From contig SVHJ01000001.1 of assembly GCA_015055835.1 (NCBI GenBank), positions 62,001-126,000 on the forward strand: a stretch of DNA of 64,000 nucleotides, in the 5' to 3' direction. This DNA is from Clostridiales bacterium (GTDB lineage: Bacteria > Bacillota > Clostridia > Christensenellales > Borkfalkiaceae). Shown one piece after another: positions 1 through 64,000 of the stretch. The notes below the pieces were generated by a model. That model was not told where the DNA came from. It did not search any database and was given only the letters and a program-made list of their open reading frames with translations. The first letter of the stretch is position 1, and every line of letters starts with the position of its first letter. Position numbers and translations under genes: made by a program.

Positions 1-240
<240 letters not shown>

Positions 241-285
241 TTAACACCTTTACAAAAAAATATCTACTGCTTTTTAGTCACTATA

Positions 286-3200
286 CTAACTTTTTTTGAA
301 AAATTTTACATTTTCCATAGGAACTATACCACAAAGTTCTTGCATAAGCCCAGCGCACTCTCTAACACGGCAACTTGCCTTTAACGTTTTAGAATTTACC
401 GTGATATAAGTTTCAATATCGCCTGGGTATTCTGCTAAAATATCGGCTATTTCTTGAACGAAGTCTTCCTTACCATCCGGCACGAAAATTCTTAAATAGG
501 TAATTTCTTCCACCTTTTTTTCTTCCACTTCCGTTTCAAGCATTTCAATTTTATCAGCAAGAATTTTTACTTCGTTATCCTTTACTTGAAGTCTGCCACT
601 AATTTTTACAACTTCGTCTTCTCTTATAATTCCCCTATACTTTTCAAACGCTTTTGAAAAGAAAACGCACTCAATTACGCCGTAAAGGTCTTCTAACATA
701 ACGAAAGCCATGCTACTACCTGACTTAGTTGCAATTTTTTCATACTTAGAAATAATTCCACCGATAGTAACGTATTTACCCTCTTCAACTGCGTCGGTGT
801 AAAATTTATCGCCCCTATCGTCTTCTTCGTAATAGTTTAGAACTTCAGTTGTAAAATTACAGCCGTCAAAACTTGACTTATAGTCGCTAAGTGGATGACC
901 TGATACGTAAAGTCCAAGTACTTCCTTTTCCTTACCTAGTTTTTGTTTTGAATCGTATTCTAAAATATCAGGATATTGTAAATTCAAGTCAATATCATCT
1001 TCTATTAAACTACCGAATAAACTTAGTTGAGCGTCGTCTTTTTTCTTGTTTATTGCAATTACCTTATCAAGGGCATCTTCATAAACGGCAATCAACTTTG
1101 ACCTATAAACACCAAAGCAGTCAAATGCACCTGATAAAATAAGGTTTTCAACCAATCTTTTATTTAAGCCAACGTGTTCACATCTAACCAAAAAGTCTTC
1201 AAAAGAAGAAAATTCTCCTCCTCTTTCCCTTTCTTCTACTATTCCAGTAATAACGTTAAGTCCAACGTTCTTAAGGGCAACAAGCCCAAATCTTATACCC
1301 TTATCTTCTACCTTAAAGTAAACATTACTTTTATTGATATTAGGTGGATAAACTTCAATTCCTTTATCAAGAGCACAAGTTAAATATTTAGTTAATTCGT
1401 CAATTTTATCAATACGGTTGTTTAAGATTGATGCAAAAAACTCTCTTGGATAGTAGTTCTTTAGGTATGCCGTTTGATATGCTATAACTGCGTATGCAGC
1501 AGCGTGTGATTTGTTAAATGCGTACTGAGCAAAACTTCTAACCTTTTCAAAAAGTAGGTTAGCAACCTCTTCAGGGACACCCCTTTTTATACAACCGTCA
1601 ATATGCTGAACGTTTTTAGGGTCGCTGTCATCTACGCCACCGTAAACGAAATACTTCTTTTGGCTTTCTAGTTCCTTTAGGTTCTTTTTACTCATCGCCC
1701 TTCTAACGATATCTGCCCTACCAAGCGAGAAACCTGCTAAGTTTTGGAAAAGTTGCATAACTTGTTCTTGATATATAATTACGCCGTAAGTATTTTTAAG
1801 TATTGGCTCTAAAAGTGGGTGGTCGTAAACTATCGTTTCAGGGTTATGCTTATACCTAATATAGTCAGGAATAGAGTCCATAGGACCTGGTCTATATAAA
1901 GAAATACCTGCTATGATATCTTCAAATGTAGTAGGCTTTAGTTCTCTCATAAACTTTCTCATACCAGGAGAACCTAATTGGAATACTGCTTCAGTATCCC
2001 CGTCGCCGATAAGTTTATAAACACCTTCGTCTTCATACCCTATTTCAGCAAAGTCAACGTCAACGCCAAAATCTTCTTTTGTGTATTTTTTAGCCTTGTC
2101 AATATCCGTTAAGTTTCTTAAGCCCAAGAAGTCCATTTTAAGCATACCAAGTTGCTCAACTTCTTTCATATTAAACTGCGTGGTAATATCTTCGCCGTTT
2201 CTTTGAAGTGGTACGTTATCGCTAATAGGCTTTGAACAAATAACAACCCCAGCAGCGTGCATAGAAGTGTTTCTTGGAAGTCCTTCAACCCTTATTGCCA
2301 TATCAATAATCTTTCTTAAAGTAGGGTCGTCGTTATAAATTTCACGAAGTTCTTTGTCGCTAACGTCGTGTCCTTCTTTATTTTTCTTTAACCCAACGCA
2401 TTGACTTATTGATAAAGTTGGGTCAATTAGTTTTGTAATTTTATTTATATCTGCGTATGGTATTTTAAATACTCTACCAACGTCTTTTACGGCAGCACGA
2501 GAGGCAAGCGTACCAAAAGTAACTATTTGCGCAACGCAATCTTTACCATACTTATTTCTAACGTATTCAACAACTTCCCCTCTTCGTTCGTCTGAAATAT
2601 CAACGTCAAAGTCTGGCATACTAACTCTTTCAACGTTTAGAAAACGCTCAAAAAGTAGGCTGTATTTAAGTGGGTCAACGTCGGTAATGTCAACACCGTA
2701 AGCAACTATGCTACCTACCCCAGATCCACGGCCTGCACCAACTGGAATACCTTGGCTTTTTGCAAAGTTAATAAAGTCCCAAACGATAAGATAGTAGTCG
2801 TTAAAACCCATAGAGTCTATCGTTTTAAGTTCGTATTCAGCCCTTTCGCGTATTTCGTCAGTTATAACCTTATACTTCTTTTCAAGTCCGTCATAACAAA
2901 GTTTTCTTAAAAAATCTCTAGGAGTCATACCGTTGTCAGGCGTGTAGCCAGGTATTAAAGATTTATCTCTTATAGGCTCAAACTTTGCGTTTAGGTCAAA
3001 CACAGGCTCAGTTACCTTTTCAGCAATTTTTACCGTGTTTTCTATCGCCTCTGGGATATAAGAAAATAATTCTTTCATCTCCTCAGGAGTTTTTAAATAC
3101 CCTTCGTTAGTTTCCATTTTCATTCTAGTAGGGTCGTCGATTGTCGTCTTCATACTGATACACATAACAACGTCTTGAAGTTCAGCATCGTCCTTTTCAA

Positions 3201-3810
3201 TATAGTGAACGTCGTTGGTGGCAACTAAAGGAATATTAGTTTCTTTAGAAAGTTTAATTAGTTCAGGGTTAATTCTTTTTTGTTCTAAAATGCCGTGGTC
3301 TTGAATTTCAAGATAGAAATCATCTTTAAAAATATCCTTAAGCATTAAAGCCGTTTCTTTAGCCCCTTCGTAGTCGTAGTTTACAAGTCTTTTACTAACT
3401 CTACCTTGTAAACAACCTGATAGACATATTAAACCTTCGCTATGTTCTCTTAAAGTTTTATAGTCAATTCTTGGTTTATAATAAAACCCGTCAACGTAAG
3501 CAATAGAATTAAGTTTAACAAGGTTTTTATAACCTATTTTATTTTTACAAAGAAGTACTAAGTGGTCGTACCCCTTTTCTTGTTTAGTTAAATCATCACA
3601 CAAATACATTTCGCAACCGATAATTGCTTTTATCCCTGCTTTTGCCGCCTCTTTCGCAAAGTGAAGCGTACCGAACATATTTCCGTGGTCGGTAATAGCC
3701 AAAGCGTCCATGCCTTTATCCTTTAATAAAGCACAAACTTCATCTATTCTAGTTGCACCGTCTAATAAACTATATTCGGTGTGAACGTGTAAGTGTACAA
3801 AATCTCCCAT
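286..3810 (-). CDS. dnaE: DNA polymerase III subunit alpha (DnaE type)
   Basis: 1174 residues, normal length for DnaE. The N-terminal PHP domain has its histidine cluster at residues 6-10 (HLHVH) and TDHGNM at 40-45. The polymerase core carries GAGRGSG (358-364) and PDFDVD (399-404), whose Asp402 and Asp404 should be two of the three catalytic carboxylates; the third lies further on. A tandem helix-hairpin-helix region and a C-terminal OB fold (around GGIISKYEKIATKSGSSMAF) follow. It catalyses replicative DNA synthesis with the beta clamp. Firmicutes usually also have PolC, which is not in this window, so this may be the lagging-strand or primer-extension polymerase. It sits between whiA and pfkA. 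Confidence 0.97.
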   Translation of the reverse strand: MGDFVHLHVHTEYSLLDGATRIDEVCALLKDKGMDALAITDHGNMFGTLHFAKEAAKAGIKAIIGCEMYLCDDLTKQEKGYDHLVLLCKNKIGYKNLVKLNSIAYVDGFYYKPRIDYKTLREHSEGLICLSGCLQGRVSKRLVNYDYEGAKETALMLKDIFKDDFYLEIQDHGILEQKRINPELIKLSKETNIPLVATNDVHYIEKDDAELQDVVMCISMKTTIDDPTRMKMETNEGYLKTPEEMKELFSYIPEAIENTVKIAEKVTEPVFDLNAKFEPIRDKSLIPGYTPDNGMTPRDFLRKLCYDGLEKKYKVITDEIRERAEYELKTIDSMGFNDYYLIVWDFINFAKSQGIPVGAGRGSGVGSIVAYGVDITDVDPLKYSLLFERFLNVERVSMPDFDVDISDERRGEVVEYVRNKYGKDCVAQIVTFGTLASRAAVKDVGRVFKIPYADINKITKLIDPTLSISQCVGLKKNKEGHDVSDKELREIYNDDPTLRKIIDMAIRVEGLPRNTSMHAAGVVICSKPISDNVPLQRNGEDITTQFNMKEVEQLGMLKMDFLGLRNLTDIDKAKKYTKEDFGVDVDFAEIGYEDEGVYKLIGDGDTEAVFQLGSPGMRKFMRELKPTTFEDIIAGISLYRPGPMDSIPDYIRYKHNPETIVYDHPLLEPILKNTYGVIIYQEQVMQLFQNLAGFSLGRADIVRRAMSKKNLKELESQKKYFVYGGVDDSDPKNVQHIDGCIKRGVPEEVANLLFEKVRSFAQYAFNKSHAAAYAVIAYQTAYLKNYYPREFFASILNNRIDKIDELTKYLTCALDKGIEVYPPNINKSNVYFKVEDKGIRFGLVALKNVGLNVITGIVEERERGGEFSSFEDFLVRCEHVGLNKRLVENLILSGAFDCFGVYRSKLIAVYEDALDKVIAINKKKDDAQLSLFGSLIEDDIDLNLQYPDILEYDSKQKLGKEKEVLGLYVSGHPLSDYKSSFDGCNFTTEVLNYYEEDDRGDKFYTDAVEEGKYVTIGGIISKYEKIATKSGSSMAFVMLEDLYGVIECVFFSKAFEKYRGIIREDEVVKISGRLQVKDNEVKILADKIEMLETEVEEKKVEEITYLRIFVPDGKEDFVQEIADILAEYPGDIETYITVNSKTLKASCRVRECAGLMQELCGIVPMENVKFFKKS

Positions 3811-3818
3811 AATTTTAC

Positions 3819-4760
3819 CTATCTTAAGTTATTTGCAATTTCTACAATCTTTCTTAGCCTATGGTTTAAACAGCTTTTCGTAATATTTAATCTTTCAGCA
3901 AGTTCTTCTAAAGTATCTTCGCTAAACTCTTTTCTTTTTATAGCAACTTCTTTTAAGTTTTCAGCAAGTTCATCTAAAGAAATGGTGTTTTCAATAACGC
4001 TAATTGCTTCAATATGCTTTTCCACAGCGCGCATTTGCTTGCCGATATTTCCCAAATCGCAATTTCTTTCACGATTTATTTTGTTTGCCATAAGTTTATT
4101 AACTATTGTGTTAGTAAGTTCTAACGCGCAAGCCGTTGCACCTATCAATACCAAAAAGTCTTTAATTTCTTCAGAGTTTTTTAGGTAAACTATAAACCCT
4201 TCCTTTCTTTTTGTAAGTTTTGGCACGAAGTTAAAACCAGCTAGCATTTGACTAAAAGAAAGCGCCGTTTCATAATTTGAAAAACCAACCTCTAAATGAT
4301 ATCCCGTGCTTTTTTTACCACTAGTCGGAATAGTGCAAGTCCCTGCCCCCAAAAAAAGCCCTTTAATAAACGCTTTCTTTTGATATTCATTATTTAAAAA
4401 ACTTGCGTTTAAGTCGGCATTTAACACAAACTCTCCGTTATCTTCCACCAAAATTTCGCATTTTTTTAAGATATTAACGGCAGAGCCACTAAAAACGTCT
4501 AAAATATAATTTTCTTTTTTGTTTAAGGTATCCTCTTCAGTAGAAATATAAACGGCATCTAAATCAAACTCCGTTTTAATTAAATAGGCAATTTTTTCAA
4601 TTACCTCTTTATTCTTACTGTAAATTTCAAACCCGATTTCCTTATCCTTTCTTATAATAGAGCCACTTGCCCTAATAAAAGCCGTCAAAAAGGAAAGCCT
4701 GTCCGTCTTTTTTAATTTTCCATTTATTATTTCATTTTTAACTTTTGATGCAAAGTTCAT
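3819..4760 (-). CDS. whiA: DNA-binding protein WhiA
   Basis: 313 residues. The start MNFASKVKNEI matches the WhiA family, which combines a degenerate LAGLIDADG-endonuclease-like N-terminal domain (about residues 20-190) with a C-terminal helix-turn-helix; here the latter contains LAERLNITKSCLNHRLRKI near residue 290. WhiA is conserved in Gram-positive bacteria and affects cell division and chromosome segregation (and sporulation septation in Streptomyces). It lies between a PHP gene and dnaE. In most Firmicutes rapZ and yvcK/gluP stand just upstream of whiA; here both are absent and the PHP gene ends only 4 bp upstream. Confidence 0.96.
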   Translation of the reverse strand: MNFASKVKNEIINGKLKKTDRLSFLTAFIRASGSIIRKDKEIGFEIYSKNKEVIEKIAYLIKTEFDLDAVYISTEEDTLNKKENYILDVFSGSAVNILKKCEILVEDNGEFVLNADLNASFLNNEYQKKAFIKGLFLGAGTCTIPTSGKKSTGYHLEVGFSNYETALSFSQMLAGFNFVPKLTKRKEGFIVYLKNSEEIKDFLVLIGATACALELTNTIVNKLMANKINRERNCDLGNIGKQMRAVEKHIEAISVIENTISLDELAENLKEVAIKRKEFSEDTLEELAERLNITKSCLNHRLRKIVEIANNLR

Positions 4761-4764
4761 CTAC

Positions 4765-5541
4765 TTAAATACCCTTTATTTTGTAATTTTTAAACCTAAA
4801 ATTAGGCGTTCTACCATCAATATTAACTATTTGTTCTTTTTTAACAACGCCCTCTTCTACTAATTTTTCCACTAGCGCAACGTCTGCTATTCTATTTGGT
4901 GAGTGCGCGTCTGAATTAACTATAAAATTAACCCCGGTTTTAGAAATAGCGTAAAGTTCATCATTACTTAAATGTTCTTTTTTACCACTAAGTTCTAAAA
5001 AAGTGCCGTAATCAGCGCAAACCTTTGCTACTTCAACTGCATCAGCGTAGACGCAGTAGTTTAGATGGGTTATAAAATCAATAGGGTGATTTTTTACTGC
5101 ATTAGTATAGGCTAAAGTGTTTGCCTTTATTAAACTTTTACTAGGCTTACCGTTAAAAATATCGGTAAAAAAGTTTGGTAAAAATATATTAAAAATTCCT
5201 TTTGGTTTATATAAAACAAACTTGTGAATACCAACTGCAAGTAGGTCGAAATCTTTATAATACTTTTCCTTTAAATCAATATCCCCTTTATCTGAAAGTA
5301 GGTTTGATTCTATCCCCATTAAGACGGTAATACCACACTTTTCTTTAGCAGTATCAACATCCTTTCTTAAAGAAGAAAGTTTTCTTTTCCTAAGCCCAAA
5401 AGCAGGGTGTGAAAAGCCGTGGTCGGTTATTGCAATTTCCTTAAGTCCCATTTTTTCAGCCCTTTTTGCGTTATCTATAACTAACCCCTTGCCGTGTGAA
5501 TATTTAGTATGCGTATGATAGTCACCCGTTAAAATCATCAA
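4765..5541 (-). CDS. PHP domain phosphoesterase
   Basis: 258 residues. Metal-binding PHP motifs are visible: GDYHTHTKYSHGKG at the N-terminus (residues 6-19), TDHGFSHP near 40, and NSDAHSPNR near 210. This is the YcdX/histidinol-phosphatase-like branch of the PHP superfamily, whose members hydrolyse phosphate esters with a trinuclear metal site. Substrate is unknown; a clostridial PHP gene in this murB-whiA position is common. The start overlaps the end of murB by 20 bp, which implies translational coupling. The ORF opens with two Met codons (5541 and 5538) and either could be used. Confidence 0.88.
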   Translation of the reverse strand: MMILTGDYHTHTKYSHGKGLVIDNAKRAEKMGLKEIAITDHGFSHPAFGLRKRKLSSLRKDVDTAKEKCGITVLMGIESNLLSDKGDIDLKEKYYKDFDLLAVGIHKFVLYKPKGIFNIFLPNFFTDIFNGKPSKSLIKANTLAYTNAVKNHPIDFITHLNYCVYADAVEVAKVCADYGTFLELSGKKEHLSNDELYAISKTGVNFIVNSDAHSPNRIADVALVEKLVEEGVVKKEQIVNIDGRTPNFRFKNYKIKGI

Positions 5542-6427
5542 ACTCTCCTACTAAAACTACTTCTAGTTCTAAAAAAACTTTAAACCTTTCAAAAACCGTT
5601 CTTTGTATCTTTTTTATAAGCGTATAAATATCACTTGCCGTTGCGTTACAATAATTTTCAATAAAGTTAGCGTGAACAAAAGAAACCCTTGCCCCACCAA
5701 CCGTATAACCTTTAAGCCCTGCTTTTTCAATCAACTCCCCTGCAAAATAATCTTTGCCGTTAATAAAGGTTGAGCCAAAAGTTTTCATTAAAGGTTGAAA
5801 TTTTCTTCTAAACTCTAAATTTCTTTTTATTTCTTCTTCTATTTTTTCTTTATCTTTAGAAAAAAGTTTTAATTCTACTGAAGTTATTATATCGTTTTTT
5901 CTTAAAAAGTTGCTTTTTCTATAAGAAAAGTTACAATCTTTATTATCAAAAGTTAAAAGTTTACCCTTTCTTAAAAGGGTTACCCTTTTAACAAATTCAC
6001 TAACGCTTTTATTAAACGCCCCTGCGTTAGAAACGACTGCCCCACCAACCGTTAACGGAACGCCAACTAAAAACTCTAAAGAAGAAAAATTTTTTTCTTT
6101 AAGTAAATTTATTAAACGCCCAACTTTTACCCCGGCGCCCACTACAAGGCTATCGTCTAAAAAGGTTATTTCGTTAAGATTATTAGTGGATATAATCACC
6201 CCTCTAAACCCCTTGTCCGAAACAAGTAGGTTTGAGCCACCACCTAAAACAAAAAACTCTTTTTTATATTCTTTACAAATTAAAACTATATCTCTAAGTT
6301 CTTTTACGCTAGTTGGGCTAACGAAATAATCAGCCTTTCCACCAACGCCTATTGCCGTAAAATTTTTAAGTGATAAGTTTACCTTTACTTTATCGGTAGT
6401 GATATAAAGTTCTTCTAAAAAGCCCAT
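5522..6427 (-). CDS. murB: UDP-N-acetylenolpyruvoylglucosamine reductase
   Basis: 301 residues. MurB reduces UDP-GlcNAc-enolpyruvate to UDP-MurNAc with NADPH, the second committed step of peptidoglycan precursor synthesis. The FAD-binding domain shows FTAIGVGGKADYF (22-34) and GGGSNLLVSDKGFRGVII (about 61-78); the substrate domain shows FSYRKSNF, GSTFING with the proton-donating Ser, GLKGYTVGGARVS, HANFIEN and a C-terminal Glu in FLELEVVLVG. The ATG at 6427 has an AGGAGA ribosome binding site. It is the first gene of the murB-php-whiA-dnaE-pfkA series. Confidence 0.97.
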   Translation of the reverse strand: MGFLEELYITTDKVKVNLSLKNFTAIGVGGKADYFVSPTSVKELRDIVLICKEYKKEFFVLGGGSNLLVSDKGFRGVIISTNNLNEITFLDDSLVVGAGVKVGRLINLLKEKNFSSLEFLVGVPLTVGGAVVSNAGAFNKSVSEFVKRVTLLRKGKLLTFDNKDCNFSYRKSNFLRKNDIITSVELKLFSKDKEKIEEEIKRNLEFRRKFQPLMKTFGSTFINGKDYFAGELIEKAGLKGYTVGGARVSFVHANFIENYCNATASDIYTLIKKIQRTVFERFKVFLELEVVLVGEFDDFNG

Positions 6428-6457
6428 ATATCTCCTTTTATATTTTACTATATTAAC

Positions 6458-7426
6458 TTAAATTTTGCAATAATAATTTTCCTCTAATTTTAATTTAGCC
6501 GTATTATCCCCACCGACTGCTAACTTTGCCAAATTTTTAATTTCATTTAGCCTTTTATTTGAGTAAAACGGATTAATACTAAAGGTTGGTTTTGACTGAT
6601 TTATTCTTAAATTTTCCTCTTCTAAGGGTATATCAAAGTAGGGCGAAAATAAAGAAAGTTTTGTCAAATTTTCTTGCACTTTTTTTGAAGTCATATGTTC
6701 TATAAACCTGTTTATACAAGAAATTTTTTGTTCATTTTTAGTAACGATTGAAAAATACTGATATAAATCGCTAAAAGAATTTAACGGATACAAATTATAT
6801 TCTACAAACTTATTTTCTAAGCGTATAATATCTCTATTAGTTCCTAAAACAAAGTTAATTTTTCCATTTATAAAATCTCTAATTCCCTTTTCACTACTAG
6901 TAAAAGTTAGGTTTTTAGGATAAATATTTTCTTTTAATAAACTCATTAAAGGAAGGGTGTTTTCACTATCTAAAACTACTAAATTTTCTAAATTATTTAA
7001 GTCAAGTTCCCCTTTATATATTATATAATATTTACTTCTTGCCCAAGGAATAGCGTACTGCGTTTTGTTTATTTTTCCTACTGAAAAATCTTTTTCAATT
7101 TTTGAAAGGTTTTCTACTTTTAACCCGTTACCATAAGAAATTATATCAGGAAAAACCCCTTCTTCTATTAAATTATTAGCCGTTTCTAACGAATAAGAAA
7201 GAACGGAAATTAAAATATTTTCCTTTTTTTCAAACAAAGTAGCATTACCTTTTAAAAAGTCTGCACGAGAGCCTTTTCCCCCAGGAAAAGTATCGATTTG
7301 CCAAATGGTTAACATTATTTTTTCTTCTTTAACCATCTCTTTTTTTTCTATTTTATTTATTACTAAAAAGTTAAAACCTACCGTTAAAAGACACAAAAAA
7401 ATGCCTATAAATCTTTTTATTTTCAT
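6458..7426 (-). CDS. Orphan extracellular solute-binding-like protein
   Basis: 322 residues from the ATG at 7426. An in-frame GTG at 7462 lies inside the upstream terminator, so I prefer the ATG, although neither has a clear ribosome binding site. A hydrophobic segment (about residues 4-22) is a signal peptide or membrane anchor without a lipobox Cys. The segment IWQIDTFPGGKGSRADFL and the later fold-like pattern (PDIISYGNG, IPWARSKYYIIYKG, FIEHMTSKKVQENL) resemble sugar-type ABC transporter solute-binding proteins. No permease or ATPase gene is adjacent, so it may act with a distant transporter or have become a sensor. Family assignment is by pattern only. Confidence 0.6.
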   Translation of the reverse strand: MKIKRFIGIFLCLLTVGFNFLVINKIEKKEMVKEEKIMLTIWQIDTFPGGKGSRADFLKGNATLFEKKENILISVLSYSLETANNLIEEGVFPDIISYGNGLKVENLSKIEKDFSVGKINKTQYAIPWARSKYYIIYKGELDLNNLENLVVLDSENTLPLMSLLKENIYPKNLTFTSSEKGIRDFINGKINFVLGTNRDIIRLENKFVEYNLYPLNSFSDLYQYFSIVTKNEQKISCINRFIEHMTSKKVQENLTKLSLFSPYFDIPLEEENLRINQSKPTFSINPFYSNKRLNEIKNLAKLAVGGDNTAKLKLEENYYCKI

Positions 7427-7462
7427 AAAACAAGTATATTCTAGTTTTATCAAAAAAAGCAC

Positions 7463-7490
7463 AAAAAAAGCCAGGCTAAAGCCTGACTTT
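7463..7490 (-). terminator. Terminator of the NSS symporter gene
   Basis: Read on the minus strand, a stem AGTCAGGC / GCCTGGCT with a four-base loop is followed by seven T. It lies 17 bp past the symporter stop codon and fits a Rho-independent terminator. Confidence 0.85.
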
Positions 7491-7506
7491 TAACTTTTAT
7501 TTTTAA

Positions 7507-9024
7507 TTATTTACTTTCAACAATTTCTTCAGTATGATTGTCGCCCGTGTCTTTATTTTCAAAGAACATAAAGTAAACTATAACGGCAATAGCAATTAGT
7601 ATAAGCGCGCCACCTACTATATAAGAGTAGTTTAAGCCTTTTAGCATATATTCTGCGTACTTACCTACAATACCCATTACAACGACAACGCCTATAACCA
7701 AAGGTGCAACGTATTTTACCATTACGGCAAAAATCTTGCCAAAAAATCCAAGTTCTAACCCGTCTTTTTCTAACGCCCTTAAAGTTTTCATAGGGTTAAA
7801 CCTTACTTTCTTATCAATAAACCAACCTATCGCAATACAAGCACCCATTGCACAAACAGGCATTAAAACAGTGTTTGCAATTTCATCTAAAAAGGTTAGT
7901 AAGTCGTAGCCAAATAAAATTATTTTTCCGTCAAATGCGCCACCAACCGACCAAGTTATAGGAACAGAAACTAAAAAGCAAATAACTGCCATAATAATTG
8001 TAACAGACTTTCTTTTCTTTTTATATCTTTGGCAAATAAATTGAACGGAAACTTCTAAGATAGAAATAACTGAAGTAAGCGCAGCAATAACAACCATTAT
8101 AAAAAATAGTAGTGATATAACCGAGCCAAAACCACCCATCTTTTCAAACACTTGTGGTAAAATTTGGTAAACAAGCCCAACGCCGTGCGCTTCCTGTAAA
8201 CTGTCTGGTTGAAGTGCGCCAAGTGATGAAAAGATTGCAAGACCTGCAAGTAAAGCAACTAAAGAGTCAAATAGACAAATCATAAAGGTTGACTTTCCAA
8301 CCTTAATTTCCTTACCCGTGTAAGAGCCGTATGAAATTAAAGTACCCATACCTATTGATAAAGAAAAAAATGCTTGACCCATAGCGGCAAGAACACCGTT
8401 AAAACCAAGTTCTTTAAAGTCTGGGTTTAGGTAAAAGTTTAAGCCGTCTTTAACGCCATCACCTAAGAATAAACTAAAAATTGCTATAAATACTACTATT
8501 AAAAATAGTATAGGCATTAGGAATTTAGCCGCCCTTTCAATACCGTTTTTAATACCACCCATAATAATTACGGCAGTAATAGCCATAAAAATAAAGGTAA
8601 AAGCAATAGGCATTATAGGGTTAGAAGTAAAATTAGCAAAAGAGTTTGCGTTAGAAAGCGCATCATTTGGTTGGAAAGAGTTAACTGCATATCTAAGCGT
8701 CCAACCACCTAAAACGCAGTAATAACAAACGATAACGGTTGGTATTATAATTGCAATAACCCCAAAGAAACCTAAATTTTTATTAACTTTTTTGTATGCA
8801 GAAACGGTGTTAGCCTTACCCCTTTTACCAAGGTAAATTTCTGCCATCATAACTATACAACCTATCAAAACAACACAGGCTATATATACTAATACGAAAG
8901 CAGCGCCACCATTTTGACTTACTTTATAAGGAAAAGCCCAAAGGTTACCAAGCCCAACTGCACTACCTGCAGCAGCCAAAATAAAACCTAAAGCAGAACC
9001 AAAACCGTGTTTTTTGTTTTCCAT
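7507..9024 (-). CDS. Neurotransmitter:sodium symporter family transporter
   Basis: 505 residues from the ATG at 9024, chosen because AGAGG lies 8 bp upstream; an upstream TTG reading of 19 extra codons overlaps the promoter. The N-terminal segment GFGSALGFILAAAGSAVGLGNLWAFPYKVSQNGGAAF is the hallmark TM1 of the NSS/LeuT family, with the unwound Na+ and substrate site. About 11-12 membrane helices follow. It most likely imports an amino acid with Na+. Prokaryotic members differ in substrate (tryptophan, leucine, others) and the sequence does not tell which. It is monocistronic, with its own promoter and terminator. Confidence 0.93.
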   Translation of the reverse strand: MENKKHGFGSALGFILAAAGSAVGLGNLWAFPYKVSQNGGAAFVLVYIACVVLIGCIVMMAEIYLGKRGKANTVSAYKKVNKNLGFFGVIAIIIPTVIVCYYCVLGGWTLRYAVNSFQPNDALSNANSFANFTSNPIMPIAFTFIFMAITAVIIMGGIKNGIERAAKFLMPILFLIVVFIAIFSLFLGDGVKDGLNFYLNPDFKELGFNGVLAAMGQAFFSLSIGMGTLISYGSYTGKEIKVGKSTFMICLFDSLVALLAGLAIFSSLGALQPDSLQEAHGVGLVYQILPQVFEKMGGFGSVISLLFFIMVVIAALTSVISILEVSVQFICQRYKKKRKSVTIIMAVICFLVSVPITWSVGGAFDGKIILFGYDLLTFLDEIANTVLMPVCAMGACIAIGWFIDKKVRFNPMKTLRALEKDGLELGFFGKIFAVMVKYVAPLVIGVVVVMGIVGKYAEYMLKGLNYSYIVGGALILIAIAVIVYFMFFENKDTGDNHTEEIVESK

Positions 9025-9052
9025 ATTTTTAACCTCTTTTAATAACCTACTT

Positions 9053-9081
9053 ATTATATATAAAAAAACGCTGATTGTCAA
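9053..9081 (-). promoter_or_regulatory. SigA-type promoter of the NSS symporter gene
   Basis: On the minus strand TTGACA (9076-9081) and TATAAT (9053-9058) are separated by 17 bp, a full consensus match. The start codon at 9024 is about 25 bp downstream of the -10 box. Confidence 0.85.
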
Positions 9082-9091
9082 GAAAGGTAAT

Positions 9092-9121
9092 TAAAAAACG
9101 CAAACCGTTTTGGTTTGCGTT
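9092..9121 (-). terminator. Terminator of the aspartyl-tRNA synthetase gene
   Basis: On the minus strand AACGCAAACC pairs with GGTTTGCGTT around a short AAAAC-type loop, followed by TTTTTT. It lies 10 bp past the synthetase stop. Confidence 0.88.
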
Positions 9122-9130
9122 TAATGTTTT

Positions 9131-10465
9131 TTAAGGTGTAACTCTGTTGATATCTCTTGGGAACATACTTGCGTATCTAACGTTCTTAAATCCTAAGAGG
9201 TTCATAGTTAATCTCTCTAAACCTAGACCTAAGCCACCGTGTGGTGGAGCGCCGTATTTATGTAGCATTAGGTAAGTTTCAAACTCTTCTACTTTCATAC
9301 CACGGTCTTGCATCTTTTTAACTTGCATATTATAGTCGTGAATTCTTTGACCACCAGTAGTAATTTCAACCCCTCTAAACAATAAGTCGAATGAAAGGGT
9401 TACTTCTGGATTTTCTGGGTCGTCCATTGCGTAGAAAGGTCTTTTCTTTGATGGATAGTGAGTTACGAATAAGAAATCACTGTTATAGTTGTCTTTAGCC
9501 CATTTACCTAAAAGTTGTTCTTCTTCAGGTTCAAAGTCGTTAAAGTCGGTAATATGCTTTTTGAACTTGTTTACAATTAAGTCTTTAGCGTCCATAAACT
9601 TAATAACAGGAATTTCCGTTATAGTAGGCATTTGCACTTTTAGTAAGTCAAGTTCCTTTTTGTATTCTTTGTTTAATAATTCAAAAATGTACTTAAGTAA
9701 GCCAGTTTCCATATTCATAATATCATAGAAACTGTCGATAAAACCCATTTCAAAGTCCATTGAAATATATTCGTTTAAGTGTCTTGAAGTATCGTGATGT
9801 TCTGCTCTAAATACAGGGGCAATTTCAAATACTCTTTCATAAACGCCAACTAATTCTTGCTTATAAAATTGTGGGCTTTGGGTTAAGTATACAGGCTTTC
9901 CAAAGTAGTCAAGTTTAAAGATGTTTGCACCACCTTCAGCGCCTGCAAATACGATTTTAGGCGTTCTAATTTCCGTAAAGTCGTTCTTTTGTAAAAACTC
10001 TCTAAATCCCCTTGCAATACCTTCTTGTACTTTAAATACTGCTCTTTCTTTTGGATTTCTAAGTGAAATAGGTCTTAAGTCAAGCGCAGTTGAAAGTTGA
10101 ACGTTATCAAGTTGTTTTTTGTTAATAACGATAGGCATTTGTTCAGCAGGAAGTGATAACACTTCAATATTGTGAATTTGTACTTCAAATCTGTCGTTGC
10201 CTTGAGCGTCTTTACTGTTTACAACCTTACCAGTAATTTTAACTGAAGTATTTTCAACTATTCTTTCATCCCAAGTATAGTCTGAAAACTCTTTTGAGTA
10301 AATACATTGAATAACGTCCCTTTTTGTTCTTATAATAACAAAACTAAAGTCAGACATTTCTCTTATTCTGTGAATATATCCAGTAAAAGAAATGACTTGG
10401 TTTTCGTAATCTTTAAAATCATCAAATTCTATAACTTTGTTTACTATACCGTTAATTTTATCCAT
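9131..10465 (-). CDS. aspS2: Aspartyl-tRNA synthetase, archaeal type (probably aspartate--tRNA(Asx) ligase)
   Basis: 444 residues, far shorter than the ~590-residue bacterial AspRS. An N-terminal OB anticodon-binding domain (1-100) precedes a class II core with motif 2 at FRAEHHDTSRHLNEYISMDFEM and motif 3 at GGLGLGLERLTM; the end FPRDINRVTP is the archaeal-type AspRS signature. The enzyme charges tRNA-Asp and, in non-discriminating forms, tRNA-Asn, whose Asp is then amidated by GatCAB. His32 in GYIHRIRE occupies the place where discriminating archaeal enzymes are reported to have Trp, which suggests relaxed tRNA choice (inference). AsnRS is the main alternative call, but the C-terminus argues against it. 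Confidence 0.87.
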   Translation of the reverse strand: MDKINGIVNKVIEFDDFKDYENQVISFTGYIHRIREMSDFSFVIIRTKRDVIQCIYSKEFSDYTWDERIVENTSVKITGKVVNSKDAQGNDRFEVQIHNIEVLSLPAEQMPIVINKKQLDNVQLSTALDLRPISLRNPKERAVFKVQEGIARGFREFLQKNDFTEIRTPKIVFAGAEGGANIFKLDYFGKPVYLTQSPQFYKQELVGVYERVFEIAPVFRAEHHDTSRHLNEYISMDFEMGFIDSFYDIMNMETGLLKYIFELLNKEYKKELDLLKVQMPTITEIPVIKFMDAKDLIVNKFKKHITDFNDFEPEEEQLLGKWAKDNYNSDFLFVTHYPSKKRPFYAMDDPENPEVTLSFDLLFRGVEITTGGQRIHDYNMQVKKMQDRGMKVEEFETYLMLHKYGAPPHGGLGLGLERLTMNLLGFKNVRYASMFPRDINRVTP

Positions 10466-10488
10466 AATTCCCTCCTAAAGGTGTTTTA

Positions 10489-10517
10489 ATCATACCACTA
10501 TTTAGCCGTTTTTTCAA
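10489..10517 (-). promoter_or_regulatory. Probable promoter of aspS2
   Basis: On the minus strand TTGAAA (10512-10517) and TATGAT (10489-10494) have a 17-bp spacer. An AGGAGG ribosome binding site follows before the ATG at 10465. Confidence 0.7.
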
Positions 10518-10583
10518 GTAAAAAAAGGACCTTTTTATATTTTGATATAATTTTATCTAAAGAAAGGGCTTTTAAGTATAATT

Positions 10584-12638
10584 TTAATCATAAATTTTAA
10601 CGCCGTTAATTCTCATAAACTCTAAAAAGTTTTCCCCGTCCTCTGTTTCATTTATTTTTGAATTTACGTAAATTATTTTATTTGATAAGTTTTCCCATTT
10701 GTCCTTATCTCTATAAACTACGCTGTCGCCATATGTTATTTTGCCAAAATCATCTTCTTTTAATAAAGACATTTTGGTATAATTTTGTCCGTTAGAAGAA
10801 AAATCAACGTTAAAATCAACCCTATCTACACCTTCTAAAAACTCTGCTAGATATATCAGCTCTTTAAAAATCCACGCTCCGTTAATTTCCGTGTAATCTT
10901 CTTCTATAATCGTTTCACCAGTTTTATAATAGGCTTTAAGATTTTTTTCATCATTATTAACACTCAATTTAATACTATATTTAATGTAGTCGTATTCCAC
11001 CTTAACGTAAGCGTCAACCACTTGTACGACCCAATCATTTTGCCCCTCTTTTTTCAAGATTTTAATAATTTGATAACCATTTTTTACCTTTAATATATCG
11101 GGTGCAAAATAATAAATGGTTGAGTTTTCCGTTGGGATTTTTGAATTGCTCTCGTCATCAAACAAAAACCCTTCAAAATAAAGTTTTTCTACGTTTTTTG
11201 GAAGAGTAATAGAATAACTTTGGCTGTTTTTATCAATATTTACCTCTTTCCAATCTTCTTCATTACCATTTACAACGCTTTCGGCAACGTCTTTAAATCT
11301 TAAAGTGTCAATATAAAGTTCATTAGAAGTTTTGTTTGCCCTATACAAAATTTGAATACCTGCATAGTTAAGGTCTTCAAAAGTAAAAGTTAAATCGTAA
11401 AACTTTTCATCTTTTAACCCGTTAAGTTCATCAGTTAAGTCAGCAATAACATTCCAAACGTTGCCGTCCCAGCCCAAAATTTGAAAAAGTTCTGCGTCGT
11501 TAAAAATAGAATTCTTTTTAACGGAAATCCACCCTTTAGTAGTTGGACCACTAAAAGCAATATCGCTAATAAACATTCTAGTCCCACTATAAGGCGCTCC
11601 TTCATACATAAGTTGAACAACTGTTTTGTTATCATATTTAACAATTTTAACAGGTGTTACGGCATTTTGTTCCCATTGTCCTACGGAATTTCCTGTAGAA
11701 GTTTCTTCATTCCAACTTTTACCCACTTCGTGAGAGCCTAAAGTTAAACCGTCAAAGGTAACTACTGCGTTATATTCTATATCTTTGTACTTACCGTCGT
11801 TTGTTAAATATTTTTTACCATCTCCGTTTCTAACGATAGTATTTATTTTAGCAGTTGCTGAACTAGTTAAAGATATAATATCTTCACTTATTTTAATTCC
11901 CGTTCCTGCGCTATATTGTGGCAAAATATCGTCAGGCGATACAGCCGTTTTATAACTACCGTCGTCGGCTAAATATTTACTTCCGTCCCCCTCAACAATT
12001 ATTTTATCCACCTTTTCCTTATCAGAAAAAGTATAATCGTTTGTAGAAAGACCTTTACCGTCCTCCTTTTTTTGATAGGTTTTTGCAATTTCGTTGTTTT
12101 CCCCGTCAAAAACTGCACTATCTGCGTTAGTTGCCTTTTTTGCAACGATTTCCCCCTCTTCAATCTTAAGTTCTAGTTGTGTAAAGGAAGAAGAAACGGC
12201 ATTTATAATCTTTTCTCTTTCCTCTTCAAACTCACTTTTTTTGATATAAAATTCTAAAATTTGCATTTTAGTTGGGTCATCAAGTTCTTCAAGTCCAGTA
12301 ATAGATTTTTTTACGTCAATATAAAAAAGTTCAGTATTAAAAATCTTATCATCTTTTTCAAAAGAAAGTTGAATTTTAACCTCCCCTGAAAGGTTTGTAA
12401 ACCTATTTACAACCTTAAATTCTAAATACATAACATTTTCTTCAACCTTTTTATTAAGTAAAACCTTGTCGCTAACCCCGTCGCATCTAACATATTTTAG
12501 ATAAGCGTCGTAAGAAGAAAGGTCAACGCCATCATAAAATCTATCCATTTCAAAAGAAATTAGGTCAACACCGTTTTCCCCTTCAAAAACGTTTGTTTCG
12601 GGCAAAATTACCCTTTTATTTATAATTTTTATTACCAT
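10584..12638 (-). CDS. Stand-alone phage baseplate/tail-fibre-like protein
   Basis: 684 residues, no signal peptide or membrane segment. Residues 1-115 (NVFEGENGVDLISFEMDRF, VDLSSYDAYLKYV) resemble the N-terminal domain of phage upper baseplate proteins (BppU/DUF2479). A stretch at 120-165 looks helical. Two short repeats with the pattern GDG-x-KYL-xx-DG-x-YK lie at 209-231 and 264-286, preceded by LSTNDYTFSDKEKVDKI, a wording typical of tail-fibre shafts. Residues 290-450 look like a beta-sandwich carbohydrate-binding fold (inference). It has AGGAG before the ATG and its own candidate promoter, but no other phage gene is near. It may be a remnant or a recruited binding protein. Confidence 0.65.
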   Translation of the reverse strand: MVIKIINKRVILPETNVFEGENGVDLISFEMDRFYDGVDLSSYDAYLKYVRCDGVSDKVLLNKKVEENVMYLEFKVVNRFTNLSGEVKIQLSFEKDDKIFNTELFYIDVKKSITGLEELDDPTKMQILEFYIKKSEFEEEREKIINAVSSSFTQLELKIEEGEIVAKKATNADSAVFDGENNEIAKTYQKKEDGKGLSTNDYTFSDKEKVDKIIVEGDGSKYLADDGSYKTAVSPDDILPQYSAGTGIKISEDIISLTSSATAKINTIVRNGDGKKYLTNDGKYKDIEYNAVVTFDGLTLGSHEVGKSWNEETSTGNSVGQWEQNAVTPVKIVKYDNKTVVQLMYEGAPYSGTRMFISDIAFSGPTTKGWISVKKNSIFNDAELFQILGWDGNVWNVIADLTDELNGLKDEKFYDLTFTFEDLNYAGIQILYRANKTSNELYIDTLRFKDVAESVVNGNEEDWKEVNIDKNSQSYSITLPKNVEKLYFEGFLFDDESNSKIPTENSTIYYFAPDILKVKNGYQIIKILKKEGQNDWVVQVVDAYVKVEYDYIKYSIKLSVNNDEKNLKAYYKTGETIIEEDYTEINGAWIFKELIYLAEFLEGVDRVDFNVDFSSNGQNYTKMSLLKEDDFGKITYGDSVVYRDKDKWENLSNKIIYVNSKINETEDGENFLEFMRINGVKIYD

Positions 12639-12670
12639 AAATTACTCCTTTTTTTTAGTTTTTCAAAAAA

Positions 12671-12698
12671 AGTATAAAATGAAAAACCAAAAAGGCAA
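12671..12698 (-). promoter_or_regulatory. Candidate promoter of the tail-fibre-like gene
   Basis: On the minus strand TTGCCT (12693-12698) and TATACT (12671-12676) are spaced 16 bp, about 33 bp before the ATG at 12638. The plus-strand degV promoter is close by, with TATAAT at 12755-12760 and a weak -35. Confidence 0.5.
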
Positions 12699-12808
12699 TA
12701 TCTATATGACAATAAAAAAATAAAAAAGTTAGTTAAAATGCTTTTCATAAATTTTATAATATGATAAAATAAGTTAAGTAAAAATTTATATTTTTTAGGA
12801 GGCTAAAA

Positions 12809-13651
12809 ATGAAAATAGCATTATCAGCTGAAGCAACCTGTGATTTAACTCCCGAATTATTAAAAGAATTTAACGTAAATATTTTACCTTTTAAGGTTGT
12901 ATTAAAAGACGCTACTTATAACGATGGCGACATAACTACTGAAGAAATTTTTAAGTTTGTTGACGAAACTGGCGTTTTACCTAAAACAACTGCTATAAAT
13001 CAATTTGAATATCAAGAATATTTTGAAAACTTAAAAAAGGATTACGACGCAATTATACATATTGCTTTATCAAGTGGTTTATCATCATCTTGCCAAAACG
13101 CAATACTAGCAAGTCAAGAAATGGAAAACGTTTTTGTAATTGACAGTTTAGCATTATCAACTGGTATTGCTCTACAAATAATCTATGCTAGAAAATTAAT
13201 TGATGAAGGTTTAGACGCTAAAGAAATTTATGAAAAACTTTTAGCTAGAAGAGAAAACGCTCAAGTAAGTTTTGTAGTTGAAAGACTTGATTATCTTCAT
13301 AAAGGTGGAAGATGTAGTAGTTTAGCGTTACTTGGCGCAAATATTCTAAAAATTCGCCCACGTATCGTTATGAAAGACGGAAGACTTTCTTCTGACAAAA
13401 AGTATAAAGGCAAAATGGAATCAGTTGTTGAAAAATACTGCACTGATACTTTAGCAGAATTTAGTAATATTGATAAAGAAATCGGTTTCGTTACCTATAC
13501 GACAGCTACTCCTGAAATGGTTAACGTAGCAGTTGAGGCTTTAAAAAGCGCCGGCTTTAAGAGGGTAGAAATCACTAGAGCAGGTTGCACTATCGCAAGC
13601 CACTGTGGAGGAAACACTTTAGGTATCCTTTACTTCAACGACGGAGAATAA
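12809..13651 (+). CDS. DegV family fatty-acid-binding protein
   Basis: 280 residues, the normal length of DegV (FakB-type) proteins, which bind a fatty acid between an EDD-fold domain and a second domain and present it to the kinase FakA. Visible family motifs are SAEATCDLTPEL at the start, HIALSSGLSSSCQNA (around residues 88-102), DSLALSTG (around 115) and RLDYLHKGGRCSSLALLGANIL (around 158-179), plus the C-terminal THC-like SHCGGNTLGILY. An AGGAGG ribosome binding site precedes the ATG. No fakA is in the window, so the acyl-phosphate role is inferred from the family. Confidence 0.93.
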   Translation: MKIALSAEATCDLTPELLKEFNVNILPFKVVLKDATYNDGDITTEEIFKFVDETGVLPKTTAINQFEYQEYFENLKKDYDAIIHIALSSGLSSSCQNAILASQEMENVFVIDSLALSTGIALQIIYARKLIDEGLDAKEIYEKLLARRENAQVSFVVERLDYLHKGGRCSSLALLGANILKIRPRIVMKDGRLSSDKKYKGKMESVVEKYCTDTLAEFSNIDKEIGFVTYTTATPEMVNVAVEALKSAGFKRVEITRAGCTIASHCGGNTLGILYFNDGE

Positions 13652-13670
13652 TAAAAAAATAAAAAATATT

Positions 13671-13722
13671 AAAGCAAAAAAGCCATTTTTAGTAAAAAAT
13701 GAACTTGGCTTTTTGCTTTTTT
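13671..13722 (+). terminator. Terminator of the DegV gene
   Basis: AAGCAAAAAAGCC pairs with GGCTTTTTGCTT across an AT-rich inner stem-loop and is followed by nine T. It separates degV from the MATE gene. Confidence 0.85.
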
Positions 13723-13762
13723 TTTGAACTTTAATAAATTTTTATAAAAAAGAAGTAGAAAA

Positions 13763-15121
13763 ATGCAAAGAATTAAAGAAATGGACCTAACGAACGGCCC
13801 GATACTTAAAAAACTTTTAATATATTCCATTCCGTTAATTTTAACCAATATTTTGCAAATACTCTTCCACACGGCAGATATTGCAGTACTTGGTATAATG
13901 GTAAGTGACGACGCCGTTGGTGCAGTTAGTGCAAACGGCGCTTTAAATGGACTTATAGTAGGGTTGTTTGTAGCCTTTTCAATAGGAACAAACGTAGTTT
14001 TAGCTAGAAAAGTTGGGCAAAAAGACCTAGAAAGTGCAAGAAAAACCGTAGGCACTTCAATTTTAATTGCCTTAATTTCTGGTTTTATTCTTCTTTCAAT
14101 AGGCGTTCCCCTTGCCGAAGTATTCTTAAAAATAATGAACTGCGATCCTGAAATTTTAGGAATGGCAACGACATACCTTAGAATTTACTTTTTAGGTATG
14201 CCTATAATGATGTTATATAACTTTTGCTCCTCAATTCTACGTGCAACCGGCGACACTAGAAGACCACTTATATTCTTAGCAATCGGTGGTGTAGCAAACG
14301 TAATATTAAACATATCTTTCGTATTAATGGGCATGACTGTAGAAGGGGTAGCAATAGGTACTATACTTTCTCAGTTGATTTCTGCAACGTTATCTTTAAT
14401 AACCTTATTTAAAAGCAAAGGCTACGGCAATTTACAATTAAAATACTTAAAAATATATAAAAAAGAGTTAAAAGAAATATTACATATCGCAATACCATCT
14501 GCCCTACAAAACGTTGCTTTTAACATATCAAACGTACTTATCCAATCAACAGTAAACAGTTTTGAAAAGGTGGGAACTTCTGCTAACGGAACTGCCGTTC
14601 AGTTTGACAACGTAATATATATGATAGGAAACGCAATAGCCGTTGCAACGACAACTTTCGTTGGTCAAAACGTAGGTGCAAAAAAGCCTGAACGAATTAA
14701 AAAAGCAATTCTATGCGCCGTGTTGTTATGTTGCACGATAGAATTAACAATAGGCTTAACCTTTGCTATTTTTGCTAAAAATTTATGTGGAATTATTGCA
14801 GAAAGTCAAGAAGTAATAAAACTAGCATCTATTCGTCTTACTATAATGGGTAGTTTCTACTTTTTATGTTCTATTATGGAAACGCTGGCAAACGCCGTTA
14901 GAGCAATGGGTAAACCTGTCTTTTCTTTAATAGTCAGCGTATTAGGCGCAAGCGTGTTTAGAATAATTTTCTTAAAAGTAACCTTTTATTTCGTACCAGA
15001 ATTTTACGTTATATACCTATCATACCCAGTAAGTTGGACGTTTACTATACTAATTTATCTATTTGTAACGTCAATGGTATATAAACGATTAAAAACCCGT
15101 TTACAAAAAGAAGTGTCTTAA
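13763..15121 (+). CDS. MATE family multidrug/metabolite efflux transporter
   Basis: 452 residues with about 12 membrane helices in two homologous halves. The N-terminus MDLTNGPILKKLLIYSIPLILTNILQILFHTADIAVLG is the classic MATE/NorM/DinF opening, and GTNVVLARKVGQKD and AVATTTFVGQNVGAKKPERIKKA mark the equivalent loops of the two halves. These proteins export cationic drugs or metabolites in exchange for Na+ or H+. The start shown (13763) has only a weak purine-rich upstream stretch; the ATG six codons later (KEMDLTNG) is possible. Substrate cannot be read from sequence. Confidence 0.93.
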   Translation: MQRIKEMDLTNGPILKKLLIYSIPLILTNILQILFHTADIAVLGIMVSDDAVGAVSANGALNGLIVGLFVAFSIGTNVVLARKVGQKDLESARKTVGTSILIALISGFILLSIGVPLAEVFLKIMNCDPEILGMATTYLRIYFLGMPIMMLYNFCSSILRATGDTRRPLIFLAIGGVANVILNISFVLMGMTVEGVAIGTILSQLISATLSLITLFKSKGYGNLQLKYLKIYKKELKEILHIAIPSALQNVAFNISNVLIQSTVNSFEKVGTSANGTAVQFDNVIYMIGNAIAVATTTFVGQNVGAKKPERIKKAILCAVLLCCTIELTIGLTFAIFAKNLCGIIAESQEVIKLASIRLTIMGSFYFLCSIMETLANAVRAMGKPVFSLIVSVLGASVFRIIFLKVTFYFVPEFYVIYLSYPVSWTFTILIYLFVTSMVYKRLKTRLQKEVS

Positions 15122-15138
15122 AACAAGACACTTTTTTA
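15111..15138 (+). terminator. Terminator of the MATE gene
   Basis: AAGTGTCTT pairs with AAGACACTT around a four-base loop and is followed by T6. It overlaps the stop codon at 15119-15121. Confidence 0.85.
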
Positions 15139-15187
15139 TTTACTTAATTTATTTGACTTTTTTTATAAAAAGTAGCATTATTAACTT

Positions 15188-16075
15188 ATGGTAACTTTAA
15201 CTAAACAAAAAAAGAGCCTTGGTGTGCTTTTTATAATTCTTTCTGCTTTTTGTTTTGCTTTAATGAGTTTGTTCGTTAAACTTTCTGGCGATTTACCAGT
15301 TTTTCAAAAAGTATTTTTTAGGAATTTAATCGCCACCTTTTTATCTTTCTTTTTACTACTTAAAACTAAAGATTTTTCCGTTAAAAAAGGAAACGTTAAA
15401 CTGCTTGCTTGTAGAATTATTAGTGGTATGTTTGGCATTATATTTAATTTTTACGCAATCAGCACTATGGCAACCTATTCAGATGCCACAATACTAAATA
15501 AACTTGCGCCCTTTTTTGCCGTGATTTTTTCTATTTTTATTCTTAAAGAAAAAACTAAGTGGTTTGACTGGATACTTTTAGTTTGTGCTTTTTTAGGCGC
15601 CGTTTTAATTGCTAAACCTACGCTTAATTTTTCTCAAAGCATTCCATCAATCTCTGCCGTGCTTGGCGCGTTATTTGCAGGGCTTGCTTATACCATTATT
15701 CGCCGTTTAAGTTTTAATGGGGAAAGAAGTAGCGCAATAGTTTTTTATTATTCCCTTATTTCTACAATCGTGTTCTTACCGATTATGATTATCACTTATG
15801 AACCTATGGAAGAATGGCAACTACTTTATCTTATTTTAACAGGTGTTTGCGCTTGTGGTGGACAACTAGCAGTTACTAAGGCATATTCTTACGCCCCTGC
15901 AAGGGAAATTTCCGTTTACGACTACTCACAAGTATTGTTCGCTGCAGTTTTAGGTTTTTTCATTTTAGAAGAACTACCCGACTACTTAAGTTTTATAGGT
16001 TACGTAATAATTATTGCATCGGCTGTTATTAGATATTTAATTTCAAGGAAAAATCACTTACATAATCTAAAATAA
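15188..16075 (+). CDS. EamA family (drug/metabolite superfamily) transporter
   Basis: 295 residues, about 10 predicted membrane helices in two EamA repeats: residues 10-140 (SLGVLFIILSAFCFALMSLFVKLSG, FFRNLIATFLSFFLLL, LNKLAPFFAVIFSIFILKEK) and 150-290 (SAVLGALFAGLAYTIIRRLS, YDYSQVLFAAVLGFFILEELPDYLSFIGYVIIIAS). It is a membrane exporter or permease of small metabolites, substrate unknown. No good ribosome binding site precedes the ATG. It is the last of three plus-strand genes and ends on a terminator shared with the convergent GNAT gene. Confidence 0.92.
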   Translation: MVTLTKQKKSLGVLFIILSAFCFALMSLFVKLSGDLPVFQKVFFRNLIATFLSFFLLLKTKDFSVKKGNVKLLACRIISGMFGIIFNFYAISTMATYSDATILNKLAPFFAVIFSIFILKEKTKWFDWILLVCAFLGAVLIAKPTLNFSQSIPSISAVLGALFAGLAYTIIRRLSFNGERSSAIVFYYSLISTIVFLPIMIITYEPMEEWQLLYLILTGVCACGGQLAVTKAYSYAPAREISVYDYSQVLFAAVLGFFILEELPDYLSFIGYVIIIASAVIRYLISRKNHLHNLK

Positions 16076-16080
16076 AAAAC

Positions 16081-16110
16081 AAAAAAGCGACTAACTAGTC
16101 GCTTTTTTTA
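16081..16110. terminator. Bidirectional terminator between EamA and GNAT genes
   Basis: AAAAAAGCGACTA and TAGTCGCTTTTTT form a near-perfect 13-bp arm pair, with A-runs and T-runs suited to both directions. It touches the stop of the convergent GNAT gene. Confidence 0.9.
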
Positions 16111-16644
16111 TATATTCTTTATAAACTTTATATTATCTCCAACAAATTTATTAAACACGTTAGGGAAAATTTCGTGATATTCGCTAAAGGTTACCTTTCC
16201 CCCTATCGTTAGTACTTCCATTTGTACTGTAAATAAATCTATTAAATACCCCTGTTCAGAGAATCCGTTTCTTAAATAAAAGGCTTTTCTTCTTTTCTTT
16301 ATTTCGTCATCATAAACAAGTGGGCTTTCAATTTCAATTATTATTTTTTTACCCGTAAACTTTTCTTTTAATAGTTTTATGGCTTGTGTGCCGTAACCCA
16401 TATTTTGAAATTTAGGCTTTATTGCAAAATAGTCAAGTAACACTAAATCTTTATAAAATATAACTATCATTTCGCCAACAAAGGTTTTGCCGTCAAAAAG
16501 TGCTAATATGCTCATATCTTTTGATCTTACCTTTTTATTTATCATACTAAAAGGCTTTCTTTCCACTTTAGGGAAAGAGCGAAAGTATAAGGCTTTTATC
16601 TTTTGTTTTGTTATAAAATTAAATTTTTTAGTTATAGTTAACAT
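16108..16644 (-). CDS. GNAT family N-acetyltransferase
   Basis: 178 residues. The acetyl-CoA-binding motif A of GNAT enzymes is visible as LDYFAIKPKFQNMGYGTQAIKLLKEKF (roughly residues 69-95; Q-x-x-G-x-G within it), followed by a strand ESP and the AFYLRNGFSEQGYLID segment (about 130-145), where many GNATs have their catalytic or substrate-binding Tyr. It probably acetylates a small amine or peptide; substrate is unknown. It follows the TIGR04076 gene by one base, so the two are very likely co-transcribed. Confidence 0.85.
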   Translation of the reverse strand: MLTITKKFNFITKQKIKALYFRSFPKVERKPFSMINKKVRSKDMSILALFDGKTFVGEMIVIFYKDLVLLDYFAIKPKFQNMGYGTQAIKLLKEKFTGKKIIIEIESPLVYDDEIKKRRKAFYLRNGFSEQGYLIDLFTVQMEVLTIGGKVTFSEYHEIFPNVFNKFVGDNIKFIKNI

Positions 16645-16645
16645 A

Positions 16646-16945
16646 TTAGTCTATCGCCTCAAGTAAAAAACTAACCGGTCTAAATCCGTCGTTGCAAGAA
16701 ATTAAGGCAGAGTTAGGGTTTTTCATCCACCCGTCGTAGAAATTGCCTCTGCCGTTAGAAAGTTCTTCAACAAAGTAGCGCATACTCTCCCACGCACTTT
16801 CACATAAACCCTCTGGCTTAACTCCGTCGTAAATAAAAGTATCGCCCACGTTCATAGAACAATGGTTTTCAAGTGGGTTTTCATAAATTAGTTGCAAATC
16901 TTTGTAGTCGGCTTTTCTTAAAACCGTAATTTTAACCTTTTTCAT
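16646..16945 (-). CDS. TIGR04076 family protein
   Basis: 99 residues matching the small TIGR04076 family by pattern: start KVKITVLRK, a central PEGLCESAWESMRYFVEELSNG (about 47-68), then DGWMKNPNSALISCNDGFRPVSFLLEAID at the C-terminus, where SCNDGFRPV is the most conserved part. Function is unknown; family members are single-domain cytosolic proteins, sometimes with conserved Cys residues (here Cys29, Cys48 and Cys84). It shares a transcript with the GNAT gene. Confidence 0.85.
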   Translation of the reverse strand: MKKVKITVLRKADYKDLQLIYENPLENHCSMNVGDTFIYDGVKPEGLCESAWESMRYFVEELSNGRGNFYDGWMKNPNSALISCNDGFRPVSFLLEAID

Positions 16946-16975
16946 AATTTTATTATATAAAAAATTCTTCGCCTT

Positions 16976-17896
16976 TTAATTAGTTCTTTTTATACGTCCC
17001 AAACACCAAGACGAATCCTTAATTTCCGTTGGGCTATAAGTATGATGATACAAGTCGTTAACGGTTATATTTTCGCTATTCGAAAAATCCCCACGAAGAT
17101 AAAAATCAGGCGGATAATAAATATCAAAAGTAGTATCGTACTTATTTTTATCCACGTTAGTCACTTTTGAATAAGGGTCGTGCTCTATATATAGATATAT
17201 AGTGCCTTTATCCTGAGCCATAGTGTACGTGCCTTCAATAACAACGTCACCTTTTCTATATTGAAACAATTCTCTTCCTGTAGGCTTTTCCGTTAAAAAG
17301 TAAAAACTTTCCCCGCTTTCCAAACTATACGTACCACTAGGAACATAAGGTTCATTAACTCCAAAATAGTTGTTTGTTTCTTGTTTATATTCCTTACCTT
17401 CTAAAACGTAAGACCCCATTTTATACGGCAACTCACTAATTCTATAAATATGCGTATAAATAGAGGCGTCTATCATCCCTAAATCTTCTTCTTGAGTCAT
17501 TATGGTAAATTGAGTAAAGTCGTTTTTAAAGTCTTCAACGTATGAACCAATCCAATCTTCTTTTTGTTTATCAGTTCTCGTAAATATAAAAGTTAAGGGA
17601 GTTAAAACGTCTTTTCCTAATCCTTTATAAACAACTCTAAAAGTACCGTTATATTTAGAAACCCCGTCTTCACAATAGGAAAAAGTCATAACACCTTTAG
17701 CCCCGTTAAAAGTAAAATAAGTATCGTCATCGTCCAAAAGTTGCCACTTACCCGTCGAAGATGTTAATTCATCATCGATTTTTTCCACGTTATTATTCGT
17801 CCCACCGAACACCCCATCAAACATACCACAACTAGTAAGCGTAAAACAAACTAACGTAAATAAAATTAGAAATAATAACTTGAAATTTTTTTTCAT
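16976..17896 (-). CDS. Lipoprotein of unknown function
   Basis: 306 residues. A signal peptide with a lipobox (FTLTSC, Cys23) predicts a membrane-anchored lipoprotein on the cell surface. The mature part has repeated beta-rich segments of the type 'SSTGKWQLLDDDDTYFTFNGAKGVMTF' and 'SGTYSLESGESFYFLTEKPTGRELF', which suggests two related lipocalin-like or beta-sandwich halves (inference). I recognise no family. A purine-rich GGGAGAGAG stretch precedes the ATG. Upstream lies the structured-repeat region and tRNA-Leu(GAG). Confidence 0.75.
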   Translation of the reverse strand: MKKNFKLLFLILFTLVCFTLTSCGMFDGVFGGTNNNVEKIDDELTSSTGKWQLLDDDDTYFTFNGAKGVMTFSYCEDGVSKYNGTFRVVYKGLGKDVLTPLTFIFTRTDKQKEDWIGSYVEDFKNDFTQFTIMTQEEDLGMIDASIYTHIYRISELPYKMGSYVLEGKEYKQETNNYFGVNEPYVPSGTYSLESGESFYFLTEKPTGRELFQYRKGDVVIEGTYTMAQDKGTIYLYIEHDPYSKVTNVDKNKYDTTFDIYYPPDFYLRGDFSNSENITVNDLYHHTYSPTEIKDSSWCLGRIKRTN

Positions 17897-17988
17897 TATT
17901 TTAACTCTCTCCCACCTGTTTATAGTTTTTTTTATTATAACATATTACATTATAAAAGTCTATACGTTAAATTTATCTAGTTTTACTT

Positions 17989-18060
17989 GTAAAGGAGTGA
18001 AAAGTTATAAAGTCTTTGCTTTTTTTTGCAAAAAAAAGCAAGACCAAAAAGCCTTGCTTT
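17989..18060. repeat. Structured repeat unit, copy 3 (most degenerate)
   Basis: Plus-strand reading: AAAGGAG, then ATAAA, GTC, a long apical stem (TTTGCTTTTTTT / AAAAAAAAGCAA), GAC, CAAAA, AGCCTTGC. It shares its flanks and internal loop with the units at 18187-18255 and 18312-18378, but the outer stem has decayed (AAAAGTT opposite AGCCTTGC). Non-coding; strand of function unknown. Confidence 0.6.
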
Positions 18061-18078
18061 AAAAACTCAAATAAAAAA

Positions 18079-18115
18079 ATCCTAAAAAGATTTTTGAAAA
18101 AAATATTTTTAGGAT
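18079..18115. repeat. Hairpin repeat, copy 1
   Basis: ATCCTAAAAA and TTTTTAGGAT form a perfect 10-bp stem. An almost identical element lies at 18274-18310. On the minus strand the stem is followed by TTTTTTTATTT, so it can act as a terminator. Confidence 0.7.
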
Positions 18116-18147
18116 AAAAGGAAAAGCCCGCTATCTATTTAAAAAAC

Positions 18148-18186
18148 ACAAACAAAAGATTTTGCAACGCAAAAGGTTTTGTTTGT
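18148..18186. repeat. Long hairpin between repeat units
   Basis: ACAAACAAAA pairs with TTTTGTTTGT, and the inner ATTTTGC with GCAAAA, around a short AAC loop. In the minus direction it is followed by GTTTTTTAAAT and could also terminate transcription. Confidence 0.6.
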
Positions 18187-18255
18187 AAAGGAGGGGCAGG
18201 CTATAAAGTCTTTGCTTTTTTGTAAAGAAAAAAGCAAGACCAAAAAGCCTTGCCT
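18187..18255. repeat. Structured repeat unit, copy 2
   Basis: Plus-strand reading: AAAGGAGG, outer arm GGCAGGCT, internal loop ATAAA, GTC, apical stem (TTTGCTTTTTT / AAAAAAGCAA), GAC, internal loop CAAAA, outer arm AGCCTTGCC with one bulged base. Same architecture as copy 1 at 18312-18378 with a different apical stem. Confidence 0.65.
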
Positions 18256-18273
18256 AAAACATAAAATAAAAAA

Positions 18274-18310
18274 ATCCTAAAAAGATTTTTGAAAAAAATA
18301 TTTTTAGGAT
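18274..18310 (-). terminator. Hairpin repeat copy 2; likely terminator of tRNA-Leu(GAG)
   Basis: Same ATCCTAAAAA / TTTTTAGGAT stem as at 18079-18115. On the minus strand it is followed by TTTTTTTATTTTA, and it is the first strong intrinsic terminator after the minus-strand tRNA. Confidence 0.65.
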
Positions 18311-18311
18311 G

Positions 18312-18378
18312 AAAGGAGTGGCAGGCTCATAGGTCAAGCCGTTGCGAACAGCAACGGTGGACAAAACAGCCTTGCCAC
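18312..18378. repeat. Structured repeat unit, copy 1 (adjacent to tRNA-Leu)
   Basis: Plus-strand reading: AAAGGAG, outer arm GTGGCAGGCT, loop CATAG, GTC, apical stem CCGTTGC / GCAACGG with loop GAACA, GAC, loop AAAAC, outer arm AGCCTTGCCAC. The apical stem is unrelated in sequence to those of copies 2 and 3 but still pairs fully, as expected if the fold is what is conserved. It ends four bases from the tRNA 3' CCA. Confidence 0.65.
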
Positions 18379-18382
18379 GACG

Positions 18383-18465
18383 TGGTGCGAAGGATGAGAC
18401 TTGAACTCACACGGGATTCCCATACGCCCCTCAAACGTACGCGTCTGCCATTCCGCCACCCTCGC
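18383..18465 (-). tRNA. tRNA-Leu (anticodon GAG)
   Basis: 83 bases on the minus strand including an encoded CCA. Acceptor GCGAGGG pairs with CCTTCGC (one G-T), the D arm has GGCGGAATGGCAGACGC, the anticodon stem TACGT / GCGTA encloses loop TTGAGGG giving GAG, a long class II variable arm TGGGAATCCC follows, and the T arm has GTTCAAGTC. It reads CUC/CUU leucine codons. Confidence 0.93.
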
Positions 18466-18523
18466 AAAATTTAATAAAATTTATATTTTAATAATATACA
18501 TTTTTACTTTATTTGTCAATAAT

Positions 18524-19066
18524 TTAGATATACAATTTTTTGTATTTATGGTACGCCTTAATTACCTTTTCTAAATACTCTCTACTTTCTTTATACGGCA
18601 CGTAGTTTAGTCTTTTGCCGTCAGTAGAAAACCTGTTATCTTTTAACCAAGCGCTTACCCGTGTTTCCCCAGCGTTGTAGGCAACCACCACTGTTTCAAT
18701 CACTTGAAATTTATTTATTAAGTATTTTAAGTAAAAAGCGCCGAAGTCTATATTTGTTTTAGCGTCAAAAAGGTCATATTCTTTTATTCCTTTTAGCTTT
18801 GCAATATATTCTGCCGTAGATGGCGTAATTTGCATAAGTCCAACTGCGCCTTTAGAACTAACCACCCTTTCATTAAAAGAACTTTCTACCTTTATCACGG
18901 AATATATAAAATACTTATCTATATCATATTCTACGCTTGCCGTTTCAACTAAATTTTGGTATTTTTTTGGATAAATAATCTTACTTATTCCTTTTATAGC
19001 AAAAATGCCAGCAGTAAAAAGCAAAAATATTAAGATTAAAAAACTAACACATCTTTTTAATAGCAT
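18524..19066 (-). CDS. Lytic transglycosylase (SLT domain)
   Basis: 180 residues. An N-terminal hydrophobic helix (about 5-25) anchors or exports it. The goose-lysozyme-like SLT domain follows: YDIDKYFIYSVIKVESSFNERVVSS, where the Glu in VESSF is the expected catalytic acid, SSKGAVGLMQITPSTAEYIA with the GLMQI motif, and VVAYNAGETRVSAWL with the AYNAG motif. It cleaves the MurNAc-GlcNAc bond of peptidoglycan to give 1,6-anhydro ends. The start overlaps coaE by 23 bp; polA-coaE-slt is a familiar clostridial arrangement. Confidence 0.93.
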   Translation of the reverse strand: MLLKRCVSFLILIFLLFTAGIFAIKGISKIIYPKKYQNLVETASVEYDIDKYFIYSVIKVESSFNERVVSSKGAVGLMQITPSTAEYIAKLKGIKEYDLFDAKTNIDFGAFYLKYLINKFQVIETVVVAYNAGETRVSAWLKDNRFSTDGKRLNYVPYKESREYLEKVIKAYHKYKKLYI

Positions 19067-19625
19067 CTATAACCTTTTTTTCAAGCGACAATATATCGTC
19101 GTTATAAATTATAGTATGCGTAAAATCATCTAATTTTTCATAATCAAACTGATTTTCTATTCTTTTTAACACTTCTTCACGGGTTAAAGAACTTCTTTTT
19201 ATGGTTGAAAGTATCCTTTCTTCTAAATCTCTTTTAACTACTATTACCCCGTCGAAAAGGTCTTGATATCCCCCCTCAAAAAGTAAAGGTACTTCTACGA
19301 AAGAAAGAGCATTTTCACTATCCTTAATTTTATCAAAAATAGTTTTTAATATGTACGGATGAGTAAAGTCGTTTAGTTTTTTTAGTAGGGTCTTGTCATC
19401 AAAAACGGCGTTAGATAAAGCCACTCTATCAAAATTAAATTTTTCATCAACGGCAATAGGAAAGATGGCTTTTAAATTAGTTAAAAAAGCCTTATCTTTA
19501 ATAAGTTTCCTATACGTTTCATCACAAGAATATACTGGATAGCCAAGTTTTTTTATGGTTTCAAGCACCGTACTTTTGCCCGTGCCTATGCCACCAGTTA
19601 TTGCTATTATCTTATTTTGCTTCAA
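19044..19625 (-). CDS. coaE: Dephospho-CoA kinase
   Basis: 193 residues, typical length. P-loop GGIGTGKST at residues 11-19, followed by LGYPVYSCDETYRKLI with the CoaE Asp, and FVEVPLLFEGGYQDLFDGVIVV (about 109-130), the substrate-domain signature. It phosphorylates the ribose 3'-hydroxyl of dephospho-CoA in the last step of CoA synthesis, in the cytosol. The start overlaps the polA stop by 14 bp. Confidence 0.95.
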   Translation of the reverse strand: MKQNKIIAITGGIGTGKSTVLETIKKLGYPVYSCDETYRKLIKDKAFLTNLKAIFPIAVDEKFNFDRVALSNAVFDDKTLLKKLNDFTHPYILKTIFDKIKDSENALSFVEVPLLFEGGYQDLFDGVIVVKRDLEERILSTIKRSSLTREEVLKRIENQFDYEKLDDFTHTIIYNDDILSLEKKVIDAIKKMC

Positions 19626-22149
19626 ACCAACTTTCTCCTATCTTTGCTTCGGCAGTTAGTTTAACCTTTAATTTAACTGCGTTTTCCATTTCTTCAGTTA
19701 AAAGTTTTTCAACCTGTTCTTTTTCAGTTTTAGGCGAATCTATAATAAGTTCATCGTGAACTTGTAAAATAAGTTTTGCCTTTAACCCCTCTTTTTTAAG
19801 TCTATTATAAACGTTAACCATAGCAACTTTTATAATATCAGCGCTACTGCCTTGTAGTGGCATATTCATTGCCGCCCTTTCGCCAAACGAACGAAGTATA
19901 AAGTTTGACGATTTAATTTCAGGAATATATCTTTTTCTGTTAAGTAAAGTAGGCACAAACCCATTTTCTTTAGCAAACGCCACGTTACCATCCATATATT
20001 CCTTTACTTCAGGATAGTTATTAAAATATCTTTCAATATATTCCCTAGCCTCTTTAACAGACGTTTTAACGTTTTTAGAAAGCCCAAAATCGCTTATGCC
20101 GTAAATTATACCAAAGTTTACAGCCTTTGCTTTTCTACGCATTTCGCTTGTAACTTTTTCTATATCCACCCCAAACACTTCACTTGCAGTTACTGAGTGT
20201 ACGTCTTCATCTTTGTTAAATGCGTCAATTAACTTTTTACAGTTAGAAAAATCTGCAAGTAACCTTAACTCTATTTGAGAGTAGTCTGCACTAACTAAAA
20301 TATTTTCCGTGCTTCTTGGAATAAAGAACTTTCTAAGTTCCCTACCCTCTTCTTCCCTAATAGGAATATTTTGTAAGTTTGGTTCTTTACTTGAAAGCCT
20401 ACCAGTTGCCGTAACAAATTGATTAAATGAAGTGTGAATTAGCCCTTCACTTGTGATAAGTGGCTTAAAACCGTCAACGTAAGTTGACTTTAGTTTTTGT
20501 ATTTTACGATATTTTAATATACTTGAAATTATAGGGTGGGCGTTTTCTAAACTTTCTAAAACTTCAGCGTTTGTTGAATACCCACTCTTTGTCTTTTTGC
20601 CAGTTTTTAGCCCCAACTTTTCAAATAAAACTACCCCAAGTTGTTTTGGAGAATTTATATTAAAGGTTTCGCCTGCTAAAGAAAAAATATTTTCTTCTAA
20701 AACGGTTAATTCTTTTTGATATTTTTCGCTTAAAGCGTTTAACGCGTTACTATCCACCTTAAACCCAGCCTCTTCCATAGAAAAAAGAACGGTTATAAGT
20801 GGCTTTTCCACCTCTTTGTAAAGTGAAAGCATATTTTCTTTTTCAAGTTTATCAATAAGGTTTTTATAAATAACGCTCATTGAAAAGCCTTTGTAAAGTG
20901 TATTTTCGCCATAAAACTCTAAAACTTCTTCAAAAGTTTCTTCTTTACCAGAAAACTCTGCTAAATATTTTAAGCATAAAAGGTCGTCGGCGCTTTCAGA
21001 AATAGTGGCGTAAGGATAAAGTGTGTGCATAACCTTCTTTTTATCAAATAAAACAAGGTCGGTCTTAAAAATATCGTTAAAAGCATTTAAGAACTCAACG
21101 TAGTCAACCCCGTCGTCTAAAAACCCTTCCCTAATTTTTACCAAAAACTCTAAATCAGGGTGGTTTTCGTTATAAAAACTAACGTTTTTATCTAAATATA
21201 AAAAGGTTTTTCCATTAAGCGATAAAGCTTTTAATTCTTCTAGTGAAGAAATTTCCTTAAGGTTAATACTAACTTCCTTTTTAACCGTTTCATCTTTAAC
21301 AAAAAGTTCTTCCTTTTTAACTAAAGTCTTAAAGCCAAGAGATAAAAAAGTTTCCTTTGCCTCATTTGATAAAGGCATTTTTAGTTTGCTACTTTCTAAA
21401 GAAAATGAAAAGTCGGCTTTTTTATTTATAGTTGCAAGCGTGCGTGATAAATAAGCCGATTTTTCGCCGTCTACAACCTTTTCTTTAAGTTTTCCTTTTA
21501 GTTCTTCAATATGAGAATAAATACCTTCTAAGGTAGAATATTTAGTCAAAAGGTCTTTTGCCGTTTTTTCACCTACCCCAGGAATACCTGGAATATTGTC
21601 AGAAGCGTCCCCCATTAATGCCTTTAATTCGATAACTTGACTAGGGCTTATACCCATCTTTTCAACAAAGTTAAAGTTATCGTAAATTTCAAGGTCGGTT
21701 ATACCCCTTTTTGTAAAGTAAACCTTAGTTGAATCATCAATTAATTGAAAAGAGTCTTTATCCCCAGTAATAATAATAGTTTCAACGTCTGTGCTAAAAG
21801 CAATTGTACCTATAATATCGTCAGCCTCAATACCAGCCTTTTCAATGGTTAAAATGTCCATTGAAGAAAGCACGCTTTTAAGCAGTGGAATTTGTGGGCG
21901 TAAGTCTTCAGGCATAGGCTTTCTAGTTCCCTTGTATTCAGCATACATATTATGCCTAAAAGTAGGCGCTTTAACGTCAAAAGCAACCACTATATTAGTT
22001 GGGTTTATATCAGAAATAGCCTTAAATAACATATTTAAAAATGCATATACTGCGTTAGTAGGCGTACCGTCCGGACTAGAGAGTGGAGGGGTTGCATAAA
22101 ACGCGCGATTTATTAAACTATTTCCGTCAATCAATAACAATTTTTCCAT
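19612..22149 (-). CDS. polA: DNA polymerase I (3'-5' exonuclease site degenerate)
   Basis: 845 residues. Residues 1-290 form the 5'-nuclease (LLIDGNSLINRAFYA, AGIEADDIIGT, ALMGDASDNIPGIPGVGEKTA). Residues 300-465 match the proofreading domain in position but lack the D-x-E and later acidic motifs, so proofreading is probably lost, as in many Firmicutes. Residues 470-845 form the polymerase with motif A SADYSQIELRLLADFS, motif B RRKAKAVNFGIIYGIS and motif C LQVHDELIID. It acts in Okazaki-fragment maturation and excision repair. First gene of polA-coaE-slt. Confidence 0.97.
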   Translation of the reverse strand: MEKLLLIDGNSLINRAFYATPPLSSPDGTPTNAVYAFLNMLFKAISDINPTNIVVAFDVKAPTFRHNMYAEYKGTRKPMPEDLRPQIPLLKSVLSSMDILTIEKAGIEADDIIGTIAFSTDVETIIITGDKDSFQLIDDSTKVYFTKRGITDLEIYDNFNFVEKMGISPSQVIELKALMGDASDNIPGIPGVGEKTAKDLLTKYSTLEGIYSHIEELKGKLKEKVVDGEKSAYLSRTLATINKKADFSFSLESSKLKMPLSNEAKETFLSLGFKTLVKKEELFVKDETVKKEVSINLKEISSLEELKALSLNGKTFLYLDKNVSFYNENHPDLEFLVKIREGFLDDGVDYVEFLNAFNDIFKTDLVLFDKKKVMHTLYPYATISESADDLLCLKYLAEFSGKEETFEEVLEFYGENTLYKGFSMSVIYKNLIDKLEKENMLSLYKEVEKPLITVLFSMEEAGFKVDSNALNALSEKYQKELTVLEENIFSLAGETFNINSPKQLGVVLFEKLGLKTGKKTKSGYSTNAEVLESLENAHPIISSILKYRKIQKLKSTYVDGFKPLITSEGLIHTSFNQFVTATGRLSSKEPNLQNIPIREEEGRELRKFFIPRSTENILVSADYSQIELRLLADFSNCKKLIDAFNKDEDVHSVTASEVFGVDIEKVTSEMRRKAKAVNFGIIYGISDFGLSKNVKTSVKEAREYIERYFNNYPEVKEYMDGNVAFAKENGFVPTLLNRKRYIPEIKSSNFILRSFGERAAMNMPLQGSSADIIKVAMVNVYNRLKKEGLKAKLILQVHDELIIDSPKTEKEQVEKLLTEEMENAVKLKVKLTAEAKIGESWFEAK

Positions 22150-22291
22150 AAAATATCCTTAAAAAAATCTCTTTTATAGTTGCAAAGAAATCTTTTTTAT
22201 GTTATTATTTACAAGTAATTAAACTTTTATTTGCTTACCTAATAAGTTTACCAAAAAAAGTATTAAATTGCAAGATAAATAATATATTTTT

Positions 22292-22378
22292 GCCTCTGTG
22301 GTGAAACTGGCAGACGCGCTGGACTCAAAATCCTGTGGTAGTGATACCGTGTCGGTTCGAGTCCGACCAGAGGCACCA
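22292..22378 (+). tRNA. tRNA-Leu (anticodon CAA)
   Basis: 87 bases including an encoded CCA. Acceptor GCCTCTG / CAGAGGC, D-arm region TGGTGAAACTGGCAGACGC, anticodon loop CTCAAAA giving CAA, long variable arm TGTGGTAGTGATACCGT, T arm TCGGTTCGAGTCCGA. It reads UUG leucine codons. The anticodon stem has one U-U mismatch (CTGGA / TCCTG). Confidence 0.93.
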
Positions 22379-22380
22379 AT

Positions 22381-22411
22381 AAAAAAAGGATACTTGGGTA
22401 TCCTTTTTTTT
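22381..22411 (+). terminator. Terminator of tRNA-Leu(CAA)
   Basis: AAAAGGATAC pairs with GTATCCTTTT around TTGG, followed by a T-run, three bases after the tRNA CCA. Confidence 0.88.
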
Positions 22412-22634
22412 ATTGGGTTTTTAGTCGATTGACTTGAACTGATGGTTCGTTACGTCTTTGACGGGCTACTGTGATGGGCAAAGTGTTGGCAGATGTTGGC
22501 GCCCGACCAGCCAAAAAATGCCAAGTAGCAATACTTGGTATTTTTTTATCTATTGGAAGTAATGGCATATAATCACACGAAGTGTGTATATCACCAACTT
22601 TAGGTTGTATCTTTATATAACTTATTTTGATATT
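22412..22634. other. Non-coding stretch downstream of tRNA-Leu(CAA)
   Basis: No credible gene. It holds a second intrinsic terminator (22518-22547) and two small inverted repeats, CACACGAAGTGTG and CAACTTTAGGTTG, near 22572-22606. The segment 22413-22512 has less A/T bias than its surroundings, which could mean a decayed element, but no integrase or tRNA-like copy was found. Confidence 0.4.
22518..22547 (+). terminator. Second terminator after tRNA-Leu(CAA)
   Basis: ATGCCAAGTA pairs with TACTTGGTAT around GCAA (one G-T pair), followed by six T. Confidence 0.75.
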
Positions 22635-22667
22635 AAAAGGCCTAGTAATTTTTCACTAGGCCTTTTT
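22635..22667 (-). terminator. Terminator of the YwaF-like gene
   Basis: AAAAGGCCTAGT pairs with ACTAGGCCTTTTT. On the minus strand it follows directly on the stop codon of the membrane protein gene; the A/T flanks allow bidirectional use. Confidence 0.85.
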
Positions 22668-23486
22668 CTATTTTTTACTACTTAATTTTATAATATAGTG
22701 CTCTGCTAGGTAAATTATTGCACCCACAAATATAAAGCCAATAATATAAATTAACAAGAATACTATATATGGCACATTTGGATATATTAAATCTCCTAAA
22801 AGTGGCAAAGTACATGGGAAATATGGACTAATGTAAAACATATTAAACGTTTCATCAATATTCATTGATAAAAGCAAGTTTCTAAAAATAACGTTTAATA
22901 CAAGCGCTACTATTATAAACGTCACAAAAACGATACTTGCTTTAAAATAGTGTCTAAAGGTAATATCAAAACGTTTTCTATACCACACAGTACAAAATAC
23001 TCCTAGTACAACTTGCGAACCGTGATGTACCATTGTTTGAATATTAATTCCAATTGTTCCAATAAAAACGTCGTTTGGATATATCATAACAGATATCCCA
23101 CCAAAGATACAAAAAACGGACATAAAAGCTATAAGCGAATCTCTAACTTTACCATCTTTTAAGAATACGATAAAAGGCAATACGTAAAGTGGACTTGAAC
23201 AAAATTGAAAAGGAAAAGCATACCATTGATAATCAGCAACTATTTCACCACTTTCAACTTTAAAGGTATAGTTTATTTGTTTATAAATTTCTAAAACAAG
23301 TAAGACTATCCAAAAAATTAAAAGGATTTTTCTAAAAGTTTTATTAGAACAGTCTTTATATTTTAAAGATAATAAAACAGTACCAACAATTACAATTGCA
23401 AGAAACATTAAATGAAACCAACCATAGTTAGTTGGAACTGTCATTTTAGAGTCTAAAAGTAATAATAATTTAGCAATAAAATTCAT
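22668..23486 (-). CDS. YwaF/TIGR02206-type integral membrane protein
   Basis: 272 residues from the ATG at 23486. A TTG four codons earlier overlaps the GGAG ribosome binding site, so it was rejected. About seven membrane helices are visible. The patterns YGWFHLMFLAIVIVG, WQ/YAFPFQFCSSPLYVLPFIVFLKDGKVRDSLIAFMSVFCIFGGISVMIYP and MVHHGSQVVLGVFCTVWY fit the TIGR02206/YwaF (TMEM164-like) family, with conserved His in 'MVHHGSQ' and 'YGWFH'. Function is unknown; eukaryotic TMEM164 is a lipid acyltransferase, which is only a hint here. Monocistronic. Confidence 0.8.
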   Translation of the reverse strand: MNFIAKLLLLLDSKMTVPTNYGWFHLMFLAIVIVGTVLLSLKYKDCSNKTFRKILLIFWIVLLVLEIYKQINYTFKVESGEIVADYQWYAFPFQFCSSPLYVLPFIVFLKDGKVRDSLIAFMSVFCIFGGISVMIYPNDVFIGTIGINIQTMVHHGSQVVLGVFCTVWYRKRFDITFRHYFKASIVFVTFIIVALVLNVIFRNLLLSMNIDETFNMFYISPYFPCTLPLLGDLIYPNVPYIVFLLIYIIGFIFVGAIIYLAEHYIIKLSSKK

Positions 23487-23529
23487 TTTTTTCTCCAAAA
23501 ATTTCTTTAGTAGTTAAAATCTCTTATAT

Positions 23530-23558
23530 ATTTTACAATCTATATTTAGTATTGTCAA
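23530..23558 (-). promoter_or_regulatory. Promoter of the YwaF-like gene
   Basis: On the minus strand TTGACA (23553-23558) and TAAAAT (23530-23535) with a 17-bp spacer, about 45 bp before the ATG. Confidence 0.8.
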
Positions 23559-23575
23559 CTTTTTATTTAAAATTA

Positions 23576-23605
23576 GAGGACCTAGCAATTTCTTGCTAGG
23601 TCCTC
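23576..23605 (-). terminator. Hairpin ending the 975-residue lipoprotein transcript
   Basis: GAGGACCTAGCAA and TTGCTAGGTCCTC form a perfect 13-bp stem with a TTTC loop. On the minus strand it is followed by TAATTTTAAAT, so the U-run is weak. It lies about 125 bp past the stop codon at 23729. Confidence 0.65.
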
Positions 23606-23728
23606 AATTTCCGTTATTCAAAAGCCACTTAATTAGACTGTGCTATTTAATTAACTATTCGATTTTACGGACGTCTACAAAACCTTTCGGTCTTATAGGA
23701 TTTTGTTTTTTAATTACACTTTCGTGTA

Positions 23729-26656
23729 TTATTGTTTGATGTACTTGTTACCAGCGTAGCAGTACTTGTAAGTATCTTCACCGATAGTGATGATCTTTTC
23801 AATTGTACCGTAGTCGTGTACTGGGTTGTCAGCAATTTCAATAACTATAGTCTTAGTAGCAACAACTTCTGCATCGTCACAAACGCCATCAGCATCAGCG
23901 TCAACAAAGTATCTAATAGTTACAGAACCTTTGTCACAACAATCTTGTACACCTGCAATATCTACAAGTTCAGCTTCAGCAGTTAAGATAGGTTCTACAC
24001 AACCAACTGTGTTAGCACAAGTAGCAGTACAAGTACCGTAGTTAATACCAGTTAAGATACCATCAGCGTCATATTCAGCTTCAGCACCTTCAACAGCCCA
24101 AGTATATTTATGTTCTAATTCATCAACTCTAGTATTAGGCATTTCAATCTTTCTATCTGCATCTGGGCAATTAACTGCTGTACAAGTTTGGTAAGTATAA
24201 CCTTCAGTCGTACAAGTTGGAGCAACTACTACGTCAATACCGTCAAGAGCGTGAGGACCATTTACAGAGATGTTGATTAGTTCTTGACATAATTCACATC
24301 TGAATACTGCAGGAGCATCATATCCACAGTCTGCATCTGGACCAAACGTAACTTCAATCTTACCAGCGTCGATTCTACCTAAGAATTGAGCAACTGTTTC
24401 GTAGTTAACGTTTTCTTGACCGTTGTAGAAACGAACGTCATCTAAACCAGCAACCTTATGAGCTTCATAACCATCAGTATCAGTGATTACGAACGTGTAA
24501 GTATTAGCAGCGAAATCATCTTCAGCAGCAGCAGCGTATTCGAACGTATAAGTATAAGTATCGAATGGAGCACAAGAGTTAGGATCACCAGCAGCAAATT
24601 CTTTCTTAACAAGAGTTGCAGTAGCAGTGTCACCACATTCACATTCAATATCGATTGTAGTAGTATTTTCAACAGCAGCAGCTCTATCAGCTTTTACCAT
24701 AGTGACGAAAGCGTCTTTATCAACGATTTCGAATTTATGACCTGTTGCTTTAATTGTATCGTATACTACTTCGTGTTCAGTACCACCAACGTTACACTTC
24801 GTGTAGTAGTAACCATTTTCCGTACAAGTTGCAGCGTGTACGAACTTATCACCGTTAGTGTCATATACTTCAGTATGAGGACCATATAAGTTGATGTTAA
24901 TTAATTCTCCACAAGTTTGACATCTAAATACTGCAGGAGCAGTAGATTGACAAGTAGCATCTGGACCATAAGTACATTCAATTGCATTAGGGTTTTCAGT
25001 CATCTTGCCGATGCAAGCAGCGATATCACTGTTGTGGTCAACTGGATCACCAGCTTTTACAGTAAATAATACCTTACCTTCAGCATTTACGTATGCGTGT
25101 TCTGGTTCAGCAGTAGTATCAACAATTTCAAACGTAACTACGATTTCATCATTGTAGTTAGCGTGTACTTCAGGAATTGTAGGTAAACCATTATCTACTT
25201 CTGCAGTAGTATATGGAGTGATTGGACGTTCGCTACAGTTTGTAGGTTGTTTAACAGTACCAGCAGTTACAGGAACGTCTAACTTAACAGCTGTACAGTT
25301 CTTACAAGCTAAGTCAGCAGTCATACCGATAGTGTCAATTGAACCTTCTTTGTATTCCCAAACGTGACCGATAGCTAAAGTAGTAACTTCCTTAACGTCA
25401 CAGTTCTTACAAGGGATGTAAGCATCATTAATACAATCTGCAGGAACTTCTGCTTCATATTCGTGAGCAGCGTTGATTGTTACGTTGATTAATTCATCAC
25501 AAACAGCACAACGAGCAACAGCTTTACCCCAAACTTCACACTTTCTATCTTGAGCGTAAGTTAATTCGATAACCTTAGCTTCGATTAATGCATCTAATGC
25601 AGCAGCGTTATCTTTAGTGTAAGAAATAGGATCGCCATCAGCATAACCTTCTACAACAATGTCACCAGTCTTGAACGTATGAGTAGTTTGAACTGGGTAT
25701 TCGTTCTTGATTTCGCCAGTCTTTTCTACGATCTTAGCTTCAGCAAGGTCATATGCGTTGTAAGTGTAAGTAAATACGTCGTAACCAGCTACCTTACAAG
25801 TTGCAGGAGATGATTTTTCATCATTATATGTAGCTGTAGCGAAATCATCATCACCACAAACTGAACAAATTAATGCTACCTTGTAAGTATCATCCTTAGT
25901 AGAAACAGTACCTTTATCATCTAATACTGGAGCAACTGAAGTATCTACAGCATAAGCATGACCTCTTGCAGGTTCTTTAGAGATTTGTTGTTTACCATCT
26001 TTATCAAGAATTGGGTTCTTACAATCAGAACAAATTAAGATTTCTAAGTGTTCTTCTTCACAAACGCTTACGCCTGTGTCTACAGCAACCTTTTCAGTTC
26101 TTTGATGTGTTGCAAGGAATTTTTCACATAATTCACATTGTTTTTCTAAACAAGAACCAGCAACGTCGCCTGGTTTAGCAGGTAATTCTACGATAGCTGA
26201 TTCAAAGTAATCAACTATAATCTTATCACCTGTTGCGCTATCAGTAATAATTTCTTTCTTGAATGTACCGTGTACGTCGCCATTTGTTTGACCAACAACT
26301 ACGTCGTAACCTTTACATTTAGTACAGAAATTAACTTTAATTTCTTCTACTTGACAAGTAGCTTGTTGAGCAGTGTAAGTAACGAAATCATGTTGTTCAC
26401 AATTACCTAGGATACCACCTTGAGCACCGTTAGCACCTGGAGCACCGTTAGCACCAACTACAACGCCTAGGTTTTCAGGTTCACCGATATTGTAGTGAAT
26501 AACAAGTTCGCCCTTGTCATTGATTTCAGTCTTTACGATACTTCTAACTTCTTCGCCACAGCCAACTAGTCCACAAACTAGACCTAAGCAGCAGCAGAGA
26601 GCACAAAGTACTGTTAAAAACTTAACTAACAATGATTTGAGAGTTTTGTTTTGCAT
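23729..26656 (-). CDS. Large Cys-rich repeat lipoprotein with collagen-like segment
   Basis: 975 residues. Signal peptide with lipobox (GLVGC, Cys33). A short collagen-like run GANGAPGANGAQGG lies at 68-81. Most of the rest is built of Cys-pair repeats (CTKC, CELC, CSDC, CSVC, CAVC, CKNC, CQTC, CELC) interspersed with GH or PH and ATCTENGY-type motifs. Three longer copies of the pattern xVTFGPDADC...APAVFRC-x-x-C-x-ELINI...GPH occur at about 362-398, 558-594 and 766-802, a period near 200 residues. The Cys pairs may bind metal or form disulfides (inference). Codons look less AT-biased than in neighbours. Surface-anchored; function unknown. Confidence 0.85.
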   Translation of the reverse strand: MQNKTLKSLLVKFLTVLCALCCCLGLVCGLVGCGEEVRSIVKTEINDKGELVIHYNIGEPENLGVVVGANGAPGANGAQGGILGNCEQHDFVTYTAQQATCQVEEIKVNFCTKCKGYDVVVGQTNGDVHGTFKKEIITDSATGDKIIVDYFESAIVELPAKPGDVAGSCLEKQCELCEKFLATHQRTEKVAVDTGVSVCEEEHLEILICSDCKNPILDKDGKQQISKEPARGHAYAVDTSVAPVLDDKGTVSTKDDTYKVALICSVCGDDDFATATYNDEKSSPATCKVAGYDVFTYTYNAYDLAEAKIVEKTGEIKNEYPVQTTHTFKTGDIVVEGYADGDPISYTKDNAAALDALIEAKVIELTYAQDRKCEVWGKAVARCAVCDELINVTINAAHEYEAEVPADCINDAYIPCKNCDVKEVTTLAIGHVWEYKEGSIDTIGMTADLACKNCTAVKLDVPVTAGTVKQPTNCSERPITPYTTAEVDNGLPTIPEVHANYNDEIVVTFEIVDTTAEPEHAYVNAEGKVLFTVKAGDPVDHNSDIAACIGKMTENPNAIECTYGPDATCQSTAPAVFRCQTCGELININLYGPHTEVYDTNGDKFVHAATCTENGYYYTKCNVGGTEHEVVYDTIKATGHKFEIVDKDAFVTMVKADRAAAVENTTTIDIECECGDTATATLVKKEFAAGDPNSCAPFDTYTYTFEYAAAAEDDFAANTYTFVITDTDGYEAHKVAGLDDVRFYNGQENVNYETVAQFLGRIDAGKIEVTFGPDADCGYDAPAVFRCELCQELINISVNGPHALDGIDVVVAPTCTTEGYTYQTCTAVNCPDADRKIEMPNTRVDELEHKYTWAVEGAEAEYDADGILTGINYGTCTATCANTVGCVEPILTAEAELVDIAGVQDCCDKGSVTIRYFVDADADGVCDDAEVVATKTIVIEIADNPVHDYGTIEKIITIGEDTYKYCYAGNKYIKQ

Positions 26657-26853
26657 TTTGTTTTCTCCTTAATATATTTTTTATTTTTTATTTGTTGAAC
26701 CACCTCGGCTAACGGAAACACCGCATGGTTCTGGGGGTAAATCTCTCTCAAACAAATTATTAAATAATTCGTTCTTTAATTAACTGACCCTCCTATAATT
26801 TTTTCCGTTTATAGTAATAATTTAAAAGCCAATAAGACAAACTAAACCATTAC
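26657..26853 (-). promoter_or_regulatory. Folded 5' leader of the Cys-rich lipoprotein gene
   Basis: About 197 bases lie between the proximal promoter and the ATG. Read on the minus strand, AACGGAAA (26802-26809) can pair perfectly with TTTCCGTT (26711-26718). The latter lies inside the loop closed by GAACCA (26726-26731) and TGGTTC (26697-26702), so a pseudoknot is possible. An AAGGAG ribosome binding site follows. I could not match it to a riboswitch class I know. Confidence 0.5.
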
Positions 26854-26860
26854 TACAGTT

Positions 26861-26889
26861 ATTTTAACTCAATTATTTAAGACTGTCAA
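26861..26889 (-). promoter_or_regulatory. Proximal promoter of the Cys-rich lipoprotein gene
   Basis: On the minus strand TTGACA (26884-26889), 17-bp spacer, TAAAAT (26861-26866). Predicted transcript start near 26854. Confidence 0.8.
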
Positions 26890-27148
26890 GTATTTTTTTA
26901 TAAAAAAATAACTTTTCAGCACAAAAATAAGTCCAGTTAAAACTCACCGCTTTAATGGATACTTCATCTTTATCAATCTTTTATAAGTTTTACAGCGATA
27001 AAAACCCCTGCAAAAATTATTACGTTAGAATTTTACACTTTATTAACAATATTGTCAAGTGTTTTTTTCTTTATTTTTGATGCTATATATTATATATAAT
27101 GTTTTAGAAAAATATATTAATCTTTTAACAAGTTTTCCACAATAAAAC
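26890..27148. other. Non-coding stretch with distal promoter
   Basis: No credible gene. It contains the distal promoter at 27030-27058 and an AT-rich inverted repeat at 26890-26911 (ATTTTTTTATAAAAAAAT type). Only a 7-codon ORF occurs downstream of the distal promoter, with no clear ribosome binding site. Confidence 0.5.
27030..27058 (-). promoter_or_regulatory. Distal promoter of the Cys-rich lipoprotein gene
   Basis: On the minus strand TTGACA (27053-27058), 17-bp spacer, TAAAAT (27030-27035), the same hexamers and spacing as the promoter 169 bp downstream. A transcript from here would carry a leader of about 365 bases. Confidence 0.75.
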
Positions 27149-27196
27149 AAAAAGAGAGAACTTTTTGGATACAACTCTTTTAATTCTCTCTTTTTT
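27149..27196 (-). terminator. Terminator of the patatin-like gene
   Basis: AAAAAGAGAGAA pairs with TTCTCTCTTTTTT over a loop of about 23 bases; A/T flanks on both sides. It lies 5 bp past the stop codon. Confidence 0.75.
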
Positions 27197-27200
27197 AAGT

Positions 27201-28004
27201 TTATCTTTTTATCTTTTTATCTTTTTTTATTATGGCTTTAATTTTATCTATATTATTCATAACCACATCATACCCCGCTTGATAAGCCTCTTCGTGATTT
27301 TTAAAACTATACGGCGAACGAGTTCCAAGGTCGGGCACTAATAATAGGTCTGGCTTTTCAGTTTTTAGTTTTTGATAGGTGTTTTTAGCATCAAGTATAT
27401 CAAATACTCTACCAAGCACGCCAACAAGCGTGTAATGATTAGGCGTTGTTTTTGTTTGGCCAAGCACGTCAACTGCTATAACCGTGGTAGCCCCCATCTT
27501 TTTTGCTAGGTTTATCGGCAACCTTTCCATAACGCCACCATCAACTAGCAACTTTTTTCCATCTTTTAGTGGTTTAAATACCCCAGGAATAGTTGAAGAG
27601 GCAACAACACCCATTGCAACTTTTTTATTTCCTTTAAGTTCAACAATTTTTCCCGTTAATATATCGGTGGCAACGCAAGCAAATGGAATTTTTAGTTCAT
27701 TAAACTTAGTTTCCCCAAAATATTTTTCAATAATCTTTTGAAGTTTTACCGATTTTAATAACGCTTGGTTTTTTAGTGGATTAACGGATAAATCTAATAA
27801 ATCCATCTTTTTTAAGGCAACGAACTCAGACAACATTTCATCAGGGCTCATACCTATTGCGTATGCGCCACCTACAACCGACCCCATTGAAGAACCGGTT
27901 ATTAAATCAACTTTAATACCATTGTCGTCAAGAGCTTTTAGCACACCAACGTGCGCAACCCCTCTTGCACCACCACTTCCTAATACTAATCCGATAGTTC
28001 CCAT
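27201..28004 (-). CDS. Patatin-like phospholipase family protein (RssA/YlbK-like)
   Basis: 267 residues. The patatin fold markers are complete: oxyanion loop GSGGARG (residues 9-15), nucleophile elbow GSSMG (about 38-42) and the second member of the Ser-Asp dyad in DGGVMERLPI (around 155). Such proteins are cytosolic or membrane-associated serine hydrolases acting on acyl lipids; bacterial short forms lack a defined substrate. It is the last gene of the uvrC-HAD-lon-engB-DUF6062 series, 17 bp behind the DUF6062-like gene. Confidence 0.92.
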   Translation of the reverse strand: MGTIGLVLGSGGARGVAHVGVLKALDDNGIKVDLITGSSMGSVVGGAYAIGMSPDEMLSEFVALKKMDLLDLSVNPLKNQALLKSVKLQKIIEKYFGETKFNELKIPFACVATDILTGKIVELKGNKKVAMGVVASSTIPGVFKPLKDGKKLLVDGGVMERLPINLAKKMGATTVIAVDVLGQTKTTPNHYTLVGVLGRVFDILDAKNTYQKLKTEKPDLLLVPDLGTRSPYSFKNHEEAYQAGYDVVMNNIDKIKAIIKKDKKIKR

Positions 28005-28021
28005 ATAATGCCTCTCTTATT

Positions 28022-28702
28022 TTATATTTCTTTATCGTCGCCAAAAAGTTTTGTTCTAGTTCTTTCAAGCACCCCTTCAGCCTCGCCCATAGGTTTGAGT
28101 TGATTTCTATAGTCGTGCTTTAAGCAAAACCAGTTTATGCCACCTATTATTTTAGATAGGCTTTGATTTTCCAAAGAAAACAAAAGTTCTAAATACTCTT
28201 TTGTTTTACCCCCAGCGTATTTTGAAAACCTTAACAATTCTTTATAGTGTTCTAAACAAAAACCTTTGTTTTTTGCAAATAGTTCCCTAAAATCTTTTTC
28301 GTTATCGTACATCTTTGCAATAGTTTTATAATACCTGTTCATATGTTCGTTCAAGTATTTACAAACTATACAAGTTTTCGTTTGTTCTTCTATTTTATTA
28401 ACTTCTTTTAACGCTTGTTTGTAATTTTTAGGTTCGGATAGTTTTTTGTTTAAGGTTTTAACCCTAGTTTCCATTTGAAGCGCAAGCCCAAGTTTACTTG
28501 GTCTATTAAAAAGCAAATCAAAATGGCGAACGCAAAAACCAAGTTCGTTAACCTCTTCCCTCGTATGGTCTTCCATTACGGCGTCGCCCAAAAACTGTTC
28601 GACTATCCCCTTTTCTACCGTTTTTTTAATTTCGCAAAGTGGGCACTCTACATTCTCCCCAAACTTTTCGTAAATTAAACCTGTGCTTATTTCGTATTTC
28701 AT
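28022..28702 (-). CDS. Cys/His-rich DUF6062-like protein
   Basis: 226 residues, no signal peptide. It has paired Cys/His motifs in order: CPLC (about residue 20), FCVRH (about 57), CIVC (about 112), FCLEH (about 148) and FCLKH (about 192), a pattern that suggests two or more structural zinc sites (inference). Length and motif order match the clostridial DUF6062 family as I remember it; function is unknown. The ATG overlaps the engB stop by 4 bp, so expression is coupled to engB. Confidence 0.72.
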   Translation of the reverse strand: MKYEISTGLIYEKFGENVECPLCEIKKTVEKGIVEQFLGDAVMEDHTREEVNELGFCVRHFDLLFNRPSKLGLALQMETRVKTLNKKLSEPKNYKQALKEVNKIEEQTKTCIVCKYLNEHMNRYYKTIAKMYDNEKDFRELFAKNKGFCLEHYKELLRFSKYAGGKTKEYLELLFSLENQSLSKIIGGINWFCLKHDYRNQLKPMGEAEGVLERTRTKLFGDDKEI

Positions 28703-29307
28703 TCTTCTTCTACGTATTCGCCCTCGGCAAACACTTTAATTATGTTTTCTATTCTATCCAAAACGTTTTCCTTTCCATACCTACTAGTAGCAGACGTTCC
28801 AAGTACGTTTTGTTCGCCTACTTTTAGGTAGTTTGCTAGGTTTTTAAGTTCTGGTTTTATTTTTGACTTTCCAAGTTTATCAACCTTTGTCGCAATCAAG
28901 GTAAATGGTAACGCATAGTGATAAAGATAGTTTATCATTTGCACGTCTTCAGCCGTTGGTTTATGGCGAACGTCAAGTAGTAAAAACACGTTTGCTATTT
29001 TACTAGTTTCAAAATAACGTTCCATAAGTCTTGCCCACTTATCTTTTTCACTTTTGCTTACTTTTGCAAAACCGTAGCCTGGTAAATCGGCTAAAACGAA
29101 TTCGCCAAAATCAAAATAGTTTATAAGTCTAGTTCTACCTGGTGTGTTAGAAGTTTTTGCCAACTTGTTTTGGTTTGCAAGCATATTTATAAAACTGCTT
29201 TTACCAACGTTAGACTTTCCTGCTACTGCTATTACTGGTTTATCAAAAGATAAAAAATCTTTTTCGTGTGCAACAGAAGTTATAAACTCTGCCTTTTTTA
29301 TTATCAT
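28699..29307 (-). CDS. engB: Ribosome biogenesis GTP-binding protein EngB (YsxC/YihA)
   Basis: 202 residues. GTPase motifs are clear: G1 GKSNVGKS (about 30-37), G2 region TSNTPGRT, G3 DLPGYGFA, G4 TKVDK, G5 around GTSATS. EngB is an essential GTPase that assists large-subunit assembly. It starts 4 bp inside the end of lon; lon-engB (ysxC) adjacency is common in Firmicutes. Confidence 0.96.
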   Translation of the reverse strand: MIIKKAEFITSVAHEKDFLSFDKPVIAVAGKSNVGKSSFINMLANQNKLAKTSNTPGRTRLINYFDFGEFVLADLPGYGFAKVSKSEKDKWARLMERYFETSKIANVFLLLDVRHKPTAEDVQMINYLYHYALPFTLIATKVDKLGKSKIKPELKNLANYLKVGEQNVLGTSATSRYGKENVLDRIENIIKVFAEGEYVEEE

Positions 29308-31646
29308 TTGTTTTCTCCAAAAGCCACTTCAAAAACCTTTTCTACGTTAGATACTGGTATGAAGTTTAACTTTTCCTTTATTTCGTTTGGTATTTCAAGT
29401 AAATCTTTTTGATTTTCTTTTGGTATGATTACGTCGGTTATTCCCATTCTAAATGCAGCAAGTGATTTTTCCTTTAACCCACCGATAGGTAACACTTTAC
29501 CACGAAGGGTTATTTCACCAGTCATTGCAACCTTTTTTCTTACAGGTTTTTTAGTAAACGCTGAAAGGATTGCAGTTGCCATAGTTATACCTGCGCTTGG
29601 TCCGTCTTTAGGGGTTGCGCCTTCCGGTACGTGAATATGAATATCCGTTTGTGAAAATCTATCTTCACTAATATTATATTTTTCAGCATTCGCTCTTATA
29701 TAACTTATAGCGGCACGGGCTGATTCTTTCATAACGTCGCCAAGCTTACCCGTTAAAATTATATCCCCTTTACCTGCCATTAAACCAATTTCAATAGTTA
29801 AAGTAGTTCCACCAAAAGCCGTCCACGCAAGTCCGGTTGCTGCGCCTACTTCATCTTCGGTTAACGCTAAATCTCTTTGGCGTTTTTTAATACCTAAATA
29901 TTTACCAACGCTAGTCTTTCCGATTACTTGTTTTTTAGTAGTTGCATCTTCGGCGAACTTGGTTGCAACCTTTCTCACTACAGAGTTAATTTCTCTTTCT
30001 AAATTTCTTACGCCTGCCTCTAAAGTATAACCTTCAATTATTTCTTTAACGGCATCTTCTTTTATAGTAAGATTTTTTGATTTTAAACCGTTGTTTTCTA
30101 ACGCTTTTGGTATTAAATATCTTTTTGCTATTTCAAGTTTTTCTTCGTTAGTATATCCAGTTAATTCAATAACTTCCATTCTGTCAAGTAATGGATATGG
30201 TATAGTTTCTAAAGAATTTGCCGTCGTTATGAATATTACTTTTGATAAATCGTAAGGAATATCCATATATCTATCTCTAAAAGTAGTGTTTTGTTCAGGG
30301 TCTAATACTTCTAAAAGCGCGCTTGCTGGATCGCCGTGGATATCTGATGAAAGTTTATCAATTTCATCAAGTAAGAATACTGGGTTTGCTGACTTTGCAT
30401 TCTTTAACCCAGTTATTATTCTACCAGGCATTGCGCCAACGTAAGTTCTTCTATGTCCTCTTATTTCAGACTCATCCTTTACGCCACCTAAACTCATTCT
30501 AACAAAGTTTCTATTTAGCGCTCTTGCAATAGATTTTGCTACTGAAGTTTTACCAACCCCCGGAGGGCCTACGAAACATAGAATAGGACCTTTTAATTTT
30601 TTAGTTAGTTTTAATACTGCAATATATTCGGTTATTCTTTGTTTAACCTTTTCTAAACCAAAGTGGTCGCTGTCCAAAATTTCCTTAGCCTCTACTAAAC
30701 TTTCGGTATCAGTCGTTACTTCGTTGAACGGTAATTGTTTTATCCAGTCAAGGTAGTTTAGTATTATAGAATAGTCTGGAGATGACGGGTTAATTTTGTC
30801 AAGTCTGTTTATTTCAGCAATAGCCTTTTCCCAAACTTCTTTTGGAAGATTTTTCTTTCTTAAATCTTCTTTTATCTTTTCCTTTTCATCTTCATCATCA
30901 CCAAGTTCAGTATGAATTGCTTTAATTTGTTCACGAAGATAATATTCTTTTTGACTTTTATCTATATTTTCCCTAACCTTGTTACTAATCTTCTTTTCAA
31001 CTTTTAATATTTCAAGTTCGTTCGTAAGTAAAGTAACGAATTTAGTAAGTCTTTCTACCGTGTCGGTCGTTTCTAATATCTCTTGACAGTCTTTTTCTTT
31101 TAAACTTAAAACGTTTAACGAATTATCTATAAATTCGTTAGCCTCTTCAATATCAGTTAACGGAATTAACACCTCTTTAGTTAAATGTTTATCAAGAAGT
31201 GAATATTCAAAAATCTTGTTTTTTGCTAAACGGAAAAGTGCTTCCGTTTCAATTGCGTTAGAAGAGGTGTAATCACTTCTTTCAACTATAACGGAAAACA
31301 TATCGTTAGTATTTACGTACTCGATAATTTTTGCCCTATACAATCCCTCAACTTGTACCTTTACGCTGTTGTTACTTCCCTTTACAATTTGCTTAATTCT
31401 AGCAACAACCCCAACTTCAAAAACGTCTTCTTTTTTAGGATTATCTTGAAAAGCGTTCTTTTGACTTGCAATAAAAATATTGCTCTTTATTTCCCTAGCC
31501 TTATCTATCGCTTTTAAAGACATTGCCCTACCTACGTCAAAAGAAAGAAAGGTTTTAGGAAGTAGTACCTTTCCACGAAGCGCAATCATAGGCACGGTTA
31601 CTACTTCTTTTATTAAATTTTCATTAGTTATTATTTCTTCCATCAT
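29304..31646 (-). CDS. lon: ATP-dependent protease La
   Basis: 780 residues from the ATG at 31646, chosen because AAGG lies just upstream; a reading 13 codons longer runs into the preceding gene. Lon N-terminal substrate domain (PMIALRGKVLLPKTFLSFDVGR) and coiled coil (residues ~190-260), AAA+ module with Walker A GPPGVGKTS and Walker B FLLDEID, and the proteolytic domain with Ser in PKDGPSAGITMA and Lys in GGLKEKSLAA. It degrades misfolded and regulatory proteins in the cytosol. The two adjacent Met codons at 31646 and 31643 are both possible starts. Confidence 0.96.
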   Translation of the reverse strand: MMEEIITNENLIKEVVTVPMIALRGKVLLPKTFLSFDVGRAMSLKAIDKAREIKSNIFIASQKNAFQDNPKKEDVFEVGVVARIKQIVKGSNNSVKVQVEGLYRAKIIEYVNTNDMFSVIVERSDYTSSNAIETEALFRLAKNKIFEYSLLDKHLTKEVLIPLTDIEEANEFIDNSLNVLSLKEKDCQEILETTDTVERLTKFVTLLTNELEILKVEKKISNKVRENIDKSQKEYYLREQIKAIHTELGDDEDEKEKIKEDLRKKNLPKEVWEKAIAEINRLDKINPSSPDYSIILNYLDWIKQLPFNEVTTDTESLVEAKEILDSDHFGLEKVKQRITEYIAVLKLTKKLKGPILCFVGPPGVGKTSVAKSIARALNRNFVRMSLGGVKDESEIRGHRRTYVGAMPGRIITGLKNAKSANPVFLLDEIDKLSSDIHGDPASALLEVLDPEQNTTFRDRYMDIPYDLSKVIFITTANSLETIPYPLLDRMEVIELTGYTNEEKLEIAKRYLIPKALENNGLKSKNLTIKEDAVKEIIEGYTLEAGVRNLEREINSVVRKVATKFAEDATTKKQVIGKTSVGKYLGIKKRQRDLALTEDEVGAATGLAWTAFGGTTLTIEIGLMAGKGDIILTGKLGDVMKESARAAISYIRANAEKYNISEDRFSQTDIHIHVPEGATPKDGPSAGITMATAILSAFTKKPVRKKVAMTGEITLRGKVLPIGGLKEKSLAAFRMGITDVIIPKENQKDLLEIPNEIKEKLNFIPVSNVEKVFEVAFGENK

Positions 31647-31653
31647 TTTTTCC

Positions 31654-32457
31654 TTATAAACAATACTTTCTAAGTAAATACTCAACTGGGTTTTCTTTAA
31701 AAGGCACGGTCACTTCATCAGCAACCTCTTTTAATTCAGGAAAACCGTCGCCAACGCAAACGCCATACGCGCCTGAAGTTAAAAGCCCTTTATCGTTTAG
31801 GCTATCCCCTATAGCCATAGTATCTTTTAAGTCAATGCCGTATCTTTTTGCTAAAAACTTAACGGCGTGTCCTTTATCACAAGCAGGATTGATTACTTCA
31901 AGTAAGTAATCCCCACTCATATTAACTTCGTACTTACCTTGGTATTTATCTTTTAATTCTTTTAATAATTTACGAAGATTTTTTTCTTCGTTCATACACA
32001 TTATCTTTTGGGTAACGCCATTTTTTTCTTTGATTAACTTTACCAAGTCTTCGCGACATTCCCCTTTTATATCCGACCTAGTACAATAACCTGTCGTGTA
32101 AAAATTAACTTTGTTAAAATAAAGTTTACTATCTATATCAATTAAAACCGTTCTATCATTTTTAACTAAATCGTTAACGATTTCAATAGACTCTTCAGGC
32201 GTTAATCCACCTGAAAACAAAACTTCATTTTTATCTATATCATATATGGTTGCACCTTGATAACAAACAAGGTCGCCACCTAAATTATGTCTTTGACAAA
32301 TTCTTATAGCAGAATCATACATTCTACCAGTACAAATAACAAACTTTCCACCCTTTTGTTGGTATTCTTTTATAGCCTTAACGGTAACGTCGTTAATTAT
32401 CCCTGGTGAAACGCCAAGCGTACCGTCAAAATCAGAAATTACAAATTTAAATTTCAT
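31654..32457 (-). CDS. Cof-type HAD-IIB phosphatase
   Basis: 267 residues. HAD motif I FVISDFDGTLG (residues 5-15, nucleophile Asp9 or nearby), motif II VICTGRM, motif III Lys in CDKGHAVKFL and motif IV AIGDSLNDKGLL. The large C2B cap between motifs II and III marks the Cof/YidA branch, which dephosphorylates sugar phosphates or cofactors such as FMN and PLP precursors. Substrate unknown. It lies between uvrC (3 bp) and lon (7 bp). Confidence 0.92.
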   Translation of the reverse strand: MKFKFVISDFDGTLGVSPGIINDVTVKAIKEYQQKGGKFVICTGRMYDSAIRICQRHNLGGDLVCYQGATIYDIDKNEVLFSGGLTPEESIEIVNDLVKNDRTVLIDIDSKLYFNKVNFYTTGYCTRSDIKGECREDLVKLIKEKNGVTQKIMCMNEEKNLRKLLKELKDKYQGKYEVNMSGDYLLEVINPACDKGHAVKFLAKRYGIDLKDTMAIGDSLNDKGLLTSGAYGVCVGDGFPELKEVADEVTVPFKENPVEYLLRKYCL

Positions 32458-32460
32458 AGG

Positions 32461-34254
32461 TTAAAATATCTCCTTCAAAGTTTCAGCCAAGGTTTTACCT
32501 ATACCAGAAACTTCCATTAGTTCTTCTTTAGTTGCCTTTTTTATCCCCTCTACGTCTTTAAATCTTTCCAGTAAAAGCGCTTTTGTTTTTTTGCCTACCC
32601 CAGGAGTATCGTCAAGTTTAGAAGAAAGCATACGCTTACTTCTTAAAGTTTGATGATAAGTAAGGGCAAAACGGTGCGCCTCATCCCTTATTCTTTGAAG
32701 TAGTCTTAAGCAATAATCACTCTTTGGTAGTTTTATACTTTCCTTTTTATAAAGAGTAAAAATCTCCTCTTCCCTTTCGGCTAAAGATATTAAATCAATA
32801 TCCGTTATATTAAGTTCGTCAAAGACTTGCTTTATAGAAGAAAGTTGCCCTTTACCACCGTCGATTATAATAAGGTCAGGCTTAGCAAAATTTTCATCAG
32901 CAAGCCTACTTAATCTTCTTCTTAAAACCTCTTTTAAACTTTCAAAGTCGTTAGCCCCTTCGACCGTTTTTATTTTAAATCTACGGTAAAGATTTTTATC
33001 CTTTTCCCCGTCAATAAAAACCACCATTGAGCCGACTTTATCAACGCCACTTATATTAGAAATATCGTAGCATTCCATACGCCTTGGGTACTTACTTAAT
33101 TTTAACAGTTCTTTAAGCTTTTGACAAGCAATTACCGTCATATCTTCTTTGTGTTTTATTTTAGTATTTATATTTTCAAGATAGTCGGTTGCGTTTTCTC
33201 TACCCATCTCAACAAGGCTCTTTTTTAATCCCTTTTTAGGGCTAACAATTTTAACCTTTTTATTAAATGCGTTAAAGAAATATTCTTCGATATTTTCCCT
33301 TTCTAAAAGTTCTTCACTAATAACAATTTCACTAGGAATTTCTTCGGCTAAATTATAGTACCCGGTTAGAAACTGACGGATAGCGTCTTCATCTAAAATA
33401 GGGTTATTAAAACTAAAGTTATTCGACCCTAAAATTCTACCCTTTCTAACCACCAAAACGTTTGCAGAAGAATAGATATTATTAGTGTAAAAACATATAA
33501 CGTCAAGGTCGATTAACTTACCAAGTTCGGCAAGTTTTTTCTCTTTAATTTTTTGTAAACTTTGTAATTTTTCTTTATATTTTAGGGCGATATTAAACTC
33601 TTCTTTTTCAGCAAAAGCCATCATTTTATCCGTTAAAATTTTTTCAATTTCCTTATCGTTTCCGTTAAGAAAATCTATGGCTTTATCCACCTTTATTTTA
33701 TACTCTTTAGGCGTTATTTTTAAAGCGCACGGAGCGTCGCATTTTTTAAGGTGAAAGTTCAAACATTCCTTTCTTTTTTTGCCGTTTAATTTAATAGAAC
33801 AAGGGCGAAGAGAAAAGGCAAGATTTACAATTTCAATTATCTCTTTTGGGGAAGTTCCGTTCATAAACGGCCCAAAGTATTTTGCCCCGTCTTTTTTAAT
33901 TTTTCTAGTCAAAGTAAGGGTAGGAAAATCTTCTTTTAAATTAATTTTTAAGTAAGGATAAGTTTTGTCGTCCTTAAGTAAAATATTGTACTTTGGTTGA
34001 TGCTTTTTTATTAAATTATTTTCAAGCGATAACGCATCAACTTCCGTCTTTGTGATTATATAGTAAAAGTCAACGATACTTTTTGTCATTGCTAAAACTT
34101 TGTTGTTTTTAACACCGTTAAAAAAGTATTGTCGTACCCTATTTTTTAAGTTTTTAGCCTTACCAACGTATATAATATTTTTGTTTTCATCAAGCATTAC
34201 GTACACGCCTGGATTAGTTGGTAAAAGCTTAATTTTTTCTTCTAAAACGTTCAT
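32461..34254 (-). CDS. uvrC: Excinuclease ABC subunit C
   Basis: 597 residues. GIY-YIG nuclease domain at the N-terminus (PGVYVMLDENKNIIYVGKAKNL, residues 15-36) for the 3' incision, a UVR motif for UvrB binding near residue 210 (ILTDKMMAFAEKEEFNIALKYKEKL), the RNase H-like nuclease domain for the 5' incision (MECYDISNISG, IIDGGKGQL) and C-terminal helix-hairpin-helix pair (LDDTPGVGKKTKALLLERF, EVSGIGKTLAETL). First gene of the run through to the patatin gene. Confidence 0.97.
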   Translation of the reverse strand: MNVLEEKIKLLPTNPGVYVMLDENKNIIYVGKAKNLKNRVRQYFFNGVKNNKVLAMTKSIVDFYYIITKTEVDALSLENNLIKKHQPKYNILLKDDKTYPYLKINLKEDFPTLTLTRKIKKDGAKYFGPFMNGTSPKEIIEIVNLAFSLRPCSIKLNGKKRKECLNFHLKKCDAPCALKITPKEYKIKVDKAIDFLNGNDKEIEKILTDKMMAFAEKEEFNIALKYKEKLQSLQKIKEKKLAELGKLIDLDVICFYTNNIYSSANVLVVRKGRILGSNNFSFNNPILDEDAIRQFLTGYYNLAEEIPSEIVISEELLERENIEEYFFNAFNKKVKIVSPKKGLKKSLVEMGRENATDYLENINTKIKHKEDMTVIACQKLKELLKLSKYPRRMECYDISNISGVDKVGSMVVFIDGEKDKNLYRRFKIKTVEGANDFESLKEVLRRRLSRLADENFAKPDLIIIDGGKGQLSSIKQVFDELNITDIDLISLAEREEEIFTLYKKESIKLPKSDYCLRLLQRIRDEAHRFALTYHQTLRSKRMLSSKLDDTPGVGKKTKALLLERFKDVEGIKKATKEELMEVSGIGKTLAETLKEIF

Positions 34255-34291
34255 ATATTTATTATAACCGTTTTTTTAAACTTTTTCAAGA

Positions 34292-34624
34292 TTAGTAACC
34301 TAAAAATTCCACACCTTTTAATATAACTTCGTTAAGAACTTCCCCCTTTAATGAGTAAAACACTACTTTACCCTGTCTTTTTGCCTTTACTGCATTAAGA
34401 TTTTTAAGTAGTCTAAGTTGATGCGAAACGGTTGTTTGGTTAAGTAAAAGTAGTTTAGAAATATCGTTTACACACATCTCTGAAATGGAAAGAGCCGATA
34501 AAATTTTCAGTCTTGTGCCGTCGCTAAATATAGTAAAAAAACAAACTAAATCTTCTACCATTTCTTCCGTTAAAGAATAATCTTTAACCATATTTTGCAT
34601 ACGCTTATCAAGTAATATATCCAT
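34292..34624 (-). CDS. ArsR/SmtB-family transcriptional regulator
   Basis: 110 residues with the winged-helix ArsR fold: ADxTRLKIL-like FSDGTRLKILSAL (34-46), recognition helix LNQTTVSHQLRLLKNLNAV (61-79) and wing KRQGKVVFYSL. The usual metal site ELCVCDL is replaced by EMCVNDIS, leaving single Cys at 28 and 51, and no His/Asp set is seen in the last helix. It may sense something other than the usual metals. It is divergent from the 47-residue peptide gene at 34744, a likely target. Confidence 0.88.
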   Translation of the reverse strand: MDILLDKRMQNMVKDYSLTEEMVEDLVCFFTIFSDGTRLKILSALSISEMCVNDISKLLLLNQTTVSHQLRLLKNLNAVKAKRQGKVVFYSLKGEVLNEVILKGVEFLGY

Positions 34625-34743
34625 AAAAATTCTCCTTATTATTTATAAATATATTTTATCACGCATTTTCATTTGTACATATTTTAGTTTTTTACGCATA
34701 TTGTATAATAAAGTCTATTTTTGATGAAAGAGGAGGTAAAAAA

Positions 34744-34887
34744 GTGAACAACAACAATTTAGTTTTAATTGCTCTTTTGTTTTTACTTTTAAACGGTGGG
34801 TGTATAAACACCACTCAACTGCTACTACTATTAGCGCTACTAACCACAACGAATGGCTGTGGACTTTTTGGTAATACTAATACTTAA
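34744..34887 (+). CDS. 47-residue Leu-rich Cys-containing membrane micropeptide
   Basis: GTG start with a strong GAGGAGGT ribosome binding site 6 bp upstream; a TATAAT box lies at 34703-34710. The product begins MNNNNLVLIALLFLLLNGGC, followed by INTTQLLLLLALLTTTNGCG and a short LFGNTNT tail: two hydrophobic stretches, each followed by a Gly-Cys or Cys-Gly turn. A terminator follows immediately. I recognise no family; it could be a membrane peptide, small regulator or toxin-like peptide. Codons and signals support real expression. Confidence 0.65.
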   Translation: MNNNNLVLIALLFLLLNGGCINTTQLLLLLALLTTTNGCGLFGNTNT

Positions 34888-34900
34888 AAAAATAGACAAA

Positions 34901-34925
34901 AAAAGGCTACCATAAGTAGCCTTTT
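34901..34925. terminator. Bidirectional terminator (micropeptide / M16 peptidase)
   Basis: AAAAGGCTAC pairs with GTAGCCTTTT around CATAA. It serves the plus-strand micropeptide and, read the other way, the minus-strand peptidase gene. Confidence 0.85.
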
Positions 34926-34938
34926 AATTTTATAAAAA

Positions 34939-36177
34939 TTAGTTCAATTTTCTATCATCTCTACCAACCGTTGCCGTTGCCATTTTAGAAAAATCAAAAC
35001 TATCTTCTAAAATATCGTTAACGTCTTTTAAGGTGGTTTTATTTATCCTTTCAATCTTTTCATCAAAACTAAACAGTTTATCAAAAAATAGCATGTACTT
35101 ACCATATAAAAGCATTTGCGTTGCGCTGTTTTCTTGCCCCATTATAAAAGAAGATTTTATTTGTTCTTTTCCTCTTAAAAATTCCTTTTCAGTAATGCCT
35201 TTTTTAATCTTTTTAACCTCTTTAACTATTTCTTCAAACGCTAAATCTCTACTTTTTGGATTAACCCCTGCGTAAATATCTAAAACGCCGTTCGTTTCGT
35301 ATAAAGATGGATATGAATAAACTGAATACGCTAAGCCTAACTTTTCCCTAACCGTTTGGAAAAGTCTACTACTCATACCTCCACCTAAAACGGTGTTTGC
35401 AATATTAAAAACATCACTTCTATCGTCTGCTAAATTATAGGTAGGAAAGGCTAACGCTATATGAGATTGTTCAATATCTTTTACCTTTACTATATTACCG
35501 TTAAAGGTTGGTTTTTCTATTATGCTTGAACGGCTTTTATTCTTTCTTGTAAAGAATTTTAAAAAGTTTTCTTCAACAATTTCAAAAGCAAGTTTTTCAT
35601 CAATATTACCTGAAATTGAGATAACTACGTTTTCAGGTGTATAGTACTCATCCATATAAGAAAAGGCTTTATCTTTATTAAAACTTCTTACCGTTTGTTC
35701 CTTTCCTATAATAGTTTGTCCAAGCCCTCTTTTACCAAAAAAGGCTTCTGAAAGTAAGTCCATACAAAGATCTTCAGGCATATCTTCGTACATATTAATT
35801 TCTTCAATAATAACACCCTTTTCCTTTTCACTTTCCTCTTCTAAAAAGGTAGAATTAAAGAAAATATCACTTAATACTTCAAAACTTTTTTTGAAGTGTT
35901 CACTTGTTGATTTGGTGTAATAACAGGTAATTTCTTTTGAAGTAAAAGCGTTAATTTGCGCCCCTATGCTATCAATAGTATCAGAAATTTCAAAAGCATT
36001 TTTAGTAGTCGTACCTTTAAAAAGCATATGCTCAATATAGTGAGAAATACCGTTTATTTCTTCACTTTCGTTAACGCTACCAGTTTTAACCAAAACACCA
36101 ACTGAAACTGATTTTATTGAATCCATTTTGTTTACGACAACCCTTAAACCATTGTCGTATTTTTTGTAAAATTGCAT
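34939..36177 (-). CDS. M16 family zinc peptidase (YmxG/MlpA-like)
   Basis: 412 residues, the length of the single-chain bacterial M16B enzymes. The inverted zinc motif is HYIEH (about residues 47-51), with the distal Glu in EEINMYEDMPEDL (about 120-130). The second, inactive half carries the R/Y segment GGGMSSRLFQTVREKLGLAYSVYSYPSLYE. These peptidases degrade peptides or process propeptides. In B. subtilis rpsO-pnpA-ylxY-ymxG is the same order. The start overlaps the stop of the deacetylase-like gene by one base. Confidence 0.94.
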   Translation of the reverse strand: MQFYKKYDNGLRVVVNKMDSIKSVSVGVLVKTGSVNESEEINGISHYIEHMLFKGTTTKNAFEISDTIDSIGAQINAFTSKEITCYYTKSTSEHFKKSFEVLSDIFFNSTFLEEESEKEKGVIIEEINMYEDMPEDLCMDLLSEAFFGKRGLGQTIIGKEQTVRSFNKDKAFSYMDEYYTPENVVISISGNIDEKLAFEIVEENFLKFFTRKNKSRSSIIEKPTFNGNIVKVKDIEQSHIALAFPTYNLADDRSDVFNIANTVLGGGMSSRLFQTVREKLGLAYSVYSYPSLYETNGVLDIYAGVNPKSRDLAFEEIVKEVKKIKKGITEKEFLRGKEQIKSSFIMGQENSATQMLLYGKYMLFFDKLFSFDEKIERINKTTLKDVNDILEDSFDFSKMATATVGRDDRKLN

Positions 36178-36902
36178 TATACTCCTCCTACGTTTTCTGA
36201 AACGGTAACGACACTAAACCCACTTTGGATATAAAAATCAATAATTTTAGGTAAAGCCTTTAGAGTATGCGCCTTTGGGTGCATCAACACTAAATCCCCA
36301 TTTTCCAAGTTTTTAGTCGCCCTGTTAAAAACAAGTTTTTCATCACTATCACGCCAGTCGATAGTGTCTTTTGACCACATTATAACTTTATAACCTAGTT
36401 CTTTTGAGGCTTCTAAAGTATTTTTAGAAAAACTGCCACTTGGTGGCGCAAACAAATTAGTTTTAACGCCGGTTAGAGATTTTATAACCTGTTCAGTGTT
36501 ATAAATTTCCTTTTTGTTTTCTTCAAAAGATAGTTTTTTGTGGTCTTTATGAAAATAACCGTGGTTTGCAAGTTCCTGCCCACAACTTAAAATTTTATTA
36601 AGTAGTTCCTTATTGTCGTCGGCAAAACAACCACCCATAAAAAAGGTGGCTTTTACCCCCTTTTCATTAAGCACTTCTAATATGCCGTCAACGATTTTTT
36701 CGTTTTCATAAACGTTGAACATTAAAGAAACTCTTTTTAAGTCCCTATCTCCATAATAAATAGCCTCTCCCTCGCCTTTAGAAATTGTAATAGTTCTCTC
36801 AGGAAGAAAGAATAATAGATAGGAAACTGCAATAACCAAAACTATTATACTGTTTACTATAACTTGTAAACTTTTATTATATATTTTTCTCAAAAACCTC
36901 AC
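36177..36902 (-). CDS. Polysaccharide deacetylase-like protein (YlxY-type), catalytic Asp missing
   Basis: 241 residues. An N-terminal membrane helix (about 13-32) suggests an extracytoplasmic location. NodB motifs: motif 1, normally TFDDG, reads LMFNVYENE (60-68) and lacks the aspartates; motif 2 NHGYFHKDH is kept, as are APPSGSF and KDTIDW. B. subtilis YlxY in the same gene position is likewise degenerate, so this is probably a non-classical or inactive deacetylase. It stands between pnp and the M16 peptidase gene. Confidence 0.88.
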   Translation of the reverse strand: MRFLRKIYNKSLQVIVNSIIVLVIAVSYLLFFLPERTITISKGEGEAIYYGDRDLKRVSLMFNVYENEKIVDGILEVLNEKGVKATFFMGGCFADDNKELLNKILSCGQELANHGYFHKDHKKLSFEENKKEIYNTEQVIKSLTGVKTNLFAPPSGSFSKNTLEASKELGYKVIMWSKDTIDWRDSDEKLVFNRATKNLENGDLVLMHPKAHTLKALPKIIDFYIQSGFSVVTVSENVGGV

Positions 36903-36953
36903 CTCTATTCATTTTTATGAAAAGTAGGCTTGGTTTTATTCTTTATTTAATAA

Positions 36954-36980
36954 ATATGCAAGGCAAAAAGCCTTGCATAT
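36954..36980 (-). terminator. Terminator after pnp
   Basis: ATATGCAAGGC and GCCTTGCATAT form a perfect 11-bp stem with an A5/T5 loop, followed on the minus strand by TTATTAAAT. The weak T-run may allow read-through into the two downstream genes. Confidence 0.75.
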
Positions 36981-37002
36981 AATTTTTTGTTAGTTCATTT
37001 TA

Positions 37003-39099
37003 TTAGTCAGTTACTTTTTCCAAAAGTTTTAAGTCAATGCCCTTTTCACCAATCTTGATGATTTCAACCTTAACTTTGTCGCCGATAGATAAAACTTCTT
37101 CAACGCTTTCAATTCTCTTTTCACTCATTTTTGAAATGTGAATTAAGCCGTCTTTACCAGGAGCAAGTTCACAGAAAGCCCCAACTTTTGGAAGAATTCT
37201 AACAACTTCTGTCATAAACATATCGCCAACTTCTGGATCTTTTGCGATTGAAAGGATAATTGCTTTTGCTCTTTCAATTTGTTCAGGAGCGCCAACTGCA
37301 GCGATTGAAACTCTACCTTCATCAGTGATGTCAATCTTAACGCCAGTTTCTTCAATAATCTTGTTGATTACCTTTCCACCTGAACCAATAACTTCTCTAA
37401 TCTTTTCAGGATTGATATCAAATGAAATGATTTGTGGAGCGTATTTAGAAAGTTCAGCGTTTGGTGTAGGAATAACTTCTAACATTTTGTTTAGAATATG
37501 TTGTCTACCAACGTTTGCTTGAGCAATTGCTTGTCTTAAAATAGCTTCGTCAATACCCTTAATTTTAATATCCATTTGGATAGCAGTAATACCCTTTTCA
37601 GTACCTGCAACTTTAAAGTCCATATCGCCAAGGAAGTCTTCTAAACCTTGAATATCTGTTAAAATTGCAACCTTACCACTTTCTTCATCCTTAATTAAGC
37701 CCATTGCAATACCAGCAACTGGTGCTTTAATAGGAACACCTGCGTCCATTAACGCTAAAGTAGAACCACATACGCTACCTTGTGAAGTTGAACCGTTTGA
37801 AGATAAAACTTCTGAAACCATTCTAATTGCATATGGGAATTCTTCTTCAGATGGGATAACTGGTTCTAAAGCTCTTTCAGCTAAAGCGCCGTGACCAATT
37901 TCTCTTCTACCAGGTGATTTTAATTGTCTTGCTTCGCCTGAAGCGTAACCTGGCATATTGTATTGGTGCATATAACGCTTAGAAGATTCTTCATCTAAAC
38001 CTTCTAACTTTTGAGCGTCGCCAATCATACCTAAAGTACAAGTTGTTAATACTTGAGTTTGTCCACGAGTGAATACGCCTGAACCGTGTACTCTTGGAAG
38101 AACGCCGTGTTCACACCAAATTTTTCTAACTTCAGTTAAAGCTCTTCCGTCAGGTCTAATACCCTTTTCTAGGATTTTTGCTCTTACCTTTTCCTTTGTT
38201 AAGTAGTAAAGAGCGTCTTTAATTTCTCTTTCGTTTTCTGGATAAGTTTCAAGAAGTGCTTCTAAAGTCTTCTTTTCAACTTCGTCTTGAGCAACTTGTC
38301 TTGCAGTTCTGTCGTAATTTTCAAGCGCTTCGTCTAAAAGCGTGCTAGCAAATTCTCTTGTAGCCTTTTCAATTTCTTCAGGAACTTTATAAACTTCAAT
38401 TTCCTTCTTTACTTTACCAATTTGTTTAACGATTTCTTCTTGGAAAGCACATTGTTTTTTAATTTCTTCGTGACCGAATAAAATTGCGCCAACCATTTCG
38501 TCATCACTGATTTCTTTTGAGCCTGCTTCTACCATCATAATAGCATCTTTAGTACCTGAAAGGTTTAATGCTAAAGTAGAAACTTCTCTTTGTTTGATAT
38601 CAGGGTTTATTACGTATTCACCGTCAACGATACCAACAACAACTGAGCCAGTAGGTCCAGCAAAAGGTATATCTGAAATTGAAAGTGCAACTGAACTACC
38701 TAACATTGCTAAAGGTTCTGGTGAAATATCAGGGTCAACTGATAAAGTAGTTGCGATAACTACAACGTCGTTAAAAATACCCTTTTGGAAAAGTGGTCTA
38801 ATAGGTCTATCGATAAGTCTTGAAGTTAGAATTGCTTTATCGCTTGCTCTACCTTCTCTCTTCTTAAAACCACCAGGGATTTTACCGATAGAATACATTT
38901 TTTCTTCATAGTCAACAGAAAGTGGGAAGTAATCCATACCTTCTCTTGCCTTTTCAGCCATAGTTACGTTAACCATAACTACCGTATCGCCACATCTTAC
39001 TATGCAAGAACCGTTAGTTTGTTCTGCATATTTGCCTGTTTCAATGATGACTTCTCTGCCACCAATGATAGTCTTAAACTCTCTATAAGTTTCTGTCAT
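37003..39099 (-). CDS. pnp: Polyribonucleotide nucleotidyltransferase
   Basis: 698 residues. Two RNase PH domains (residues ~5-210 and ~310-540; FKKREGRASDKAILTSRLIDRPIRPLF and the GSTSQGSVCGSTLALMDAGVPI active region), an alpha-helical linker, a KH domain (PEKIREVIGSGGKVINKIIEETG, about 560) and an S1 domain (GDMFMTEVVRILPKVGAF, about 625-695). It degrades RNA 3'-5' by phosphorolysis. rpsO lies directly upstream with an attenuator-like hairpin between. Confidence 0.98.
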   Translation of the reverse strand: MTETYREFKTIIGGREVIIETGKYAEQTNGSCIVRCGDTVVMVNVTMAEKAREGMDYFPLSVDYEEKMYSIGKIPGGFKKREGRASDKAILTSRLIDRPIRPLFQKGIFNDVVVIATTLSVDPDISPEPLAMLGSSVALSISDIPFAGPTGSVVVGIVDGEYVINPDIKQREVSTLALNLSGTKDAIMMVEAGSKEISDDEMVGAILFGHEEIKKQCAFQEEIVKQIGKVKKEIEVYKVPEEIEKATREFASTLLDEALENYDRTARQVAQDEVEKKTLEALLETYPENEREIKDALYYLTKEKVRAKILEKGIRPDGRALTEVRKIWCEHGVLPRVHGSGVFTRGQTQVLTTCTLGMIGDAQKLEGLDEESSKRYMHQYNMPGYASGEARQLKSPGRREIGHGALAERALEPVIPSEEEFPYAIRMVSEVLSSNGSTSQGSVCGSTLALMDAGVPIKAPVAGIAMGLIKDEESGKVAILTDIQGLEDFLGDMDFKVAGTEKGITAIQMDIKIKGIDEAILRQAIAQANVGRQHILNKMLEVIPTPNAELSKYAPQIISFDINPEKIREVIGSGGKVINKIIEETGVKIDITDEGRVSIAAVGAPEQIERAKAIILSIAKDPEVGDMFMTEVVRILPKVGAFCELAPGKDGLIHISKMSEKRIESVEEVLSIGDKVKVEIIKIGEKGIDLKLLEKVTD

Positions 39100-39190
39100 T
39101 TTTTACCTCTTTCTCTAATTTATTTAGAAAGCAATTTAACTAGAGTTTACCGTTAAATTACTTAAACTATTTCAATACTAAAAAAACAAA

Positions 39191-39219
39191 AATAGGCGAC
39201 AAAAAATAGTCGCCTTATT
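39191..39219 (-). terminator. Hairpin between rpsO and pnp
   Basis: On the minus strand AATAAGGCGAC pairs with GTCGCCTATT, then TTTTGTTTTTTT follows. It fits a partial terminator or an RNA-processing site between the two genes. Confidence 0.75.
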
Positions 39220-39221
39220 TT

Positions 39222-39485
39222 TTACTTTCTTAAGTTTAGTGCAGAAATTAAAGTTCTGTATCTTTCAAGGTCAAGTTCCTTTAAGTAAGCCAAAAGTCTA
39301 CGTCTTTCACCAACCATTTTTAGAAGACCACGTCTTGAGTGGTTATCCTTTTTGTTGATTAAAAGGTGTGCGTTTAAGTGGTTGATTCTTTCAGTTAAAA
39401 GTGCTACTTGCACTTCAGGAGAACCTGTGTCACCTTCGTGACGAGCGAATTTTGCTATAATTTCTGTTTTTGTTGCCTTTTCCAT
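39222..39485 (-). CDS. rpsO: 30S ribosomal protein S15
   Basis: 87 residues, canonical S15: [52 protein letters not shown] and [21 protein letters not shown]. It binds the 16S rRNA central domain early in 30S assembly. AGGAGG precedes the ATG. In many bacteria S15 represses its own translation by binding its mRNA leader; here the leader of about 90 bases can form short hairpins. Confidence 0.98.
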
Positions 39486-39582
39486 TTTAATTTACCTCCT
39501 ATACTATGGAATAATTCACCTAAAACAAAGTATTTGGTGGAGTTTAGTCCAAAAACCTTGCAAAAGGTACTAAAGCCTAATT

Positions 39583-39611
39583 AGTATAACAAAATTTTTA
39601 CCTTTTGTAAA
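39583..39611 (-). promoter_or_regulatory. Promoter of rpsO-pnp
   Basis: On the minus strand TTTACA (39606-39611), 17-bp spacer, TATACT (39583-39588). The leader that follows contains ACCTT/AAGGT and TTTGG/CCAAA short stems. Confidence 0.75.
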
Positions 39612-39616
39612 CTATT

Positions 39617-40966
39617 TTAACCAAAAAGTTTGTTTTTATCTTCTATAAGTTTATCAATTTTTTCTATATAAGTTTTAATATCTTTAGGATTGCCAGTCCT
39701 TTCTAACCTTTCGCCACCGTTAAACACACGCTTACTAACTGCGTTTGCACCGTTTGCAACTATGTTAGAAATCTCTTCCATTATATTTATATTATAAACG
39801 CAAGCCTTTCCCTTTAACGAATATCCCGTGTTTTCTAAATTTTCCGTCATATATTTTTGGCGATATAGGTAGTATGGTTTATACCCTGCCTTTCTTAACT
39901 CATTACTTGCGTAGTCAGTCATTTCCTTTACGCCACTATCGTCAAGTCTTTTAACGCTTTCAGCAAGTTTCGAACCCCTTTTTATACACAAAGTATGTAC
40001 CGTGATATTGTCAGGCCTTAGCGATATTGTTTTATCAAGAGTGTTCTTAAAATCTTCAACCGTTTCTTCAGGAAGTCCTGCAATTAAGTCCATATTGATA
40101 GAAAAATATTCTTTTGCTTTAGAGTACGTTTCTATTATATCGTTAGCCGTATGCTTTCTGCCGATTAAGGCTAAAGTTTTGTCGTTAAAGGTTTGTGGGT
40201 TAACGCAAATTCTACTAACGCCGTATTCTTTAAGTAATTCTAATTTTTCTTTAGTAATGGCGTCTGGTCTACCTGCCTCTACCGTATATTCAACCGTTTG
40301 CTTACCAACAGCCTCTAAAATACGCCTTAAATCTTCAGTTTCTAACGCAACGGGCGTACCACCACCAATATATACGCTTTTTAACTCTTTAATAAGTTTT
40401 TTGCTTTCTTCAATTTCCTTTACCAAGGCGTCAATATACGCTGGAATTAGATTTTTACACTTACCTATTTCCCCTGAAATGAAAGAACAGTAGGTACATC
40501 TGCTTGGGCAAAACGGAATGGAAACAAAAAGGTCAAAAGAATTGTCGTTTCTCTCATAAATGCCCACTTGTTCATCTAAAATATCTTTAATAAGGGTAGT
40601 CTTTTCGTTTGAAACAAGCATAGTTTCTTTAAAAAACTTTTCAAAATCGCCTTTTTCCTTTTCCATATAGGCAAGTTTTGTTGGTCTAATGCCAGTAAGG
40701 GCTCCCCAAGGCATTTCCCTTTCAAAATAACTAGAAAGCGCTTTATATAAAGAAAGTTTTGCATATCTTTTTTTAAGCCTTTTTTCTTCTAGTTTATCCT
40801 TAAAAACCAAATCAAAAGAATAATTAAACTTTTTATCGTTAATTATAACTTCGCTTGCCATTTTTTCATCAAAAAAAGAGGCTGTAAGGGTAGCCTCAGC
40901 CTCAGGATAAAGCATTAAAACTTCTTTTAAGTCGTTTTCAAATTCTACTAAATTAGTCTTTATCAT
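39617..40966 (-). CDS. hemZ: HemZ-type radical SAM protein (coproporphyrinogen dehydrogenase-like)
   Basis: 449 residues. An N-terminal extension (1-145) with GALTGIRPTKL, typical of HemZ, precedes the radical SAM core: cluster motif CPSRCTYC with Cys153, 157 and 160, then YIGGGTPVAL and YTVEAGRPDAI. The family is named for an oxygen-independent coproporphyrinogen oxidase role, but in anaerobes without haem synthesis the substrate is uncertain, and HemW-like haem handling is an alternative. It follows the MBL gene by one base at the end of the secD-to-hemZ run. Confidence 0.88.
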   Translation of the reverse strand: MIKTNLVEFENDLKEVLMLYPEAEATLTASFFDEKMASEVIINDKKFNYSFDLVFKDKLEEKRLKKRYAKLSLYKALSSYFEREMPWGALTGIRPTKLAYMEKEKGDFEKFFKETMLVSNEKTTLIKDILDEQVGIYERNDNSFDLFVSIPFCPSRCTYCSFISGEIGKCKNLIPAYIDALVKEIEESKKLIKELKSVYIGGGTPVALETEDLRRILEAVGKQTVEYTVEAGRPDAITKEKLELLKEYGVSRICVNPQTFNDKTLALIGRKHTANDIIETYSKAKEYFSINMDLIAGLPEETVEDFKNTLDKTISLRPDNITVHTLCIKRGSKLAESVKRLDDSGVKEMTDYASNELRKAGYKPYYLYRQKYMTENLENTGYSLKGKACVYNINIMEEISNIVANGANAVSKRVFNGGERLERTGNPKDIKTYIEKIDKLIEDKNKLFG

Positions 40967-40967
40967 A

Positions 40968-41573
40968 TCACTTCATATAAGGGTTGTTTTTTACTTCAAA
41001 CCCTAAAGTCGTTTTTTCTCCGTGTCCTGGATAAACCTTTAAGTTTTGGTCTAATTTAGATAACCTTTTTAAAGAGTTTATCATATCAACATAATTCCCT
41101 GTAGGAAAATCTGTTCTACCTATCGATAACGAAAACAATGTATCCCCAGAAAACAGCGTATCGCCAGTTAAATAACAAACCGAACCGTCTGTATGCCCCG
41201 GCGTTAACAAAACTTCAAAGGTTACACCTTCAATTTCTATTTTATCGCCGTCGTTAAGCAAAAAGTCAGGCGTAAATGCTTTTGACGGAATACCAAAATC
41301 TTTTGATAAAATATCCCCTTTTTTAATCTTTTCACCGTCAATACTACCTATATAAACTTTTGCTCCCATATTTTGAAACTCTTTCGCAACGAACGAGTGG
41401 TCAAAGTGAGAGTGAGTTAGTAGTACTGCAACAGGCGTTAACCCTTTTTTAGCCAAAAAGTCGTTTACTTTATCAAAGTCCATACCACAGTCAATGATAA
41501 TCGCCTTATCTTTAACTTCTATTATATAAACGTTATTTTGTAGTGGTCCTGTTTCTAAAAAATAAACTTGCAT
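40968..41573 (-). CDS. Metallo-beta-lactamase-fold hydrolase (glyoxalase II-like)
   Basis: 201 residues. The di-metal motif is H54-S-H56-F-D58-H59 (LLTHSHFDH), with further ligands at TPGHTDGSVCY, FSGDTLF and YPGHGEKTT. It belongs to the YcbL/glyoxalase II-like branch that hydrolyses thioesters such as S-lactoylglutathione; in a glutathione-poor anaerobe the physiological substrate is unknown. A relA-MBL-hemZ order is usual in Clostridia, often with dtd between relA and this gene; dtd is absent here. Confidence 0.93.
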   Translation of the reverse strand: MQVYFLETGPLQNNVYIIEVKDKAIIIDCGMDFDKVNDFLAKKGLTPVAVLLTHSHFDHSFVAKEFQNMGAKVYIGSIDGEKIKKGDILSKDFGIPSKAFTPDFLLNDGDKIEIEGVTFEVLLTPGHTDGSVCYLTGDTLFSGDTLFSLSIGRTDFPTGNYVDMINSLKRLSKLDQNLKVYPGHGEKTTLGFEVKNNPYMK

Positions 41574-41577
41574 AATC

Positions 41578-43704
41578 TTAAGTCGATACTCTAAATACGT
41601 CGATAATTTTAGGTTCTTGCTTTAGTTTTGAAATTAGCGTGTCTAAATCTTGTTTAGAGTTTAGTAATATACTAAAATCAACTACTGCATTTTTAGTTTT
41701 TTGGTCAAATCTACCGTTAATTAAAATTATCTTAAGGTTCATACTAGCGCATTTAGTAGATACGGCAGATAAAATATCCCCTTGTTCTTCTGCAACAACT
41801 TTAATACTTGCAGTAAATTCGCCACCGATATTACTTGCCCACTCAGTTTCAATAAGTCTATCAGGCTCAATAGATTTAATGTTAGGACAGTCTGCCCTGT
41901 GAACGGCAACCCCACGCCCTCTTGAAATAAAACCTACTATTTTATCACCAGGAACTGGATTACAACATCCAGCGTATCTAACTAATAAACCACTCATTCC
42001 CTTGACGATAACGCCACTTGACGGAGTCTTTTTAGCGTTATAAGTTTTAATTTCAGGAACGGCTACTTCCTTTCTGTAATAATCAATTAGTTTTACTAAA
42101 ACTTGGTTAGTGCCAACTGCTCCAAAACCAACTGATGCGTACATTTCATCCGTATTAGAGAAAGACATTCTGCTAGAAAGTTTTAAGAAAGCCTCGTCCG
42201 TTAAAAGGTCGTTAAAGTTGTATCCTTTTTTCTTGGCTTCACTTTCTAACATACTTTTACCAAGTTTTATATTTTCTTCCTTCATTTCTTTACGGAAGAA
42301 CTGTTTAATTTTAACCCTTGCTGAAGAAGATTTTACTATTTTAAGCCAGTCCCAAGACGGTCCTTTTGAGTTTTGTGAAGTTATAACTTCAACTACGTCC
42401 CCAACTTGTAAAGTGGTGTTAAGAGGTACCATTTTTGAATTGACTTTTGCACCCACACACTTATTACCAACGTGTGAGTGAATATTATAAGCAAAGTCGA
42501 TAGGCGTTGAATCTTTAGGTAGCGATATAACGTCCCCTTTAGGCGTAAATACTAAAACTTCAGAACTATAAACGTCCCCTTTAAGAGAAGTTAAAAATTC
42601 TCTACTATCTTTTAGACCACCTTGCCATTCCATAACCTCCCTTATCCAAGAAAGTCTTGCATCAAAGTCGTCCCCTTTCTTTCCTTCTTTATATTTCCAA
42701 TGCGCAGCGATACCGTACTCAGCGGCTCTGTTCATTGCGTAAGTTCTAATTTGAATTTCAAAAGTTTTACCGATATTAGTAACAACGGTAGTGTGAAGAG
42801 ATTGATACATATTTGCTTTTGGAGTTGCAATATAGTCTTTAATTCTACCAGGAATAGGTTTCCATCTATTGTGAATTTTGCCAAAAACTTCATAACATTC
42901 ATCAACGCTACTAACTATAACTCTAACGGCAGTAAGGTCGTAAATTTGCTCTAAGGTTTTATTTTGGTTTTTCATCTTTTTATAGATAGAATAAAAATGC
43001 TTTGGTCTACCAAAAACTTCCCCTTTAATGTTAGAACTTTCTAAAATCTTTTGAAGTTCTTTAACAACGTAATCAACAAATTCCCTTCTTTCTTGAATTT
43101 GTTCTTTCATATTAACAACTAAATAGTCGTAAAATTTAGAATCTAAATATTTAAGCGAAAGGTCTTCAAGTTCGCACTTTATTTGTGAAATACCAAGTCT
43201 ACCTGCAAGTGGCGCAAAAATTTCTAAAGTTTCCCTTGCTAATCTTTGTTGTCTTTCTTCTGATAAAAAGTTAAGCGAACGCATATTGTGAAGACGGTCG
43301 GCAAGTTTAATAATAATAACTCTTATATCTTTTGCCATCGCAACGAAAATCTTTCTAAAGTTTTCTGCTTGCTCGTCTTCTTTAGATAAAAACTCAATCT
43401 TTTCTAATTTAGTAACCCCTTCAACAAGTTCTAAAACTTCCTTGCCGAACTCCTTTTCAATATCACCTTCAGAAACTGGGGTATCTTCAATAACGTCGTG
43501 TAAAAAAGCGGCTGCAATAGTTGATGCGTCAAGTCCTAAATCAATCAAAATAAGCGCAACGGCACAAGGATGAGTAAAATACTCCTCCCCAGACGCGCGC
43601 TTTTGATTTATATGCGCTTTTTTAGCAAAATCGTACGCTTTTTCTACTAAATTAAGTTCTTCTCCACTATACGTATCACGTATTCTTTCAATTAACTCAA
43701 TCAT
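41578..43704 (-). CDS. relA: Bifunctional (p)ppGpp synthetase/hydrolase
   Basis: 708 residues. HD hydrolase domain (HPCAVALILIDLGLD, AAAFLHDVIEDTP, ADRLHNMR) intact in residues 45-200; synthetase domain with GRPKHFYSIYKKM and YDLTAVRVIV (about 235-350); TGS domain (VFTPKGDVISLPKDSTPIDFAYNIHS); zinc-finger-like RYAGCCNPVPGDKIVGFISRGRGVAVHRADCPN; C-terminal ACT domain. It makes and removes the stringent-response alarmone. recJ ends 8 bp inside its start; the apt gene often found between recJ and relA is missing. Confidence 0.97.
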   Translation of the reverse strand: MIELIERIRDTYSGEELNLVEKAYDFAKKAHINQKRASGEEYFTHPCAVALILIDLGLDASTIAAAFLHDVIEDTPVSEGDIEKEFGKEVLELVEGVTKLEKIEFLSKEDEQAENFRKIFVAMAKDIRVIIIKLADRLHNMRSLNFLSEERQQRLARETLEIFAPLAGRLGISQIKCELEDLSLKYLDSKFYDYLVVNMKEQIQERREFVDYVVKELQKILESSNIKGEVFGRPKHFYSIYKKMKNQNKTLEQIYDLTAVRVIVSSVDECYEVFGKIHNRWKPIPGRIKDYIATPKANMYQSLHTTVVTNIGKTFEIQIRTYAMNRAAEYGIAAHWKYKEGKKGDDFDARLSWIREVMEWQGGLKDSREFLTSLKGDVYSSEVLVFTPKGDVISLPKDSTPIDFAYNIHSHVGNKCVGAKVNSKMVPLNTTLQVGDVVEVITSQNSKGPSWDWLKIVKSSSARVKIKQFFRKEMKEENIKLGKSMLESEAKKKGYNFNDLLTDEAFLKLSSRMSFSNTDEMYASVGFGAVGTNQVLVKLIDYYRKEVAVPEIKTYNAKKTPSSGVIVKGMSGLLVRYAGCCNPVPGDKIVGFISRGRGVAVHRADCPNIKSIEPDRLIETEWASNIGGEFTASIKVVAEEQGDILSAVSTKCASMNLKIILINGRFDQKTKNAVVDFSILLNSKQDLDTLISKLKQEPKIIDVFRVST

Positions 43705-45994
43705 TTTTAAGTTCTCTTACTTTTGAATATATCTTTGAATTATTTAAGTCGCTTTTAATTTTAGAGTTAAACCTAAACACTTCGTCCTCAACGAAGAAAA
43801 TGCCAAGTTCAAAGAAAACTTCCATAACAAATACTAGTTGGTATGGATTTAAAACCCCTAAACTGTCTTTGTTTTTTGCTATAAAATCTTCAATAGATAG
43901 ATATTTTTTATTAACCAAACTTTTTAGCGTGTTAAAATAGGTTGCAAAAACACTTCTATCTATACTTATTTTATCTATATTTTTAAGTCCTGTCAATTCC
44001 CTATTTACGTAAACTTCTTTTAAACTAGAATTTACAAATAATGGAGTATCTAGATAAACCACCCTTTCATACCCTATTTCAAAAACAGAACTTTCAGGTG
44101 CAACTATTAGTGCGTTAAATAAATTCCTTTCTTCTAAAGCAAATAAATTTATTTCCATATCCTTTAGTATAGGATATTCTTTTAAATTTTCAACGTTTGT
44201 TATAACGAACAGCGTTCCGTACTTTTTCTTTACGCTATCTTTAATAATTTCATTTATTTCTAAAGTGTTTTTTGATGAAAAATTTCCCTCTTCAGTAGGC
44301 AATAAAGAACGGTCGAAAATTCCAACGTCAACCTCTTCAGACCTTGCAAAACTTGGAAGTACTGCTTTAACAAACCCCTTTACGTATTCTTTATTTTTAA
44401 AAGTAGAAACGTTTGCTTCAAACACAATTTTCTTTTTAACGGGGAACCTTAAAGTATTTATTGCCCATTCTCCGTTAAAATAAAGCATTTCTAAAATTTG
44501 TGTTTTAAAACTTAAATGCTTACCTGCTTTTAACCTAGTTGGATAAAGATTTTCTTCTTCCACTAAAAAGAGTGGTTTTTTATTGCCAACCCCAGTTGGC
44601 TCTAACCTTTCTAGTTCTTTTATAAAATTATAAGAAAAAGGCTTAAAAATTTCCTCTTCAACAAAAATGGTAGGAACAAACTTTTCACTAACCTTTTCTT
44701 CCAAATAATTATGTACCCTTTCGTAAAACTCGTTAAAGTTTTCCTTTTTTATAGCAACGCCCGCCGCTTGAGAATGTCCACCGTATTCTTCTAAAATATC
44801 TTTTTGCGCATCTATCGCGTCAAAAATATTTATACCAAAAACACTTCTTGCAGAACCTTTTAGTATGCCAGATAACCCTGCAAACATAATAACCGGTCTA
44901 GAATATTCTTCCGTAAGTCTTGCAGCAACTATACCAACAAAACCCGTTTTCCAGTTTTCGTCGTAAAGCATTATGACGTTTTTATTCGCACCTTCTAATA
45001 AAAGTTTTTCCTTTGCCTCTTTATAAAGATTATCGCACTCTTGTTGACGAAGTCCGTTATAGTCGTTAAGCTTTCTTGCCTTTTTAACTAAATCACCCTT
45101 TTCTAAAAACATATTGAGGGCAAAACGAGCGTCGCCCATTCTTCCTGAGGCGTTAATTCTAGGCGCTAAAACGTACGCAAGCGTTTGCGCAGTTACTTCA
45201 GTCACCCCATTTTCCTTTAATAAAGCCTTAAATCCTTCGTCTAAGAAAGGCGAATTAAATACTTTTAACCCTTCAAACACTATATCTCTATTTTCGTCTA
45301 ATAGGTCCATACTGTCGGCAACGGTGGCAAGGGCAACAAAATCAAGGTATTTATTAGCCTTTTCACCGATTAAACCGGTTGCTAACTTAAATGCTACGCC
45401 TGCTCCACAAAGTCCGTTATAAGGGTAATTATTCCCCTTTATTTTAGGATTTATTAAAAGACAATCAGGTAAAATTTCAGGTGGTTCGTGATGGTCGGTT
45501 ACTATGACGTCAAGCCCAGCCTTTTTCAACTCTTCAATCTTAGCAAAATCGCTTATACCACAGTCAACCGTAATCATTAAAGAAACGCCGTAATTTTTAA
45601 CGTAATCTAAAATCATTTCTTGATTTATGCCGTATCCGTCGTTTCTTTCAGGAATAAGGGTAAAAGCGTCTATTCCAAACTCTAAAAGAGCCTTTTTGAG
45701 TATTACGGTAGCAGAAATACCATCAGCGTCATAGTCACCAAAAATTAGCACTTTTTCCCCATTTTCTTTTGCTTTTTTAATTCTTTCCACCCCTTCAGAA
45801 AGGTTGTCCATTAAAAAAGGAGAGTAAAAATTTTCTTTACCCGGATTTAGAAAACGGCTAACCTTTTCTTCGGTGTCAATTTTTCTTGCATACAAAAGTT
45901 TGGCAATACTAAAAGTAATGCCTTGGTTAGAAGAAATTCTTTTAATAATATTTAATTGTTCTGATGAAAACTCATTAAAAACTACTTTCTTCAT
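43697..45994 (-). CDS. recJ: Single-stranded-DNA-specific exonuclease RecJ
   Basis: 765 residues, the long Firmicutes form. DHH-superfamily motifs: IFGDYDADGISATV (about 81-94), TVDCGISD, VIVTDHHEPPE (about 163-173) and the GLCGAGVAFKLA segment; DHHA1 motif GGHSQAAGVAI around residue 405; then an OB domain and an extra C-terminal region of about 200 residues typical of Gram-positive RecJ. It degrades ssDNA 5'-3' in repair and recombination. Confidence 0.96.
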   Translation of the reverse strand: MKKVVFNEFSSEQLNIIKRISSNQGITFSIAKLLYARKIDTEEKVSRFLNPGKENFYSPFLMDNLSEGVERIKKAKENGEKVLIFGDYDADGISATVILKKALLEFGIDAFTLIPERNDGYGINQEMILDYVKNYGVSLMITVDCGISDFAKIEELKKAGLDVIVTDHHEPPEILPDCLLINPKIKGNNYPYNGLCGAGVAFKLATGLIGEKANKYLDFVALATVADSMDLLDENRDIVFEGLKVFNSPFLDEGFKALLKENGVTEVTAQTLAYVLAPRINASGRMGDARFALNMFLEKGDLVKKARKLNDYNGLRQQECDNLYKEAKEKLLLEGANKNVIMLYDENWKTGFVGIVAARLTEEYSRPVIMFAGLSGILKGSARSVFGINIFDAIDAQKDILEEYGGHSQAAGVAIKKENFNEFYERVHNYLEEKVSEKFVPTIFVEEEIFKPFSYNFIKELERLEPTGVGNKKPLFLVEEENLYPTRLKAGKHLSFKTQILEMLYFNGEWAINTLRFPVKKKIVFEANVSTFKNKEYVKGFVKAVLPSFARSEEVDVGIFDRSLLPTEEGNFSSKNTLEINEIIKDSVKKKYGTLFVITNVENLKEYPILKDMEINLFALEERNLFNALIVAPESSVFEIGYERVVYLDTPLFVNSSLKEVYVNRELTGLKNIDKISIDRSVFATYFNTLKSLVNKKYLSIEDFIAKNKDSLGVLNPYQLVFVMEVFFELGIFFVEDEVFRFNSKIKSDLNNSKIYSKVRELKND

Positions 45995-46010
45995 TTTTTG
46001 CCATAAAATA

Positions 46011-46036
46011 TTTAAGCGGGAAAATTCCCGCTTAAA
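46011..46036 (-). terminator. Hairpin between secF and recJ
   Basis: TTTAAGCGGGAA and TTCCCGCTTAAA form a perfect 12-bp stem. On the minus strand it is followed by TATTTTATGG, a weak U-run, so partial termination with read-through into recJ is likely. Confidence 0.7.
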
Positions 46037-46054
46037 CCATATTTAACGTTTTAT

Positions 46055-46969
46055 TTATTTTGAACCGTTTTTCATTTTCTCAACTAAAACGAAACAAGGC
46101 GCAAACACAAATTGATTTACTATTAACGTAGCGACTGCTAAGCCAATTATTTGAAGCGCAAGCGAAGTGAACGTTCCACCAATTACTAAAAGCACAACAG
46201 CCGTTAAAACTAAGCCGATAAATAACGCACAGTTTCTAACTAAAGCACCGTTTAATAAATCGTTTATACTTTCTTCCACAGGGGCTTTCTTGTCAAGTTT
46301 AGCCTTTTCTTTAGCGCCGTTTATTAGGATAACGCTGTTTACTAATGAAAGAATTACGCCTGTTAAAGAAACCACGATAAAACTTGGTGCAACAGGAATT
46401 CTTACTAGACCTACTAGTGAAAGAAGTAAAATAACTTCAATTATAGAAAGCGCTACTGAAAGTAAAGAATGTAACCAGTTATATCTTATTAGTAAATAGA
46501 TAAACGCAAGTACCATTGCTACGCCAAATGCTAATAAAGTCCACCATATTGAAGAAGAACCAAAAATACCTTCTCTTTCCATAGCCGTTACAGTTGCTTC
46601 TACCGTTGAAGATTCAAGCGCTTTGTTTACAGCCGTTTGAACTTTAACTGCTAATTCATCAAAAGCCTTAGTGTTTTCTTCAGTAATATCTTCTTTGAAT
46701 TGATAAATCAAAATATTACCTTCATCTAAAACCTTTTCTATTTTATAATCAACCTTTTCAGCGTCGAAAGTATTTTCAACTGCCTTTTCAATCTTTTGTT
46801 GGTTGTCGCCAAAGTTAGCGTCAACTTCAACCTTTATTTCATAACCTTTAGAAAGTTCAATGCCCTTATTAAAACCAAGTGTAGCCGTTAAAACAGCACC
46901 AACCACTACTATTGCAAGAACTACTGCAACTACTATTTTAGAAATTTTAAAAAAATCAAACTTTTTCAT
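46055..46969 (-). CDS. secF: SecF-like protein-export subunit, divergent
   Basis: 304 residues with six expected membrane helices: one at 10-30, an extracytoplasmic domain 35-135 (GIELSKGYEIKVEV stands for the usual GIDFTGGT), then five helices to the C-terminus. It should work with SecD in late steps of Sec export. The TM4 segment 202-221 (SLTGVILSLVNSVILINGAK) aligns with the canonical LTVIGYSINDTIVVFDRIRE, but the proton-relay Asp is Asn211 and the DR pair is Asn217-Gly. The start overlaps the secD stop by one base. Confidence 0.88.
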   Translation of the reverse strand: MKKFDFFKISKIVVAVVLAIVVVGAVLTATLGFNKGIELSKGYEIKVEVDANFGDNQQKIEKAVENTFDAEKVDYKIEKVLDEGNILIYQFKEDITEENTKAFDELAVKVQTAVNKALESSTVEATVTAMEREGIFGSSSIWWTLLAFGVAMVLAFIYLLIRYNWLHSLLSVALSIIEVILLLSLVGLVRIPVAPSFIVVSLTGVILSLVNSVILINGAKEKAKLDKKAPVEESINDLLNGALVRNCALFIGLVLTAVVLLVIGGTFTSLALQIIGLAVATLIVNQFVFAPCFVLVEKMKNGSK

Positions 46970-48333
46970 TATTCAGCGTCCTCCCTGTTTAAGTTAAAGA
47001 AGGCTTCTTTCTTACTAATTGCTTGATATAAAAGCTTAACTATCCATTTTGAGAATACTACAATAATGAATAACGCAACTACTACGCCAACGCCAAAGGT
47101 TATAACAAAACTCTTTGCAACGCCGTTTGCGATAAAGAATACTGCTAAACTTAATATTGCAAGTATAGCGCTTATATCAACGAAAAGTAACGAACCTTTC
47201 TTATAAGCATTTCTAAGTGCCGCCTTAAAGGTCTTACCACCGTTAAACTCTACGTAAGTTTTTTGAGTTAAAACGTATAAACCGATGCAAACGAATAAGG
47301 TTGCAACTGCAAAACCTAATATGCTTGCAAGTGAAATTTTTATTCCTGGTATTAAAACTAAAACTATTAATTCAATTAAAATAAACGATAAAATTGAAAT
47401 TAAAGAAGAAATAGCAAAACCTCTATATTTAATTGCGAATAAAACAAGTGCTAATAAAATTAAACTTGCAACCGTAATCATAACGGTTAAAGCAGCCTTG
47501 TTACCCATTAAAGGATTAACGACAACGCCCTCTTCAAGTTCGTATTCGTAAGGGAAACCACCAGTTTTAATTTGTAAAGCAGCTCTGTTTGCAGCAGCCT
47601 TATCAGTACCGTAGTTATTGATGCTAATCGTTTTTGCGCTAAGCGCATCTACCGTTACTTCTTGTGAGAAAAGTTCAGTATCGCCAAGTTTAATTTTTAA
47701 CGCAAGAGAATCGCCAGAATGGTCGTGTTCTTCGCCTTCTGCATGGTCGTGGCCACCTGAAGTAATTCTATCAACGATTGCGTCGTAACCAGCGTTTGTA
47801 AATTCAACGATTACTGCGTATGCAATAACTTCATTACCTGCTTGGTCCATAGCGTCAAAGCTTTGAACGGTTGCGTTTTTAATTGCTTCATTGCCAGTTG
47901 CAATAAGGTTGCCATCACCGTCGGTTATTTCTATTACGCCATAAGTGATTATCGCACCAATATCCCCTGCAGTTGCAGAAGTATTTGGCATTTCAATTCT
48001 TATGTCGTAGTTATCACTTGAAGAACTTTTTAAAGTTGATAGTTTATAGTTAGTGTAACCTAAACCGATAATTCTATTTTCTAAAACTTTTAAAACAGAA
48101 GAAACTTCAATTTCTTCATCTTCACTAGAGACACCGTCCTTTAACTTAAGCGTATAAGATGCGCTTTCAGTAAAATCGGCATCAAGTTCCAAAGCACCTA
48201 AAATAGAGTTGTAGTTATAAACTCCGTTTTTAATGCCGGGAATTTCAAACTTTGCAAAGGTCATAGCAGATAAAATTAAAATTACTGCAATTATGATTGA
48301 AAGCAAAGTTATTGACTTTTTCTTACTCATCAT
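46969..48333 (-). CDS. secD: SecD-like protein-export subunit, divergent, with His-rich insert
   Basis: 454 residues. TM1 at 8-26, a large extracytoplasmic domain (30-275), then five helices. The usual LGLDLxGG start of the first domain is lost. Residues 193-208 contain a short His/acid-rich insert (HDHAEGEEHDH, 195-205). TM4 (about 340-358), which normally holds the proton-relay Asp in VDANVLIFER, reads FVCIGLYVLTQK with no acidic residue. The AGGAGG ribosome binding site suits the second of two Met codons (48330) better than the first. First gene of secD-secF-recJ-relA-MBL-hemZ. Confidence 0.87.
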   Translation of the reverse strand: MMSKKKSITLLSIIIAVILILSAMTFAKFEIPGIKNGVYNYNSILGALELDADFTESASYTLKLKDGVSSEDEEIEVSSVLKVLENRIIGLGYTNYKLSTLKSSSSDNYDIRIEMPNTSATAGDIGAIITYGVIEITDGDGNLIATGNEAIKNATVQSFDAMDQAGNEVIAYAVIVEFTNAGYDAIVDRITSGGHDHAEGEEHDHSGDSLALKIKLGDTELFSQEVTVDALSAKTISINNYGTDKAAANRAALQIKTGGFPYEYELEEGVVVNPLMGNKAALTVMITVASLILLALVLFAIKYRGFAISSLISILSFILIELIVLVLIPGIKISLASILGFAVATLFVCIGLYVLTQKTYVEFNGGKTFKAALRNAYKKGSLLFVDISAILAILSLAVFFIANGVAKSFVITFGVGVVVALFIIVVFSKWIVKLLYQAISKKEAFFNLNREDAE

Positions 48334-48404
48334 AGCCTCCTATGAGCATATAAAACCAGAAAGATTACTCTCCCCGATTTTACAAATTATATTTATACTT
48401 GTTA

Positions 48405-48434
48405 ATTATATAACTTTTTTATATTTCAAGTCAA
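48405..48434 (-). promoter_or_regulatory. Promoter of the secD-to-hemZ operon
   Basis: On the minus strand TTGACT (48429-48434), 18-bp spacer, TATAAT (48405-48410), about 70 bp before the secD start. Confidence 0.75.
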
Positions 48435-48479
48435 TAAAAAAAGATATATTTTTTTACATTTTGAATGAATTTATCCCTT

Positions 48480-49811
48480 TTAACCATCAATTTCTTTCTT
48501 TTGGCTAAAAATATCAAGTGCACATTCCATTCTTGCTTTCATCATTTCACAAGTCATTTCGTAAGGCTTATTGATATCGCCGTTAAAATTAATGTTATTT
48601 GCAGCGCAACCACCACTACAATGATATTTTGCAAAACAGTCTTTACAAGTAGGTTTAGAAAGTAAATTCGTTTCCTTAAACACCTTTCTTATATCTTCGT
48701 TAAGTTTCTTTTCAAAGACGTTACCCATTAAATAATCTTTATTATTTGCAAATTGGTGGCAAGGGTAAATATCCCCACAAGGCGTAACTGAAAAATATTC
48801 GTTACCAGCACCACAAGCACTAACGCGCTTATTTAAGCATACGCCGTTTTCAAGGTCGATTGCAAAGTGGAAAAAGTTAAATAGTTTTTTCCCATTTTTA
48901 AGTCTTTTTAGATATTCCTTTTCAAGCCTTTTGTATTCTTCTTTAATAGTAGGGAGCATTTCTTTAGAGATGTAAAGTTCGTCATCTTCTTTTGTAACTA
49001 CAGGTTCTAAAGAAATTTCCGTTAATCCCATATCTGCTAGTGTTGTTACGTCGTTAGCAAAATCTAGATTTTTGTTGGTAAAAGTACCCCTAACGTAATA
49101 GTGCTTGTCCCCACGGTTTTTAACGAAGTTTTTGATATTGTCTATAATATACTCATAACTACCTTTATCCGTTTTAGTTGCTCTAACAGCGTCGTGTACC
49201 TCCTTTCTACCGTCGATAGATAGAACTACGTTTTCCATTTCGTCGTTAAGCCAACTTGCAGTTTCCCCGTCAAGAAGAAGACCGTTAGTAGTCGTAGTAA
49301 ATAAAAAGGTTTTACCTGCCTTTTTACCTTCTTCTTTAGCATATTCAACCGTTTTTTTGATAACGTCCATATTCATAAGTGGTTCGCCACCAAAAAAGTC
49401 CATTTCTAAAATTTCACGGTTACCAGAGTTTGCAATTAAAAAGTCAACTGCGTTTTTAGCAACTTCAAAAGACATATATTCGTTTGCGCCTTTATAATTA
49501 CCTTGACCAGCAAAACAGTATTTGCATTTTAAGTTACAGTCGTGGCAAACGTGTAAACAAAGCGCCTTTACCAAATTACTTTTTATAGGTAAAGTTTTAA
49601 TTTCTTTTGAAAAAAGTAAGCCTTGCTCTTTTATTTCGTTAAGTTCGTTTTCAATTTCTTCAATAACAGTACTATCAACGCCGTTTAAGTCGTACTCTTC
49701 CCCTTGCATTTTTTTAACCACTTCGGTTACTAATTTATCGCAAATATGAAGTGAACTACTTTCAACGTCAAAAAGATAATATCTGTCGTCAATATTAAAA
49801 GTATGTACCAT
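48480..49811 (-). CDS. scfB: SCIFF peptide radical SAM maturase (thioether-forming)
   Basis: 443 residues from the ATG at 49811; a TTG four codons upstream is possible, but MVHTFNIDDRYYLFDV matches the usual family start. An N-terminal precursor-recognition domain (1-80) precedes the radical SAM core with Cys92, Cys96 and Cys99 (CNLKCKYC). The C-terminal SPASM region binds two more Fe-S clusters (CGAGNEYFSVTPCGDIYPC and CKDCFAKYHCSGGC). The family (SCIFF maturases such as Tte1186 and CteB) links Cys thiols of the SCIFF peptide to alpha carbons of partner residues. The peptide gene lies 63 bp upstream. Confidence 0.95.
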   Translation of the reverse strand: MVHTFNIDDRYYLFDVESSSLHICDKLVTEVVKKMQGEEYDLNGVDSTVIEEIENELNEIKEQGLLFSKEIKTLPIKSNLVKALCLHVCHDCNLKCKYCFAGQGNYKGANEYMSFEVAKNAVDFLIANSGNREILEMDFFGGEPLMNMDVIKKTVEYAKEEGKKAGKTFLFTTTTNGLLLDGETASWLNDEMENVVLSIDGRKEVHDAVRATKTDKGSYEYIIDNIKNFVKNRGDKHYYVRGTFTNKNLDFANDVTTLADMGLTEISLEPVVTKEDDELYISKEMLPTIKEEYKRLEKEYLKRLKNGKKLFNFFHFAIDLENGVCLNKRVSACGAGNEYFSVTPCGDIYPCHQFANNKDYLMGNVFEKKLNEDIRKVFKETNLLSKPTCKDCFAKYHCSGGCAANNINFNGDINKPYEMTCEMMKARMECALDIFSQKKEIDG

Positions 49812-49827
49812 CTTTAATAACAAAAGT

Positions 49828-49854
49828 AAGGAACAGTAAAATTTACTGCTCCTT
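49828..49854 (-). terminator. Attenuator-like hairpin between SCIFF peptide and maturase genes
   Basis: On the minus strand AAGGAGCAGTAAA pairs with TTTACTGTTCCTT (one G-T pair) followed by ACTTTTTG. The short T-run suggests partial termination, which would give more peptide than maturase mRNA. Confidence 0.65.
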
Positions 49855-49873
49855 TACGTTTTCCTTTTTTTAA

Positions 49874-50032
49874 TTATTTATTGTTAACCTTTGCTTCTCT
49901 TTCTAACTTTTCACAGTTTTGGTTACCAACTGTACAAGAAGTTTTACAAGCAGATTGACAAGTGCTTCTGCATTCACCACAGCCAACTGAAGTTCTCTTT
50001 TTAGGTGTAGCAACTAATTTAATTTTTGCCAT
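49874..50032 (-). CDS. scfA: SCIFF ranthipeptide precursor (six cysteines in forty-five)
   Basis: 52 residues. It starts MAKIKLVATPKKRTSVGCGE, a basic leader followed by the six-Cys region (Cys18, 21, 25, 29, 33 and 40, in the arrangement GCGEC-x3-C-x3-C-x3-C-x6-C) and a charged tail EKLEREAKVNNK. This is the SCIFF precursor pattern, substrate of the adjacent maturase, which makes Cys thioether crosslinks. GGAGG precedes the ATG. SCIFF peptides are nearly universal in Clostridia; proposed roles include quorum sensing and metabolic control, but no function is settled. Confidence 0.95.
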   Translation of the reverse strand: MAKIKLVATPKKRTSVGCGECRSTCQSACKTSCTVGNQNCEKLEREAKVNNK

Positions 50033-50065
50033 TATAGTTTTCCTCCAATATTTAAGTTCTATTTT

Positions 50066-50094
50066 ATTCTACAATATTTTCTTTTAAGTGTCAA
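50066..50094 (-). promoter_or_regulatory. Promoter of the SCIFF operon
   Basis: On the minus strand TTGACA (50089-50094), 17-bp spacer, TAGAAT (50066-50071), about 34 bp before the precursor ATG. It starts just inside the intergenic gap after potD. Confidence 0.8.
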
Positions 50095-50109
50095 TACAAA
50101 ATCTATCTT

Positions 50110-51585
50110 TTAGATATATCTTTTATCAACAATTTTATATTTACTCTTTTTTGCCTTTTTTGGCTTAAATATTTTATCTCTATTTTTGTAAACTATTACC
50201 CCTGCAATAAGAAGTATTACGCCACCTATAATAGATAAAATAGCCCAAGTAGGTAAAGTATCTCCTTTAACCCTTTCCCACATATCGTTAATTTTGTGGT
50301 TAGTTTCTCCATCAAAATATCTCATAACGGCACATCTTTCAATAGTTTCTTGTGGAGGGTATTGAGTGTTAAACTGTCTATTTTTTTCTGCTGAGTATAA
50401 AGTTTTGCCAAAAAAGTATCCTAAATTTGCTTCATAAATATTTTCTTCAGTTCTTTCTTCAGTAACGCCGTAAGTCTTTTTAACCCAGTCTAAAACGCCG
50501 GTGTATTCTATAGTTTCCGTTTCGCCATTTTCATCTTCATAATCAATAGAAAAATCTTGGTCGCCAGCAATACAACTTGTGTAACCTATATATTCCATAT
50601 TAGAAACGGCAACTTCAGGCGTACAAATATAGTTTAGAAAAGCAGTTGCTAATTCTTTATTTGCGCCTTTTGGCATAACGAAACCGTCAAACCAAACGTT
50701 AGAGCCTTCTTTTGGAACGGCATATTCTAAGAAAACGCCCTCTTCTTCAGCAACGTCCATTGCATAAACGGCATCTCCACTCCAAGCAAAGTTAATGGTA
50801 ATTTTACCACTTGCAACGTCGTCTTTACCATTATCAACTTCAAGCCCATAAATGTTTGACTTTAATAACTTTAACGCATCTTCAACCCTTTTTATTGCCT
50901 CATCAGAAGTGTTGTTAAAAACTTCTTCAAGTTTAGCAGTATATTCTTGTTTTGTTATTTCGCCATTTTCAACTTGTTCTAAAAGACCTAAAAGTTCATC
51001 ACGGTAAGCAAAAGCAATACCTATAAAGTAAGAATCTCTTACACTATTTTTAATGGTTGACTTTTCTTTATACGCAATATTCCATAAACTACTCCAACTT
51101 TCCATATCGTAGCTTGAAACGAACTCTGGATTATAAGTTAAACCTAAAAGCCCCCACATATAACCAACGGTGTAGTACTTTCCGTTTTCATCTTGTAATC
51201 CCATAGAGTTAAACTTATCAATAATGTACTCTGAACCGTATTTTAAATAATTTTCAGGGGCATCAAAAGATTCAAGCATATCTTCCATTAACATTTTTTG
51301 AATCATATATTCAGATGGACACATAAGGTCAAAACTACCTGGGTTAATTTGAAGTTCGTTATACATATCTTCGTTAGTACCAAAAGTAGAGTATTGTACC
51401 GTTACGTTAGGATACTTTTCTTCAAAACTAGCAATAACCTCTTCCCCAATATAGTCTTCCCAGTTACCTACTCTTAAAACGCCACTAAGGCTTGTATCAG
51501 CCGAAACACTAACGGCATTAAAACAAGGACAAAGCAAAGTAAAAGCCATTACCAACATTAAAAATAAACTTGCAATCTTTTTCAT
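50110..51585 (-). CDS. potD: Spermidine/putrescine-type solute-binding protein with C-terminal membrane anchor
   Basis: 491 residues, about 130 longer than typical PotD. A Sec signal peptide (1-30, ending near SVSADTS) has no lipobox. The binding domain starts LRVGNWEDYIGEEVIASFEEKYP, the classic PotD/PotF opening, and includes MWGLLGLTYNPEF and AFLNYICTPEVAVSNMEYIGY. Near the end a hydrophobic helix (446-466, TWAILSIIGGVILLIAGVIV) and a basic tail of 25 residues (467-491) suggest a C-terminal anchor replacing the lipid. Last gene of potABCD. Confidence 0.92.
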   Translation of the reverse strand: MKKIASLFLMLVMAFTLLCPCFNAVSVSADTSLSGVLRVGNWEDYIGEEVIASFEEKYPNVTVQYSTFGTNEDMYNELQINPGSFDLMCPSEYMIQKMLMEDMLESFDAPENYLKYGSEYIIDKFNSMGLQDENGKYYTVGYMWGLLGLTYNPEFVSSYDMESWSSLWNIAYKEKSTIKNSVRDSYFIGIAFAYRDELLGLLEQVENGEITKQEYTAKLEEVFNNTSDEAIKRVEDALKLLKSNIYGLEVDNGKDDVASGKITINFAWSGDAVYAMDVAEEEGVFLEYAVPKEGSNVWFDGFVMPKGANKELATAFLNYICTPEVAVSNMEYIGYTSCIAGDQDFSIDYEDENGETETIEYTGVLDWVKKTYGVTEERTEENIYEANLGYFFGKTLYSAEKNRQFNTQYPPQETIERCAVMRYFDGETNHKINDMWERVKGDTLPTWAILSIIGGVILLIAGVIVYKNRDKIFKPKKAKKSKYKIVDKRYI

Positions 51586-51586
51586 T

Positions 51587-52378
51587 TTACTTCTCCTTTT
51601 TCTTTTTTGATTTTATGTTCATTATTATAACGACTATTATCGCAACTACAAATATTACCGTGGTAAGCGCTCTAAACACAGGTAGTGATGAGTTTGCCCC
51701 ACCTTTTGCAAGTGAGTTATAAACCTTTGTACTTATGGTATCAAAAGTAGCAGGTTTAGTAAACGCAGTTACTACGTAGTCGTCAAGCGACAAGGTAATT
51801 GATAGTAAAAAACCACTAAAAATACCAGGTAAAATTTCAGGTAGCACCACCTTAAATAGTGCTTTACTAGGCGTTGCCCCAAGGTCAAGCGCCGCTTCGT
51901 ATAAACTTGAGTCCATTTGTTCAAGTTTAGGTGTAACGGATAGCACAACGAAAGGTGTGCATAACACCATATGTCCTATTAAAACGGAAAAATACGACCT
52001 ACTAGTACCTAATATTAGCGAAAATATTAACGCTAAAGAAATAGCAGTAACGATTTCTGCATTTATTATAGAAACCCTTGATGCGCCTTTAACAACTTTA
52101 CCAAAACCACCACGGCTATAGTGAAGACCTATCGCACCTAAAGTACCTAAAATTGTTGAAAGCACGCTAGAAACAAGCGCTAAAACTAAAGTATTTACTA
52201 TAACTGGCGTAATTTCCCCGTCGGTAAGTAGCCTTTTATATAGGTTAAGCGAAAAACCACTCCAAACACCAACTACCGTTGAGTCGGTAAAACTGTAAAT
52301 AACAAGTAAAAATATAGGAGCGTAAATAAAGGCTAATACAAGGAAGATATATCCCCTGCTAAAAAACTTTTTTATCAT
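51587..52378 (-). CDS. potC: Spermidine/putrescine ABC transporter permease (PotC type)
   Basis: 263 residues, six membrane helices. The ABC permease EAA motif is YEAALDLGATPSKALFKVVLPEILPGI (about 158-184), the loop that docks on the ATPase, and SLDDYVVTAF marks PotC-type permeases. It pairs with PotB to form the channel. The ATG overlaps potB by 4 bp, and potD starts one base after its stop. Confidence 0.95.
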   Translation of the reverse strand: MIKKFFSRGYIFLVLAFIYAPIFLLVIYSFTDSTVVGVWSGFSLNLYKRLLTDGEITPVIVNTLVLALVSSVLSTILGTLGAIGLHYSRGGFGKVVKGASRVSIINAEIVTAISLALIFSLILGTSRSYFSVLIGHMVLCTPFVVLSVTPKLEQMDSSLYEAALDLGATPSKALFKVVLPEILPGIFSGFLLSITLSLDDYVVTAFTKPATFDTISTKVYNSLAKGGANSSLPVFRALTTVIFVVAIIVVIIMNIKSKKKKEK

Positions 52379-53229
52379 AAATTAGCCCCCCTCATATTTT
52401 CTTGTGGTTTAAAGCCACCTGTAAGTAGCATTGTAACGAACATAATTACAAGCATAATAAGGGCAAGTGCAGAGCCGTAGTTCCAGTTAGCGGCAACGCC
52501 GAATTGTTCTTCAATAAGTTTACCTATAATGGTAACTTTACCATTACCAAAAGTATCAGAAACAACGTAACAACTCATTGTAGGTAAAAACACCATATTT
52601 ATACCACTTAAAACACCAGGTAGTGAAAGTGGGAATATAACCTTTGTAAAGACGCCAACTCTGTTTGAGCCAAGGTCGGCTGCAGCCTCTTCTAAACTTC
52701 TATCACGCTTAATTAGCGTTGTGTAAAGTGGCATAATCATAAACGGAAGATAGTCGTAAACCATACCGATTACCGTGTTTAAGAAATTGTTTTTTCCAAA
52801 CATACCTATAAGTGTTAAAAGTTCTTTCATAGCCATTGCACGAAGAACGAAATTTATCCACATAGGTAAAACGAATAGCATAACTATAACACCAGCCACC
52901 CTTTGTTTCATTTTAGACAAAATGTACGCAACAGGGTACCCTATTAATAAACAACAAACGGTGGTTATACCTGCAAGCCCTATACTCATAAATAGGTTTG
53001 TTATAGAAGTAGGGTTTGTGAAAAAGTCAATAAAATTATAAAATGAAATTTTGCCCGTTTCATCAGTAAACGCATAAAACACAATTAAAAGTAGTGGGAA
53101 AATTACGAACATAAAAAGGAATAGTCCGTAAGGAATACAAAGTTGTTTTCTACTAAAAATCCACTTCCTATTTTTAACAGGTTTATCATCTTTATAAACG
53201 GTTTTTGATATAACCTTGCCCTTCGTCAT
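52375..53229 (-). CDS. potB: Spermidine/putrescine ABC transporter permease (PotB type)
   Basis: 284 residues. A charged cytosolic N-terminus (KGKVISKTVYKDDKPVKNRK) precedes six membrane helices. The EAA loop is LEEAAADLGSNRVGVFTKVIFPLSLPGV (about 178-205). FLPTMSCYVVSDTFGNG resembles the PotB substrate-path segment (FxPAxGxFVxPxLLGG). It overlaps potA and potC by 4 bp each, so translation of the three is coupled. Confidence 0.95.
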   Translation of the reverse strand: MTKGKVISKTVYKDDKPVKNRKWIFSRKQLCIPYGLFLFMFVIFPLLLIVFYAFTDETGKISFYNFIDFFTNPTSITNLFMSIGLAGITTVCCLLIGYPVAYILSKMKQRVAGVIVMLFVLPMWINFVLRAMAMKELLTLIGMFGKNNFLNTVIGMVYDYLPFMIMPLYTTLIKRDRSLEEAAADLGSNRVGVFTKVIFPLSLPGVLSGINMVFLPTMSCYVVSDTFGNGKVTIIGKLIEEQFGVAANWNYGSALALIMLVIMFVTMLLTGGFKPQENMRGANL

Positions 53230-54740
53230 CTTTTTACTTCCTCTTTAAGTTTAAGGCGAATATCTTCAGGCTTAATGATAACGCTAACTATATCATTTTC
53301 GTTCCAAGTATATTCCGTATCACAAACGAAATCTTCTTCATTTTCTTCCGTTCTAACGATAATTTGGTAGTGGTCGCCCTTATAGATAATAGAAACTATT
53401 TGACCACTTGCGCCACCTTCTTCTAAGTTGTCTGAAATTTCAATATCTTTTAAGCCAACTTCAACTTCAACGTCAATGTCGGTTAAGTCAATCTTTTCAC
53501 CGTTTTCCGTTATTAAATAGCCTTCTTCATCTAAGAAAGAGTTAGGGTATAAAGTGGTAACGTCGCAATCAAATTCGCCGTCGCCAAAACAAACGGTATT
53601 CTTTTTAGTAATATAACCTTCGTACTTGTTTGAAGAAAATTCTTTATGCATTAGGTGGATATCTTCAGGTCTAATAATTATACTTGCCTTTTCGCCCACC
53701 TTTCTTTCTTTAGTGTCTTGAATAATAACTTCCGTCTTGCCAACTTTAAGCACCATTTCGTAATGGATACCTTTAAAGATAGAACTTATAATTTTACCGT
53801 TAACTTGACCTAAGCCTTCATCAACTAAGTAAACGTCTTCCGGTCTAACTACAACGTCAACCTTTTCGTTCTTGTCAAAGTCGTCAACGCAGTCAAAAGT
53901 ATTGCCGATAAATCTAACCTTTTTACCCCCAAGCGCCGTGCCAGAGAAAATGTTACTTTCCCCAATAAAGTCGGCAACGAAGGTGTTTTTAGGTTCGTTG
54001 TAAATATCGGTTGGTGTTCCTATTTGTTGAATAACACCGTCTTTCATAACTACAACCGTGTCGCTCATAGTTAAGGCTTCTTCTTGGTCGTGCGTAACGT
54101 AAATAAAGGTTATGCCAAGTTTTTTGTGCATTTCCTTTAGTTCTAGTTGCATATCCTTTCTCATTTTAAGGTCTAATGCGCCTAAAGGTTCGTCAAGAAG
54201 TAAAATTTCCGGTTCGTTAACAATTGCTCTTGCAATAGCAACTCTTTGTTGTTGACCACCAGAAAGTGTTGAAACGCTACGGCTTTCAAACCCTTCAAGG
54301 TCAACCATTTTAAGTGCCTTTTCAACTTTTGCGTCAATTTCTTCACGCGTTAACTTTTCAATTCTTTTAAATCTATCTCCGTTTTCATCTTCGTAAGTTA
54401 CTTCAACCTTTCTAAGTTTTAGCCCAAACGCAACGTTTTCCTTTACGTTAAGGTGTGGGAAAAGCGCGTATCTTTGGAAAACGGTGTTAACCGGTCTTTT
54501 GTGTGGTGGAAGCATACTTATATCTTCACCGTTTAGTAAAACCTTACCACTACTTGGTCTTTCAAACCCAGCAATCATACGAAGTGTCGTAGTCTTACCA
54601 CAACCAGAAGGCCCTAAAAAGGTAATAAACTCACCCCTTCTAACGTAAAGATTAATATTATCAACGGCAACGAAACCGTCGTCAAATTCCTTTCTTAAAT
54701 CAACTAAATTTATAATATCGTCTCTTTTGATTTCTGCCAT
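53226..54740 (-). CDS. potA: Spermidine/putrescine ABC transporter ATPase with extended C-terminus
   Basis: 504 residues against about 360-380 usual. Walker A GPSGCGKTT (about 43-51), Q-loop NTVFQRYALFPH, signature LSGGQQQRVAIARA, Walker B ILLLDEP, switch VTHDQ. A small insert (VTYEDENGDRFKRIEKLTREE) lies before the signature. After the ATPase (to about 240) there are repeated TOBE-like segments: VVRPEDVYL, IIRPEDIHLM and IIKPEDIRL mark three ends, so the regulatory domain has been duplicated or enlarged. It energises PotBC. Confidence 0.95.
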   Translation of the reverse strand: MAEIKRDDIINLVDLRKEFDDGFVAVDNINLYVRRGEFITFLGPSGCGKTTTLRMIAGFERPSSGKVLLNGEDISMLPPHKRPVNTVFQRYALFPHLNVKENVAFGLKLRKVEVTYEDENGDRFKRIEKLTREEIDAKVEKALKMVDLEGFESRSVSTLSGGQQQRVAIARAIVNEPEILLLDEPLGALDLKMRKDMQLELKEMHKKLGITFIYVTHDQEEALTMSDTVVVMKDGVIQQIGTPTDIYNEPKNTFVADFIGESNIFSGTALGGKKVRFIGNTFDCVDDFDKNEKVDVVVRPEDVYLVDEGLGQVNGKIISSIFKGIHYEMVLKVGKTEVIIQDTKERKVGEKASIIIRPEDIHLMHKEFSSNKYEGYITKKNTVCFGDGEFDCDVTTLYPNSFLDEEGYLITENGEKIDLTDIDVEVEVGLKDIEISDNLEEGGASGQIVSIIYKGDHYQIIVRTEENEEDFVCDTEYTWNENDIVSVIIKPEDIRLKLKEEVKR

Positions 54741-54749
54741 AATTCTCTC

Positions 54750-55283
54750 CTAAAAATTTGGTGGGCTTGAAACCCAAATAAAAGTAGCGTCCTTATCACT
54801 ATCGTTTAATATATAATGCACTTTGTCGGTTAGGTAGTAAAAACTTTGTCCCTTTTTAACCTTAAACTTCTTTTTGCCTAAAACTACTATAACTTCCCCT
54901 TTAAGCACGTAGCCAAACTCTTCCCCTTCGTGTGGGAAATCTTCTTCCGTTTTGCATTTAGCGTTTAAGGTTATCCTAAGTGGCTCCATAATATTTTTTT
55001 GCGCAGACGGCACTAACCAGTCAAGCGTAAACTCATCAGTCGCCTTTTCTATATAATCGTTTTCAGTAAAGACCACCTTTTCTTCAACTTCTTCACTAAA
55101 AAATTCCGTAAAACTACTGCCTACTGCAGAAAGTATATCTTGTAAAGTAGTGATTGCAGGGCTTGTCAAATCATTTTCAAGTTGCGAAATATACCCCTTA
55201 GTCAGTTCACACCTATCGGCAAGTTCTTCTTGTGTTAAACCACATTGAAGCCTTAAGTTTTTAATCTTTTCACCAATAACCAT
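54750..55283 (-). CDS. XRE-cupin transcriptional regulator (PuuR-like)
   Basis: 177 residues. N-terminal XRE helix-turn-helix (IKNLRLQCGLTQEELADRCELTKGYISQLENDLTSPAITTLQDIL, residues 7-51) and a C-terminal cupin barrel (EGEEFGYVLKGEVIVVLGKKKFKVKKGQSFYYLTDKVHYILNDSD). This architecture regulates polyamine and amino-acid genes and usually precedes potABCD in Clostridia, where it is thought to sense polyamines. It is the first gene of the operon and may repress itself at the inverted repeats at 55307-55349. Confidence 0.93.
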   Translation of the reverse strand: MVIGEKIKNLRLQCGLTQEELADRCELTKGYISQLENDLTSPAITTLQDILSAVGSSFTEFFSEEVEEKVVFTENDYIEKATDEFTLDWLVPSAQKNIMEPLRITLNAKCKTEEDFPHEGEEFGYVLKGEVIVVLGKKKFKVKKGQSFYYLTDKVHYILNDSDKDATFIWVSSPPNF

Positions 55284-55306
55284 TTTTGCAATTTCCTTAT
55301 ATTATA

Positions 55307-55349
55307 AAGTTTAGCCTTTTCTAACAAAAAGTTTAATAAAACTAAACTT
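55307..55349. promoter_or_regulatory. Candidate operator of the XRE-cupin/pot operon
   Basis: Plus strand: AAGTTTA at 55329-55335 and its inverse TAAACTT at 55343-55349, with a further AAGTTTA at 55307-55313. The sites lie just downstream of the predicted transcript start, a position suited to repression. Confidence 0.45.
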
Positions 55350-55358
55350 GATGAAAAT

Positions 55359-55387
55359 ATTATATTTATATAATAACCCCTTGTCAA
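55359..55387 (-). promoter_or_regulatory. Promoter of the XRE-cupin/potABCD operon
   Basis: On the minus strand TTGACA (55382-55387), 17-bp spacer, TATAAT (55359-55364), full consensus. The leader to the ATG at 55283 is about 70 bases. Confidence 0.85.
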
Positions 55388-55483
55388 TCATTTTATATAT
55401 ATTGATAAAAAATTGTCGAAAAATTTTTAAAAACAAAAGACGATTGATAAACTCAACCGTCTTTTTAATTTGTTTTGTAGATA

Positions 55484-56785
55484 TTATTTTATAACAGTAC
55501 CATTAATTTTAGCACCGTTATTAACGAAAACGTCAAACACAGTAGCATCAATGTAACCGTTTAACTTACCACCATATAAGTAAACGTCCCCACCTGTGCC
55601 GTATGAATTACCCATACAACTTGACCAAGATTCATATTGATGTTCTACAGTTTCAATAGCACCACCGTACATATTAAACGTACCACCATATACGAATACT
55701 GGTTGACAACCATTTTCAACGTCAGCCGTACTTCTTTCACTAGAAACTCCAACAGTACCAGAATAAAGGTTAAGAGTTGCGCCCTCATCAATTTGGAAAG
55801 CAGAGAAACCTACGTAAATGCCACCGTCTTGTTCTATAGAAGTATCAATAATATTTAACGTTGCACCATCTCTAACAGTAAACAATGAAACAGATAAACC
55901 TTGATAAGTTTTTTGAATAATATTGTAACCGTTTAAGTCAATAGTAACGTCGCCAATAATATTTATGTTAAGAGTAGAAGCATTTGCCCAAACGTCAATA
56001 ATAACGTCTTCTGTTAACTTAACGTCACTGTCAAGTAAAATACCATTTTTTTCTACACCGCCAATTTCACACTTAATCTTTACGTTCTTCTTTTTATTAC
56101 CGTTATCATCTAAAGTGTTTACCCAAGCCATTGCATCTTCAAAAGTTTCAACGTCAGCAGGAACAGTTTTATCCTTAATCGCAAGGTCTTTACCTACAGT
56201 CGTAGAATTTTCCTTAACTACAGGGGCTTCTTTAGTTTCGCCACAACCGTTATCACAAGTTGCAACAAGTTTTTCCCCATCTAAAACGTATTTTGTAAAA
56301 CTATGTTCAACCATAGTACCCATTACTCTTACCGTTTCAGTTGCGCCACAGCCCTTTTCGCAAACAGCAGTTTTCGTTCTGTTTCTACCACAAGTAATTT
56401 CTTCATCATAAACGTAATTAATAAACGCATGGTGAACAGCCGTTCCATATGCCACAACAGTTTTTTTAGTGCCACAACCATTATCACAAGTTGCAGTTTT
56501 TGTTCCATCAACATCACACTTAGCGTCGTTATTGAAAACGTAATTAGTAAACGAATGGCTAAGCGCAGTACCACTTGCCGTTTTAGTATTAGTTTCGCCA
56601 CAACTACAAGTTGCAGTTTTTGTTCCATCAACACCACACTTTGCGTCGTTGTTGAAAACGTAATTAGTAAACGAATGTCTATGCGCAGGTTCACTTACTT
56701 GAGAAGGTTGCTTACACGCAACAGCAAAGCATGTAGCAGATACAACTATAAGCAAAACTAGCATACTCATTAAAAATTTTTTCAT
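55484..56785 (-). CDS. Lipoprotein with four Cys-pair repeats and beta-helix-like C-terminus
   Basis: 433 residues from the ATG at 56785; the ATG two codons earlier is only two bases from AAGGAG, so the later one, spaced 8 bp, is preferred. Lipobox FAVAC (Cys24). Four tandem repeats of about 40 residues (37-75, 77-117, 119-159, 161-187) follow the pattern HSFTNYVFNNDAKC-DVDGTKTATC-xxGCG. Residues 200-433 (VTIDLNGYNII, GATLNIIDTS, GATLNLYSGTV, GGTFNMYGGAIE, GGDVYLYGGKLNG) look like a right-handed beta-helix of adhesin/carbohydrate-active type. Surface protein, function unknown. Confidence 0.82.
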   Translation of the reverse strand: MKKFLMSMLVLLIVVSATCFAVACKQPSQVSEPAHRHSFTNYVFNNDAKCGVDGTKTATCSCGETNTKTASGTALSHSFTNYVFNNDAKCDVDGTKTATCDNGCGTKKTVVAYGTAVHHAFINYVYDEEITCGRNRTKTAVCEKGCGATETVRVMGTMVEHSFTKYVLDGEKLVATCDNGCGETKEAPVVKENSTTVGKDLAIKDKTVPADVETFEDAMAWVNTLDDNGNKKKNVKIKCEIGGVEKNGILLDSDVKLTEDVIIDVWANASTLNINIIGDVTIDLNGYNIIQKTYQGLSVSLFTVRDGATLNIIDTSIEQDGGIYVGFSAFQIDEGATLNLYSGTVGVSSERSTADVENGCQPVFVYGGTFNMYGGAIETVEHQYESWSSCMGNSYGTGGDVYLYGGKLNGYIDATVFDVFVNNGAKINGTVIK

Positions 56786-56823
56786 AATCATATCTCCTTA
56801 AAAATAATAAATTTATTAGACAT

Positions 56824-56852
56824 ATTATATCATTTTTCTTTATAAAATTCAA
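56824..56852 (-). promoter_or_regulatory. Promoter of the four-repeat lipoprotein gene
   Basis: On the minus strand TTGAAT (56847-56852), 17-bp spacer, TATAAT (56824-56829), just downstream of the rho terminator. Confidence 0.72.
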
Positions 56853-56862
56853 TACCAAAAAT

Positions 56863-56892
56863 AAAAAAATACGGCTTTCACCGTATTTTTTA
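56863..56892 (-). terminator. Terminator of rho
   Basis: AAAAAATACGG pairs with CCGTATTTTTT around CTTTCA, with A/T runs on both sides, four bases past the rho stop codon. Confidence 0.85.
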
Positions 56893-56895
56893 GTT

Positions 56896-58299
56896 TTACT
56901 TTTTATAAAGTTCTATCCAAGTATCTAATTTTGCTATTAAATCTTTGTTGTTTTTACTCTTTTTCATCATTTCAAGGAGTGAGTCGGTTGCATCGTTTCT
57001 TTCTGATAAAATCTTTCTTAACTTATAAACGGTGTCAAGTTCTTCTTTTGAAAGAAGTAATTCTTCTCTTCTAGTACCCGATTTATAAAGGTCAATTGCT
57101 GGGAAAACACGGCGTTCACTTAACTCTCTAGAAAGATGAATTTCCATATTACCTGTACCTTTAAATTCTTCATAAATAACGTCGTCCATACGACTACCCG
57201 TTTCAACAAGCGCCGTTGATAAAATGGTTAAGCTACCACCCTTTTCAATATTTCTTGCAGTACCAAAAAACTTTTTAGGCATAAATAAAGCAACTGGATC
57301 AATACCACCGGATAGGGTCTTTCCTGAAGATTGAACGGTGTTGTTATACGCCCTTGTTAATTTTGTAATAGAATCCATTAAAATAACTACGTTTTTATTA
57401 ACTTCTACAAGTCTTTTTGCTCTATTTATAACAAGTTCAGCCGCCCTAATATGATGTTCAGGGTTTTCGTCAAAAGTTGAATAAATAACCTCTCCTTTAA
57501 CAGAACGCTTAATATCGGTAACTTCTTCAGGTCTTTCATCAATTAATAAAACCATAAGTTTAACTTCAGGGTGATTAGTTTCAATGGCTTTTGCTATCTT
57601 TTTTAGTAACGTTGTTTTACCTGCTTTTGGTGGAGCAACTATTAAACCACGTTGTCCAAGCCCTATCGGAGAAAATAGGTCGATACATCTAATTGCTAAA
57701 TCGTCATCTCCCTCAATTTCTAAATTCAATCTATCGGTTGGATAGTAAGGAATTAAATTATCAAAATTTTCTCTTTTCAAAAACAAAGTTGGGTCAAGGT
57801 CGTTTATTCTTAAAACCTCTTGTAAAGCAGGAGAACTATCCTTAGAAGGCTTTGCAAGCGCCCTAACTTTGTCGCCACGGCGAAGATTATACTTTCTTAT
57901 GTTTTGCATAGAAACGTAAATATCTTCTTTAGAGTTTTCGTAATTATTAACCCTTAAAAAACCGTAACCTGATACGTGTTGTTCTAAAACGCCCTCTGCC
58001 TCAATAAACTCTTCCGTTTCAACAGGGTTGTCGGCAAAATCTAAACTTCTTTTTGCCAAAAGTTCATCATCTTCAACGTAATAAGGCGTTAAATCTATCT
58101 TTATTTTTTTAGGCGCGCCCTTTTTGTTTGGAGTGGTTGGCAATATTTCTTTATTTTGTATTTTAATAATAGTTTCAACAAGTTCTTCTTTTGAAAGCGA
58201 AGTAGAAGACTTAACCCCTATTACACTACCAATTTCACGAACTATACTTAAATGAAGGCTTGTTAGTTCCTCAGCCGTAAAGATTTTTAATTGTTTCAT
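56896..58299 (-). CDS. rho: Transcription termination factor Rho
   Basis: 467 residues. N-terminal Rho_N helices (1-45), a lysine-rich linker, the cold-shock-like RNA-binding domain ([29 protein letters not shown], about 102-130) and the RecA-like ATPase: Walker [10 protein letters not shown] (about 218-226), Walker B VVILMDS, Q-loop and R-loop region [24 protein letters not shown]. It unwinds and releases nascent RNA. The upstream gap (58300-58442) has a candidate promoter, TTTTCA-17-TAAAAT, and a palindrome AAGTAGTTAAACTACTT at 58334-58350, which may reflect leader control. Confidence 0.97.
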
Positions 58300-58442
58300 T
58301 TTATACCTCTTGGAAAAATTAAAAAATAATTGAAAGTAGTTAAACTACTTAAATAGAAAAAAATTAAAATAATAAAACGCCTTAAGAAAAGGCTACTATT
58401 ATTTTACCACAAAAAATTTTTTTTGAAAACAATTTTTATAAA

Positions 58443-59315
58443 TTATTTATTATAAACTGCGTTAAAAACGTGCTTAGCGTAAGCCCCTGCGACGTTTTTT
58501 CCCGAAATATCTTCAATTTCCTTAAAAAACGCGTTTGAATTAACTTCACAAATATAATCTTTTTGATTTTTAGATATAATATCAACACCAGCGTAGTCAA
58601 GTCCTAACGCCTTAACTGCGTTTAGTGCTAAACTTTCTTGCTCTTTTGAAAGCGAAATAAGTTTACCCTTTCCACCAAGCCCAATATTTGAACGAAAATC
58701 ATTTTCATTTTCCCTTTGCATTGAAGAAATTACTTTACCACCAACTACTATTACCCTAATATCCTTACCTAGTCCGTCACCGATATATTCTTGGTATAAG
58801 TGTGGATAAAGTTTAAGTTTATCAAATAAATCTTTTAGTTCTTTTTTGTTTTTTGCAAGGTAAACCTCTCTACCCATTGAGCCGTAAACGTTTTTAACCA
58901 CTATCGGGTAAGAAAGTTCTTTTTCCACTTCTAAAATAAACTTATCGTCATCTGTGCTTTTGTACATAATAGGCGACGGCAAAGTTTTAGGCATAGCAAT
59001 ATTTTTGTTAGCCAAAAAAATATAGGTTATCATTTTATCGTCGCAAAGTTCAATTGCGTTTGCGCTGTTAAATACCCTATACCCTGCCTTTTCAAGCATT
59101 TTTGCAACGTGAATATTTTTGTCTAAAAAAATTACAAAATCAACCTTGCCTATATTACTTTTAACAACCCCGTTTTCAATATAAGTAATAACTTCGTTAC
59201 CCTTTTTTTTGGTTAACAAAACGCCTAATTTATTAAATTCTTCGGTTAGCCTTTCCACTTGATTTATGGTTGACTCATTAGAAAAGTATCCGTTAGTAAT
59301 AACTAATCCTTGCAT
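58443..59315 (-). CDS. RimK-family ATP-grasp ligase
   Basis: 290 residues. A short N-terminal domain (1-90) precedes an ATP-grasp fold with YPIVVKNVYGSMGREVYLAKN (about 135-155, ATP-binding Lys), LYQEYIGDGLGKDIRVIVVGGKVISSMQREN (about 173-203) and Mg-binding ICEVNSNAFFKEIE (about 258-271). RimK-family enzymes join an amino acid, often glutamate, to a protein, peptide or cofactor; LysX and coenzyme F420 ligases are relatives. The acceptor here is unknown. It overlaps the end of the flavoprotein gene by 13 bp. Confidence 0.88.
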   Translation of the reverse strand: MQGLVITNGYFSNESTINQVERLTEEFNKLGVLLTKKKGNEVITYIENGVVKSNIGKVDFVIFLDKNIHVAKMLEKAGYRVFNSANAIELCDDKMITYIFLANKNIAMPKTLPSPIMYKSTDDDKFILEVEKELSYPIVVKNVYGSMGREVYLAKNKKELKDLFDKLKLYPHLYQEYIGDGLGKDIRVIVVGGKVISSMQRENENDFRSNIGLGGKGKLISLSKEQESLALNAVKALGLDYAGVDIISKNQKDYICEVNSNAFFKEIEDISGKNVAGAYAKHVFNAVYNK

Positions 59316-60493
59316 TTTAAAATATCCTTTACTGCTAAATAACTACTTGAAAACGCCCATTGAAGATTATATCCACCAGAATCTCCGTCAACGTCTAACA
59401 TTTCGCCAACTATGTAAAGCCCTTTAACAAGTTTACTTTCCATAGTTTTTTCATTAATATCAGTCGTATCTACGCCACCCTTAGTTACTTGAGCATAGTC
59501 AAACCCTAAACTACCAGTAACTTTAATTTCAAACGCCTTTAAAGTTTTAACTATATCTTCAATTTTATTTGAGTTAGCCTTTTTTATAACTGCCTTACCG
59601 ATTTGTTTATTGATTATACCTGTAAACAAATCTTCATCAGTTAAGTAAGGCGCAGTTAATTGTTTGTTTTTTAATATTTCAATAATTTTATCGCTTTCAA
59701 AATTAGGCATAAAATCAACAACTATTTTAGCGTTATCGTTTTTAAGTAAATGCCCTGAAAGTTGGAAGATAACAGGCCCACTAACGCCGTACTCAGTAAA
59801 AAGTAGTTCGCCAGCCGTTTCCTTAACGAATTTGCCGTTAACAAACCCTTTTACTAAAGCGTCAATTCTAAGTCCGTGTAAACCCTTGATGTCTTTTATT
59901 TCCGTTTTAAGTTGAACAAGCGCAGGGGTTAACTTAGTTAATTTATGTGAAAAAGGTTTTAATAGGTCGTAACTTTTTCCGTCAGTTCCAAACTGTTTTG
60001 AAGATTTACCACCACAAGCAAAAATAACCTTTTTTGCCTTTATAACTTCATTTCCGTTAGTAATTAAAAAGTAATCTTTTTCCTTTTTAACGCTACTAAC
60101 GAAAAACTCCGTCTTTACTTCTACATTTAAATCTTCAAGTTTATAACGCATAAGGTCTAAAACGGAAGAGGCTTGTTTAGAAAGTGGGTAAACTTTATTA
60201 TCTTTTACCGTTGTAACTAACCCTAATTCTTCAAAAAAAGCAATTAAGTCTTTATTTGTAAAGTTAGATATTGCGTAGTTAAAAAAGCCGTCGTTATAAC
60301 TATAATAGTTAACGTTTGAAAGGTTTTTATTAGTGATATTGCCTTGTCCGTTACCAGTAACGGCAAGTTTTTTACCAATTCTATTTAGGCGTTCTAATAA
60401 AATTATATTTTCCGCGCCAAGAGCCTTTGCTAAATTTATTGAGGCAAAAATACCACCTGCGCCACCACCGATAACGGCAACTTCTTTTACCAT
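59303..60493 (-). CDS. HI0933/YhiN-family FAD-dependent oxidoreductase
   Basis: 396 residues. Rossmann FAD motif VIGGGAGGIFASINLAKALG (residues 7-26) with LERLNRIGKKLAVTGNGQGNITNKN, characteristic of the BaiN/YhiN (TIGR00275) flavoproteins, and a C-terminal FAD segment KGLYIVGEMLDVDGDSGGYNLQWAFSSSY. Relatives include BaiN, a bile-acid-associated flavoprotein of gut clostridia, but most have unknown substrates. AAGGAA precedes the ATG; it leads a two-gene unit with the ATP-grasp ligase. Confidence 0.93.
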   Translation of the reverse strand: MVKEVAVIGGGAGGIFASINLAKALGAENIILLERLNRIGKKLAVTGNGQGNITNKNLSNVNYYSYNDGFFNYAISNFTNKDLIAFFEELGLVTTVKDNKVYPLSKQASSVLDLMRYKLEDLNVEVKTEFFVSSVKKEKDYFLITNGNEVIKAKKVIFACGGKSSKQFGTDGKSYDLLKPFSHKLTKLTPALVQLKTEIKDIKGLHGLRIDALVKGFVNGKFVKETAGELLFTEYGVSGPVIFQLSGHLLKNDNAKIVVDFMPNFESDKIIEILKNKQLTAPYLTDEDLFTGIINKQIGKAVIKKANSNKIEDIVKTLKAFEIKVTGSLGFDYAQVTKGGVDTTDINEKTMESKLVKGLYIVGEMLDVDGDSGGYNLQWAFSSSYLAVKDILKCKD

Positions 60494-60612
60494 TTTATTC
60501 TTTCCTTAAGTTTATTTAGTACAGTATAACACACTTTTTAAAGTTTTTCCATAAAAAGTTGACTAAAAATATTTTTTATGTTAAAGTTTATAAAAAATAA
60601 AGGAAAGTAAAA

Positions 60613-60783
60613 ATGGCAAATATTTTTAAGTTTTTAGGGAACAATATTTTATACTTAGTGGTATTTATTTTAAGTATATGCTTAATAATAGGCGCATCTT
60701 TTTTATACAAATATTTAGTTAAAAAGTTAGAAGAAAAAAAGGAAAAAGCAAAAACTGAAAAAGAAGGCAACAAAAAAGACTAA
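60613..60783 (+). CDS. 56-residue single-span membrane peptide
   Basis: ATG with AAAGGAAAG six bases upstream. The product MANIFKFLGNNILYLVVFIL continues with SICLIIGASFLYKYLVKKLE: one membrane helix (about 11-33), then a Lys/Glu-rich cytosolic tail of some 20 residues ending GNKKD. A terminator follows directly. The antisense reading on the other strand has no ribosome binding site and was rejected. No family recognised; conservation would be needed to call a function. Confidence 0.55.
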   Translation: MANIFKFLGNNILYLVVFILSICLIIGASFLYKYLVKKLEEKKEKAKTEKEGNKKD

Positions 60784-60805
60784 CGAGTTCGTTAGTCTTT
60801 TTTTT
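60772..60805. terminator. Bidirectional terminator (micropeptide / DUF4185 gene)
   Basis: AAAAAAGACTAACGA pairs with TCGTTAGTCTTTTTT around GT, with T-runs on both strands. It overlaps the stop codons of both convergent genes. Confidence 0.88.
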
Positions 60806-63425
60806 ATGATTTTGTTATAAGCCCTTTACCCACGTATGAACGGTAAACCATATCAACATCTCTCCATCTACTAAACACAAAGTAGAAGTTGCCGTTATTA
60901 TCTACCCACTTTTCGTTTAGGTATGCGCCGTAAAGATTACGAGTGTCTTGCGTACCGATAAGTTTGTTTTGTAGCAGGGTTTGCTTATCACTCCACTCTC
61001 CGTATAAACTTGCAGAGTAGCGAACTACAATTTCAACTGCGTTTACGTCTAAATAACTCATAACCCATTGATCAATGTAAGGGTTATACGCCACCGACAT
61101 ATTTGAAAGTTTTTCATCAACGATAAATATTGCATCGTCAATTTCTTTACTCCAAATAGGAGTTTTTCCATCATATCCTACTAAATATTCGTAAGCACTA
61201 AAAGTTTCAAAATTTTCTATCTTAACTCTACCAAGTTTTAAACCACTCGTTCTATATCCACCACGACCAAATATATAAATATATCCGTCGTTACCATTAA
61301 TTGGGTAAATTTGTGTAAAATGATAACCTTCGTGCTCTGCTAAATTTATGTTAAACTTTTGAGTTGCAGAAATACTTGTCGCATCAATATCAAGATTAAC
61401 AAGTTTTTGCAAAGTCGTTGCATTAAGTCCCGTGCCGTTAATACCACTACCTTCTGAGTGGTCAACCCAAGTTAGGTCAGGCACTCTTACCCAAGTTACG
61501 CCACCGTCAACCGACTTAATACAACCACCATAGTTGTTTTTGTCAATACGGTTTGACGTGCCGTGTCTTGAGAAATAGAATATGTAAATTGCACCGTCTA
61601 TTTCAATACCACCAGAATAAATTTTGGTCGTTTCATAAGAGCCGTTATGTAGTGATGCTAAAGGACTTTCAGCATACTCCGTACTTGACCAACCATTTGA
61701 AGTCCAAAAATATTCAAGTTGTAAGTTATCTGAAAGGTCAGTATCTCTTGTTTTACCAATTACGCCACTACGCCAGTTTTCACTTGAAACATTATCTTCA
61801 ACGCTAAAGGTATCGCCAAAAAGTAGTAAGGTTTCACCGTTTGAAAGGTTAACTGAAATACCAAGGTCAGTACCACCTATATCCCAAGTTTCAAGCGTGT
61901 TGTTTCCTGCATCGTCGTTTTCACATATAAACGAACCTAACACGCTAATATCGCTAAACGTTGCGTCGCAAACAAGTCTAGTGCCAAATGCAGTTACAGT
62001 ATATTTTGAGCCACAACCATAATCGCAAGTTGCCGTTTTTGTACCGTCTTTTTTGTCGGTTGCATCGTTGTTATAAATATAGTTAGTAAAACTATGCTCT
62101 AACTTATTAACGTAATTATCTTTATAACTTTTCCCACAAGAACATTTGTATTCAGTATAGCCTTGTTCAGTGCAAGTTGGGTTTATTACCGTTTGTACGT
62201 AAACGTGTTTGTGAGAAGAAAGTTCTTCTTCAGGGAAAATATCCTCAGCATCGCCAGGTCCTAAAATATTTACTCCTTCAATAATACCAATTAAAGCCTT
62301 CTCACTACTTGTGCTTGAGCTAATAACGTAACCTTCATCGTTTGTTAGAGTTTTTCTTTCGCCGTTTATTATTATCGATACTCTGTAGTAAACACTCTTC
62401 CCTTCAAGTTCTTGGTAATACGACCAATCGCTTCCTTCTTTTGCACTTATCGTAACGATATTTCCATTATATAAAATTTCATAAGGCGATTCGTAAGTGT
62501 TGTATCCTTCAATTATATCTGCGTATGGATTAGTTACTTCTACTTTACTTCCAACTATCGTTATATTTACTACCCCGTCTATATAACTCTTTATGATTTT
62601 TAGTTCCTTACTTGTAAATCTACTATAATATCCGTCACTAGTATCCGTAACATAAACTTCATCTAACGTAGTTACCCTATCTTTATATGCTTTTAATGCT
62701 ACTTCGTATATACTTCTTGCACATTTTTCATCATAGTTTGCATAAATATCAAAAGTACTTTCGTCAGCATAAGTAACCGTTACAAAGCCTCTTGCTACGA
62801 AATCTCTTGCATAGTTGTACGTTAAAATGTTTACGATACTACCTTTTACGTAACTGTAATCTCCCTCTACGTCGTAATACATATTCTTACAATTTGTTAA
62901 TAATCCCTTTTCGCCGTTTGGATAATTTTCAATTGTAAATTCATCATTTACAGTATCAAGTGGCGCTATCAACGTATACCACGAAATTTTTTCTGCAATA
63001 TTCGTGTTCGTTATATCGTATTTCGTTCTAAATTCTAAACCTGTTGGTTTGTTTTGTACAAGTTTTATACTCGCTCCCTTTACCATTTCGAGTTTAATAA
63101 ATACGGCTTCAAAGGTTACGTCTTCTACAATACTCGTAACGTCTACTATCGAGTTTGCTTTATACAAACCTAAACTTTCATTATACCAACCTATGAATTG
63201 ATAACCTTCTTCACTATAGTTCGGCGCGTCAAGTAATACGCTACTGGTATTGGTATCAATTACTGTTCCTTCTACCTCATAAGAAATATTATATCCAACA
63301 TCAAGCACTGCAATAGCACTATTACCAGTTTCAACTGCCGTAGCACCAAACGGCAACGTACTTAAGGAAAACAATGCTGACAAGGTTAAAGTCAACGCCA
63401 AAAATTTTACCAGTACTTTTTTCAT
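60804..63425 (-). CDS. Exported protein with Listeria/Bacteroides-type repeat, Cys-pair repeats and DUF4185-like domain
   Basis: 873 residues from the ATG at 63425, preceded by AAGGAGG; a longer reading of 19 codons would run through the promoter. Signal peptide 1-30 (LPFGATA), no lipobox. Residues 46-110 resemble an InlB/Flg_new repeat (GYQFIGWYNESLGLY...FEAVFI). Residues 118-310 form a domain common in gut Firmicute surface proteins (GASIKLV...GLEFRTKY). Two Cys repeats lie at 405-440 and 444-482. Residues 485-873 fit DUF4185 (DIGGTDLGISV, LLFGDTF, WRSGVIGKT), a beta-propeller-like glycosidase-related domain. Probably secreted and carbohydrate-related (inference). Confidence 0.8.
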   Translation of the reverse strand: MKKVLVKFLALTLTLSALFSLSTLPFGATAVETGNSAIAVLDVGYNISYEVEGTVIDTNTSSVLLDAPNYSEEGYQFIGWYNESLGLYKANSIVDVTSIVEDVTFEAVFIKLEMVKGASIKLVQNKPTGLEFRTKYDITNTNIAEKISWYTLIAPLDTVNDEFTIENYPNGEKGLLTNCKNMYYDVEGDYSYVKGSIVNILTYNYARDFVARGFVTVTYADESTFDIYANYDEKCARSIYEVALKAYKDRVTTLDEVYVTDTSDGYYSRFTSKELKIIKSYIDGVVNITIVGSKVEVTNPYADIIEGYNTYESPYEILYNGNIVTISAKEGSDWSYYQELEGKSVYYRVSIIINGERKTLTNDEGYVISSSTSSEKALIGIIEGVNILGPGDAEDIFPEEELSSHKHVYVQTVINPTCTEQGYTEYKCSCGKSYKDNYVNKLEHSFTNYIYNNDATDKKDGTKTATCDYGCGSKYTVTAFGTRLVCDATFSDISVLGSFICENDDAGNNTLETWDIGGTDLGISVNLSNGETLLLFGDTFSVEDNVSSENWRSGVIGKTRDTDLSDNLQLEYFWTSNGWSSTEYAESPLASLHNGSYETTKIYSGGIEIDGAIYIFYFSRHGTSNRIDKNNYGGCIKSVDGGVTWVRVPDLTWVDHSEGSGINGTGLNATTLQKLVNLDIDATSISATQKFNINLAEHEGYHFTQIYPINGNDGYIYIFGRGGYRTSGLKLGRVKIENFETFSAYEYLVGYDGKTPIWSKEIDDAIFIVDEKLSNMSVAYNPYIDQWVMSYLDVNAVEIVVRYSASLYGEWSDKQTLLQNKLIGTQDTRNLYGAYLNEKWVDNNGNFYFVFSRWRDVDMVYRSYVGKGLITKS

Positions 63426-63450
63426 CTTAAGCCTCCTTATATCTAATGCG

Positions 63451-63466
63451 TACATTATATAATGTA
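63451..63466. promoter_or_regulatory. Operator palindrome overlapping the DUF4185-gene promoter
   Basis: TACATTATATAATGTA is a perfect 16-bp palindrome covering the -10 box of the leftward promoter. ATAATGTA recurs at 63498-63505 and 63514-63521, on the XRE side. Likely binding site of the divergent XRE protein. Confidence 0.65.
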
Positions 63467-63482
63467 AAAGTCTAGTTGTCAA
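63454..63482 (-). promoter_or_regulatory. Promoter of the DUF4185-domain gene
   Basis: On the minus strand TTGACA (63477-63482), 17-bp spacer, TATAAT (63454-63459): full consensus, with the -10 inside the palindrome at 63451-63466. A plus-strand TATAAT at 63497-63502 probably serves the XRE gene. Confidence 0.82.
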
Positions 63483-63531
63483 ACATTTTTGTGTTATATA
63501 ATGTACACAATAGATAATGTAGGTGTTAGTT

Positions 63532-63735
63532 ATGAAATTAAGAATAAAAGAAATTTTAGAAGAAAAAGGTAAAACAAAATATTGGTTGTATGTTCAACTA
63601 GGTTTAAGCTATCAAAACTTTAATAAAATAATAAATAACCAAACTTCAAGCATTAAATTTGAAAATTTAAAAACAATTTGCGACATTTTAGAGTGTTCTC
63701 CAAACGATTTATTTGAAGAATATTATAAAAAATAA
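63532..63735 (+). CDS. Small XRE-family helix-turn-helix regulator
   Basis: 67 residues, almost only a DNA-binding domain of the Cro/cI (HTH_26) type: MKLRIKEILEEKGKTKYWLY, then the helix-turn-helix LGLSYQNFNKIINNQTSSIKF (about 24-44) and the capping ICDILECSPNDLFEEYYKK. The ATG at 63532 has GGTG 6 bp upstream; a GTG at 63523 is part of that site and less likely. It is divergent from the DUF4185 gene, with ATAATGTA operator-like sites between, so it probably regulates that gene and itself. Confidence 0.88.
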   Translation: MKLRIKEILEEKGKTKYWLYVQLGLSYQNFNKIINNQTSSIKFENLKTICDILECSPNDLFEEYYKK

Positions 63736-63760
63736 AAAACGGCTAATCAGCCGTTTTTTT
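63735..63760. terminator. Bidirectional terminator (XRE / TIGR04086 gene)
   Basis: AAAAAACGGCT pairs with AGCCGTTTTTT around AATC, between the convergent genes. Confidence 0.85.
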
Positions 63761-64000
63761 TAAGTTTACCGTTAAAATGCCGGAAATCATACCTATTACA
63801 CTAACGAAAATTAGGTCGATAAAAAATTTATAGTTAAACAAAAACTCTCCGTTTATAATAAAAAATATAGTATAAATTATAATCGTAGCAACTAGCCCTG
63901 TTAAAAGTCCTTTTAAAAACCCCATTTTCCCTTTTATTGTGAAAAAACAACCGATAAATACTGCTATAACTTTAATAAACTGGTTTACTGGCAGGATAAC
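63743..64000 (-). CDS. TIGR04086-type membrane protein, C-terminal part (cut by window edge)
   Basis: The reading frame stays open from the window edge to the stop at 63743 (85 codons visible), so the ATG at 63925 is internal. The pattern VILPVNQFIKVIAVFIGCFF, then KGKMGFLKGLLTGLVATIIIYTIFFII and FFIDLIFVSVIGMISGILTVNL fits the TIGR04086 (YrzE-like) family: three of its four membrane helices and the PVNQ-x-IK motif. Such proteins are about 120 residues with no known function and often lie near yajC/secDF genes. The N-terminus is outside the window. Confidence 0.75.
   Translation of the reverse strand, partial: VILPVNQFIKVIAVFIGCFFTIKGKMGFLKGLLTGLVATIIIYTIFFIINGEFLFNYKFFIDLIFVSVIGMISGILTVNLKKTAD

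Follow-up and report, generated by a model that had tools for sequence, protein, structure and literature searches.

Candidate mobile DNA cassettes of gut Clostridia, with a conserved hairpin fold, found as an array behind a tRNA-Leu(GAG) gene

Three structured, non-coding units lie behind the tRNA-Leu(GAG) gene in the stretch of DNA analysed here (64,000 nucleotides from a Clostridiales bacterium, hereafter the window), and we give an about even chance to their belonging to a family, so far undescribed, of mobile and non-coding DNA cassettes from gut Clostridia. Copies of the family share a preferred site, a conserved fold and constant ends, and their presence at the same site differs between species. 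The full cassette would be composed of a CGTC tag, a bulged imperfect hairpin (S1), a YTCCTYT motif, a second hairpin (hp2) and a tail ending in CCA, which together make 162 bp in the best-defined subfamily. It may be described as a non-autonomous mobile DNA element that homes directly 3' of CCA, above all at tRNA and tmRNA ends.

The target of the array in the window is a tRNA-Leu(GAG) gene with an encoded CCA (18383-18465, minus strand; ARAGORN, and Rfam tRNA with 45.4 bits). Located 5' of it is a promoter-like TTGACA-17-TATTAT (18491-18519, minus strand), which, judged by its 11 of 12 consensus matches only, is probably the promoter for both the tRNA and the array. The sequence-only reading made before this analysis had left the strand of the units open; in nearly all copies near a tRNA, the tRNA and the element have the same direction, which is the minus strand here. 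Read on this strand, the order is tRNA CCA, CGTC, S1, CTCCTTT, hp2, T tract, unit 2, a relic of a further unit and the degenerate unit 1. The unit four bases from the CCA is unit 3 (18312-18378) and not unit 1, as had been stated, and the four bases themselves (18379-18382) are CGTC on the minus strand, the conserved tag of the family, which serves as the spacer between CCA and hairpin and is exact in 105 of 134 copies.

Unit 3, the first behind the tRNA, has an S1 hairpin of 60 nt (18319-18378, minus strand) with the apical stem CCGTTGC/GCAACGG, followed by hp2 (18274-18310, minus strand; inverted repeat I4) and a T run, and the covariance model matched it at 18312-18382 with 71 bits. Unit 2 (18187-18260, minus strand; 88.6 bits) carries an S1 with the apical stem TTGCTTTTTT/AAAAAAGCAA and its own hp2 (18148-18186, minus strand; inverted repeat I5). 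A partial fourth unit was recognised by sequence comparison as a relic (GATAGCGGGCTTTTCCTTTT, 18116-18135, minus strand), of which a longer form is found behind the tmRNA in G001, a genome of the window's genus (locus L047), and behind this relic stands another hp2 (18079-18115, minus strand; inverted repeat I3). The hp2 of unit 3 and that of the relic are the two ATCCTAAAAA hairpins noticed before, each of 37 nt. Unit 1 (17991-18064, minus strand; 71 bits) is degenerate, with its outer stem lost and its hp2 truncated. Most of the shared features listed earlier for the three units were recovered. AAAGGAG is present on the plus strand of all three (18312-18318, 18187-18193 and 17991-17997) and reads CTCCTTT on the minus strand, the unpaired conserved YTCCTYT motif, whose TCCT is found at the 3' foot in 126 of 134 copies; GTC...GAC and the A-rich internal loop are likewise present in each unit; and the two apical stems, unrelated in sequence, are each self-complementary. 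The common outer stem GGCAGGCT/AGCCTTGCC holds for units 2 and 3 only, since in unit 1 the partner arm GTGAAAAGTT is unpaired. Compared with shuffled sequences, clearly stable folds were predicted for unit 2 (z of -4.6 on the plus and -5.2 on the minus strand) and unit 3 (-7.4 and -5.0), and the fold of unit 1 barely beats its shuffles (-1.2 and -2.6). Because the covariance-model scores are 71-89 bits, the three units are not chance matches.

The covariance-model search suggested in the sequence-only reading found further copies, and every pair covaries; the absence of both, named there as the contrary outcome, was thus not observed. Four copies were found by the covariance model in the window's genome (G000, 1.19 Mb). 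With the first model, which was built from 12 copies, copies were detected in at least 39 of 151 genomes of the host's family, with up to ten matches per genome, and with a second model at the order level in at least 40 of 347 genomes and at least 24 of 138 genera; these counts are lower bounds because 12-32 candidates per genome were scored in the large searches. Two more distant genomes of the phylum have two copies each, and all four are behind a tRNA 3' end or its copy. The named records containing the commonest form are from uncultured Clostridia, many of them labelled ruminant gut. Rfam searches at both gathering and permissive thresholds returned tRNA, tmRNA, rRNA and SRP matches and no such family, viral contigs gave no match to the tag-plus-hairpin pattern, and literature searches on tRNA-end repeats gave nothing directly relevant.

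The S1 fold is real. The model has 75 positions and 21 pairs, and among 69 distinct sequences 90.4% of the cells are paired, compared with 32-48% after the partner was shifted by 1-3 columns. Changes on both sides were seen in each of the 21 pairs, with 275 such cells against 86 in shuffles. Similar values were obtained with the larger set A3 (89.8% pairing against 31-49% shifted; 392 both-side changes against 117 in shuffles), where, as for the smaller set, the alignments behind the stem tests had been fitted to the model, a procedure that favours structure. Distant members have wholly different stems with the pairing kept, and the constant parts are the CGTC tag, one bulged base in the outer stem, the internal loop and YTCCTYT. 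The unpaired TCCT between the two hairpins is invariant, and it is retained in copies that are antisense to their neighbours.

The preferred site is the 3' end of tRNA and tmRNA genes. In total, 35 of 134 distinct copies start 0-4 nt past such an end on the same strand, for which the chance expectation is 0.01 assuming 46 tRNA/tmRNA genes in 1.5 Mb. The targets include Leu, Arg, Pro, Gln, Trp, Ala, Val, Lys, Met, Ser and Glu tRNAs as well as tmRNA. Another 17 copies are behind a CCA-ending stretch, which in most cases duplicates a tRNA 3' end, and the tRNA lies upstream; six of the 26 copies classed as CCA without a visible tRNA abut a tmRNA. The junction is directly after CCA in 54 of the 105 tagged copies and after CCT in 7, with other motifs in the rest. 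One copy is antisense at a tRNA 5' end (L202), and two tandem copies at L199 are antisense before the start of an ftsH-like gene, named from its sequence alone. About 39 copies have no tRNA nearby and belong mostly to G019, G435 and one other family. The G019 copies (L105-L112) form tandem arrays of divergent S1 units that are not near any tRNA, with a different tail (..GGCGGTAGCAATCAGGATGCAACGG) and with CGG in place of the preceding CCA. In G435 (L228, L238-L262), a MITE-like repeat, GGCTCCCCCTAC...GGTAGGGGGAGGC, is found in some 30 copies, about six of which have S1 and hp2 instead of a small central hairpin; this repeat was not counted as an empty site because 11 nt are replaced and there is no clean insertion.

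A second kind of element was also seen behind tRNAs, consisting of a terminator, an antisense T-arm copy (for example GGGACTTGAAC), hairpins, and a sense-oriented copy of the final ~20 nt, CCA included, of its own tRNA (L002, L033, L051, L053, L065, L068, L088, L214 and L264). A degenerate example lies in the window at 22292-22520 behind tRNA-Leu(CAA), and at tRNA-Leu(tag) the order of two of its segments is swapped between G000 and G001.

The ends of the cassette are exact. Eleven distinct cassettes measure exactly 162 bp, CGTC and CCA included, and 108 of their columns are invariant. These cassettes stand behind different tRNA or tmRNA genes or head-to-tail, with unrelated sequence downstream. 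Among them hp2 and the tail are alike and S1 is variable, and the ends are constant across genera. Turnover was seen between species at the same tRNA, and the evidence for movement consists of such differences between species only. For example, behind tRNA-Leu(taa) in genus g7, two genomes have an S1 unit, of different subtypes, and four have a plain terminator. Similarly, in G062 a cassette, accompanied by a 20-nt copy of the tRNA end, lies between the CCA and a terminator that follows the CCA directly in G024. In the window's genus, the first unit behind tRNA-Leu(GAG) (unit 3) is identical at 70 of 71 bases between G000 and G001, with hp2 exchanged and the further units in G000 only. The genes flanking the array are 78-86% identical between the same genomes, and against this background the 70/71 identity points to constraint or a recent exchange, neither of which would be needed by a purely selfish element; this weighs against the mobile-cassette reading. 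The array in the window may have gained units after the split from G001, or G001 may have lost them. Deletions could have altered the array, and recombination from one YTCCTYT to another, bringing together S1 and hp2 of different units, would give the three units and the relic. The adjoining lipoprotein-like gene (16976-17896, minus strand, 306 aa) has no match within the 8 kb around the G001 counterpart, where a 99-aa gene directly follows the tRNA-Leu(GAG) unit.

TnpA-REP and IS200/IS605 enzymes have been reported to recognise a hairpin in single-stranded DNA that carries a bulge, with cleavage at a neighbouring CT or CA (PMC8266576). The tag beside a bulged hairpin and the junctions after CCA, CCT and other motifs resemble such elements. 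By analogy, the cassettes may move by a single-strand-DNA route as in IS200/IS605 and REP elements, with the tag beside the bulged hairpin guiding cleavage at a short motif. Since the cassette has its own CCA end, the tRNA would stay intact after insertion and a new landing site would be provided, hence the head-to-tail arrays. That the units represent a non-autonomous mobile cassette of DNA with both tRNA-end homing and such single-strand movement is, in our estimate, an evenly balanced proposition. The moving enzyme would be absent from most of these genomes or not yet recognised. A search of 13 genomes gave an IS200/RAYT-type Y1 transposase gene in three and none in the other 10, among them G000, which speaks against the mobile-cassette reading. 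Cassettes near a tRNA are probably co-transcribed with it as a 3' trailer, and about half of them may also supply the terminator.

One rival explanation is that the units are functional RNA, either a structured tRNA 3' trailer or a tRNA-derived small RNA, whose single-stranded CUCCUUU, the same as the anti-Shine-Dalgarno tail of 16S rRNA, would bind ribosome-binding sites. It is consistent with the sense position downstream of tRNA promoters, the strong covariation, the invariant unpaired TCCT flanked by two hairpins, and the near-identity of unit 3 in two species. However, structured RNA tolerates G-U pairs and not A-C mismatches, and the S1 stems contain 40 G-T against 49 A-C cells (22 against 32 on 60 cluster representatives), whereas tRNA stems at the same loci contain 108 against 16; although these cells are not independent events, the missing G-T excess is suggestive of a fold that is maintained as DNA, or on either strand. 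The 41 A-C against 2 G-T cells in the hp2 stems were left unused because they look like one inherited position counted many times. The turnover at the same tRNA, the G001 tRNA-Leu(tag) site that retains a plain terminator half only, and the TCCT kept in antisense copies also argue against such a function, which we regard as unlikely. The sequence-only reading had offered 'RNA element or mobile structured repeat'; many copies, covariation, exact cassette ends, and presence or absence in relatives support the second well, and given stems without a tRNA-like G-U excess we do not favour an RNA element as the source of fold conservation. The conservation of unit 3 beside the tRNA allows an added trailer role.

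Integration and duplication by known routes were considered as well. tRNA 3' ends are attachment sites of integrases, and a tyrosine recombinase could integrate the cassettes like small integrative elements. Several cassettes are flanked by copies of the last ~20 nt of the tRNA itself, and some end in such a copy, as expected of this integration and counting against the single-strand reading; furthermore, among 12 genomes tested, 10 gave a single strong match to the recombinase family. The only match in G000 is XerS-like (348 aa; G000:C13, L168:1477-2523) and lies near a gene that resembles lexA by sequence. Nevertheless, the 162-bp cassettes share CCA or CCACCA with their targets and not 20 nt, such enzymes need no constant folded hairpin at the junction, and G007 has five copies, yet a weak match to the family; integration of this type seems to us quite unlikely. 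We judge it improbable that local and inverted duplication of ordinary intrinsic tRNA terminators gave rise to the units. The terminator scan did find a terminator-like hairpin in unit 1 (18060-18035) and in the 5' half of unit 2 (18255-18232), and one with a T run in the tRNA direction in 18 of 37 tRNA-abutting copies, in 16 of 37 copies behind CCA fragments and in 11 of 52 others. The earlier alternative of a local duplication of terminators would thus explain a part only, as unit 3, like half of the tRNA-abutting copies, has no such hairpin. Duplication of terminators alone accounts neither for unit 3 nor for the constant 162-bp cassettes, whose exact ends hold across genera, and it is also at odds with the covariation accompanied by a conserved bulge and flanking motifs.

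Several known systems resemble the mobile cassettes proposed here. Integron attC cassettes have in common with them a conserved fold containing a bulged base, a central unpaired spacer, a variable end stem and head-to-tail arrays. However, the R boxes RYYYAAC and GTTRRRY are both found in 0 of 134 copies, the only integrase match in G000, the XerS-like one, is far below integron integrase cut-offs, and the cassettes seen contain no genes. The rtT repeats of the E. coli tyrT operon likewise follow a tRNA gene in tandem and contain a copied tRNA 3' end, but the present family has no Rfam match and is dispersed behind many tRNAs. Like GTAG REP/RAYT (TnpA-REP) systems, it has a tetranucleotide at the foot of an imperfect hairpin and junctions after CA or CT; GTAG itself was found in 0 of 134 copies, and no Y1 transposase was found in the same 10 genomes. 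Besides being attachment sites of integrases, tRNA 3' ends thus collect gene-free elements, and covariation alone is no proof of a functional RNA, as the mismatch pattern here points to a DNA-level fold.

The closest likeness is to the CGTC REPs, which include dRS3 of Neisseria and RPE-4/RPE-6 of Rickettsia (Di Nocera et al. 2013, PMC3733652). They are 20-40 bp long, with an 8-9 bp stem starting with A-T pairs and directly after it a short unpaired tail, mostly CCA, and come from five phyla that exclude these bacteria (PMC3733652). Both families have CGTC directly before the hairpin, CCA at the other end (of the unit there, of the whole cassette here) and a position at gene 3' ends. The published repeats have no dedicated transposase, and for the cassettes the Y1 search found none in 10 of 13 genomes. 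In contrast, S1 is a hairpin of about 60 nt interrupted by both a bulge and an internal loop, and after it come YTCCTYT and hp2; CCA is found only at the cassette end, and tRNA ends are preferred. Because the published CGTC REPs are smaller and from other phyla, the cassettes were not filed among them. Tentatively, the cassettes may represent a separate class of gene-free elements with tRNA and tmRNA CCA ends as their target, which they would reach by recognition of a folded single DNA strand and rebuild at each insertion, so that arrays arise; a type of enzyme not yet recognised would move them, and the smaller CGTC repeats of other phyla may be a minimal form of the system. The CGTC-tagged repeats were described in 2013 without any moving enzyme, and for that question the Clostridial family supplies defined sequences, whose cassette ends are exact, whose sites occur both occupied and unoccupied, and which prefer the tRNA CCA.
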